NCBI GenBank assembly: GCA_012719455.1
Contig: JAAYAJ010000066.1
Coordinates: forward strand, 1-38,149
Direction: 5' to 3'
Origin: Acidobacteriota bacterium
GTDB taxonomy: Bacteria > Acidobacteriota > UBA6911
Length of the DNA: 38,149 bases
The notes beneath the pieces are model-generated. The model had not been told where the DNA came from, searched no databases, and worked only from the letters and a program-made list of their open reading frames with translations. Positions 1 through 38,149 of this stretch are shown here, piece after piece. The number at the start of each line of letters is the position of its first letter. The stretch's first letter is position 1. Made by a program: the position numbers and the translations under genes.

Positions 1-2
1 CA

Positions 3-527
3 CTGACCCCGGCGATGGAGGATTATCTCGAAGCCATCTATTGCATTGGGCAGGGGAAGAAGGTCGTGAGGGTCAAAAACATCGCCAGCCGGATCGGGGT
101 TACGATGCCGACCGTCACCAGCATGCTCAAGTCGCTCAACCAGAAAGGGTTCGTGGATTACGAGAAGCGCGAATACCTGGAATTGACCCCCGAGGGGGAA
201 AGGGTCGGACGGGAGATCAACCGGCGGCATCAGGTCCTTCTCTCGTTTCTCATCGAGATCCTGGGGGTCGACCCGGAAGTGGCGGACGGAGAGGCCTGCC
301 GGATCGAGCATGGGATCGGCGCCAGGACCATGGACCGCCTGGTCCGGTTTATCAACTTCATCGAAACCTGTCCGAGGACGGGGCCTGATTGGATCAAGGC
401 TTTCGCAGAATGCCGGGACTCTCCCGGTTATGGATGTTCCGTTCACCTGAAAGACTGCATCGAGGAGATGGAGCGCAAGCGGAAGCGGCTGGATGCCGGA
501 AAGGACGGAGAAGATGACGCTCAGTAG
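3..527 (+). CDS. DtxR/MntR-family metal-dependent transcriptional regulator (5' truncated by window edge)
   Basis: The frame is open to the window edge: codons for Leu-Thr-Pro-Ala precede the first ATG at 15, and that run normally sits just before MEDYLEAIY in this family, so the true start lies upstream. The product has an N-terminal winged helix (about residues 1-60 from the ATG; VTMPTVTSMLKSL is the recognition region) and a C-terminal iron-dependent dimerisation domain. The motif CRIEHGIGARTMDRL supplies Glu and His metal ligands. By family knowledge it is a repressor that binds DNA when loaded with Fe2+ or Mn2+. It overlaps the following feoA-like gene by 14 bases and heads a Feo operon, so I infer it controls that iron-uptake cluster. 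Family is secure; the metal and the operator are not shown. Confidence 0.9.
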   Translation: MTPAMEDYLEAIYCIGQGKKVVRVKNIASRIGVTMPTVTSMLKSLNQKGFVDYEKREYLELTPEGERVGREINRRHQVLLSFLIEILGVDPEVADGEACRIEHGIGARTMDRLVRFINFIETCPRTGPDWIKAFAECRDSPGYGCSVHLKDCIEEMERKRKRLDAGKDGEDDAQ

Positions 528-765
528 CGTGGCTTCCGGGGAAGTCGTGCTGAAGGCCATCTGGGGAGGACGGGACCTCAAGGCCAGGCTCTACAGCTTC
601 GGCCTGACCCCGGGCTCCCGGTTTTCCGTCCTGTGCCGGGACGGCTGCGGCCGGCTCGTGATCCGGGTGCGGGACAGCGTCTTTGCCCTTGGGAGCGGCA
701 TGGCCGAAAAAATGGAGGTCGATCAGACTCCGGTTCCGAGGCCGAAATGTTCGGACTGTCAATGA
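514..765 (+). CDS. FeoA-like protein (first of two)
   Basis: An 83-residue SH3-like FeoA-fold protein: LKARLYSFGLTPGSRFSVL corresponds to the family's 'R L x x M G L x P G' core, and the C-terminal half carries the usual VIRVRDSVFALG strand pair. FeoA proteins are small cytoplasmic partners of the Fe2+ transporter FeoB. An ATG at 493 is in frame, but the ATG at 514 is preferred because AAGGACGGAG lies just upstream and it gives a normal FeoA length. The gene overlaps the DtxR-type regulator. The C-terminus ends in CSDC, a possible extra metal-binding pair. A second FeoA is encoded at 2089-2322, so the operon has two divergent copies. Confidence 0.85.
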   Translation: MTLSSVASGEVVLKAIWGGRDLKARLYSFGLTPGSRFSVLCRDGCGRLVIRVRDSVFALGSGMAEKMEVDQTPVPRPKCSDCQ

Positions 766-977
766 CGGGGACGGAGGCGGGCACATGAGGGGGAGGATGA
801 TACAGGTTTTGACCGAAGCTGAATAGACGCGCAGGGATGTCTTACGGGCTCCCGCCTCCCGGCCGGGGAAAGTGAGAAGGCGTAACTGGGGATCGCGGAT
901 CCTTGGTTGCGCTCTTTTTTTGCCCCGGCGCGCGGCCGTGGTGTGAACGGAACGGGGATGACACGGAGAGGAAACCG

Positions 978-2066
978 ATGATTGGGAAGGTTTTCAGGAT
1001 GACGGCCCTGCTGATGTGGCTGGGGGGCCTGGTCCCCGCGACCGCCGCCGGAGAAGAGGAGGATGCGGTCGTGGCCGGAACTGCAGGCCGCTTCTGGGAG
1101 CGCGTCGAAGCGGGCGGACTGATCGAGTTCGGCGGAGGGTACAGGTCATTCGGCGCCTCGAACCGCGCGAGCGACATCCAGTTGACCACGGCGGAGTTGG
1201 GGCTCGGCGTAGGCCTCAACCGCTGGATACGGGCCGACCTGACATTTTTATATGAAAACCCGGCGGGGTGTGAACCGGGAGGGTTTGGTCTCGACTCGGC
1301 CTTTGTCACCTTCCGGGACGAGGAACGGTTTCCTCTCTGGATGTCGGTGGGAAAGCTCTACGTTCCCTTCGGCGCGCTCCTGACCCGGTTTCCCGATGAT
1401 CCGGCCGTGGATCAACCGATGACCCTGTTGCTGGGGGAGACCTCGGAGGAGACGGTGGCCGCCGGCTGGGAACGGTCCGGTCTTTCGGTGAAGGGTTACC
1501 TTTTCGGCGGAGAGATGAGGGTGGCAGGCAACCGCGCTTTCCCGGCATTCGGCGTTGACGTCCGCTATGAAGCGCCTGCGGGGGAAGGAGTGGATGTTAT
1601 GGCGGGGGCGTCTTATATTTCCAATGTTGCCGATTCGGATTGTCTGACGGAGACTATCAGCGACAACGTCAAGGCGCTGGAAAAAAGCGTGGGGGGATTC
1701 GCTCTTTACGGCCGGATCGGATTTCGCGGTCTCTTCGCCACGGGGGAGTTCATAACGGCGCTCGGTTCCTTCCGCGCCGGAGAACTGGCGCGCGCCGACG
1801 GCCGGGGGGCGAGGCCTTCGGCATGGAATATCGAGGCGGGATATCGATGGGAGCGCTTCCTGGAGATCGTGCTGAAGGTCGCCGGGTCGGGGGAAACCGA
1901 GGCGATCGGCCTCCCCCGCAGGCGCCTCGGCCTGGGGCTCAACCGGGACCTGGGTCGGAACGTTGCCGCATCGTTCGCCCTGCTGGGCGATCGCTTCCAC
2001 CCCGGGGATGTCGACGGGAAGGACAGGGGACTGGCTGCCCTGGGCCAGGTAGCAGTGAGGTTCTAG
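978..2066 (+). CDS. LbtU-like outer-membrane porin
   Basis: A 362-residue exported protein. The N-terminus (MIGKVFRMTALLMWLGG, then ATAAG) is a Sec signal peptide. The body is a series of short amphipathic strands ending in VAVRF, typical of an outer-membrane beta-barrel. Segments such as AELGLGVGLNRWIRADLTF, VGKLYVPFG and EETVAAGWERSG resemble the LbtU family of siderophore porins, which occur next to feo genes in other bacteria. The ATG at 978 is preferred over one at 903 because it begins the signal peptide and follows GAGAGGAAA. It sits between the two feoA genes, so a role in bringing iron across the outer membrane is inferred. The substrate is unproven. Confidence 0.75.
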   Translation: MIGKVFRMTALLMWLGGLVPATAAGEEEDAVVAGTAGRFWERVEAGGLIEFGGGYRSFGASNRASDIQLTTAELGLGVGLNRWIRADLTFLYENPAGCEPGGFGLDSAFVTFRDEERFPLWMSVGKLYVPFGALLTRFPDDPAVDQPMTLLLGETSEETVAAGWERSGLSVKGYLFGGEMRVAGNRAFPAFGVDVRYEAPAGEGVDVMAGASYISNVADSDCLTETISDNVKALEKSVGGFALYGRIGFRGLFATGEFITALGSFRAGELARADGRGARPSAWNIEAGYRWERFLEIVLKVAGSGETEAIGLPRRRLGLGLNRDLGRNVAASFALLGDRFHPGDVDGKDRGLAALGQVAVRF

Positions 2067-2088
2067 GTGGGTAACTGGAGGGGCCGGG

Positions 2089-2322
2089 ATGGGAAAAATC
2101 ATGTTGCGGCAGATGAAGGAGAACCAGTCGGGTGTTATCACCGCCGTTCGGGTGAGGGGGGAACTGGGGCAACGCATCCGTGACATGGGGCTGGTTCCCG
2201 GCACCGCCGTCACCGTTTGCGGGCGGGCGCCGCTGTACGACCCGGTGGCCCTCAAGGTGATGGGATTCACCCTGACGCTGCGCAACAACGAGGCGGACCA
2301 CATCGAGGTGGAGGTCGAGTAG
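2089..2322 (+). CDS. feoA: FeoA, ferrous iron transport protein A
   Basis: A 77-residue FeoA-type SH3-like protein. The central GELGQRIRDMGLVPGTAVTV is the family signature, followed by DPVALKVMGFTLTLRNNEADHIEVE, the classic FeoA C-terminal strands. GGAGGGG precedes the ATG. The stop codon is directly adjacent to the feoB start (2323), so the two genes are almost certainly co-translated and this copy is the canonical partner of FeoB. It acts in the cytoplasm and is thought to modulate FeoB activity. Confidence 0.93.
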   Translation: MGKIMLRQMKENQSGVITAVRVRGELGQRIRDMGLVPGTAVTVCGRAPLYDPVALKVMGFTLTLRNNEADHIEVEVE

Positions 2323-4518
2323 ATGGAGACGGCGCTGATGCCGGCGGAGGATGCGAACCCTGGCAGTCCGACCCTGGCGCTGACGGGGAACCCGAATTCG
2401 GGGAAAACGACCCTGTTCAACGCCCTGACCGGCGCGCGGCAGCATGTGGGGAACTACCCCGGGGTGACTGTGGAAACCAAGGAAGGGGTTTGCAACCACA
2501 ACGGTCGCCAGGTGCGGGTCGTGGACCTTCCCGGGACCTATTCGCTGACCGCCTATTCGATGGAAGAGGTCGTCACCCGCGATTTCCTGATTCGGCGCAG
2601 GCCCGATGTCGTCGTCGACGTCGTGGACGCCTCCAACCTGGAGCGGAACCTCTACCTGACGGTGCAGCTGATGGAGATGGGAGTCCCGCTGGTGCTGTGC
2701 CTCAACATGGTCGACGCTGCCCGCAAGCGCGGGATCGAGGTGGATGCCGAGAGGCTCTCGGCGCGGTTGGGGGCCGAGGTGATCCCGACCGTGGCCCGGA
2801 CCGGGAAGGGGAAGGAGGCCCTGCTGGACGCGGCGCTCCGGAAAGCGCGGGAAGGGGCGGGAGGCCCTCCGCTGGTGATCTCCTACGGCAACGACATCGA
2901 TGAGGCCATTGCCGCGATGGAGGCCTTGATCAGCTCCCGCGCGTTTTTGGCCGGATCGGGTCCCGCCCGGTGGATCGCGCTCAAGTATCTCGAGGAGGAT
3001 GGGCGGATCCTCGCCGAGGGGGACGCCGCCGACCCGGCGCTTTCGGCCTCCCTCAAGGAGGAGGTGCGGAAGGTGTCGGTCCACCTCGCCCGCACCCTCG
3101 ATACCGAACCAGAGGCGCTGATCTCCGACCAGCGCTACGGTTTTATCCACGCCCTGCTCCGGGAGGGGGTCGTCCGGCGCGAGCACGACCAGAACCGGCT
3201 TTACGTTTCGGACCGGATCGACCGGTTCCTGACCCACCGGCTGTTCGGCCCGTTGGTGATGCTGGCGGTGGTGATGGCCCTCTACCGCTTCATGTTCACC
3301 TACAGCGCGCGGCCGGTCGCATGGATGGAGGGGATCTTCTCCTGGCTCGGCCGCCTGGCTTCGGCCCACCTCCCCGACGGGGTCTTGCGGTCGCTGGTGA
3401 TTTCGGGCCTCATCGACGGGGTGGGGGGGGTGATGAGCTTCGTGCCTCTCATCCTGCTCATGTTTTTCGGTATCGCCATCCTCGAGGATTCCGGGTACCT
3501 GGCGCGCGTGGCCTACATGCTGGACCGCGTGTTCCGCATCTTCGGACTGCACGGGAATTCGGTCATCTCCTACATAGTGGCCGGCGGGATCGCCGGCGGG
3601 TGCGCCGTTCCCGGGGTACTGGCGGCGCGTACCCTGCGCTCCCCCCGGGAGCGGCTGGCCACGCTGCTGACCGCCCCTTTCATGAACTGCGGCGCCAAGC
3701 TCCCGGTCTTCGCCCTGCTGATCGCGGCCTTTTTCGCCGAACACCGGGAGGAGGTCATGTTCACGATCACCCTGATCGCGTGGACGGGGGCGCTGCTGGC
3801 GGCCCGGCTCTTTCGTTCCACCGTGATCCGCGGCCCCGCGACCCCTTTCGTCATGGAGCTCCCCCCCTACCGGGTTCCCACCCTGAGGGGGCTGCTGATC
3901 CACACCTGGGAGCGGACCTGGCAGTACATCAAAAAGGCGGGCACCGTCATCCTCGCCATCGCCATCATCCTCTGGGCAATGATGACGTTTCCCGCGCTCT
4001 CCGATTCGCAGGTCGGCCGGTTCGAGAGCGAGCGGGCGGAGATTCTCGCTTCGGCAACCACGGAGAAGAAGGCGGAACTCGAGGCGGTCGACCGGGCGCA
4101 AGCCGAGGCCGGGCTCAGGAATTCCCTGGCCGGCCGCATCGGCGTCGCCCTGGAAAGGGTTACGCGCTGGGCCGGGTTCGACTGGCGCACCAACGTCGCG
4201 CTCCTGGGGGGCTTCGCCGCCAAGGAAGTGGTGGTGTCGACGCTCGGGACCGCCTACTCGCTCGGGGAGGTGAACCCGGAACAGGGCGGCGGGCTGGCGG
4301 AAAGACTGGCCGCCAACCCGGGGTGGAATCGCGTGGTCGCCTGGAGCATGATCGTCTTCACCATTTTTTACGCGCCCTGCTTCGTGGCCGTGGTCTGCAT
4401 CGCCCGGGAAGCCGGGTCATGGAAATGGGGCGCTTTTTCCGTTCTGTTCAACACGGCCGTAGCCTTCGGCTTGGCCGTGGCAGTCTATCAGGTCGGGACA
4501 CTCCTGGGGGCGGGTTGA
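2323..4518 (+). CDS. feoB: FeoB, ferrous iron transporter
   Basis: A 731-residue inner-membrane Fe2+ transporter of normal length. The N-terminal GTPase domain shows G1 GNPNSGKTT (residues 22-30), G2 around YPGVTVET, G3 DLPG (68-71) and G4 NMVD (128-131). A linker domain follows, then a polytopic membrane domain from about residue 300 with two 'gate' repeats: GGIAGGCAVPGVLAARTL with NCGAKLPVF, and later GGFAAKEVVVSTLGTAYS. The start codon follows the feoA stop without a gap, and the stop overlaps the next small gene (TGATG). The role in ferrous iron import is established family knowledge and the context supports it fully. Confidence 0.97.
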   Translation: METALMPAEDANPGSPTLALTGNPNSGKTTLFNALTGARQHVGNYPGVTVETKEGVCNHNGRQVRVVDLPGTYSLTAYSMEEVVTRDFLIRRRPDVVVDVVDASNLERNLYLTVQLMEMGVPLVLCLNMVDAARKRGIEVDAERLSARLGAEVIPTVARTGKGKEALLDAALRKAREGAGGPPLVISYGNDIDEAIAAMEALISSRAFLAGSGPARWIALKYLEEDGRILAEGDAADPALSASLKEEVRKVSVHLARTLDTEPEALISDQRYGFIHALLREGVVRREHDQNRLYVSDRIDRFLTHRLFGPLVMLAVVMALYRFMFTYSARPVAWMEGIFSWLGRLASAHLPDGVLRSLVISGLIDGVGGVMSFVPLILLMFFGIAILEDSGYLARVAYMLDRVFRIFGLHGNSVISYIVAGGIAGGCAVPGVLAARTLRSPRERLATLLTAPFMNCGAKLPVFALLIAAFFAEHREEVMFTITLIAWTGALLAARLFRSTVIRGPATPFVMELPPYRVPTLRGLLIHTWERTWQYIKKAGTVILAIAIILWAMMTFPALSDSQVGRFESERAEILASATTEKKAELEAVDRAQAEAGLRNSLAGRIGVALERVTRWAGFDWRTNVALLGGFAAKEVVVSTLGTAYSLGEVNPEQGGGLAERLAANPGWNRVVAWSMIVFTIFYAPCFVAVVCIAREAGSWKWGAFSVLFNTAVAFGLAVAVYQVGTLLGAG

Positions 4519-4679
4519 TGGAAATGTTTCTGGTGGTCCTGATCGTCGCCCTGGCCGCGGGCTGGCTTTTCTGGAAAATCCGGCGCGGTGTCCGGCACCC
4601 GGTCTGCGGAGGGTGCGGCGGCTGTACGGGCCGGGGCGGAAGTGCGAAAGGGAGCCAAACAATTGCAGCCGCGGGGTGA
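4518..4679 (+). CDS. FeoB-associated Cys-rich membrane protein
   Basis: A 53-residue protein: one transmembrane helix (MEMFLVVLIVALAAGWLFW), a basic segment (KIRRGVR), then a short tail with three cysteines (CGGCGGC), as in the FeoB-associated Cys-rich family. The ATG overlaps the feoB stop (TGATG), so it is translationally coupled. Members of this family follow feoB in many anaerobes and may play an FeoC-like or metal-handling role, but function is not established. Confidence 0.85.
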   Translation: MEMFLVVLIVALAAGWLFWKIRRGVRHPVCGGCGGCTGRGGSAKGSQTIAAAG

Positions 4680-4684
4680 AATGC

Positions 4685-4700
4685 CATACAATGTCATGGT
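4685..4700 (+). promoter_or_regulatory. Candidate -10 element for a leaderless radical SAM transcript
   Basis: TACAAT at 4687-4692 matches TATAAT at 5 of 6 positions, with a weak TTGCAG 18 bases upstream (4663-4668). The predicted transcription start would fall within a few bases of the ATG at 4701, which has no Shine-Dalgarno sequence. Weak evidence; the gene could instead be read through from the feo operon. Confidence 0.3.
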
Positions 4701-6017
4701 ATGAGAATTCTTGTCATACAGCCCACCCACTACAAGGGCCCCTCCGACCGGAGGCTGCACCGCACGCGTAAAAGAAGCGTGGTCAACCTGACGCTCCCCT
4801 ACCTGGCGGCCCTGACCCCGGCGGAGTGGGAGGTCACCCTGGTCGACGAGCAACTGGACGAGGTCGATTTCGCCGCCGCCGTCGACCTGGTGGCCCTCAC
4901 CTGCTGGACCATGAACTCCCTCCGGGCTTACGAAATCGCCGGCCGGTTCCGGGAGCGGGGGATCCCCGTGATTATGGGGGGGCCGCATACCTTCTTTCAC
5001 GCCGAAGAGGCCTCGGAGCACTGTGACGCCGTCGGGCTGGGGGAAGGGGAGTCGATCTGGCCCCTCATGCTCGCGGACGCCGCGGCCGGGAGACTGAAAA
5101 AATTCTATCGTGCGGATTCCCTGCACGATCTGGCCCGCCTTCCATTCCCCCGCTACGACCTGATCGACCTTGGGCGCTACGATCTGTTCAAGACCTATTC
5201 GGTGCAGTCTTCCCGGGGCTGCCCCTTTCGGTGCGAATTCTGTTCGGAGCGCATGTACCTGGGGGACCAATACCGCACCCGGCCCGCCGGCGAGGTCGTC
5301 GAGGAGATCCGCCACACGCGGTCGAAGGACATCCTCTTCGCCGACAGTAACTTCGCCGGGAACCTGCCCCGCGCGATGGAACTGATGGAGGCGCTGATCC
5401 CGCTGAAGGTGCGCTGGTCTGCCCTGTGGAGCGCCCACCTGTGCAAGAACGACGAATTCATGGACCTGGCGCGCCGCAGCGGGCTATTGCACCTGAATAT
5501 CGGCATGGAGAGCATCGACCCAAAGACGCTTGCCTCGATGAACAAGAAGGCCAACAAGGTCGAGGAGTACGCGCAGATCCTGGCGGGCCTGCGCAAGAGG
5601 GGGATCAGCTATTCGCTCAATTTCATCTTCGGCTGGGACACGGAGACGGAATCCGTGTTTGCCGCCACGCTGAAATTCCTGATGGATTACAAGGTGCCGG
5701 CCGCCTACTTCAATATCCTGACCCCGGACAAAGGGACTCCACTGTACGACCGCATGCTCGCGGAAGGACGCATCCTCGATATCGACGCCATGGGGCGCTG
5801 GCCCGGGGACCGGTGCTACATCCGACCGGCGCATTTCACCCCCGAGGAGTTGGAACGAGGGGTGCGGGACATGTACGTGAAATTCTACACCTACGGCTCG
5901 ATGCTGCGCCGCCTCCCGCCGCCGGTCACCGCGCGCAATATCGCCTCCTGGGTCATCAATGTTTCGCAGCGCAAGATGGCGCGGGCGGAGGGGATGGAAT
6001 CGTTCGACGATTTCTGA
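4701..6017 (+). CDS. Cobalamin-binding-type radical SAM protein
   Basis: A 438-residue protein with the two-domain layout of B12-dependent radical SAM enzymes. The N-terminal part (about residues 1-135) is Rossmann-like: MRILVIQPTHY, VTLVDE, VALTCWTMNS, IPVIMGGPHTFF, VGLGEGE. The central domain has the [4Fe-4S]-binding CPFRCEFC (C174, C178, C181) after SSRGC, then the TIM-barrel strands (ILFADSNF, LNIGMESID, FIFGWDTET). The substrate is unknown; relatives include methyltransferases and many unassigned enzymes. It follows the feo operon but shares no obvious function with it. The canonical DxHxxG cobalamin ligand motif is not evident, so B12 binding is uncertain. Confidence 0.85.
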   Translation: MRILVIQPTHYKGPSDRRLHRTRKRSVVNLTLPYLAALTPAEWEVTLVDEQLDEVDFAAAVDLVALTCWTMNSLRAYEIAGRFRERGIPVIMGGPHTFFHAEEASEHCDAVGLGEGESIWPLMLADAAAGRLKKFYRADSLHDLARLPFPRYDLIDLGRYDLFKTYSVQSSRGCPFRCEFCSERMYLGDQYRTRPAGEVVEEIRHTRSKDILFADSNFAGNLPRAMELMEALIPLKVRWSALWSAHLCKNDEFMDLARRSGLLHLNIGMESIDPKTLASMNKKANKVEEYAQILAGLRKRGISYSLNFIFGWDTETESVFAATLKFLMDYKVPAAYFNILTPDKGTPLYDRMLAEGRILDIDAMGRWPGDRCYIRPAHFTPEELERGVRDMYVKFYTYGSMLRRLPPPVTARNIASWVINVSQRKMARAEGMESFDDF

Positions 6018-6033
6018 CCCTCCGGCCCCCCGC

Positions 6034-8262
6034 TCAGAAAAAGCGCAGGATATAGGAGGCCCTGACGCTGCGACCCATTTCGGGCGCGAGGTCCTTGATG
6101 AAGGAGAGGTGGTTGCGGTAGAGGCGGTCCGCTGCGTTGGAGACGCCGAGAGAGACGACGTGCATCCGGTTCGAGCGGACCAGCGTGAACGATCCCGCCA
6201 GATTGAGGACGGCGTAGCCGGGCGTGCGGGTCTCGGTTGGACCGAGCCGCTCCTGGGCCCCCGCCATGACAAGCTCAGGCCTGAAGCTCAAGGTTCCCCA
6301 GCGCGCGTCGATGCCGATTTTCCCCCGGAACGGGGGAATCCGGGGCAAGGGGTCGCCAGAGGCGGCCAGCCCGGCATTGACGACGTCCAGTGCGCCCGTC
6401 AGCCACACCCCCTGCCGCAGCGCCGCGGCCAGCGACACCTCCCCCCCTACAAAGCGGGCGTCCTGCTGTGCGAAACGCGCCTCCCTCAGCCCGTGCGCCC
6501 AGGAGCCCGTGAAGTCGAGATAGATGAAATCGCGGATGCGGTAATAATAGAAGTCGGCGCGCATTTCCAGCCGGGCGCTTTCGCCGCGCAGGGATAGGTC
6601 GATGCCGTCGGCTCTTTCGCGCTTGAGATCCCGGTCACCGATTTCGAAGGCGAGATTTCCGATATGCGGACCGTGGTTGTAGAGCTCTTCGAGCGCGGGG
6701 GCTCGGTAGGAGTGGGTGTAATGAGCCACGGCCGCCATATGTTTTCCAAGTGGAAGCCGGATCCCCGCGGCCCCCGAAAAGCCGGTGAAGGAGCGCCGCG
6801 GGAGCCCGGAGGGGGAATAGCCGGTGTGCTCCAGCCGGCCGCCGAACTGCAACCGGGCGGACGCGATGTCAACTTCCTGCAGGGTGAACAAAGCGAAAGT
6901 GTTTCCCCGGGCGGGGGGAGACAGCGCCTCCTCCCCCTCGGCCCGATAGTCGCGGCGACTGAACTGCAGGCCCGAGGTCCCCTCCAGGCCGCCCGCGTGG
7001 CGCTGCCTGACGGTGGCGCGGAGGTGGAACAGCTTGTTGTCGAAAGCGGTGGCCGTGCTCTCCCCCTCCACTTCCTTGTGCATCCAGCGGCTCAGAGCGG
7101 CGGCGACCTTGACCTCCTCCAGGATGGACCCCGGGCGGCGGGTGCCCGCATTAAGCCGGACATTCTGCCAGGAGAAGGTTTCGTCGACCTGGGGGACGTC
7201 TTCCTCGGGATCGGGGAGTTCGTCTTCCGCCTCCCCCTCTTCGTGGTGATGGTGGAAAGCTCCCGCGAAGGGGATCCCGAGGCGGCCCCGGTTGAAGGCG
7301 TAGCTCAGGTTGAAGAAGGGACCGTCGGAGTGCCAGCCCAACCCGGCGCTGCCGGCGCTCGAGCGGGTCTTGGAATTGTCCACCCTTCCCGAGGGGCTGT
7401 CATAATCCCCCGCGACCTGGCGCGAAGCGCTGCTCCAGACCAGCCAGTTTCCGTGCCCGTATTCGACCCCGGCATGAGCGGCGGCGGCGTTGGTGTTGCC
7501 GGCCCCGGACGCCGTCAATTGGCCGCGGAAGCCGGGATGGGGGTGCTCATGGAGGAGGTGGTGGGCCGTCACCATGTTTACCACCCCCCCGATGGCGCTG
7601 CTGCCGTAGAGGAGAGTAGCGGGGCCTTTGACCACCTCGACCCGATCCAGGTTCGGCGCATCCACCGGTTCGGCGTGCTCTCCCGACTGGGAGGACAGGG
7701 TCCCGGTGGGGAGGCCGTCGTTCAGGATCAGGACCCGGTCGCCGTCGAACCCGCGCACGACCGGGCGGGAACTGCCGGGACCGAAGCTGCGCTTGTGGAC
7801 GCCCGATTCCCCCGCGATGGTGTCCCCCAGGCCGAAGGACCCCTGCTCGACCAGGCGCAGGGAAGAGACCGTGGTGACCGATTGGAGGGCGTTGAAGGCG
7901 GTCTCCTCCCGCCCCGTCGCCGTGACCGTGATCTCGTGCCGCACGGGGGAAAGGGCCAGCGTGAAATCGACCCGTGCCCGCTCCCCCGATTCAATCCGGA
8001 TCTTTTTTACCGGTCCCGTCAGTGCGTGCATATGGCTCACGACGTCGACTTCGCCCGGTGGGAGGTCCGCAAAAAGATAGCGCCCTTCGGCGTCCGTCAT
8101 CGTGGACCGTCCCAGTTGGATCAAGGTTACGGAGGCCGAGGGAACCGGCCGGCCGTTCCGCTCGAGCGTGACGGTGCCCTCGAGGGAGGCCGACTGGGCC
8201 GGCGCGCCCAGCGGGAAGAGGAGGAACAACAGCACGATGAAGAACCCGGACGATTTTGCCAC
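6034..8262 (-). CDS. TonB-dependent receptor, probable metal (zinc-like) receptor
   Basis: A 742-residue outer-membrane receptor. Order: signal peptide (residues 1-25, ending APAQS), carboxypeptidase-regulatory-like domain (about 27-105), TonB plug (about 110-232, with VVRGFDGDRVLILNDGLPTG and VEVVKGPATLLYGSSAIGGVVN), then a beta-barrel ending in ASYILRFF. Two His-rich stretches stand out: AHHLLHEHPHP (233-243) and HHHH at 337-340 followed by a run of Glu/Asp to residue 356. A His-rich extracellular loop is known from ZnuD-type zinc receptors, so zinc or a similar divalent metal is inferred. The start is GTG at 8262 with GGGGAG upstream. Genes on both sides converge on or diverge from it, so it is monocistronic. 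Confidence 0.92.
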   Translation of the reverse strand: MAKSSGFFIVLLFLLFPLGAPAQSASLEGTVTLERNGRPVPSASVTLIQLGRSTMTDAEGRYLFADLPPGEVDVVSHMHALTGPVKKIRIESGERARVDFTLALSPVRHEITVTATGREETAFNALQSVTTVSSLRLVEQGSFGLGDTIAGESGVHKRSFGPGSSRPVVRGFDGDRVLILNDGLPTGTLSSQSGEHAEPVDAPNLDRVEVVKGPATLLYGSSAIGGVVNMVTAHHLLHEHPHPGFRGQLTASGAGNTNAAAAHAGVEYGHGNWLVWSSASRQVAGDYDSPSGRVDNSKTRSSAGSAGLGWHSDGPFFNLSYAFNRGRLGIPFAGAFHHHHEEGEAEDELPDPEEDVPQVDETFSWQNVRLNAGTRRPGSILEEVKVAAALSRWMHKEVEGESTATAFDNKLFHLRATVRQRHAGGLEGTSGLQFSRRDYRAEGEEALSPPARGNTFALFTLQEVDIASARLQFGGRLEHTGYSPSGLPRRSFTGFSGAAGIRLPLGKHMAAVAHYTHSYRAPALEELYNHGPHIGNLAFEIGDRDLKRERADGIDLSLRGESARLEMRADFYYYRIRDFIYLDFTGSWAHGLREARFAQQDARFVGGEVSLAAALRQGVWLTGALDVVNAGLAASGDPLPRIPPFRGKIGIDARWGTLSFRPELVMAGAQERLGPTETRTPGYAVLNLAGSFTLVRSNRMHVVSLGVSNAADRLYRNHLSFIKDLAPEMGRSVRASYILRFF

Positions 8263-8324
8263 CTTGATAACTCCCCTGCCTATTTCAACCCACGGGAAAA
8301 CACCCCGATTTTTCTCGACGCGTG

Positions 8325-8364
8325 AACTGATAATATAATGCTAATGCAAAAGCATTTGCAATAC
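8325..8364 (-). promoter_or_regulatory. Candidate promoter with internal palindromic operator for the TonB receptor
   Basis: On the minus strand TTGCAA is followed after 18 bases by TATATT, a plausible sigma-70 promoter about 70 bases upstream of the GTG start. The spacer contains a perfect inverted repeat, TGCAAAAGCATTTGCA on the plus strand (8345-8360; 6-base arms, 4-base centre). A palindrome between -35 and -10 is typical of a repressor site. Given the receptor, a Zur/Fur/MntR-type regulator is a reasonable inference, but no known consensus is matched exactly. Confidence 0.45.
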
Positions 8365-8493
8365 GGTTGCGCCTGAAAAAACGGGGGGCTGTTCTTTTTT
8401 TGGGAACCTGGGGACAAGGGGGGCGTAAAAGGGATTGGAAGCGCGAAAAAGATTGGACACAGTGTCACCAAGTTTGTCACCTCGAACCCTTTA

Positions 8494-8528
8494 ATAAGGG
8501 CGGCTGTTGAGGCCGCCCTTATCTTTTT
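8494..8528. terminator. Intrinsic-terminator-like hairpin
   Basis: A perfect 11-base-pair stem (8494-8504 with 8512-8522) with a 7-base loop. On the plus strand it is followed by CTTTTT. On the minus strand it lies about 25 bases past the stop of the Yip1-like gene but has only a weak T tract (TTATTAAA). It most likely ends the peptide/ABC operon transcribed from the right, and works better in the plus direction. No plus-strand gene is seen immediately upstream. Confidence 0.7.
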
Positions 8529-8546
8529 GTGGTGCGCCAGGCACGA

Positions 8547-9239
8547 TCATCGTATATAGGCCGGCGCGATCACCATCCCCCCTACATAGATCCCCCAGGG
8601 CAGGACAACGGCGAGGGCCGCGCCGGCCCTGGACAGGCCGGGGCAGACCCGGACCAGTCCTGCGACCAGCAGGGTCATTCCCAGCAGGGTGATGGCATCC
8701 AGGGAGGCGAGGGCTTTCAGCGCCGCCGGCGAAGAGGGGTGGAAGAAGAACGCCGGGTTGGTTGCCAGGGGATTGCCCAGGTCGAACCGGGCCGGGTCGG
8801 CGATCAGGGTGACCGCCAGCACCTTCAGTCCCTCCCTGATCGCGACCGTCAACAGCCAGACGTGGGCTACTACGGCCAGGACCCTTTTCCACGCGATGTC
8901 GCGCCCGAGGAGGGTGAGCATCAGCCAGAAGACCGTGGCTGTCATGAAGGCGGTCACGAAGGGGCCGGTGAAAGCGGTTGCCGCCTGGAAGGCATGGATC
9001 CCGGCTTGGTGGGCCAGCACGTTTTCCCTCATCCCCTCGGCATCGAGGAGGGCCCCGCCGGCCGTGGCGGCCTCCACGAGGCGCATCAGCCCGACCCGCC
9101 GCAGGACATAGAGATTCGAGGCCGCCGCGGCAACCGCTGCGGCCAGGAGGGGGAGGAGCCACCGGGGACGGTGCCGGAGGGAGTCCAGGGTGTCCAGCGG
9201 GTGCACGAACATGGACCAGCAGGATCGGGTTTCGGGCAT
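8547..9239 (-). CDS. Yip1-family-like membrane protein
   Basis: A 230-residue polytopic membrane protein with about five hydrophobic segments. The N-terminal layout (SMFVHPLDTLDSLRHRPRWLLPLLAAA), the central AFMTATVFWLMLTLLG and the 'AWKRVLAVVAHVWLL' region resemble bacterial Yip1-domain proteins, which have no settled function. AAAAGGAG precedes the ATG. It is the last gene of the minus-strand unit containing the two secreted peptides and the ABC transporter, 50 bases after the ATPase stop. A part in immunity or transport for that system is possible but only inferred from position. Confidence 0.65.
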   Translation of the reverse strand: MPETRSCWSMFVHPLDTLDSLRHRPRWLLPLLAAAVAAAASNLYVLRRVGLMRLVEAATAGGALLDAEGMRENVLAHQAGIHAFQAATAFTGPFVTAFMTATVFWLMLTLLGRDIAWKRVLAVVAHVWLLTVAIREGLKVLAVTLIADPARFDLGNPLATNPAFFFHPSSPAALKALASLDAITLLGMTLLVAGLVRVCPGLSRAGAALAVVLPWGIYVGGMVIAPAYIR

Positions 9240-9288
9240 GATTGTTCTCCTTTTGGATGGATGCGGGGGACGACAGCGCGGTGTGGGA

Positions 9289-10062
9289 TCATATCCAGGA
9301 GAGCTCTCGCTCGCCCGGCCCCCCCGCCACTTCCCACAGCGCCGATTCGAGCGCCGGAGGGGGAGACGGCATGTTCGCCGCGGCGTCAGGGGCGTGCCTG
9401 ATTTCGCGCTGCAGCAAACCCTCGTGAAGGATCCCCACCCGGTGGCACAGCCGCTCCATGCGCCCCATGTCGTGGGACGACAGGATGAGGGTGCGCCCGC
9501 CCCCGGCCATCCGCCGGAACAGGCCGAGCAGGCGGAAGATGGCCGCCGGATCGAGGCCCAGGAAGGGCTCGTCGAGCAGGCAGACCGCCGGAGCGTGGAT
9601 CAGCGCGCAGCAGAGGGAGAGCTTCTGCTTCATTCCGAGGGAATAGCTGCCGATGATCCGGTCAGCTGCGGCGCCGATCTCCATCAGCTCCAGGAGATCT
9701 TCCGTGCGCCGGGCGATCTCCATGCGGCCCAGCCGGTAGAGCCTCCCGCAGGCCGTCAGGATCTCCCGGCCGGTCAGGTAATCCAGCAGCGGGAATTGCG
9801 GTGAGGCGAAGCCCGTCAGCGCCGCCGTCCTGCCATCCCCGGGTCGGACCTCCACCCCTCCGATCCAGGCTGTCCCGGAAGAGGGGCGGACGAGGCCCGC
9901 CAGCAAGGCGAGCGTCGTTGTCTTGCCCGCCCCGTTGGGGCCGATGAGGCCGTAGATCTCCCCCTTGCGGACTTCCAGGGTCAATTCCCCCAGGGCGCGC
10001 GTTTTCCCGTAGGTCTTGCCCAGGGTGACAGTCTTTACGATTATGTCCATAGTCAGAACCAT
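9289..10062 (-). CDS. ABC transporter ATP-binding protein (peptide operon)
   Basis: A 257-residue ABC ATPase with all standard motifs: Walker A GPNGAGKTT (residues 41-49), Q-loop near ASPQFP (87-91), signature YSLGMKQ (140-146), Walker B CLLDEP (161-166) and the H-loop His of SSHD (197). The signature LGMKQ is typical of ABC-2-type exporters for drugs or peptides. The start at 10062 overlaps the permease stop by 10 bases; MDIIV at 10050 is an alternative. It pairs with the permease at 10053-11516. In this operon, export of, or self-protection against, the small peptides is the natural inference. Confidence 0.9.
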   Translation of the reverse strand: MVLTMDIIVKTVTLGKTYGKTRALGELTLEVRKGEIYGLIGPNGAGKTTTLALLAGLVRPSSGTAWIGGVEVRPGDGRTAALTGFASPQFPLLDYLTGREILTACGRLYRLGRMEIARRTEDLLELMEIGAAADRIIGSYSLGMKQKLSLCCALIHAPAVCLLDEPFLGLDPAAIFRLLGLFRRMAGGGRTLILSSHDMGRMERLCHRVGILHEGLLQREIRHAPDAAANMPSPPPALESALWEVAGGPGERELSWI

Positions 10063-11516
10063 GCAAGTCTTCTTAAAAAATTATCGATATCCCCCGCCAG
10101 GGTGCGGCGGACCCAGCCCCTGAGGAGCGAGGCGCGCACGGCGGCCAGCCCCAGCGGCAGCGCCGTCCAGACCGCGGCGCGGAGAAGAGGGGGAAGGGTT
10201 CGCTCGACCAGGGAGGAAGCGGCGAGGAAGAGAAGCAGGAACCCCAGTTGCAGCAATCCCACCACCAGCGCCCCGGCGGTGGCTCCCCCGTCGAACTGGG
10301 AAGTCCGGTCGATCGATTCGGGATGGCGGACCGTGAAATACCAGCCGCACATTCCACCGAAAAGGATGCCTGAAACCGCATAGCTAAGGATTCGGACCCA
10401 GTCCGACGGCGCCATGCCTGTGCTCCCCTTTAGGATTCCGGCTGCGAAGAGGCATGCGATCATCCCCCCCTGGAGAAAGTCGAGGCTCAAGCTCCGGGCG
10501 CTGAGCGCCCGCTCCACCGGCAGCGGGAAACGGTAGTGGATCCAGGCGCCGTCGCGGTCGATCCCGAAGAGATTCGCCCGGAGGTAGGAGTGAAAGAAGA
10601 GGTTCAGGAAGGAGAAGGAGAGGAAATAGCCGGCATCCGGCGAAGTGCTGAACCAAGTCCAGCAAAAGCTGAAGCCGCTTCCCCAGAGGAAGAGCATCAG
10701 GGCGCCCCGGTAGCGCAGCCAGCCGAAGACCCCGGTCCAGAAGAGCGGCCCGGGCCAGGCCGGGTGGGGGAACGGTGCGCCTCCGCCGCCGGCATGGGCG
10801 CGGGGGAGGGCGCCGTAGTGCAGCCGTTGCTCTACCATGAAATCCGTGCTTCCCAGCAGTATGACCCAGGCCAGCATCAGCGCCAGCGGGAGGAGGGGAT
10901 CGGGGGAGGCGAGGGCCCGGCCGAACAGGCGGCCCGGGTGCAGCGGAAAGGACCCGGGCGCCGCATGGTCCAGGATGACGGCCGCGGCCGCAAGGGACAG
11001 GGTGACGGCGGCGGCCGCCCGCTCCCGGCGCCCCAGGGCGCCGAAGCGCCCGATGATGTTCCGCAGGAGCGACGCCCCCAGGCGGACCGAGGCGACAAAC
11101 AGCAGGTATCCCGCCGCCGCGGTCGTCACTGCCAGCGCGGGATCGGGCGCGCGCGGGGTGCGGCACAGCGCCAGGCCGAGGCCCGCGAGGATGGGGAGGC
11201 TCAAAAACCCCAGCAGGAAGGTGTGGAGATAGAGGTCAATGAAGCGGGGTGAGGTGAAGACGCGCAGGCGGTCGCGGCTGATGCGCCAGGAGAAGTCGCG
11301 GCCGGTCACGGCCCCGAGCAGGAGCCACGAGATCCAGGCAGCCGCGGTCAGTTCCTCCCAGCGAGCGGAGGGGATGGGGCGCACCGGGAGGAGGGAGCCG
11401 GCGCTCCAGGCGAGCAGGCAGAGAGCGGTCCCCGCGCCCAGCCAGCCCATCCAGCCGCGACCGTGGCGCAAGCGGCGAGCCCTTTCCTTGAGCAGCAGTG
11501 CTGTCATTCCGATCAT
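10053..11516 (-). CDS. ABC transporter permease (peptide operon)
   Basis: A 487-residue membrane protein with roughly ten or more hydrophobic helices (for example WMGWLGAGTALCLLAWSAG, FLLGFLSLPILAGLGLAL, LGFLLLFLAASSL), the size and layout of an ABC exporter permease rather than a short ABC-2 protein. I prefer the ATG at 11516 (MIGMTALLLKERARR) because GGAGGA lies upstream and the 73 codons before it read as high-G+C non-coding sequence. It overlaps the ATPase gene. It is separated from the upstream peptide gene by about 100 bases holding two strong hairpins. No close named family is recognised. Confidence 0.78.
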   Translation of the reverse strand: MIGMTALLLKERARRLRHGRGWMGWLGAGTALCLLAWSAGSLLPVRPIPSARWEELTAAAWISWLLLGAVTGRDFSWRISRDRLRVFTSPRFIDLYLHTFLLGFLSLPILAGLGLALCRTPRAPDPALAVTTAAAGYLLFVASVRLGASLLRNIIGRFGALGRRERAAAAVTLSLAAAAVILDHAAPGSFPLHPGRLFGRALASPDPLLPLALMLAWVILLGSTDFMVEQRLHYGALPRAHAGGGGAPFPHPAWPGPLFWTGVFGWLRYRGALMLFLWGSGFSFCWTWFSTSPDAGYFLSFSFLNLFFHSYLRANLFGIDRDGAWIHYRFPLPVERALSARSLSLDFLQGGMIACLFAAGILKGSTGMAPSDWVRILSYAVSGILFGGMCGWYFTVRHPESIDRTSQFDGGATAGALVVGLLQLGFLLLFLAASSLVERTLPPLLRAAVWTALPLGLAAVRASLLRGWVRRTLAGDIDNFLRRLAWF

Positions 11517-11533
11517 GGGCCGGTGTCCTCCGG

Positions 11534-11605
11534 GCCGGCCGTCCGCGCGGGGCGGCCGGCATCCCCGCTCCCGGCCCGGACCCGCCGGCGGTTCCGGGCC
11601 GGGAG
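11534..11605 (-). repeat. Two perfect hairpins between peptide 2 and the ABC permease
   Basis: Hairpin 1, met first on the minus strand, pairs 11594-11605 with 11568-11579: 12 perfect G/C-rich base pairs and a 14-base loop, starting 12 bases after the peptide stop. Hairpin 2 pairs 11553-11560 with 11534-11541: 8 perfect pairs. Neither has a U tract, so they look like attenuators or mRNA-stabilising structures that would favour peptide over transporter expression rather than full terminators. Confidence 0.65.
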
Positions 11606-11617
11606 GGATATGTGCGA

Positions 11618-11860
11618 TCAGCAGGCCATGACGTCCATGACCTTTACGGCGAGGCCCACTCCGGCGCACCAGACACAGCCGCAAAGGGCGGCTACGCCCA
11701 TGCCGACGGCGAATCCGTCGAGAAAGCCGTTGCACACCGTCAATCCTCCCATGGCGGCGTCAGCCGGCGCTCCGGACGCCGCGGGGCCGAGGCCCTGGGC
11801 CACGGTCGCGGTCAGGCAGAGCACGACGATCAAGAGCACGGACACCTGTTTTCTTTCCAT
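11618..11860 (-). CDS. Secreted Cys/Gly-rich small peptide precursor, peptide 2 (bacteriocin-like)
   Basis: An 80-residue precursor. Residues 1-23 form a Sec-like signal (MERKQ, then a hydrophobic core, ending VAQG). A short Ala/Gly/Pro linker leads to AAMGG (35-39), a double-glycine-type junction. The rest is a 41-residue Gly-rich hydrophobic segment with Cys at 43, 60, 62, 65 and 80 (the C-terminal residue). GCAGGAG precedes the ATG at 11860; an upstream in-frame ATG at 11977 gives an unlikely leader. It is paralogous in layout to the peptide encoded at 12017-12262. I infer that a nearby C39-type protease cleaves after MGG and that the thioredoxin-like protein handles the cysteines. Activity as a bacteriocin or signal is unproven. 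Confidence 0.7.
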   Translation of the reverse strand: MERKQVSVLLIVVLCLTATVAQGLGPAASGAPADAAMGGLTVCNGFLDGFAVGMGVAALCGCVWCAGVGLAVKVMDVMAC

Positions 11861-11885
11861 TTCGGGTTCTCCTGCAGTTTTGCGA

Positions 11886-12005
11886 TTATGGGTGAAAATA
11901 GTCCCCGGCCAGGTCGTACAGGGCCCACAGAGCGGCGGCGATGCCGCCCAAGCGGAGGACGATCTTCCAGAGTTCACGGTTCGGGGTCAAAGTGCGGCTT
12001 TTCAC
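11886..12005 (-). CDS. 39-residue single-helix membrane peptide, GTG start
   Basis: A short frame with GTG at 12005, preceded by GAGGGGGAGCC, a good ribosome-binding site. It begins MKSRTLTPNRELWKIVLRLG, continues into a hydrophobic helix (GGIAAALWALYDLAG) and ends DYFHP. It lies exactly between the two Cys-rich peptide genes, 11 bases after one and 25 before the next, on the same strand. It has one predicted transmembrane segment, a basic N-terminus and no cysteine. Small membrane proteins next to bacteriocin genes are often immunity proteins, and that is my tentative inference. It could also be a third peptide or an untranslated gap. Confidence 0.5.
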   Translation of the reverse strand: MKSRTLTPNRELWKIVLRLGGIAAALWALYDLAGDYFHP

Positions 12006-12016
12006 GGCTCCCCCTC

Positions 12017-12262
12017 TCAGCAGTTTTCCAGCGTCGGCAGCACGAGCCATGCCCCCGTGGCGCACAGCACGCCGCAGGGGGTGAAGGCCCCGAGCAGGAG
12101 GCCTCCGAACAACCCCCAGCGTCCGTCGCAGTTCCCTCCCATGACCGCCTCTTCTGCATTCGGGCCGAGCTCCTGTCCCACGGCGTCGGGCGGGACACCG
12201 CCGGCGCTCAGGGCCAGCAACATGGTCAGAAGCAGAGCGGTCGTGGCCTGTTTAATATTCAT
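12017..12262 (-). CDS. Secreted Cys/Gly-rich small peptide precursor, peptide 1 (bacteriocin-like)
   Basis: An 81-residue precursor starting at the ATG at 12262, directly after a strong ribosome-binding site (TAAGGAGAGAACCC). It has a signal-like hydrophobic stretch (residues 6-21), a polar linker (GVPPDAVGQELGPNAEEA), a double-glycine-type junction VMGG (40-43), then a 38-residue Gly-rich segment with Cys at 45, 63, 67 and 81 (last residue). Compared with peptide 2, both have AxMGG, an early C-[D/N]-G, a CGxxC-A region and a C-terminal Cys. The frame is continuous with the upstream C39-like protease, so a fusion product is formally possible, but the ribosome-binding site and signal-like start argue for separate translation. 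Confidence 0.68.
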   Translation of the reverse strand: MNIKQATTALLLTMLLALSAGGVPPDAVGQELGPNAEEAVMGGNCDGRWGLFGGLLLGAFTPCGVLCATGAWLVLPTLENC

Positions 12263-12901
12263 GGGTTCTCTCCTTACGTCGACCCATCGGGCCGAACGTG
12301 AACGGTTTTCATAATCTCCCTTACCCTTGCAGGGGGGAGTCCAGGCCGGATCGAAGATGAGGGTTTCCCCGGACCAGATCCTGCGGAATGCGTGAGCCGG
12401 CCAACGTAATCTACCCAACGCCGGGTCGTCCACCTCCAGAACCTGCGGCGCCGCGAGGCGCCGGATGACCACGAAGTGGTTTTTTCGGATAAAGGCGATG
12501 GCTGGGAGCGGGACGTTCGCCAGGTCCTCCGGTGACAGGACCCAGGAGCGGCCGGGGAGGCCGAGCCGGGCGGCGACCGCCCGGAGGCGGCCGAGAGACG
12601 TGCCCCGCCCGGTGAGCCCTACCTCTTCCGAGAGCGCCTTGAGGGGGCGCTCGATGCCATGGGCGTCGAGCACCATCTTCAGGGCCGCCGGCCCGCAGTC
12701 GTTGCGCCGCGTCTGCATCACCGCCGCGTCGGCGGCGACCAGGGTCGCGCCCGCGCTCCAGGCCCGTACCCGCTTCAGGAGGTCGGGCCGCTCGAGGATA
12801 CGGGACGAGGCCGCCGGGAGGCTCGAGACCGCCGCCAGCACCGCCAGGGCGCAAAGGATCGAACCGTGCTTCTTCAGCTTCCGCGTGTCCATGCGCTTCA
12901 C
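12263..12901 (-). CDS. Membrane-anchored C39-type (double-glycine) peptidase; no stop before peptide 1
   Basis: This C39-like cysteine protease has an N-terminal signal anchor (about residues 11-31) and then the catalytic domain. Q63 (oxyanion), C69 in RRNDCGPAAL, H142 in KNHFVVI and D158/D159 in EVDDPALG form the expected C39 triad. C39 proteases cleave leaders after double-glycine motifs, and two such precursors are encoded downstream. Unlike classical systems the domain is not fused to an ABC exporter and appears to face outward. GTG at 12901 overlaps the stop of the redoxin gene; ATG at 12892 is an alternative. The reading frame has no stop before peptide 1 and runs on to 12017, adding a low-complexity KGKGDYENRSRSARW linker. 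I end the entry at the peptide start, but the literal frame is 12017-12901. Confidence 0.75.
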
Positions 12902-13455
12902 GACCTTCCCGGGGGCGGTCCGCCCGCCGCGAAGCGCTCGAGCCTTTCCCGTACGAACGCCCGGCTGCGCCTGCCCGTGATCCCGCTCTCCAGGATCCCC
13001 TTTTCATCCACGAAGAGAATGGTCGGCAGCGCGATGAAGGTGCGCGAAAATGCGCCATGCCTGTCCCAGTAGATCCCCGGCGGGACGCCGCCCGCGGCGC
13101 GCGCTTCCTCCTTTTCGCTTCGAACGAGGACCAGCCGGAGTTCCGGGGGGAACGGGTCGAGCGCAGGCATCATTTCCCGGCACACACCACAGGAGCGAGA
13201 ATGAAACACGACTACCGACCGTTTCCCCCGGATGAGGTCCGCCAGCTGGACGTCGACGCCGTCCCGGTTGACGACCAGGGGAGGGAGGGGCTGCTTGAGG
13301 CGTGCCGGCGGCCGGCGGGCGGCCGGCCGGATCTCGGCCTGGAGGAGGTAGCCGGCGGCGACAATGCCCGCCGCGAGGGCCGCTCCCGCCAGGAGGCGCC
13401 GCATCCACGCCGCCGCTTTCCCCCTTCCCGGACTCCCCGCTCGCGCACGCCCCAT
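12898..13455 (-). CDS. Membrane-anchored thioredoxin-like (TlpA/redoxin) protein
   Basis: A 185-residue protein with a basic N-terminus, one signal-anchor helix (about residues 19-38) and a thioredoxin-fold domain with the active site SCGVC (C89, C92), later FIALPTILFVDEKG, where IALPT supplies the cis-proline. This is the TlpA/ResA-like arrangement of periplasmic disulfide oxidoreductases. GGGGGGAAGACATC precedes the ATG. It is the first gene of the minus-strand unit and overlaps the C39-like protease start. Since the two peptides have conserved cysteines, setting or proofreading their disulfides is a reasonable inference. Confidence 0.82.
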   Translation of the reverse strand: MGRARAGSPGRGKAAAWMRRLLAGAALAAGIVAAGYLLQAEIRPAARRPPARLKQPLPPLVVNRDGVDVQLADLIRGKRSVVVFHSRSCGVCREMMPALDPFPPELRLVLVRSEKEEARAAGGVPPGIYWDRHGAFSRTFIALPTILFVDEKGILESGITGRRSRAFVRERLERFAAGGPPPGRS

Positions 13456-13469
13456 GATGTCTTCCCCCC

Positions 13470-13489
13470 GGAACGAGCGGCTCCGTTCC
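13470..13489. repeat. Inverted repeat in the divergent redoxin / M23 intergenic region
   Basis: GGAACG (13470-13475) and CGTTCC (13484-13489) form perfect 6-base arms around an 8-base centre, 15 bases upstream of the redoxin start. It may be an operator for the peptide operon or part of its leader. Chance occurrence in G+C-rich DNA is possible. Confidence 0.3.
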
Positions 13490-13527
13490 CGCTCCCGGGG
13501 GTAATGTTTCCGGCGGGACCGGGATAT

Positions 13528-13556
13528 TTCACATAATCGGTCATTTGTGGAATAAT
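13528..13556 (+). promoter_or_regulatory. Candidate sigma-70 promoter for the M23 peptidase gene
   Basis: TTCACA (13528-13533) and AATAAT (13551-13556) are separated by 17 bases and each matches the consensus at 5 of 6 positions. The predicted start near 13563 leaves the ATG at 13587 as the first good start and argues against the in-frame TTG at 13545, which would lie inside the promoter. Confidence 0.55.
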
Positions 13557-13586
13557 CGCCCGGTGAATGGAAAGCCTGGATCCGAC

Positions 13587-14798
13587 ATGATCACCACGCT
13601 GCGCATTTCTTCGCGGGACATGGTCGTCTTGAAGGTGAGAAGAGCCGGGTCCGGAGCCGAGCTTCCCGCGTTCCTCTTCCAGGCGCTCCCCACCGAGGGG
13701 CTGGCGCTTCTGGCCACCCTCCCCGCCGGAGCGGCGGCGGCGTCGATCCCCGCGGGGCGGGGATACCCGATCCTCAGGACCCCCGAAGCGGTTTCTGGCG
13801 GTGGTGTGATCGTCTATGCCCGGAAGCCGAACCGGCGCTACGAGGCCGATTCCGTGTTATTCGAAGGGAAGACGTTCGACCTCGGGGATTTTGTCGATGT
13901 CGCGCGCCGGCGGTTGGAGGAAACCGAAGGGATGCCGGCCCCCGTTTCCGGAAGGTATGTCCGGTTTCATCCCTCGCGCGGGGAGTGGGACGGCATTCTG
14001 CGGGACGACGGTTATGCGGCGTTCGGCGGCACGGGGGCGGAGCCCGACCCGGGAGCCGCGAGCGGGATCGAGCTACGGATCCCGGTGTGGCGTGGGAACC
14101 GTCCCGGGGCGCGGGAATCCCTGCCGGTCTTCTCCCGGGTGGAAGTGAGAGATGCGGCCGCAGGGGGCGCCTGGATCGGTTTCGACTCCTGGCGGCGCGC
14201 CCGGGCCTCCAGGGCCCGGCTCCCCGAGACCATGGTTCCCCGGTTCGAGAGATGGGTCGAGCGGCTCGCGGCGGAAGCGGGGGTGCGCTCCTGGCATTTC
14301 CGGCCGGGCATGTTTTTTGGCGACCGCGTCGAATGGTGGGGGGAGTGCTCGCGGCGCCGGACGGCGCACGAAGGGATCGATTTCGCCGAAGCTGAAAGCG
14401 GCTCCGGGCTGCGGCAGATTCCGGAGGGGCTCCCGGTCCGCCCATTGGCGGAAGGGGAGAAGATCGCCTTCCTCGACGATTTCCTGGGGACGACGGTCGT
14501 GGTGCGCCACGCCGACAGCGTGCGGGAAAACGGGGAGGTCTTTCATACCCTGCTGAGCCACCTCGAGGTCAGCGAGGCCCGGCCGGGCCTGGTGGGGGAA
14601 GGGGCGGTGATCGGGCGGGTGGGCCGGTCGAAGGGGGCCGGAGCTCCCGCCCACCTGCACTTGGCCGGGGCCTGGATCCCCCGGACGCTGGGTCCCGGGA
14701 TGATCACGATAGACGATATCCACCCCGGCTTCGCCCCGATCGTGCTGGTCGATTTCAACCCGCTCGTACGCCGTCATCCCCTCTGCCGTGCGGACTGA
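13587..14798 (+). CDS. M23-type (LytM-like) peptidase domain protein
   Basis: A 403-residue protein. About residues 1-240 are of unknown fold. The C-terminal 160 residues show the M23 zinc-peptidase pattern: HEGID (H261, D265), LLSHL (H325) and AHLHLAG (H356, H358), matching HxxxD, the glycyl-turn His and HxH. M23 enzymes usually cut peptidoglycan cross-bridges or peptides. The sequence has no clear signal peptide, which is unusual for the family and leaves its site of action open. The gene is divergent from the peptide operon and convergent with a small membrane-protein gene. The alternative TTG start at 13545 is rejected because of the promoter there. Confidence 0.75.
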   Translation: MITTLRISSRDMVVLKVRRAGSGAELPAFLFQALPTEGLALLATLPAGAAAASIPAGRGYPILRTPEAVSGGGVIVYARKPNRRYEADSVLFEGKTFDLGDFVDVARRRLEETEGMPAPVSGRYVRFHPSRGEWDGILRDDGYAAFGGTGAEPDPGAASGIELRIPVWRGNRPGARESLPVFSRVEVRDAAAGGAWIGFDSWRRARASRARLPETMVPRFERWVERLAAEAGVRSWHFRPGMFFGDRVEWWGECSRRRTAHEGIDFAEAESGSGLRQIPEGLPVRPLAEGEKIAFLDDFLGTTVVVRHADSVRENGEVFHTLLSHLEVSEARPGLVGEGAVIGRVGRSKGAGAPAHLHLAGAWIPRTLGPGMITIDDIHPGFAPIVLVDFNPLVRRHPLCRAD

Positions 14799-14801
14799 CG
14801 G

Positions 14802-15296
14802 TCATTTCAAGTAATGGGCGAACAGGGTCAGGAACAGGGTGGCGAAAAAGATGAAGACGGCCAACAGGATGCCGGCGAGGGCCAGAATCCCGACATAGCG
14901 CCAGAAGGAGCGTTGCTGCTTCAGGGCGTTTTCGAGCATCTCCGTTGTTTCGTGGGTGGCGAGCAAACTCAGGGCGCCGGCGTAGCGGAAGAGAAAAAGC
15001 CCCGCGGGAATGTACAGGGCGGCGACCAGAATATACAGGATGCCGGATACCACCCCGACACACCGTCCGAACCAGGGGGCGATCTCCTGGGATTGCGGAA
15101 TGTGCCCGAACAGGCCGACGGCGAGCAGGGCGAATCCCGCAAGCGCCGTGAAGCAGGCGCCCACAAAGCAACAGATGGATAAAAACCGCGCCCAGGGGCG
15201 GGTCTGGTTCAGGTACTTCTGGCCGATGGGGGTGAGAAAAACGATCGGGTCCATGGTGTCGTTGTTTGTTGCTTCCAGGTCAGAACCTTCCGTCAT
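14802..15296 (-). CDS. DUF5362-like small membrane protein
   Basis: A 164-residue protein with a polar N-terminus and four hydrophobic helices: FLSICCFVGACFTALAGFAL, VGVVSGILYILVAALYI, a short one near AGLFLFRYAGALSLL, and YVGILALAGILLAVFIFF. The layout, with THETTEMLENALKQQRSFWR between helices 3 and 4, resembles the DUF5362 family. Function unknown. GCGGAGAAG precedes the ATG at 15296; an upstream ATG at 15341 has no such support. It ends 3 bases from the convergent M23 gene. Confidence 0.7.
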   Translation of the reverse strand: MTEGSDLEATNNDTMDPIVFLTPIGQKYLNQTRPWARFLSICCFVGACFTALAGFALLAVGLFGHIPQSQEIAPWFGRCVGVVSGILYILVAALYIPAGLFLFRYAGALSLLATHETTEMLENALKQQRSFWRYVGILALAGILLAVFIFFATLFLTLFAHYLK

Positions 15297-15558
15297 AGTC
15301 TTCTCCGCTGTCCGCCGGTGACACGATGCGAATCGGTGCAAGGTGCAGCGCGGATTTCAGCGGTCATTGTACCCAAAAGGGCGCGGGGAATTCAAAATAA
15401 AAGCCCCCCGCCGGGGCCGGGCAGGGCTGGAGTGCCGGCGTCTCCCCGGGGCGCCGAGAATGGGTGTCTTTTTGCGCCGGATGCGGCATAATATTCCTAT
15501 ATTCCGGTATAAATTGGAGACACGCAGGATCGATCGAGTTCAAGGAGGGATCGTGGGG

Positions 15559-16737
15559 ATGAAGCGCATTGGGGTGCTGACCGGCGGCGGGGATGTGCCG
15601 GGACTGAACTCAGCCATCAAGGGGATTGTGGACGCGGGCGTCGACAAGGGGTACGAGGTCATCGGGATCCGTCGCGGATGGGAGGGGTTGACCCATGTGA
15701 GCCTGGAGGACCCGGGAAGCCGCGCCCGTTACATCCTGCCCCTCAACCGGGACAATACCCGGACCATCGACCGGACAGGGGGGACCTTTCTTCACACCAG
15801 CCGGACCAACCCGAAGCGGATGAAGACGGTTCCGGAGCATCTGAACGCGGGGTATTTTCCCAGCCAGGAATCCGCGGGCGTCACGACCTACGATCTGACC
15901 GAGAGGGTGCTGCGGAACCTCGAGAAGCTGGGGATCGACGCCCTGGTTTCCATCGGCGGCGACGACACGCTGAGTTATGCGTCCGTTCTTCACCATGAGG
16001 GGGTGCCCATCGTCGCCATCCCCAAGACCATGGACAACGACGTCCGCAACACCGAGTACTGTATCGGGTTTTCCACGGCGATCACCCGGGCGGTGGAGGC
16101 CATCCAGCGGCAGCGTTCCACGATCGGTTCCCATGAACGGATCGGAATCTTCAGGATTTTCGGGCGGGACGCGGGATACACGGCGCTCTACACCGCCTAC
16201 GTAACCGGCATCCGGTGCGGCATTCCCGAATACCGGTTCGACCTGGAGGGGATGCTTGATCTCCTGATGAGGGACCGGCGGGAGAACCCCAGCAATTATG
16301 CCCTGGTGGTCCTTTCCGAAGGATGCACCTGGACCGGGTACGAAGTGCGCGAATACGGGGAGCCCGACGCCTACGGGCACCGCAAGAAGGCCAATGTCGC
16401 CGAAGCCCTGGGGGCGGAGATCCGCAACCGCAAGCGGCTGGAAATCGTGATCAGCGACCTGACCTACGACCTGCGCAGCGGGGAGGCCGATTTCATCGAC
16501 AAGATGGTGGCGGTGACGTTCGCCCACATGGCGGTCGAAAGCATCGAAAAGAGAGAGTCCGGGTTGATGGCGGCCATCGACAAAGGGCTTTACCGCATGG
16601 TGCCGATCCCCGAATCGCAGCAGGGGCCGCGACAGGTGGATGTCGGGTCGCTGTACGACACCGAAAAGTACCGTCCCCTGTACTCGCACAAGGCGGGCAA
16701 GCCGGTCTTTCTCTGCTTCGCGGGCGCACCCGAGTGA
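15559..16737 (+). CDS. 6-phosphofructokinase, probably pyrophosphate-dependent
   Basis: A 392-residue PFK-A family enzyme. It catalyses phosphorylation of fructose 6-phosphate at the key step of glycolysis, in the cytoplasm. Motifs: MKRIGVLTGGGDVPGLNSAI (1-20), SIGGDDTLSY (131-140), PKTMDND (155-161) and GRDAGYTALY. At the two positions that separate donors, this protein has Asp (D136, in GGDD) and Lys (K156, in PKTMDND). Family knowledge links Asp/Lys there to pyrophosphate use and Gly/Gly to ATP. It is longer than the E. coli enzyme, as group II/III enzymes are. The ATG at 15559 is chosen as the natural N-terminus, with AAGGAGG upstream; a GTG at 15553 is equally close. Confidence 0.92.
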   Translation: MKRIGVLTGGGDVPGLNSAIKGIVDAGVDKGYEVIGIRRGWEGLTHVSLEDPGSRARYILPLNRDNTRTIDRTGGTFLHTSRTNPKRMKTVPEHLNAGYFPSQESAGVTTYDLTERVLRNLEKLGIDALVSIGGDDTLSYASVLHHEGVPIVAIPKTMDNDVRNTEYCIGFSTAITRAVEAIQRQRSTIGSHERIGIFRIFGRDAGYTALYTAYVTGIRCGIPEYRFDLEGMLDLLMRDRRENPSNYALVVLSEGCTWTGYEVREYGEPDAYGHRKKANVAEALGAEIRNRKRLEIVISDLTYDLRSGEADFIDKMVAVTFAHMAVESIEKRESGLMAAIDKGLYRMVPIPESQQGPRQVDVGSLYDTEKYRPLYSHKAGKPVFLCFAGAPE

Positions 16738-16743
16738 GCGGGA

Positions 16744-17106
16744 CTACAGGTTTACGATGACGGGGAGGGAGTCGGTCAGGGCGCGCCAGCGGATTTCGAG
16801 GAACCGGTCCCCCTCTGTCCCGCCGTAGCCGTTTTCGGCCAGCTTCCCGGACAGGTAACTGCGGATCAGGGCTTCCTCGGTTTCGTCCTCCGGTTCGGGC
16901 TGGATCGCCCCCGCGCGGTACAGGGCGTCCGCCAGGTCGATGAAGCCGTTTTCCAGCTCCGCCTGGTCCGCCAGCGTCCCTTCCGAGGCGAGGATGAGTC
17001 CCCTCTCGAGCGCTTCCGCCACCAGGGCGGCCAGGGATACGGCTTCTCCGGTGGCCAGGCGGCGGTTCATGAGTTCGCTCAGGTTGATATAGTTGGCAAT
17101 GCCCAT
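16744..17106 (-). CDS. Hypothetical protein
   Basis: A 120-residue mostly helical, acidic protein not recognised as any family. The segment NYINLSELMNRRLATGEAVSLAALVAEALERGL could be a short DNA- or partner-binding helical pair, and the C-terminus (FLEIRWRALTDSLPVIVNL) looks like two strands. No cysteine, signal peptide or membrane segment. It converges with the phosphofructokinase gene (6 bases between stops), and codon use resembles its neighbours, so it is probably real. Confidence 0.6.
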   Translation of the reverse strand: MGIANYINLSELMNRRLATGEAVSLAALVAEALERGLILASEGTLADQAELENGFIDLADALYRAGAIQPEPEDETEEALIRSYLSGKLAENGYGGTEGDRFLEIRWRALTDSLPVIVNL

Positions 17107-17186
17107 AATGTTCCTGATGGAATAATAATGTATGTTTTTGTTCCGGGGGGCGCTCGCCGCCCGGAACGGCTTGGGGGGAAGGCCCG

Positions 17187-17477
17187 ATGGGAATCTGCGC
17201 CAGATGCGGAAAAGAAACCATGGATGCCGAGGTCGGGACTTGCGAGGGGGAGGCGGGGGTGCGCTACCCGGACGGGACGGTCCTGCCTGCTGTGCGCTAC
17301 GACCCCCGCAAGCTCCACTTTCCGGGCTGGTTCCGTTGTCCCGACTGCAACGTGGCGCCCGGCGCCCGGCATCATGACAATTGCGACCAGGAGATCTGCC
17401 CGCGGTGCGGCGGCCAGCTGCTCAGCTGCCCTTGTTTCGATCCACCGGAACAGGTCGACCCCACCACCCGGGGGTGA
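17187..17477 (+). CDS. Small zinc-ribbon-like protein
   Basis: A 96-residue Cys/His-rich protein with several metal-binding pairs: CARC (C4, C7), CPDC (C51, C54), then HHDNCDQEICPRCGGQ (C66, C71, C74) and a closing CPC (C80, C82). The last module, 'CDxExCPRCGGQLxxCxC', recurs in small hypothetical proteins of many bacteria, but no function is known. GGGGGGAAGG precedes the ATG. Zinc binding is the likely structural role. Confidence 0.68.
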   Translation: MGICARCGKETMDAEVGTCEGEAGVRYPDGTVLPAVRYDPRKLHFPGWFRCPDCNVAPGARHHDNCDQEICPRCGGQLLSCPCFDPPEQVDPTTRG

Positions 17478-17516
17478 TGGGGTCGGCGGGAGAAACCCGG
17501 GTTCCCGGTATCGGGC

Positions 17517-17963
17517 TTAGCCTTTGAGCTTTTCCCTGAGATTTTCCGTGAACTGGTCCCCCACCTCTTTTGCCTTGGCCCGCATGATCCTTTCCCCGAA
17601 GGTAGCCAGGCGTCCGACCAGCGCGACATTGGCCGTATAGGAGACTTCCACGTTATCGGGGGAGGTTTCCTTGATGTTGACTTCGATTTCGGTCGAAAAA
17701 GTCCCCAGCTTGGTGACGTCGGCCCCCCTGCCGACCGCCTTGATGAAATTCGGCGGACGTACCTCGGTCAACTTCGTCGTGAACTTCAGCTTGACTTTGA
17801 AGGGCCCCACTCTCTGCGCCACGATGCTTTCGTACGTTTCGGCGTCAAGGGCCTCCATCTTCTCCGTGCCGGGTACGCAGTAACCGAGCGTTTTTGGGTC
17901 AAGCAGCGAATCCCACACCTTCTGGATGGGTGCCTGCAATGTGAACTGTCCTTCTATCAGCAT
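17517..17963 (-). CDS. CoxG-like SRPBCC (CO dehydrogenase subunit G family) protein
   Basis: A 148-residue START/SRPBCC-fold protein: MLIEGQFTLQAPIQKVWDSL at the start, CVPGTEKMEA, and the long C-terminal helix (RLATFGERIMRAKAKEVGDQF) are characteristic of the CoxG family. Members accompany molybdenum hydroxylases and are thought to help membrane recruitment or maturation. It is the last gene of the minus-strand hydroxylase cluster; AAAGGAG precedes the ATG. Confidence 0.85.
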   Translation of the reverse strand: MLIEGQFTLQAPIQKVWDSLLDPKTLGYCVPGTEKMEALDAETYESIVAQRVGPFKVKLKFTTKLTEVRPPNFIKAVGRGADVTKLGTFSTEIEVNIKETSPDNVEVSYTANVALVGRLATFGERIMRAKAKEVGDQFTENLREKLKG

Positions 17964-17993
17964 TCAAGACTCCTTTCTCACTGAGCGGCAGTA

Positions 17994-18024
17994 GCCCCGG
18001 GGAGGGGGGTCCGCCCCCCGGGGC
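17994..18024. repeat. G+C-rich hairpin between the zinc-finger gene and coxG-like gene
   Basis: GCCCCGGGG (17994-18002) pairs perfectly with CCCCGGGGC (18016-18024), and the loop can pair further. There is no U tract. It lies inside the hydroxylase operon 30 bases before the coxG-like start on the minus strand, and may be an mRNA-processing or attenuation structure. Confidence 0.4.
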
Positions 18025-18039
18025 CCCGATCTTTCAGCC

Positions 18040-18267
18040 CTAACCTTCGTCGACGACGACGGCCTCTTTCTTGAGCACCTCGGCGAGGGCTTCGTAGCCC
18101 TTGTTCCCGAATTCGGTGACCTGGGCCTTGATGAGTTCCGCGTAGGAAAGTCCCTGGGTCTTCAGCCACTCCTTGTGCTTCTTGTCGGTCTGGCCCAAGT
18201 AATGCCGGGCCAAGTCCAGGTGCTCGGAGCAGATTTTACGGCACATGGGGCAACGATATTTTGGCAT
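18040..18267 (-). CDS. Small C2H2-like zinc-finger protein in the hydroxylase operon
   Basis: A 75-residue protein with CPMC (C6, C9) and His at 22 and 31 (spacing C-x2-C-x12-H-x8-H), a C2H2-like zinc site, followed by a helical tail (EALAEVLKKEAVVVDEG). AAGGAGGAG precedes the ATG, and it lies 15 bases after the Moco-subunit stop. It is probably co-expressed with the molybdenum hydroxylase. Role unknown; assembly or protein contact is possible. Confidence 0.75.
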   Translation of the reverse strand: MPKYRCPMCRKICSEHLDLARHYLGQTDKKHKEWLKTQGLSYAELIKAQVTEFGNKGYEALAEVLKKEAVVVDEG

Positions 18268-18281
18268 GGTGAATCTCCTCC

Positions 18282-20582
18282 TTACTTTTTCGCTTGGGAA
18301 GTGGCGTTGTTTTGGGCCTCTTTGGCGCGGATCGCCTTCAAAACCTTCTCGGGTTTCAGGACGTTGCTGAAAAACTCAGCTCCGCAGGCCTGGTAGATCG
18401 CGTTGGCCAGTGACGGCGCAGCCGGCGCGATCGTCGCTTCGGCCGCTTCCTTGGCCCCGAACGGGCCGTTCGGCTCGTAGGTGGGGACATGCATGATTTC
18501 GATCTCCGGCATGTCGCGGGTCCGGAGGATCTTGTAGTCCACGAATTCGGGGTTGAGCAGCATCCCCTGGTCCATGGGCATCTCCTCGCACAGGCCGTAC
18601 CCGAGCCCCATGTGAATGCAACCTTCCGTCTGGCCGCGCGCGCCCAGGGGGTTGATGATCTGGCCGGAATCGTGCACCACGAGGACATCCTGCGCGGTGA
18701 CGTGCCCGGTTTCCCGGTCCACCTTCGCCTTGATCGCCATGATCCCCATGGCGTAGGCGGGGGAGATCATCCCCTTGTTATGCGGGGTGTAGTGGCCGGT
18801 GCCGGTCAGCGGCACCCCATCGTTGTGCCGGATCGCATCCTTGACCAGGTCGTAGTAAGAGACGCCCCGTTCCGGGCGCAGTTCAAGGAAAACCCGCTTG
18901 TCCCGGGCCACGAAGTCGTAGGCGATGTTCTCCCCCAGCTTCATCCGGGCGATGTCGATGAGCTTCTGTTTCACCTGGGCGGCGGCGTCCTTGATGGCGT
19001 TGCCGTTCATCAGGGTTTCCCGGCTTCCCCAGGCGCCGAGATCGGTGTAGGCGTGGGCGGTGTCCCCCATGTGCAGGCGGATGTCATCGAGCCCGATCCC
19101 CAGCTCCTCGGCACAGATCATGGCGGCCACGGTGTTGTGCCCCTGGCCGACATCGGCCGCCTGGCTGTAGAGGTCGACCGTGCCGTCCCAGTTGACCTTG
19201 ATGTGGGCCGAGGAGTAGGCGTACGGGGTGTCGATCCAGTTGAAGATGCCGCCGGTCATGTAGGCGAACGCACAGTACCCGATCCCTTCATCCTGCTCGA
19301 TTTTGGGCCACTTCTCCTTGACCCGTACCGCCATTTTCTCGATGCACGGCTGGATGCCGCAGCTCTCGAAGGTGTACTGGCCGGGAGCCGTGTAGCCGGG
19401 GGCGACGGCGTTGATGCGGCGGATCTCCAGCGGGTCGATCCCGAGGTCCTTGGCCGCCCGGTCGAGCTGGGTTTCCGAGCAGTATTTGCCCGGAACCGAG
19501 CCGAAACCCCGGATCGACGTGCCCCACACGATGTTGGTGTAGGTCCGGACCCCGTCGTAGCGGTAGTTGGGGATCTTGTAGGGCATAGTAATGAAGGTAC
19601 CGGTCAGGTAGAGGGTCGTGGCCCCCAGCCCGGTATAGGCCCCCCCGTTGGTCATCGCCTTGACCTCGAAGGCGACGATCTCGCCGTTCTTCTTCAGGCC
19701 GAGCTTCAGCGCCATGTGCTGGGCGGTGCGGTGCTCGGTGGTGGTGAATTCCTCGTCGCGGTTGAAAACGATCTTCACCGGGCGGCCGGTCTTCATGGAA
19801 AGAATGGCCGCGTTGACGGAGTCGGGCATGGTGGAGTTCTTGCCGCCGAAGTGGCCGCCGACGTGGGGCTTGATGACCCGGATGTCCCCTTCCCGCATCT
19901 TCAGGGCATCCGCCAGGTTCTGCTGGACGAAGTAGGGGGACCCGGTCGAGGTCCACACGGTCAGGCGGCCGGTGCCCTTGTCGTAGCTGGCCAGGGAATT
20001 GTGCACTTCCATTGCGCAGGGGTGGGCCGCCTCGAGCACGAACCGGTCCTCCCGGATGTAGTCGGCCTTGGCGAAGGCGGCATCCACGTCGCCCCATTCG
20101 ATGTGGCGCGTCGCGTTGATGTTGCTGGGGAAATCCTCGTGCACCATGGGTGCGTCGTCCTTGATCGCCTCGATCGGATCGAAGACGGCGGGCAACGGCT
20201 CGTAATCGACCTCGATCAGGTCGAGCGCCCTCTCGGCGATTTCCTCAGTGGTCGCCGCCACGGCCGCCACCGGGTCGCCGATGAAGCGCACCTTGTCGGT
20301 GGCCAGCGCCTGCTGGTCGGAAAGTTCGCGGAAGCGCCGCCAGAGGCCCCATTTGCCCCCGGGAGTGTCCTTCCCGGTGATGACCGCCTTCACCCCCGGC
20401 AGTTTTTCCGCCGCGCTGGTGTCGATGCTGAGGATCCGGGCGTGCGGGTACGGGCTCCGGAGGAGTTTGCCGTACAGCATGTGCGGCAGGGTCATATCGA
20501 TGGTGTACCGTGCCTCCCCCGTGACCTTCGCCGGGCCGTCAACGTTTGGTGTCGGTTTGCCTATGATGGAATATTCGCTCAT
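18282..20582 (-). CDS. Xanthine-dehydrogenase-family molybdopterin-binding subunit
   Basis: A 766-residue large subunit of a molybdenum hydroxylase. The N-terminal Ald_Xan_dh_C domain begins at SIIGKPTPNVDGPAKVTGEARY. The Moco region includes GGHFGGK (242-248; usually GGGFGGK), TSIRGFGSVPG (about 356-366) and a C-terminal GAKEAAEA (709-716), whose E715 fits the catalytic Glu. The substrate is not predictable. The AYRCSFR loop of aerobic (form I) CO dehydrogenase is absent, so CO oxidation is unlikely. The ATG at 20582 overlaps the stop of the 2Fe-2S subunit gene; a longer in-frame start at 20789 lies within that gene and is rejected. The subunits should form an alpha-beta-gamma complex. Confidence 0.92.
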   Translation of the reverse strand: MSEYSIIGKPTPNVDGPAKVTGEARYTIDMTLPHMLYGKLLRSPYPHARILSIDTSAAEKLPGVKAVITGKDTPGGKWGLWRRFRELSDQQALATDKVRFIGDPVAAVAATTEEIAERALDLIEVDYEPLPAVFDPIEAIKDDAPMVHEDFPSNINATRHIEWGDVDAAFAKADYIREDRFVLEAAHPCAMEVHNSLASYDKGTGRLTVWTSTGSPYFVQQNLADALKMREGDIRVIKPHVGGHFGGKNSTMPDSVNAAILSMKTGRPVKIVFNRDEEFTTTEHRTAQHMALKLGLKKNGEIVAFEVKAMTNGGAYTGLGATTLYLTGTFITMPYKIPNYRYDGVRTYTNIVWGTSIRGFGSVPGKYCSETQLDRAAKDLGIDPLEIRRINAVAPGYTAPGQYTFESCGIQPCIEKMAVRVKEKWPKIEQDEGIGYCAFAYMTGGIFNWIDTPYAYSSAHIKVNWDGTVDLYSQAADVGQGHNTVAAMICAEELGIGLDDIRLHMGDTAHAYTDLGAWGSRETLMNGNAIKDAAAQVKQKLIDIARMKLGENIAYDFVARDKRVFLELRPERGVSYYDLVKDAIRHNDGVPLTGTGHYTPHNKGMISPAYAMGIMAIKAKVDRETGHVTAQDVLVVHDSGQIINPLGARGQTEGCIHMGLGYGLCEEMPMDQGMLLNPEFVDYKILRTRDMPEIEIMHVPTYEPNGPFGAKEAAEATIAPAAPSLANAIYQACGAEFFSNVLKPEKVLKAIRAKEAQNNATSQAKK

Positions 20583-21085
20583 TTCGCCCCCTTCTCGGAA
20601 TTTGCCGTCTCTTTCTGCGCCTTGATCCGCTTCGCCGCATCGCGCACGGCCTCGTTGATCATGTTGTACCCGGTGCAGCGGCAGAGGTGGCCGTCCAACT
20701 GCGCCTGGACCTCCTCCCGCGTCGGGTCGGGATTCTCGTCGAGCAGCGCCTTGGTGGCCATGATCTGGCCCGAGGTGCAGAACCCGCACTGGAAGGCCCA
20801 GTTGTCGATAAAGGCCTGCTGGATGGGGTGCAGGTTGGGCCCCTGCGCCAGGCCTTCGACGGTCAGCACTTCTCTCCCGTTGACCTGCAGGGCCAGGATG
20901 GAGCAGGATTTGACGGCCATCCCGTCGACGACGACGGTGCAGGCTGCGCAGGAACTGCTGTCACACGCCTGATGGGTTCCCGTGAGGCCCAGGTGCTCCC
21001 GGATTACCTGGACGAGAAGGGTCTTCGGTTCGATAAAGAGCTCGCGCGGCTCTCCATTCACAACGATGTTCAACTGCTGTTTCAT
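20579..21085 (-). CDS. (2Fe-2S)-binding subunit of a molybdenum hydroxylase
   Basis: A 168-residue iron-sulfur subunit with both clusters' ligands visible: C41, C46, C49 and C61 in the plant-ferredoxin-like N-domain, and C100, C103, C135 and C137 (CGFC and CRC) in the helical C-domain. It passes electrons between the Moco and FAD subunits. The family's usual CGAC is CAAC here. It overlaps the Moco gene by 4 bases and follows the FAD gene by 24 bases. Confidence 0.95.
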   Translation of the reverse strand: MKQQLNIVVNGEPRELFIEPKTLLVQVIREHLGLTGTHQACDSSSCAACTVVVDGMAVKSCSILALQVNGREVLTVEGLAQGPNLHPIQQAFIDNWAFQCGFCTSGQIMATKALLDENPDPTREEVQAQLDGHLCRCTGYNMINEAVRDAAKRIKAQKETANSEKGAK

Positions 21086-21109
21086 AATGTTCTCCCATGT
21101 GTCAAAGGA

Positions 21110-21997
21110 TCAGGCCCGCCGGGCTCTCTCCAGGGCTTCTTTCCCCACTCGTCTCACCAAGGTTCCCGCCAGCTCCCGTTTGTAATCCGCCGACGCCTCG
21201 ATCCCTGATATGGGGCTGGTTTCCTCGCTGGCGACCCGGGCCGCCTCGGCCAGCACCTCGTCGGTTATCTTCTTGCCTTTGAGAACCTCTTCGGCCTTTT
21301 TTGCCCGGATGGGAGTGACCCCCACCCCGCCGAGGCCGATCCTGGCATTGACACACTGCTCCTTGGCGGCATCGAGGGTGATGAGGACCGATGCGGAAGC
21401 CAGTGCGTAATCCCCGTGAATCTGGGAGTATTTCATGAAATGGACGCCGGTGTTGGGCGGCAGGGGGGGGACCCGGATTTCGGTCGCCATCTCGCCGGGC
21501 TGAACCACGGTCTCGAAGAAGTCCACGGCGAATTCCTCTGCGGGCACCGTTCTTTCCTCCCCCTTGGCTGATACGGTGATTTCCGCGTCCAGCGCGATGA
21601 GGGGGGGCGCCGGGTCTACCGCGGGGTCGGCATTGCACAGGTCGCCCATCAGGGTCCCCCAGTTCCGGGTTTCGATGGAGGCGACGTTCTCCTCCATTTC
21701 GCGCAGCACTTCGTACTTTTCCCGTACGACGGGAGACAACTCGACCGACCGATGGGTGGCCAGGGCTCCGATCTTCAGCCCTTCCTTCTCGTCGAACCGG
21801 ACGTAATCCAGGTCGGCGACTCCCTTGATGTCCAGGATGTATTCGGGTGTGAGCAACCGGTGCTTCATCGCCGTGTTCAGGGATTGACCTCCCGCGATGA
21901 TCCGGTAGTCGTCGTCCTTGTGCTTGCACAGCAGGTCGAGCGCTTCATCGAGCGTTTTCGCTGCCAGGTAGTTGAAATCAGTGATGATGGTCTTCAT
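21110..21997 (-). CDS. FAD-binding subunit M of a molybdenum hydroxylase
   Basis: A 295-residue FAD_binding_5 / CO-dehydrogenase flavoprotein-like subunit. IIAGGQSLN (33-41) contacts FAD pyrophosphate, and GTLMGDLCNADPAVD (114-128) matches the second FAD motif (usually TIGGNIANASPxxD). The C-terminal part (NARIGLGGVGVTPIRAKKAEEVLKG) matches the CO_deh_flav_C domain. It is the first gene of the hydroxylase operon and is preceded by a 380-base gap that should hold the promoter. Confidence 0.93.
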   Translation of the reverse strand: MKTIITDFNYLAAKTLDEALDLLCKHKDDDYRIIAGGQSLNTAMKHRLLTPEYILDIKGVADLDYVRFDEKEGLKIGALATHRSVELSPVVREKYEVLREMEENVASIETRNWGTLMGDLCNADPAVDPAPPLIALDAEITVSAKGEERTVPAEEFAVDFFETVVQPGEMATEIRVPPLPPNTGVHFMKYSQIHGDYALASASVLITLDAAKEQCVNARIGLGGVGVTPIRAKKAEEVLKGKKITDEVLAEAARVASEETSPISGIEASADYKRELAGTLVRRVGKEALERARRA

Positions 21998-22377
21998 TTC
22001 TGCTTGGACCCCCTTGTTTTTTCAGTTGGGTTCCCCCTCCCGGGGCGGAATAACGTCCCCGCCTTCGACCGAAAGGTGGGAATGCGCCGCCTTTGAGAAC
22101 AGAAAATCGGCTGACGGCCCTGCTATGTGTACTCATGCCGGACGGGCGGACCTTCGATGCGCGTTGCCCGGCCTCTGTGGGAGAATCCCCGGCCCGGGAG
22201 CGAAGCCGCCACATTCGGAAATCACCGTGCGCTGCTGCAAATCAAAAGTCCGATGTTCGATCCGGCCAGCGGCGAACGCGAGCGGGCGTCAAGCCCGGAG
22301 CTCTCCCCAAGCGAGCGGTTGTCCTGATGGGCTGTAGCGAGGATGAGCCGGAGAGCCACGAAACTTGACACTTGCGA
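21998..22377. other. Gene-free region upstream of the molybdenum hydroxylase operon
   Basis: 380 bases without a convincing gene. On the minus strand it would form the leader of the FAD-subunit gene. A G+C-rich stem (GGCGG with CCGCC flanking ACGTTATT, about 22040-22065) lies close to the start. I looked for a molybdenum-cofactor riboswitch and could not fit one with confidence. Short frames on the plus strand here show no recognisable protein. Confidence 0.4.
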
Positions 22378-22611
22378 CTAGGAGTCTGCCATCCAATGCC
22401 CGGTTTTGCGCTGATCGTACTTGACGATGCGCGCCGCGGCCAGGTATCCCATGCTTTTGAGCGGACCGGTGCCTTTGTGATCTTCCCCCCGGTAATGGTC
22501 CTGAAAGCACAGGTTGAAATGCCTCCCCCGGTAGAGGGCGCAATTGATGCACGCCTTGCCCGATAGCGGACATTTCAGGGAAGCGCTCCCTATAATAGTT
22601 TTTTTTGCCAT
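22378..22611 (-). CDS. Small four-cysteine protein
   Basis: A 77-residue protein with Cys at 14, 21, 24 and 35 (C-x6-C-x2-C-x10-C) in KCPLSGKACINCALYRGRHF, suggesting one zinc or iron-sulfur site, and a short helical tail. GGAAGGG precedes the ATG at 22611. It lies upstream of the hydroxylase genes on the same strand, separated by 380 bases. Function unknown. Confidence 0.55.
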   Translation of the reverse strand: MAKKTIIGSASLKCPLSGKACINCALYRGRHFNLCFQDHYRGEDHKGTGPLKSMGYLAAARIVKYDQRKTGHWMADS

Positions 22612-22705
22612 TGAAAAATCCCTTCCAATGGGCTCATGTTAAGAAAATGCCTTCTTGGCTGTCAACGTAATAATTTGCGAAATCGGGGACTTGCCGGCAC
22701 CGGGG

Positions 22706-22730
22706 TTGCGCACGGGAAAATGTTCCGCAA
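22706..22730. promoter_or_regulatory. Possible upstream activator site for the sigma-54 promoter
   Basis: TTGCG (22706-22710) and CGCAA (22726-22730) form an inverted repeat about 95 bases upstream of the sigma-54 motif, a usual place for an enhancer-binding protein. The arms are only 5 bases, so chance is possible. Confidence 0.25.
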
Positions 22731-22823
22731 ATAGGGGAAATCATTCCTCCTCCCCTTCTTCCCCCGGATTCCGAATATTTCCTAAAATATAGAACATAAA
22801 CGAGTATCCCCTGGGGCGTCGAC

Positions 22824-22839
22824 TGGCATGCTCCTTGCA
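22824..22839 (+). promoter_or_regulatory. Sigma-54 (RpoN) -24/-12 promoter motif
   Basis: TGGCATGCTCCTTGCA matches the consensus TGGCACG-N4-TTGC(A/T) at all but one position, with GG at -24 and GC at -12 in the required spacing. Transcription should start near 22850, about 70 bases upstream of the Crp/Fnr-type gene. This implies control by an RpoN-dependent activator. Confidence 0.65.
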
Positions 22840-22921
22840 TGGACATGAATGTCTTCGTCTGTGCGCGACGATAACGATGGACCCGTTTCCGGAACTCCGG
22901 TTCCACTGAGGATGCATACGC

Positions 22922-23629
22922 ATGAACATGCCGATCCCTTTGCCCGTCAATACCCCCTACGGCTCGTCCGGCGGCCACGGCCCGATGTCGACCCCGGTCG
23001 AGTCCATGGACCAGTGTTTTGGGAAGGAATGCGCCCCGGTCAAGATCAAGCGCAACACCATCCTGTTCACCCAGGGGGAAAAGCTCACCTGCCTCTACCT
23101 GGTCGAGCAGGGGGAGATCGCGCTGACGCGCATTTCGCCCGACGGCCGGGAGACCCTGATCGCCATCCTGGGGCCCGGGGAGTTTTTCGGTGAGGGGGCG
23201 CTGTTGGGCGGGTGCCCGGCGACGTTCAGCGCCCGGGCGACCAGGAGGTCGGTGCTGCTCCAACTCCCCGAGCGGAAATTCCGCAGCGCGCTCGAGGACC
23301 CGCAGGTGTGCCGCATGCTGCTCGAGGCGATGGCCCGCCGCTGCGACGACGCCTGGAATCAGATGGAAGTGCTTGGCTGCACCCATGTCCGTGACAAGGT
23401 GCGCACCGGTCTTGCATGGCTCTCCGGGCGCATCGGGGTCGAGACCGGCGAGGGGGTGCGCATCGACATGAACCTCACCCAGATGGCGCGCATGGTGGGG
23501 TGCGCGCGGGAGACCCTGAGCCGGGAAGTGAGCGCGCTGCGGCGGGAGAAGGCGGTCGATGTGCGCCACTCCAACGGCCGCGTCTCCTTTTTCGTGAGAA
23601 ATCCCGGCGGCCGCGTCGATACGAATTAA
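22922..23629 (+). CDS. Crp/Fnr-family transcriptional regulator
   Basis: A 235-residue regulator. The effector domain (about residues 38-150) has the jelly-roll pattern ILFTQGEKLTCLYLVEQGEIAL with the cassette GEFFGEGALL (86-95). The C-terminal helix-turn-helix is at about 183-212 (LTQMARMVGCARETLSREVSALR). It has scattered cysteines (32, 37, 57, 98, 130, 141, 153, 194) but not FNR's N-terminal cluster spacing, so the ligand is unknown. It is next to the molybdenum hydroxylase cluster, divergent from it, and behind a sigma-54 promoter motif. Control of that cluster is inferred only from position. Confidence 0.88.
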   Translation: MNMPIPLPVNTPYGSSGGHGPMSTPVESMDQCFGKECAPVKIKRNTILFTQGEKLTCLYLVEQGEIALTRISPDGRETLIAILGPGEFFGEGALLGGCPATFSARATRRSVLLQLPERKFRSALEDPQVCRMLLEAMARRCDDAWNQMEVLGCTHVRDKVRTGLAWLSGRIGVETGEGVRIDMNLTQMARMVGCARETLSREVSALRREKAVDVRHSNGRVSFFVRNPGGRVDTN

Positions 23630-23907
23630 CCCTTCATGAGGCTCCTGCTGTGTCGGTGCAATCGAGCATGTCTACATCGTTGCGCCTGGTCGGCTTCCTC
23701 GAAGTACCGTCAAGTACGCCTGCGGAATCCTCCCGGCTCGTGCCTTCGCCCGCCTGAGCCGCCTCACGTGGGCAAAAATCCAACCATTCCCGTCGGCCCT
23801 CCCGCCGCTTTCGACCTGGAGGAGGGCCTGACGGGACTGGAGGCGCGGCTCGGCCTGTTGAAGGAGACTCTGGAAACCTGCCGGTGCCGCCCCTCTCCCG
23901 CGCGCGG

Positions 23908-24561
23908 CTACGGTTTGTGGTACACCAGTTTCTGTTCCGTCTGGTTGACGATCATTCCCATCTGGTTCGTCGTCTTGATCTTCAGGGTCAGGGTCTTCCC
24001 CCCGTCGGAAAGCTCGAAATCCCTCTTGAGTTCGTTTCGTGCCGCGCCGGTTTCGGTGACTTCCTGGACCTTGAACTTGTTCCCCTTTAGAGACACCTTG
24101 GTCTTTTTCTTCCCCTGCCGATCGGAGTTTGGCACCGGCACCGTTTCCACCTTTTCCTCGCCGTCAAGCAGGAAACTCTCCACGATGGGCTTTCCGTTCA
24201 CGGTATTGGTGATCCGGATCGAGTCCGCGGCCTGTTCGATGATCAGGGGCGGTTGTTCGGCCGGAGCCGTGGGCGCCTTGCTCTTGGGCTTGGGGAACCC
24301 TCCCGGGAAACCACCGCCCATTCCTCCCGGGAAGCCGCCCCCCATGCCGCCGCCCATGCCACCCATGCCGCCACTTCCCCGGTCTGCGCTCCCCGGCGCT
24401 CCCAGGTCGGTGACGCGCCTGGGGGCGGCATCGCTCTTCTTGGCGTCCAGGGTCCACGTCCCTGAAAAATCCCCCGCGTTGTCGGCGGCGGAAACACTGA
24501 TTGCCAGGCACGAAACCAGGCACAGTCCTGCCAGGTATGAAACAACTCTCTTCCGATTCAT
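23908..24561 (-). CDS. Secreted Gly-rich protein with MGG/GFPGG repeats
   Basis: A 217-residue exported protein: signal peptide (residues 1-25, ending SVSAA), the motif FSGTWTLDAKKSDAAPR, then a low-complexity stretch (about 62-92) of MGGMGGG and GFPGG repeats, and a beta-rich C-terminal domain (SIRITNTVNGKP through KLVYHKP). The 'F-G-T-W-T-L-D-x-x-K-S' opening is common in secreted proteins of Acidobacteriota, most without a known function. A ligand-binding lipocalin-like fold is possible. It is monocistronic with its own promoter. Confidence 0.72.
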   Translation of the reverse strand: MNRKRVVSYLAGLCLVSCLAISVSAADNAGDFSGTWTLDAKKSDAAPRRVTDLGAPGSADRGSGGMGGMGGGMGGGFPGGMGGGFPGGFPKPKSKAPTAPAEQPPLIIEQAADSIRITNTVNGKPIVESFLLDGEEKVETVPVPNSDRQGKKKTKVSLKGNKFKVQEVTETGAARNELKRDFELSDGGKTLTLKIKTTNQMGMIVNQTEQKLVYHKP

Positions 24562-24589
24562 GGGTCACCTCTGCGAAATAACTGGGACT

Positions 24590-24619
24590 ATCATAATCCA
24601 GTCGCAAACAAATGTCCAA
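24590..24619 (-). promoter_or_regulatory. Candidate sigma-70 promoter of the Gly-rich secreted protein
   Basis: On the minus strand TTGGAC (24614-24619) is followed after 18 bases by TATGAT (24590-24595; 5 of 6 matches), about 30 bases upstream of the ATG at 24561. Apart from this, the stretch 24562-24882 shows no gene. Confidence 0.45.
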
Positions 24620-24882
24620 ATTACTAAGGCCCCCCATTATTCCGGTACGGCCCGGGGAACTACCAAGTTGTTAAAATATGTTATCCGGGTAAATGTAGTT
24701 TGGCCTCGGCGTCCCCGCCCGGCGGACCGCGCTGGCGAATAGGGGTGGCGGGGGCGGCCGGTCAACGGCGGAAGCGTGGTGCAGGAAAATATCGGGGAGC
24801 GCCTGCGGGTTCACGGGGGAGACGGGGGAGGATTTCCTCCTGCAGCCGGCCGCCCGGGCGGCCGGACGAAAACGCGCCGGAC

Positions 24883-24996
24883 CTACCTGCGCTTGTTGGC
24901 GGTGTGCTGGCGCACGGCGCCCACGGCGATGATGAGCCCCAGGACCAGCATGATGGCGCAGAGATAATAGGCGATGACGGAATCGAGTGCCTGCAT
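24883..24996 (-). CDS. 37-residue single-helix membrane protein (symporter operon, second)
   Basis: ATG at 24996, preceded by AAAGGAC. It begins MQALDSVIAYYLCAIMLVLG, continues through a hydrophobic helix (LIIAVGAVRQH) and ends in TANKRR. One transmembrane segment with a positive C-terminus. It lies 30 bases after the 35-residue membrane protein and completes the symporter operon. Small partners of sodium:solute symporters are known, so an accessory role is inferred. No family recognised. Confidence 0.6.
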   Translation of the reverse strand: MQALDSVIAYYLCAIMLVLGLIIAVGAVRQHTANKRR

Positions 24997-25026
24997 GAGT
25001 CTACGTCCTTTGTCTTTGGCGGGCGG

Positions 25027-25134
25027 TTACCAGGATTTCCCGCGATGGGCCAAACGCCAGATGATGTAGAAGACCAGGGCCATCCCCAGCGTCACGCAAA
25101 ACTGAAACAACAGAATTTTCCACGGCCAGGCCAT
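25027..25134 (-). CDS. 35-residue single-helix membrane protein (symporter operon, first)
   Basis: ATG at 25134, three bases after the symporter stop, with AAAGGGGA inside the end of the symporter gene as ribosome-binding site. It begins MAWPWKILLFQFCVTLGMAL, has a hydrophobic helix and ends WRLAHRGKSW. A tightly coupled tiny membrane protein is likely to be made with the symporter and may be an accessory subunit. No family recognised. Confidence 0.6.
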   Translation of the reverse strand: MAWPWKILLFQFCVTLGMALVFYIIWRLAHRGKSW

Positions 25135-25137
25135 TGT

Positions 25138-26652
25138 TCATTCCCCTTTCGATATCATGACGCCGGACATTTGCGCCTCCGCCGCCTGTTCCCCGGTTTT
25201 GGCTGCCCGCGCCTTGAGCTGCCGCAGGTATCCCGGCTCCCCGGGGAGGATGAGGTTCAGCCCGATCCCGAACAGGAGGGTGGCGAAGGTGGTGGGGTAC
25301 AGGTTCAGGCTCAGGTGGGGGGGGAGCCAGGTCGGGGAGGCGAAGGTCCAGTAGAAGTTCGCCGCGTACCCGGCCGAGATGGTGATCCAGGCCGCGACCT
25401 TGTTCACCTTCCAAATCATCCCGATCAGGTAGACGCCGAAGACGGGGATGGCGAAGGAGAAGGTCCACATGAAGATCGAGAACACCGGGCTTCCCAGCTT
25501 GAGCGCGGGGATGATGACCAGCACGGCGCAGACGCCGATCATCACGCGGGTGAGGACGAGAAAGGTGCGGTCGCTCATCTTGGGGTTGCACGCCCGCTTG
25601 AAGATGTCATGCACGATGATGTGCGAGGACGCCAGGATCAGGGCCGCCGTGGTGGACAGGGTGGCCGCCAGCAGGGCGATCATCAGGATCCCGACCATCC
25701 AGGGGGGGAAGGCCTCGAGCGCGAGGACGGGCACGGAGAGCTTGGCTCCCTTGGCGGCGACGGCCGGGATCGCCATGCCGACCAGGGCCAGGATAACCCA
25801 GGGGTAGGCGGCGAAACTGTTGACCAGGGCGGCCCAGAACACCCCGCGGCGGATGTCCGACTCCGAGCGCGCCATCAGCATCGGCTGGTTCTGCACCTGG
25901 GACGCGCTCTGCATGAACACGGTCAGGATCAGGCAGGGGAAGATGAGGGTGAAGATGACCTCGGGCGAAAAATTGAAAAGGCTGGTCTTCCAGGGAGTGC
26001 CCGCGGAGGCGTAAAAATCGGAGATCCGCTCCCACCCGCCGCGCCCGGAGAGCCAGGAGCCGGTCCAGAAGACGGCCATGAAGGAGCCGAGGATCAGCAT
26101 GGTGGCGTTGAACAGGTTCATCCACGCCACCTGCATCAGGCCGGCGGCGATGATGTAGAGGATGGTCAGGACGACGGCGATCAGGATGCAGTGGGGCGCG
26201 AGCGGGAGCGCGCCCCCGCCCAGGGCGTACAGGGCCGCGGCCGTGGCCGACACCTCCGCAATGCAAATGCCTATCAGCTGGGCCGGGAACACGGCCGAAA
26301 TCATCCAGCCGATCTTCTCGCCGAAAATCTTGCCCATCCCCTCCGGGAAGGTCTGGACCTGGAGCCGGCGGAACCAGGGTCCGAACCAGAGCAGGAAGAG
26401 GGGGACAAAGATGCCGCCGGACATGATGGCCCACCAGAGGACGGCGGCGCCCATGTCAGCGGACGATTCCCAGAGCGACAGCGTGTGGCCGCTCCCGAGG
26501 GGGGCCAGGACAAAGCCCGCGGCCACCAGCGGCCAGGCGACGGTCCCCCCGCCGGTGACGAAGTCGCTCCCCGACTTCACTTTTTTCCTGAGCCACAGGC
26601 TGGTGCCGACACTCAGCAGCAGGAAATAGGAAATTGCAATGATCAGCGCCAT
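25138..26652 (-). CDS. Sodium:solute symporter (SSS family)
   Basis: A 504-residue inner-membrane transporter with about 13 hydrophobic helices and SSS-like features: YFLLLSVGTSLWLRKKVKSGSDFVTGGGTVAW at the start (the 'S.DF..GG' region), PEGMGKIFGEKIGW, and ILASSHIIVHDIFKRACNPKMSDRTFLVLTRV (the helix 9 region, 'S...HD..K'). The substrate cannot be read from sequence; organic acids or sugars are usual. The ATG at 26652, with GGAGGAGAGGA upstream, is preferred to an in-frame start at 27345 that lies inside the SDR gene. It follows the SDR gene and precedes two tiny membrane proteins. Confidence 0.9.
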   Translation of the reverse strand: MALIIAISYFLLLSVGTSLWLRKKVKSGSDFVTGGGTVAWPLVAAGFVLAPLGSGHTLSLWESSADMGAAVLWWAIMSGGIFVPLFLLWFGPWFRRLQVQTFPEGMGKIFGEKIGWMISAVFPAQLIGICIAEVSATAAALYALGGGALPLAPHCILIAVVLTILYIIAAGLMQVAWMNLFNATMLILGSFMAVFWTGSWLSGRGGWERISDFYASAGTPWKTSLFNFSPEVIFTLIFPCLILTVFMQSASQVQNQPMLMARSESDIRRGVFWAALVNSFAAYPWVILALVGMAIPAVAAKGAKLSVPVLALEAFPPWMVGILMIALLAATLSTTAALILASSHIIVHDIFKRACNPKMSDRTFLVLTRVMIGVCAVLVIIPALKLGSPVFSIFMWTFSFAIPVFGVYLIGMIWKVNKVAAWITISAGYAANFYWTFASPTWLPPHLSLNLYPTTFATLLFGIGLNLILPGEPGYLRQLKARAAKTGEQAAEAQMSGVMISKGE

Positions 26653-26783
26653 GGACGTTCCTCTCCTCCCTTGTGATGGATCCCGCGCACCTGGCAGGCC
26701 CAGAGCGGGCGCAAGGGGGATTTTACTGCACAATCGATCCGAAAAAAGAAAAATCTGCGCGTCGGCCCCATTCGCGCCCCGAG

Positions 26784-27542
26784 CTAGTGCATCGTCATCC
26801 CCCCGTCGTGGAGGATGAGCTGGCCTGACAGGCAGCGGCTGTCGTCGCAGGCCAGGTAGACGGCGGTGCCCACGAGATCCTCCGGGTAGACGGGTTTCTG
26901 CACGCACCGCTGCGGGAGCTGGATCTCGTCGAGCGGAACGGAAGGGAAGCGCTTGTTGCGGTCGAATTCGTCCCCCCCCTCGGAGTGGGTGAAGCCGGGG
27001 GCGATGGCGTTCACGTTGATGCCGAAGCTCCCCAGTTCGCGCGCCATCCCGCGGGTCAGGGCCATTACTGCTCCCTTGGAGGCGATGTAATGGGGTAGTC
27101 CCGGCACCCCTTCGAAGATGGTGCCCGAGGACAGGTTGATGATCCGCCCCCCCCTTTCCTTCATGTAGGGGAAGACGGCCTTGATACACTGGAAGGGGCC
27201 GAGCGCGTTGGAAGCCATCACTTCGTTCCACTCCTCGGTGGTGACCTCCATGAACGGTTTGATGGTCACGAGCACCCCGGCGTTGTTCACCAGGATGTCG
27301 ATGGCGCCGAAATGATCGGCCGCGGCCCGGGCCAGCGCGTCGCAATCGGCCTGGACGGCCACGTCGGTCTTCACGTAGATCCCCCGGCTCCCGGCCTCCT
27401 CGACGGCCGCCACGGTCCCCCGCGCGTCCCTCTTGTCGCCGATGACGATGCGGGCCCCTTCCCGGGCGAACCCCACGGCGATCGCCGCACCGATCCCCCG
27501 GGCTCCCCCCGTGACGATCGCCACCTTGTCCTTCAGTCTCAT
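26784..27542 (-). CDS. Short-chain dehydrogenase/reductase (classical SDR)
   Basis: A 252-residue Rossmann-fold oxidoreductase. TGGARGIG (11-18) binds the nucleotide, D36 in IGDKRDA suggests preference for NAD(H), NNAG is at 86-89, and the catalytic S138/S139, Y152 and K156 (YIASK) are present. The substrate is unknown. The ATG at 27542 has AAGGAGG upstream. It is the first gene of an operon with the symporter, divergent from a broken GntR-type regulator. That arrangement is typical of catabolic uptake operons: the transporter imports a hydroxylated compound and the SDR oxidises it. Confidence 0.9.
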   Translation of the reverse strand: MRLKDKVAIVTGGARGIGAAIAVGFAREGARIVIGDKRDARGTVAAVEEAGSRGIYVKTDVAVQADCDALARAAADHFGAIDILVNNAGVLVTIKPFMEVTTEEWNEVMASNALGPFQCIKAVFPYMKERGGRIINLSSGTIFEGVPGLPHYIASKGAVMALTRGMARELGSFGINVNAIAPGFTHSEGGDEFDRNKRFPSVPLDEIQLPQRCVQKPVYPEDLVGTAVYLACDDSRCLSGQLILHDGGMTMH

Positions 27543-27617
27543 GGCTCCCTCCTTATTCATGGTGTAGGGTTCCATCTTGGCTGATCTTCGTGTCGATTTG
27601 CAACCGCGTATGATCGG

Positions 27618-27639
27618 CGACCCGGGCCGTCCCGGGTCG
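27618..27639. repeat. Perfect inverted repeat in the SDR / GntR-remnant intergenic region
   Basis: CGACCCGGG (27618-27626) and CCCGGGTCG (27631-27639) form perfect 9-base arms around CCGT, 76 bases upstream of the SDR start. It may be the operator of the (now broken) regulator or a leader hairpin. Confidence 0.4.
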
Positions 27640-27744
27640 GGCATCGTGAAGGACATTCCGGATGTGCCCCCGTTTTGACAGTGGATTTTACCCGCCCGGC
27701 TGGGATAACTTGAGTGCGCGCAAGCCTGGCGAGGAAAGGGCCCG

Positions 27745-28132
27745 ATGAACCGGAAACGCAGGGAATGGATCGAGAGGTTGACGGGCCTCATCTCCAAGGG
27801 GGGAAGCTGCCCCCGGAGCGGGAACCGGCGGAGCTGCTTGCCACCACCCGGCCGCTGTTGCGCGAAGCCCTGATCTCGCCGGAAGCGCTGGGATACCTGG
27901 ATATCCGGAACCGCCAGGGGATCCATCTGGCGGGGGATGTTTCGAGTGAAGCGCTTGGGGCGTCGGGACAGGCCCGGGCATGGCCGATGGAGATCCTGTC
28001 GCAGGTCATGGAGGGGCGCGGGAGGCATCCATGGCCCACTTCAGGGACACCATCGAAACGATGGTGAGGCTGAGCCGGGTGACGCCGGCCTCCAATTTTT
28101 TCGCCCGGCGGATGGACCCCGTCCTCAGGTAA
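27745..28132 (+). pseudogene. GntR/FadR-type regulator remnant, frameshifted and truncated
   Basis: The first 18 codons from ATG 27745 (MNRKRREWIERLTGLIS) continue into the GntR winged-helix signature only after a shift of reading frame near a run of six G (27798-27803). The second frame then reads KLPPEREPAELL, TTRPLLREAL, EALGYLDIRNRQGIHLAGDVS, the standard GntR 'KLPPERELAE...RPTLREAL...LGYLxIR' pattern. That frame ends at a stop near 28067, and a third frame (MAHFRDTIETMVRLSR, 28031-28132) resembles a fragment of the helical effector domain, most of which is missing. The gene faces the SDR/symporter operon, the usual target of such regulators. Confidence 0.7.
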
Positions 28133-28157
28133 CCGCTCTCCCCGTACAGGAGCCGCC

Positions 28158-28592
28158 ATGAACAGGAGTGGGCTGGTACATCGGGCCGTCCCCGTGCTGG
28201 GGATCGTCATTGTCATCGCCGCGCTCTACCTGGGCTGGACCTGGCACGCGCGCGGCAGCGCGCGGCGGCAGCTCGCAGAGCGGGTGGCGGGGCGGTCGCC
28301 GGAGGCGCAAAACCGGAAGATCGTGGAAGCCTATGGGGGGGCCGAGTTGACCATTCTCTCCTTCTACGGCGTGCCGGACGCCATCCGGCCGGGGGAGGAG
28401 GCCGAACTCTGTTACGGGGTGTCCAACGCCAACATGGTCCGGATCGAGCCGCCGGTCGAACACGTGTGGCCCTCGCTCGGCCGCTGCGTCAAGGTCGCTC
28501 CGGAGCGGGACACCGAGTACACCCTTATCGCCGGGGACGCCGCCGGGCGGAGCAAGACCGCCCGCCTCACCATCCAGGTTCGCGGGGAATAG
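28158..28592 (+). CDS. Membrane-anchored hypothetical protein with a beta-sandwich-like domain
   Basis: A 144-residue protein with an N-terminal transmembrane helix (residues 11-28, LVHRAVPVLGIVIVIAALYLGW), a short helical stalk and a beta-rich domain with two cysteines, probably disulfide-bonded (C85 in AELCYGVSN, C110 in LGRCVKV). The sequence 'LxYGVxNAxxVRIEPPV...YTLIAxDAAGRSKTARLTIQV' is Ig-like. Exported and membrane-tethered; function unknown. Confidence 0.7.
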   Translation: MNRSGLVHRAVPVLGIVIVIAALYLGWTWHARGSARRQLAERVAGRSPEAQNRKIVEAYGGAELTILSFYGVPDAIRPGEEAELCYGVSNANMVRIEPPVEHVWPSLGRCVKVAPERDTEYTLIAGDAAGRSKTARLTIQVRGE

Positions 28593-28798
28593 CCGGATCA
28601 GGTATGCCCCCCGGGGATTGGCGCCCATGCCCGGGACGATGTTCCACCCGAACCCGTCTGTTATGGGCGCGGCATCCTGGCGAACAATATTGAATCGGGC
28701 CCGCCGGTATCCGTGATAGAATACCCTTTTCCAGAAGACGGCTTCAGAGTTTTTGCCTCAGTGCGCGCTTTTGTCCAGACCAACGGAAGGGAGACACG

Positions 28799-29815
28799 AT
28801 GAACCTGCAACGCCCACACGCCTTGTGGATGGCGGTCCTGGCCGCCGTGTTGGCTGTTCCCGGCCTGCTCGGAGCGGCTGAGCCCTGCGACCGGCAGTGC
28901 CTGGTCGACGTCATGAAGAATTACCTTTCCGCCCTGGTCGCTCACGATCCCTCGGCGGTGTCTTTTGACCGGGAGGTCAAGTTCACCGAGAACACGGCGA
29001 ACATCCCGGTCGGGTACGGGCTGTGGGTCACGGCCTCGGGCGGTCCCGAAGAGTTCCAGGTCTACGCCGCGGACCCGCTCGCGCAGCAGGTGGTGGCCCT
29101 GGTCATGATGAAGGAGAACAGCGGGGAAGACATCCTCCTCGGGGTGCGCCTCGCACTGCGCCGGGGAAAGGTTTCGGAGGCCGAGCATCACGTGGTCCGG
29201 AAGGACCAGCTCCACTCCATGCAGAACCTGCAGCGGCCGCGCCCCGGCCTGGTCGAGGACCTGGCGCCGGATGAGCGGACCCCGCGCGAACGGATGCTTG
29301 ACATCGGGCTAGCCTACTACGATGCGCTCACGGGAGGGGACGGCACCCTGGCCCCCTTCGCCCGGGAGTGCGAACGACGCGAAAACGGGGGCACCTCGGT
29401 GGGGGGGAAGCGCGAGGCGGCCAAGCCCGCAGCCGACGCCCCGCAATTTCCGCCGCCCGGGGCGGTCGACCCCGAGATGATGAAGCTGGCCCGGGCTCTG
29501 GCCGTTGCTCCCAATACCTGCGAGGAACAGATCTCCACCGGCGTGTGGGCCTACATCTCCGAGATCCGCAACCGCCGCCTGCTCGTCATCGACGAACAGA
29601 AGGGGCTGGCCGTCGGCTTTTCCAACCTCTACCACGACAGCCTGCTCAAGACCATAAAGCTCAAGGGGGTCCCCGGGGTGGAGAGCGTCCCCGCCTACCA
29701 GGGAACCTTCAACATGCCTGCCATCCACATTTTCAAGATCCGGAAGGGGAAGATCTACGACATCGAGGCAACCGGCCTCGTCCTTCCGTATGGAACCAAA
29801 ACGGGGTGGGAATGA
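28799..29815 (+). CDS. Secreted hypothetical protein (DUF8021-like)
   Basis: A 338-residue exported protein with a signal peptide (residues 1-26, ending LLGAAE). The N-terminal part (LVDVMKNYLSALVAHDPSAV, then ENTANIPVGYGLWVTASG) has the look of a two-domain NTF2/SnoaL-like protein, and a similar fold may repeat in the C-terminal part (YISEIRNRRLLVIDEQKGLAVGF, ending in IRKGKIYDIEATGLVLPYG). The middle is a Pro/Ala-rich linker. The assignment to DUF8021 is from memory of the GYGLWVTASG region and is tentative. No catalytic residues can be named. It precedes an NTF2-like lipoprotein gene. Confidence 0.65.
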   Translation: MNLQRPHALWMAVLAAVLAVPGLLGAAEPCDRQCLVDVMKNYLSALVAHDPSAVSFDREVKFTENTANIPVGYGLWVTASGGPEEFQVYAADPLAQQVVALVMMKENSGEDILLGVRLALRRGKVSEAEHHVVRKDQLHSMQNLQRPRPGLVEDLAPDERTPRERMLDIGLAYYDALTGGDGTLAPFARECERRENGGTSVGGKREAAKPAADAPQFPPPGAVDPEMMKLARALAVAPNTCEEQISTGVWAYISEIRNRRLLVIDEQKGLAVGFSNLYHDSLLKTIKLKGVPGVESVPAYQGTFNMPAIHIFKIRKGKIYDIEATGLVLPYGTKTGWE

Positions 29816-29871
29816 CCCCGGAGCGTCTCAAGGACAACCACCGGACCTATTAAGCTATTAAGGAGGATACC

Positions 29872-30444
29872 ATGAAGAGAACCCTGACTGGATTGACCGG
29901 CGTCGCCCTTGCCGCCTGCTTGCTTCTGACCCTCTCCTGCGCACCCGCCGACACCGCGGAGACGCAAGCGGTCAGCAGTTACGCCGAGGACCGCGCCCAG
30001 ATCGAGGACCTGCAGGCCCGTTACCTGTTCGCCCTCGATTCGTCCGACCTGGACACCTACGTCTCCACCTTCACCGAGGACGGGGTGCTCGACATCATCG
30101 CCTACCAGGCCAAGGGGCGCGACGAGATCCGCAAAAGGATCGAGGAGGCCCAGAACGTGTTCGATCCGACCGTGGAAGCGGTCAAGGGCGCCTACGCCCC
30201 GACGGGACGGCACAACATCACCAACATCGTGATCAAGATCGACGGCGACCGGGCGGTGGGGAAGTCCTACTGGTTCCATTACGGGAACAACAACCCGGAG
30301 CGGAAGGCCCAGATCAATTCCTATGGCCACTATGAAGACGAAATGGTGAAAGTGAACGGCCAGTGGCTCTTCAGCAAGCGCGTCATTTACAATGAACAGG
30401 TGGCCGACTGGATCTCCCCGGGCGGGAACCCCAAGGCCTGGTAA
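29872..30444 (+). CDS. NTF2/SnoaL-like lipoprotein
   Basis: A 190-residue protein with a lipoprotein signal peptide (lipobox LTLSC, Cys23) and a SnoaL_4-like domain: DRAQIEDLQARYLFALDSSDLDTYVSTFTEDGVLDI at the start and NGQWLFSKRVIYNEQVADW at the end. Members are dehydratase-, isomerase- or ring-cleavage-like, but many have no known activity. AAGGAGG precedes the ATG. It follows the related exported protein by about 55 bases, so the two may be an operon. Confidence 0.85.
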   Translation: MKRTLTGLTGVALAACLLLTLSCAPADTAETQAVSSYAEDRAQIEDLQARYLFALDSSDLDTYVSTFTEDGVLDIIAYQAKGRDEIRKRIEEAQNVFDPTVEAVKGAYAPTGRHNITNIVIKIDGDRAVGKSYWFHYGNNNPERKAQINSYGHYEDEMVKVNGQWLFSKRVIYNEQVADWISPGGNPKAW

Positions 30445-30514
30445 AATCGGGGACGGACCACGATAATTTATTGACATATAAAGGGTTAATGCGCATTCCG
30501 ATGAGGTTGGGTGG

Positions 30515-31171
30515 ATGCAGGGCCTGATCACCCTGGTTTGGTTGCTGGTTTTTTGCGGAGCGGTTGCGGGATTGCTGGTCGAGCCAACCGCGGGCTGGTT
30601 CAAGACGGCCACCGCCCTGCACCCCTACCTCATGGGGTTTGGCAAGTTCGTCCTGCTGGGAACGATGGGGGAACTGCTTGGGGCCCGCATCGCCACCGGT
30701 CGCTGGCGCCTCGGGGGGGTCCGGCTGGGACAGCGGGCCCTTGTCTGGGGCGCCATCGGGGTGGTGCTGGCCCTGGTCATCCCCCTGTTTTCCGCGGGGG
30801 TGGACGCGCTGCTGGAGCGGGGGATGCTCCCGGGCGCCGGACTGGCGCTGGCCCCGGCGCTCTGGAAATCGGTCCTGATGAACCTCATCTTCGGCTTCGA
30901 AATGATGGTGTTTCATCGCTTCACCGACACCCTGATCGGCCGTGGCAGGCTCTTCTCCGCCTGGCCGGCGGTCGAGGTCTTCCAGTCGATCGACTGGCGC
31001 AACATGCTGCGTGTCGTCGGCCTGGCGGTGCTTTGGTTCTGGATCCCCGCCCACACCATCACCTTCCTCCTGCCGGAGATCTACCGCGTGGCGGCCGCCG
31101 CGCTGTTGGGAATCGCGCTGGGCCTCATCATGGGGTTCTCCTCGAAGAAGGCGCAGGCGCAGCGGAAATGA
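30515..31171 (+). CDS. Polytopic membrane protein, possibly Mpv17/PMP22-like
   Basis: A 218-residue membrane protein with about five or six hydrophobic helices (LITLVWLLVFCGAVAGLLV, GQRALVWGAIGVVLALVIPL, and the C-terminal AAAALLGIALGLIMGF). The motif WFWIPAHTITFLLPEIYRV resembles the Mpv17/PMP22 'W..P..H..TF..P...R' region, though only weakly. Role unknown. There is no convincing ribosome-binding site at the ATG, but no better start is seen. Confidence 0.6.
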   Translation: MQGLITLVWLLVFCGAVAGLLVEPTAGWFKTATALHPYLMGFGKFVLLGTMGELLGARIATGRWRLGGVRLGQRALVWGAIGVVLALVIPLFSAGVDALLERGMLPGAGLALAPALWKSVLMNLIFGFEMMVFHRFTDTLIGRGRLFSAWPAVEVFQSIDWRNMLRVVGLAVLWFWIPAHTITFLLPEIYRVAAAALLGIALGLIMGFSSKKAQAQRK

Positions 31172-31267
31172 GGGGGAGCGTTCCGAGCGGGGCCGAGCGG
31201 TGCCTGGGCGGATTCTCCGGGATTTCGGGCCGGCTCCGCGAATCATTGAGGGATGACGAGGAATCTC

Positions 31268-32419
31268 ATGGCGCTGCATGACCTGACCGATTTTCTAAGG
31301 CTTTCAGCCGCTCTGAACATGCAGTTGACGGCCCAGGGTGTGGGGCGGGAGAACATCGTTCGTCTCATCACCAACCGTGTGCCCCTGGAGCGGGATTCGG
31401 AGCGCAAGGCGCTGCTGCACGTGCTGGAGTACCTGGACCACGCCTACGGCGCCCAGCGCCGGCGCGTCGGTCCCCCGGCGATCCTCCACCCGCTGCGTGC
31501 GACCGCCTTGCTCAGCCAGGCGGCGGGCCGGCCCCACCTGCTCGACATGCTCACCGAGCTGCTCCACGACAAGTACGAGGACCTCACCGTCGAGGCCCTG
31601 GGCCCGGAACGATTCGGCGAGGCCGAGGCCAAGTTCCGGAACCTGCTGAAGGACATCGATCCCACCGACGAATGGTACCTCATGGAGCGACTCGATCACC
31701 TGGCGATTCGGGCGGGCGAGTCCTACTACGAGTACATCGGCCGGCTGCTCGACCGGACCGTGCAGACCCCCGAGCTGGTGCGGGTCAAGCTGGCCGACCG
31801 GCTCGACAACACCCTTGATATGCATATCAACGTGGACGACTTGCTCAAGGACACCGACTTTTTCCGGGTGATCTTCCAGGTGCTGTTCCCTCCGTCCGGA
31901 TCCGGGTACCGGACCGGTATCGAGCACCCGGTCAATTCCCCGCTCGACGGGGCACAGCGTCTCTACCAGCTTTTCAAGAACGCCATCCTCCTCTCCCTTA
32001 TCCGGGAGAAGGGCTTGGTCCGGGGCGACCGGACCTCCGCCCGCCTCTTCGACGCGCTCGCCCTGGCCGGCATGAACGAGGCCCAGCGGATCGCACTGCA
32101 CATCATGGCCTACCACGAGACCGACGTCGAGCGCCAGCGCTCCATCCTGATGGAGGTGCAGGGATACGCCCAGGCGGGGGGGCTGGCCCAGATCACCTCC
32201 CCGGGCGGAAAGCACCTGCTCGACGGTTTCTGCATGAACCAGTTCAACTACCCTGATTCCAGCGTCCGCAACCAGCGCCTCGAGGAGCTCTACCGGGACA
32301 AGGAGCTCATGCTCCAGGCGGCGCTGGGGTTTGTCGTCATCTTCATGAATTTCGCCCACTCACCCGACTACTGGCTCCGCGGCATCAGCGATCAAGGCAT
32401 CACCGCGGCGGGGAACTGA
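31268..32419 (+). CDS. Stand-alone HD-domain protein resembling the RelA/SpoT hydrolase domain
   Basis: A 383-residue protein. From the ATG at 31268 the HD residues are H74 (AILHPL), H100 and D101 (ELLHD), E104 and D105 (KYED), and D177 (VKLADRLDNT). These match the hydrolase metal ligands and catalytic pair of SpoT/RelA/Mesh1-type proteins (HP, HDxxED, KLADRL). No synthetase or TGS domain is present. The C-terminal half (about 200-383) is unrecognised. By this pattern it may hydrolyse (p)ppGpp or a related nucleotide, but the pattern alone cannot prove it. The start could also be at 31253; the ATG at 31268 has GAGGAA upstream. Confidence 0.68.
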   Translation: MALHDLTDFLRLSAALNMQLTAQGVGRENIVRLITNRVPLERDSERKALLHVLEYLDHAYGAQRRRVGPPAILHPLRATALLSQAAGRPHLLDMLTELLHDKYEDLTVEALGPERFGEAEAKFRNLLKDIDPTDEWYLMERLDHLAIRAGESYYEYIGRLLDRTVQTPELVRVKLADRLDNTLDMHINVDDLLKDTDFFRVIFQVLFPPSGSGYRTGIEHPVNSPLDGAQRLYQLFKNAILLSLIREKGLVRGDRTSARLFDALALAGMNEAQRIALHIMAYHETDVERQRSILMEVQGYAQAGGLAQITSPGGKHLLDGFCMNQFNYPDSSVRNQRLEELYRDKELMLQAALGFVVIFMNFAHSPDYWLRGISDQGITAAGN

Positions 32420-32427
32420 GCGCGCCG

Positions 32428-33684
32428 CTAGGCGCCGAACATGTAGCGGAAAGCCAGAAACAGGACGACGGAGATGGCCATGGTCGCCGGCAGGGTGATG
32501 AACCAGGACGAGAAGATGTTGCGCACGATGCGGAAATCGAGCGCTGAAATGCCGCGCGCGAACCCGATCCCGATGACGGCGCCCACCAGCGTGTGGGTCG
32601 TAGATATGGGGAGGCCCAGGTTGGAACAGACGAGGACCGTGGTGGCCGTCCCGAACTCGGCCGCAAAGCCCCGCGACGGGGTCAGTTCGGTGATCTTCCT
32701 GCCGATGGTCTCAATCACCTTGTAGCCGTAGGTCGCCAGCCCGACCACGATGCCGACCCCCCCCAGAGCGAGGACCCAGGTCGGCACCGGCGTCGTCGCC
32801 GTCACGCTGTCGCCCCGCAGGATCGAAACCACGGCGGCGTAGGGGCCGACCGCGTTGGCGACGTCGTTCGAACCGTGGGCGAAGGCGACGTAGCACGCCG
32901 TCAGGATCTGCAGGTACTTGAAGACGTGCTCGATGAAGTTGAAGCGGTTGAGAAGCTTGGGGCTCCGGTTTTTCGTGGTCCTGATGAGAAGGACGCGCAC
33001 GACCAGGGCCGCCGGCAGCCCCACTGCGGCGGCCAGTCCCACCGACTGCGCCAGCGTGATCGGAAGGTGCAGGCTGGCGAGCCCCTCGTGGACCAGGGCG
33101 ACCCCGATGACGGTCACGACGATGAAGACGAGGATGGGTACGTGAAAGCGCAGTGCCCTGAATGGGTCGGAGGCGTTGACGATTTTCCGGTTCAAAAACA
33201 TGAACAGGGCGAATGCCATGATGCCGCCGCTCAGGGGGGAGATGATCCAGCTCATGGCGATCTTCGCCATCGTGTCCCACTGGATCGAGGCCAATCCTCC
33301 CGCTACGATCCCGAACCCGGTGACGGCGCCGACGATCGCGTGGGTGGTGGAGACCGGGAGGCCGTACTTGGTCGCGATGTTGAGCCAGACGGCGGCCGCC
33401 AGCAGCGCCGCCAGCATGCCGTAGACCAGCAGCAGCGGGTCGGCGGTGAAGCGCTCGGTGTCCACCATGCCGCGCCGGATCGTGTCGGTGACGCGCGAGC
33501 CGACGAAGACGGCGCCGCAGAATTCGAAAACCGCCGCGATGATGATGGCTTGCCGCAGGGTGAGCGCCTTCGACCCGACCGAAGTGCCCATGGCGTTGGC
33601 CACGTCGTTGGCGCCGATGTTCCAAGCCATGTAGGCGCAGAAGACAGTGGCGATGACGAGCAAGAGTATTGCGAGGGGGTCCAT
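32428..33684 (-). CDS. pit: PiT-family inorganic phosphate transporter
   Basis: A 418-residue inner-membrane permease of the PF01384 family. It has both halves of the internally duplicated PiT signature: WNIGANDVANAMGTSVGSKA near the N-terminus and FAHGSNDVANAVGPYAAVVS in the second half, plus 'STTHAIVGAV' and 'STTHTLVGAVIG' repeats. It moves phosphate with a cation (H+ or Na+). It lies just downstream of a PhoU-like DUF47 protein on the same strand, a conserved pairing. Confidence 0.95.
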   Translation of the reverse strand: MDPLAILLLVIATVFCAYMAWNIGANDVANAMGTSVGSKALTLRQAIIIAAVFEFCGAVFVGSRVTDTIRRGMVDTERFTADPLLLVYGMLAALLAAAVWLNIATKYGLPVSTTHAIVGAVTGFGIVAGGLASIQWDTMAKIAMSWIISPLSGGIMAFALFMFLNRKIVNASDPFRALRFHVPILVFIVVTVIGVALVHEGLASLHLPITLAQSVGLAAAVGLPAALVVRVLLIRTTKNRSPKLLNRFNFIEHVFKYLQILTACYVAFAHGSNDVANAVGPYAAVVSILRGDSVTATTPVPTWVLALGGVGIVVGLATYGYKVIETIGRKITELTPSRGFAAEFGTATTVLVCSNLGLPISTTHTLVGAVIGIGFARGISALDFRIVRNIFSSWFITLPATMAISVVLFLAFRYMFGA

Positions 33685-33710
33685 GCTGTTCCTTTAGTCG
33701 GAGGTTTCGG

Positions 33711-34385
33711 TTAGGCGGTGAAAAAGGTGCGGAGGCGCTTGGTCATCTTTTCTGCCGAGTTGGCGATGTTGCCGATCACCTTGAAGATTTCGAACCAGAG
33801 TATGACGTCCACGGCCGAGAGCCGGTCCTCCAGCTCAAACAGGTGCTTGGCCAGGCGGTACTGCTTCTTGTCGGCCTCCCACTCCAGGACGCTGACCGCG
33901 TCGAGCATGCCGAGGATCCTTTCGGCCTCGTGGCCGCCGAAGGAGGATTCGATCACGTTTTCGAATTCCCGGGTGATGTCAACGCACAGGTAGGCGGCTT
34001 CGAGGCATTTATCCAGGTATGCGAAGAGCTCGTCCCTGAATTCCTCCGGCACCCGGGCGGTCCTGACCGTGAGCAGCACGGCCAGGTCCTCGCACATGTC
34101 GGCGATCCCGTCCTGCGCCGAGAGCACGGCCAGCAGGTCGTTCCGGTCCACGGGGAGGAAGATGCTCCTGGGCAGGTTGTCGCGCAGGTTCACCTTGATC
34201 AGGTCGACCTCGTGTTCGATCTTCATGATCCTGCGGGCCGCCTCGTTTTCGGTCCCCTTCCCTTCGGCCACCGCTTCCATCATCGGGCGGACCTCGTCAA
34301 GGCAGAGCTTGACCTTCTCCATGTGCTCCTTGAGCAGGGGGAAAGGGGACTGGCCGAACAACCGGGAAATGGTGGATGGCTTCAT
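33711..34385 (-). CDS. DUF47 / PhoU-like protein partner of the phosphate transporter
   Basis: A 224-residue, mainly helical protein of the TIGR00153/DUF47 family (PhoU-like). KPSTISRLFGQSPFPLLKEHM at the start, DIADMCEDLAVLL in the middle and ERLDAVDVILWFEIFKVIGNIANSAEKMTKRL-type C-terminal helices are characteristic. These proteins are encoded next to pit genes and are thought to control transport. AAAGGAC precedes the ATG at 34385; a start at 34544 is rejected because it would cross the promoter region. Confidence 0.92.
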   Translation of the reverse strand: MKPSTISRLFGQSPFPLLKEHMEKVKLCLDEVRPMMEAVAEGKGTENEAARRIMKIEHEVDLIKVNLRDNLPRSIFLPVDRNDLLAVLSAQDGIADMCEDLAVLLTVRTARVPEEFRDELFAYLDKCLEAAYLCVDITREFENVIESSFGGHEAERILGMLDAVSVLEWEADKKQYRLAKHLFELEDRLSAVDVILWFEIFKVIGNIANSAEKMTKRLRTFFTA

Positions 34386-34476
34386 GTCGATGTCCTTTCG
34401 CACGCCGGACGGCAAACGGACCCTCCGGTCCGGCTCCCGCCGGATCGTTGCCCTGATCACAAACCGACCGAGGGCC

Positions 34477-34504
34477 ATGATAGCATGACTCAAAAATGAC
34501 TCAA
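34477..34504 (-). promoter_or_regulatory. Pho-box-like direct repeat and candidate promoter upstream of the phosphate transport genes
   Basis: On the minus strand GAGTCATTTTTGAGTCAT contains two perfect GAGTCAT repeats 11 bases apart (34485-34491 and 34496-34502 on the plus strand) with a T-rich 4-base spacer. The 7-4-7 layout is that of the PhoB Pho box (CTGTCAT repeats), matching 5 of 7 bases per repeat. TTGAGT and TATCAT (34477-34482) form a 16-base-spaced promoter candidate that overlaps it. It lies between the DUF47/pit operon and the divergent sirtuin operon. Confidence 0.5.
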
Positions 34505-34620
34505 GTCGGCAGATGGCCCATAAGTTCGTGGCGCCGCCGGTCATCCGCCTCGGGCGGGAGCGGGCTTTACGCCCATCCCTCCAGTGGGTACTATGGATGG
34601 GGTCTGCGGGGGAGGTTCGG

Positions 34621-35571
34621 ATGGGAGAGGGTATGAACGATCGTGTTCGGGAGGATGAGTTTCTGCAAGCGGTCGACTCCCTGGGAGAGTGGATCGAGAA
34701 TTCCGACCGGATCCTGGTCGGCGCGGGGGCCGGGCTTTCGGCCGCCGCCGGGCTTAGCTATCTCGACGAAGACCTCTTCCGGCAGTTTCAGCCCGAAATG
34801 GCGGCCCGGGGCTACCGCTACCCCTACCAGCTGTTCGAACGGGAGAAGGAAGGGTGGCCCGAGGCGCGGGAATGGGCTTACCTCGTCCGCCACATCCATT
34901 TCGTGTGCCATGTTTTTCCCCCGGCCGAACTCTACCGGAAACTCCTTGCCATTCTCTCGGGGCGGGACTTCCACGTGGTCACCTCCAACTGCGACCGCCA
35001 GCTTGTGCGCACCGGCTTTCCCAGGGAGCGGGTGTTCGAGGCCCAGGGGAGCTACGACCGGCTCCGGTGCACCGCCGGATGCACGCGCGACACCTGGCCC
35101 GTCAAGCCCGTCATCGACCGGCTGCTTCCCCTGATCGACCCGGCCACCTTCACGATCTCCGACGAAAGCGCCATTCCCCACTGCCCCTCGTGCGGCGCGT
35201 CGCTCGCGACGGCGTTCCGCTCCTTCGAGGGGTACAGGGAGGAGCGGCGGCGCTACGAGGAGTGGATCGGGGGGACCGTGAACGGGAGCCTCTGCATCCT
35301 CGAACTGGGGGTGGGGTTCAACACCCCGGGGGTCATCCGCTGGCCCTTCGAGCGCCTGGCCTACGTCCACGGGCGGGCCCACCTCTTCCGCGTCAACCGG
35401 GAGTACCGGGAATGGCCCGGCCACGGGGGCTACGCCATGGTCCCGGTCGAGCTCGCCGGGCGCGCGACCTCGATGCCATGGGATGCGGGGGAAGTGATCG
35501 AGCGGCTCTACGCACGTTGCGCGGTCGCCCCGGGGGCGGTGCCCGGGACGGCGGCGGGGGAGGGGGCATGA
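34621..35571 (+). CDS. Class M sirtuin (SirTM) NAD-dependent protein ADP-ribosyltransferase
   Basis: A 316-residue Sir2-fold protein. GAGAGLSAAAG (34-44) binds NAD, TSNCDRQ (121-127) replaces the canonical TQNID, and EAQGSYDRLRC (140-150) has Gln142 where deacetylase sirtuins have catalytic His. Four Cys (150, 154, 188, 191) form the zinc site. Asn123 and Gln142 are 19 residues apart, as in the Asn/Gln pair known for SirTM enzymes, so ADP-ribosylation rather than deacylation is expected. The ATG at 34621 has GGGGGAGG upstream; 34633 is also possible. The stop overlaps the macrodomain gene (ATGA). Confidence 0.87.
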   Translation: MGEGMNDRVREDEFLQAVDSLGEWIENSDRILVGAGAGLSAAAGLSYLDEDLFRQFQPEMAARGYRYPYQLFEREKEGWPEAREWAYLVRHIHFVCHVFPPAELYRKLLAILSGRDFHVVTSNCDRQLVRTGFPRERVFEAQGSYDRLRCTAGCTRDTWPVKPVIDRLLPLIDPATFTISDESAIPHCPSCGASLATAFRSFEGYREERRRYEEWIGGTVNGSLCILELGVGFNTPGVIRWPFERLAYVHGRAHLFRVNREYREWPGHGGYAMVPVELAGRATSMPWDAGEVIERLYARCAVAPGAVPGTAAGEGA

Positions 35572-36344
35572 CACAGGAGGAGAGGCTGCGGTACCTGATC
35601 GAGGCGCTGCTTGCGGAAGACGCCCGGTACCGGGACGTGGTGGTTCCGGGTGTAGAGGAAGAACGATGGCGGTTGCTGCGCTCCCTCATGAACATCCGCC
35701 CCGCCCGGCCGATCGGCGCGGAATTTCTCCGGGTGCAGGACGATTACCTGCGGGCAAGGACGGCCGAACGCGGCGTGGTCGACGCCGACACCCTGCCGGC
35801 GACGGCGGACCCGCGCCTGGTCCTCTGGCGGGGGGATATCACCACGCTCAGGATCGATGCCATCGTCAACGCCGCCAACAGCCAAATGGAAGGGTGCTGG
35901 GAGCCGTGCCACGATTGCATCGACAACTGCATCCATACGTACGCCGGGGTCGAGCTGCGGCTGCGGTGCCACGACATCATGGAGCGGCAGGGGCGCCCGG
36001 AACCGACCGGGCGGGCGCAGATCACCCCCGGCTACAACCTCCCGGCGCGATACGTGCTGCACACGGTGGGGCCCATCATCCACGCGCGGGTGTCGGAGCG
36101 CGACCGGGAGCTGCTCGCCTCCTGCTACGCCCGCTGTCTCGAACTGGCCGGGGAGAACGGCTGCCGCGCCGTCGCCTTCTGTGCGATCTCCACCGGGGTC
36201 TTTCGCTTCCCGCGGGAGGAGGCCGCCGGGATCGCCGTACGCACGGTCCGGGAGACCCTCGACCGGGGGTGCGGGGTCGCCCGGGTGGTCTTCAACGTGT
36301 TCACGGCCGAGGACGAGGCGATCTACCGCCGGTTGCTGGGGTAG
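35568..36344 (+). CDS. Zinc-type macrodomain protein (ADP-ribosyl hydrolase)
   Basis: A 258-residue macrodomain protein, partner of SirTM. The core starts near residue 83 (RLVLWRGDITTLRIDAIVNAANSQ); GCWEPCHDCIDNCIH (109-123) carries the Cys/His/Cys zinc site typical of SirTM-linked macrodomains, and AISTGVFRFP is the phosphate-binding loop. The N-terminal helical extension (1-80) and total length match that subfamily. It would remove the ADP-ribose added by SirTM. It overlaps the sirtuin gene by 4 bases. Unlike known extended operons, no lipoate ligase-like or GcvH-like gene is adjacent in this window. Confidence 0.9.
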   Translation: MTQEERLRYLIEALLAEDARYRDVVVPGVEEERWRLLRSLMNIRPARPIGAEFLRVQDDYLRARTAERGVVDADTLPATADPRLVLWRGDITTLRIDAIVNAANSQMEGCWEPCHDCIDNCIHTYAGVELRLRCHDIMERQGRPEPTGRAQITPGYNLPARYVLHTVGPIIHARVSERDRELLASCYARCLELAGENGCRAVAFCAISTGVFRFPREEAAGIAVRTVRETLDRGCGVARVVFNVFTAEDEAIYRRLLG

Positions 36345-36457
36345 CGACGACGGCCCGTTCGGGCGCCGGACGGGAAAAGCGCGCGCCGCCCGATAGCCCG
36401 TGGAAAATCGCCCCGGCCGGATTATGATGAGGGAAACATTCAAACAGGGAGGGGGCC

Positions 36458-37915
36458 ATGGCCAGGGAATACAGGATGTACATCGACGGGGAGTGGAGTG
36501 ACGCGGCCGACGGCGGGTTCTACGACGACTTCAATCCCTTCACCGGGGAGGTTTTCGCCCGCGTGGCTTCCGGCAAGCGGGCCGATGCCGCCCGCGCGGT
36601 GGCCGCGGCCGCGGCCGCGTTCCCGGCCTGGTCCCGCACCCTCCCCTCGGAGCGCCGGCGCCTCTTCCTCAAGGCCGGCGATATCCTGGAACAGAAGAGG
36701 GACGAAGTCATGGCGATTCTTGCGGAGGAGACGGGCTGCGCCTCCGGTTTCGCCACTTTCCAGGCGAGCTTCACCCCCGGGTTGCTGCGGGAAGCCGCCT
36801 CCCAGGTGCACCAGTCCGCCGGGGAGATCCTCCCTTCCGACCTCCCCGACGCCTTTAACATGACCCTGCGCCAGCCGGTGGGGGTGGTGGCCGGTATCGG
36901 GCCCTGGAACGCGCCTCTGATCCTGTCGCTGCGCGCGATCTGCATGCCCATCGCGTACGGCAACACGGCGGTGCTCAAGCCCTCGACCGAGTCCTCGGTT
37001 GCCGGCGGCGTCCTGATCGCCGAGGTGTTCCACCAGGCCGGCTTTCCCAAGGGAGTCCTGAACGTCGTCACCAATGGTCCCGGCCGGAGCGGCGAAATCG
37101 GGGACGAGTTCATCGAGAACCCGGTCGTGCGCCGCATCTCCATGACCGGTTCCTCCGCCGTCGGGCGCCAGTTGGCTGAAAAGGCGGGGCGCCACCTCAA
37201 GCGCGTGGCCCTGGAACTGGGGGGGCAGAACCCCATGATCATTCTCGCCGACGCCGACATCGATCACGCCGTGAGCGCCGCCGTCTTCGGCGCCTTCCTC
37301 CACCAGGGGCAGATCTGCATGTCCACGCGCCGCATCCTGATCGAGCGCCCGGCGGCCGCCCGCTTCACGGAGCAGTTCGTCAAGAGGGCGGCGGGCCTCA
37401 AGGTGGGTGACCCCCGCGACCCGGAAACCGTCATCGGGCCGATCATCAACCGGGGCCAGCTCGAGGACATCCAGAAGAGCGTGGCCGGCGCCGTCAGGGA
37501 CGGCGCGCGGATCCTGTGCGGCGGCAGGGCCGAGGGGCCCTGCTACCTTCCGACCGTGGTCGCGGGAGCCCGGCCCGGCACCCCCTTCAGCCGCGAGGAG
37601 ACCTTCGGCCCGGTGGTATCCATCATCGAGGTGGACGACGTCGAGCAGGCGATCGCCGTGGCGAACGAGACCCCCTACGGGCTCTCCGCCTCGGTGATCA
37701 CGCGCGATTTCAACCGCGGCTTGTCCATCGCCGAGCGGATCGAATCGGGGATCGTGCACATCAACGACCAGACCGTGCACGACGAGCCGCAGATCCCCTT
37801 CGGGGGGATCAAGGACAGCGGCTGGGGCCGTTTCGGCGGCCGGGCGGGCCTGGAGGAATTCACCGAGCTGCGCTGGATCAGCATGCAGCGTGTCCCGCGC
37901 CGGTATCCTTTCTAG
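36458..37915 (+). CDS. NAD(P)-dependent aldehyde dehydrogenase
   Basis: A 485-residue aldehyde dehydrogenase. It has N151 (GPWNAP), the general-base Glu E253 in ELGGQNP and the nucleophile C287 in HQGQICMSTRR; PFGGIKDSGWGRFGG near the C-terminus is the usual ending. The nearest functional neighbours by motif are the benzaldehyde/vanillin-type enzymes, but the substrate cannot be assigned from sequence. The gene has GGAGGGG upstream and is monocistronic. Confidence 0.93.
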   Translation: MAREYRMYIDGEWSDAADGGFYDDFNPFTGEVFARVASGKRADAARAVAAAAAAFPAWSRTLPSERRRLFLKAGDILEQKRDEVMAILAEETGCASGFATFQASFTPGLLREAASQVHQSAGEILPSDLPDAFNMTLRQPVGVVAGIGPWNAPLILSLRAICMPIAYGNTAVLKPSTESSVAGGVLIAEVFHQAGFPKGVLNVVTNGPGRSGEIGDEFIENPVVRRISMTGSSAVGRQLAEKAGRHLKRVALELGGQNPMIILADADIDHAVSAAVFGAFLHQGQICMSTRRILIERPAAARFTEQFVKRAAGLKVGDPRDPETVIGPIINRGQLEDIQKSVAGAVRDGARILCGGRAEGPCYLPTVVAGARPGTPFSREETFGPVVSIIEVDDVEQAIAVANETPYGLSASVITRDFNRGLSIAERIESGIVHINDQTVHDEPQIPFGGIKDSGWGRFGGRAGLEEFTELRWISMQRVPRRYPF

Positions 37916-37968
37916 CGGGCTGTTGAAAAATTTCTCGCCAACTGCGGGCCGTAAGATGCTGAGGCTGC

Positions 37969-38149
37969 CTACGCATCAGCCCGAAGCGCCTCGTTTTTAA
38001 GGAACTCTTCCAGTGCTTCCGACGACAAGGGTCTTGAATAAAGGTACCCTTGTATCTCATCGCAGGATATTTCTTTCATGAAATCCGCCTGCGCCTTTGT
38101 TTCCACTCCTTCGGCCGTAATATCCGCCATGAGCGCCCTGGCCAGCGAG
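37969..38149 (-). CDS. EAL-domain protein, C-terminal fragment (truncated by window edge)
   Basis: The last 60 codons of a gene entering from beyond the right edge. The translation contains TAEGVETKAQADFMKEI, then SCDEIQGYLYSRPLSSEALE, which is the conserved end of EAL domains (c-di-GMP phosphodiesterases). The stop is TAG at 37969-37971. Whether a GGDEF, PAS or membrane part is present cannot be seen. Confidence 0.88.
   Translation of the reverse strand, partial: SLARALMADITAEGVETKAQADFMKEISCDEIQGYLYSRPLSSEALEEFLKNEALRADA

Follow-up and report, generated by a model that had tools for sequence, protein, structure and literature searches.

An acidobacterial operon predicted to export double-glycine peptides by Sec and to process them outside the inner membrane

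Two small precursors encoded in an acidobacterial operon probably leave the cytoplasm by Sec and are then oxidised and cleaved by a C39 peptidase outside the inner membrane. This would yield hydrophobic peptides of the bacteriocin or SDP-like kind, with an ABC transporter and a Yip1 protein serving self-protection or onward export. The operon lies in the window (the whole stretch of 38,149 nucleotides analysed, a contig of a 2.8-Mb draft genome that is 97% complete) and runs on the minus strand from 13455 to 8547 in the order redoxin, C39, precursor 1, membrane peptide, precursor 2, permease, ATPase and Yip1. All of these components had been named in a preliminary description made from the sequence alone, and all were found on that strand. 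The features are as follows.

12898..13455, minus strand: membrane-anchored thioredoxin-like redoxin with a CGVC motif (PF00578, E=3e-6, just over the cut-off)
12263..12901, minus strand: stand-alone C39 peptidase with an N-terminal membrane anchor, predicted to face outward (PF03412, E=2e-26)
12017..12262, minus strand: precursor 1, 81 aa, with a Sec-like signal and a leader ending in AVMGG
12017-12133 with stop, minus strand: predicted mature peptide of precursor 1, 38 aa, Cys at 2, 20, 24 and 38
11886..12005, minus strand: 39-residue single-span membrane peptide with a GTG start (supported by relatives)
11618..11860, minus strand: precursor 2, 80 aa, with a Sec-like signal and the junction AAMGG (supported by relatives)
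11618-11743 with stop, minus strand: predicted mature peptide of precursor 2, 41 aa, Cys at 4, 21, 23, 26 and 41
10053..11516, minus strand: polytopic membrane protein, probable ABC permease (helices, partner ATPase, conservation)
9289..10062, minus strand: DrrA/NodI-like ABC ATPase (PF00005, E=1.5e-24; TIGR01188, E=8e-55, below its cut-off)
8547..9239, minus strand: Yip1-family membrane protein, weakly YknW-like (PF04893, E=6e-7, over the cut-off)
8494..8522, plus strand: hairpin with a T tract

The ATPase of the proposed ABC pair is supported by its PF00005 match; the permease has no Pfam family above the cut-off. Its helices, partner ATPase and conservation make an ABC permease the probable product; its structure model is helical, of low confidence and too poor for a fold search. 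The Yip1 protein gave E=3e-9 and 36.7 bits against the YknW profile NF052650, for which the cut-off is 110. The hairpin had been described as terminator-like; its T tract sits on the plus strand, in the wrong direction for it to serve as a terminator of this operon. The count of terminator-like sites in the region is not above that in shuffles. Neither the window precursors nor the membrane peptide matched a Pfam or NCBIfam family, and among 24 precursors scanned no family matched more than one member.

The whole operon recurs in the relative G007 with gene order kept and 69-86% identity, small frames included. In G011, of the same genus as the window, it is kept as far as the contig reaches, and in G043, from another class of the phylum, it is whole and in the conserved order, with both precursors and a small transmembrane peptide. 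Precursor 1 is 69-77% identical in G007 and G011 and has a homologue in G043; precursor 2 is 83% identical in G007, again with a homologue in G043, and the permease identity is 82% and 31% in these two genomes, respectively. The membrane peptide (79-84% identity in G007 and G011) is matched in position by a 30-aa peptide in G043, and its start is GTG in the window and ATG in the relatives. Against G007 and G011, the two precursors give dN/dS values of 0.43-0.68, and most other genes stay under 0.5; for the 39-codon peptide the values are 0.29 and 0.79, from a number of sites too small for a verdict. One comparison, of the C39 with that of L009, had been read in the wrong frame and was left out. 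The small peptides are thus under moderate selective constraint, and as judged by alignment the small frames are conserved proteins. The proposal would have been refuted had the gene set proved unconserved, or had the small frames turned out to be untranslated or parts of other proteins. It survived, since the set recurs and the small frames are conserved.

Matches to the C39 were found, at the cut-offs used, in 6 of 15 genomes of the order, 22 of 396 of the phylum and 24 of 149 of another class. A wider scan, with the C39 alignment as query and one genome per species for 84,980 species, returned at least 80 loci. The best 12 of these (L053-L064; 11 acidobacterial and one from Ignavibacteriales, L055) contain stand-alone C39s, with a redoxin directly upstream in 11, the exception being L056; where the contig is long enough, the ATPase and Yip1 are also present in most. 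The remaining 68 of the 80 listed loci are mostly ordinary C39-ABC fusions, without a redoxin or Yip1 match. Stand-alone C39 frames at L066, L073 and L106 were set aside, as they have no redoxin and no anchor. A profile check covered 35 system-type loci, many of which belong to a single sponge-associated genus; a CxxC redoxin accompanied the C39 in 31 and no redoxin was recognised in the other four. No precursor is visible at L012. So far as such searches can tell, the gene set is present, in full or almost in full, within the same genus, in further classes of Acidobacteriota (the sponge-associated genus among them) and in at least one Ignavibacteriales genome; its spread into phyla beyond Acidobacteriota is a lower bound.

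A Sec signal, a double-glycine leader and an outward C39 had been proposed together for this operon, and the canonical leaders of relatives and the conserved N-terminal anchor of the C39 support this. In relatives, a single chain begins with a Sec-like N-terminus and goes on to a classic double-glycine leader, e.g. LSDEELAAVSGG. In many of them the leader lies 45 to 67 residues from the start, is hydrophobic at -12, -7 and -4, and ends in GG, GA or GT; this is the pattern that C39 proteases need, and the hydrophobic positions are the ones bound by them (PMC10885120). A Sec-like segment opens the small frames with good start sites that lie between the C39 and the permease, in a list selected for that feature. 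In an unselected test, leaders were sought by motif alone and hydrophobicity was not required: a hydrophobic N-terminal segment was present in 9 of 9 system precursors and in none of the 25 leader peptides near ordinary C39-ABC exporters (p=1.9e-8), where the end of the leader usually lies 15 to 34 residues into the chain. Some of the nine share a genome, so they are not fully independent. A motif test on whole precursors is weak because Gly/Ala-rich cores match by chance; pro-regions were used instead, and a looser leader motif was found in 17 of 33, with 1.1 expected in shuffles. The window leaders are degenerate at -7, and that of precursor 2 also at -12, and therefore the canonical leader reading rests on relatives. 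Sec signals were judged by hydropathy, and topology by hydropathy and charge, without a trained signal-peptide predictor. Nearly every locus has precursors after its C39, and these have leaders of the C39 type and a common Cys plan; they number one to three per locus and diverge quickly.

The C39 residues Q63, C69, H142 and D159 are invariant in the alignment, and the model of the peptidase, mostly with pLDDT >90, is best matched by the LahT protease-leader complex (6mpz) and the PCAT1 protease domain. In nearly all loci, K/R residues are more numerous ahead of its N-terminal hydrophobic segment than behind it, and the active site is therefore predicted to lie on the outer side of the inner membrane. 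The window's genome has no other PF03412 protein, and the search found neither a C39-ABC fusion nor, consequently, an ordinary double-glycine exporter in it. Its description as a stand-alone peptidase holds in that no ABC domain is fused to it, but in the window it shares a single open frame of 294 codons with precursor 1. The cause is the absence from the window of two single bases in the C39 tail; both relatives keep them, and there the C39 stop and the precursor start overlap as ATGA. Either a real change or an assembly error can account for the two losses; precursor 1 of the window retains its own start and RBS. In a structure model of the natural frame the C39 part is confident and the precursor part mostly has pLDDT <60, which gives no basis for assessing how the leader docks.

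The C39 fold and catalytic residues are those of the PCAT/AMS peptidases (LahT, ComA, PCAT1), and the leaders of relatives agree with that class in their hydrophobic -12, -7 and -4 positions and GG, GA or GT ends. Unlike in that class, the C39 is separate from any ABC transporter, is anchored and is predicted to face outward, the only fusion frame in the window being that with precursor 1, and the precursors have a Sec-like signal ahead of the leader. The Pseudomonas Fap amyloid system includes FapD, a C39 protease that Sec exports to the periplasm; according to the FapD work, the targets of this periplasmic class had not been characterised (PMC5557850). The C39 of the operon would likewise act outside the inner membrane, although its location is only predicted. 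The arrangement had been called unrecognised, which stands, within the open-licence papers searched, for the combination but not for an outward C39 as such, for which FapD is a precedent. The substrates also differ: those of relatives carry canonical leaders, while Fap proteins are said to have none. Against the FapD profile the C39 scored 26.3 bits (cut-off 330), and no Fap gene was among the operon's family matches.

The predicted mature peptides of the system loci are mostly 38 to 59 residues long and Gly/Ala-rich, with Cys near each end. Window-type peptides share four conserved Cys, a central CxxxC or CxxC among them, an arrangement that is by inference compatible with a hairpin closed by two disulfides. 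With two disulfides each, the computed masses are 3932.89 and 4045.86 Da, and these exact predictions make the reading directly testable. A toxin role is inferred, by analogy, from the leader type, the core composition, the likeness to SDP and a sub-threshold match of one relative's precursor to Bacteriocin_IIc (PF10439, E=0.0017, 18.7 bits versus a cut-off of 27.1). That match was the best, and no precursor scanned matched a curated bacteriocin family at the cut-off; antimicrobial activity is inferred only, without activity data. Many bacteriocins are cationic, and the mature peptides of the window are neutral.

SDP of Bacillus is a hydrophobic peptide of 42 residues with one disulfide that is secreted through a signal sequence, and protection against it comes from YknWXYZ, whose YknW component belongs to the Yip1 family (PMC6818787, PMC4887032). 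As with SDP/SdpC and the YIT toxins, a Sec signal followed by a hydrophobic disulfide peptide of about 42 residues, processed after secretion, is predicted here, and a Yip1 protein stands alongside an ABC transporter, the protective role being known for the Bacillus system. Unlike SDP, the operon has a double-glycine leader and a C39 in place of SdpA and SdpB, and two peptides; the profile scans of the operon found neither SdpA nor SdpB families, and it contains no YknX-like membrane-fusion protein. Class IIb and Blp-type class IIc bacteriocins also come as paired small peptides with Gly-rich hydrophobic cores and a GG leader, but their leaders lack Sec signals and are served by C39-ABC exporters, whereas maturation here is predicted outside. 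Papers on Xanthomonas Ax21, Treponema and bacterial defensins met in the literature search do not concern this system.

Alternatively, the same Sec-plus-C39 route may deliver signals or structural or envelope peptides, such as amyloid-like subunits or a small membrane complex. We consider this unlikely, yet it draws some support from the periplasmic FapD, which serves amyloid secretion (PMC5557850), from the paralogous layout of the two precursors and from the absence of an annotated precursor family. Against it, the operon has no Fap-type pore or repeat subunit, both the leaders and the Gly/Ala-rich cores are like those of class II bacteriocins, and the precursors vary fast and in number between loci. 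Even less probable is an N-terminal segment that is an anchor only, with the peptides moved by the ABC permease and ATPase rather than Sec and trimmed by the C39 on the cytoplasmic face. Ordinary double-glycine peptides do use ABC exporters, and the operon has the permease and ATPase for one. However, the C39 is unfused to the transporter and has its own anchor with positive-inside charge, none of the 25 ordinary leader peptides has the N-terminal segment, and the redoxin would be left without a place to act.

Since a Sec signal and a double-glycine leader occur in one precursor, cutting and oxidation appear to take place outside the inner membrane. In the preferred reading, of Sec export and outside maturation, the precursors would cross by means of the N-terminal signal, which signal peptidase would remove or which would remain as a tether. 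The redoxin, outside the inner membrane, would form or rearrange disulfides among the Cys of the terminal regions and the central CxxC or CxxxC, and the anchored C39 would recognise the leader downstream of the signal and cut after GG to release the 38- and 41-residue peptides. These may act as a two-component bacteriocin or an SDP-like membrane toxin, and the ABC permease/ATPase and Yip1 may clear them from the producer's own membrane or carry them onward. The sequences themselves establish the gene set and its conservation, the presence of the two signals in one chain, the C39 fold with its catalytic residues, and the anchors as predictions. Cleavage, oxidation and toxin activity are inferences, and immunity through ABC-Yip1 is the least certain of them. 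TlpA/ResA-type redoxins are often reductants; the redoxin may be an oxidant, reductant or isomerase, and the ABC system may serve export or immunity. The degenerate window leaders, Sec signals that rest on hydropathy, the neutral peptides, the frequent reductant role of such redoxins, the four loci without a recognised redoxin, the lack of a visible precursor at L012, a YknW score far below its cut-off and the lack of activity data count against this reading. A redox or cytochrome-maturation cluster that includes a housekeeping protease, with small frames that merely happen to lie there, is hardly tenable, for although TlpA/ResA-type redoxins are common envelope proteins, precursors with C39-type leaders and a common Cys plan follow the C39 in nearly all loci, and their start overlaps its stop in relatives.

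The usual view places double-glycine leaders and C39 peptidases in a cytoplasmic, ABC-coupled export system that is distinct from Sec. Although the parts of the present system are known, no description of a Sec signal combined with a double-glycine leader and an outward C39 was found in the open-licence literature searched, which is not proof that none exists. With both signals in one precursor and a peptidase predicted to face outward, leader removal would shift to the side where disulfides form, and the precursors become clear candidate substrates for a periplasmic C39. Genome mining for C39-ABC fusions would miss such operons. Our study leans, if only somewhat, towards a separate route for double-glycine peptides by Sec export, a dedicated redoxin and an anchored C39 outside the membrane, which may yield a new class of secreted peptide toxins both in Acidobacteriota, with sponge symbionts among them, and in other bacteria.

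In the window, a single open frame (12017-12901) joins the C39 peptidase to precursor 1, because two single bases are missing relative to both relatives (G007 and G011) that carry the same operon; this is either a genuine change or an assembly error. At the other end of the operon, one feature follows the Yip1 gene:

8494-8522, T tract on the plus strand: strong hairpin immediately past the Yip1 stop

The operon itself runs on the minus strand, so the T tract is not on its coding strand.

In a different genus of the same family, redoxin, C39 and Yip1 genes adjoin (L012, 6008-7983), with neither a precursor nor an ABC gene seen beside them. No redoxin was recognised in the vicinity of the C39 peptidases at L041 (6450-7397), L045 and L048; at L041 the C39 is nevertheless followed by a precursor whose leader is canonical (LTEAEMVDIVGA).

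The sponge-associated genus carries an extra Pro-rich peptide with a Sec signal (for example, ...PWPCDDDPFGPIFILIPLGPTTGPFDPTQCLPFPWPFP) immediately 3′ of C39 (L042, L044, L046, L047 and L156-L165). These peptides lack a double-glycine leader, and most contain two to four Cys. Yip1-like genes stand in tandem, two or three per locus, at L156, L160, L161 and L162, perhaps one for each peptide.
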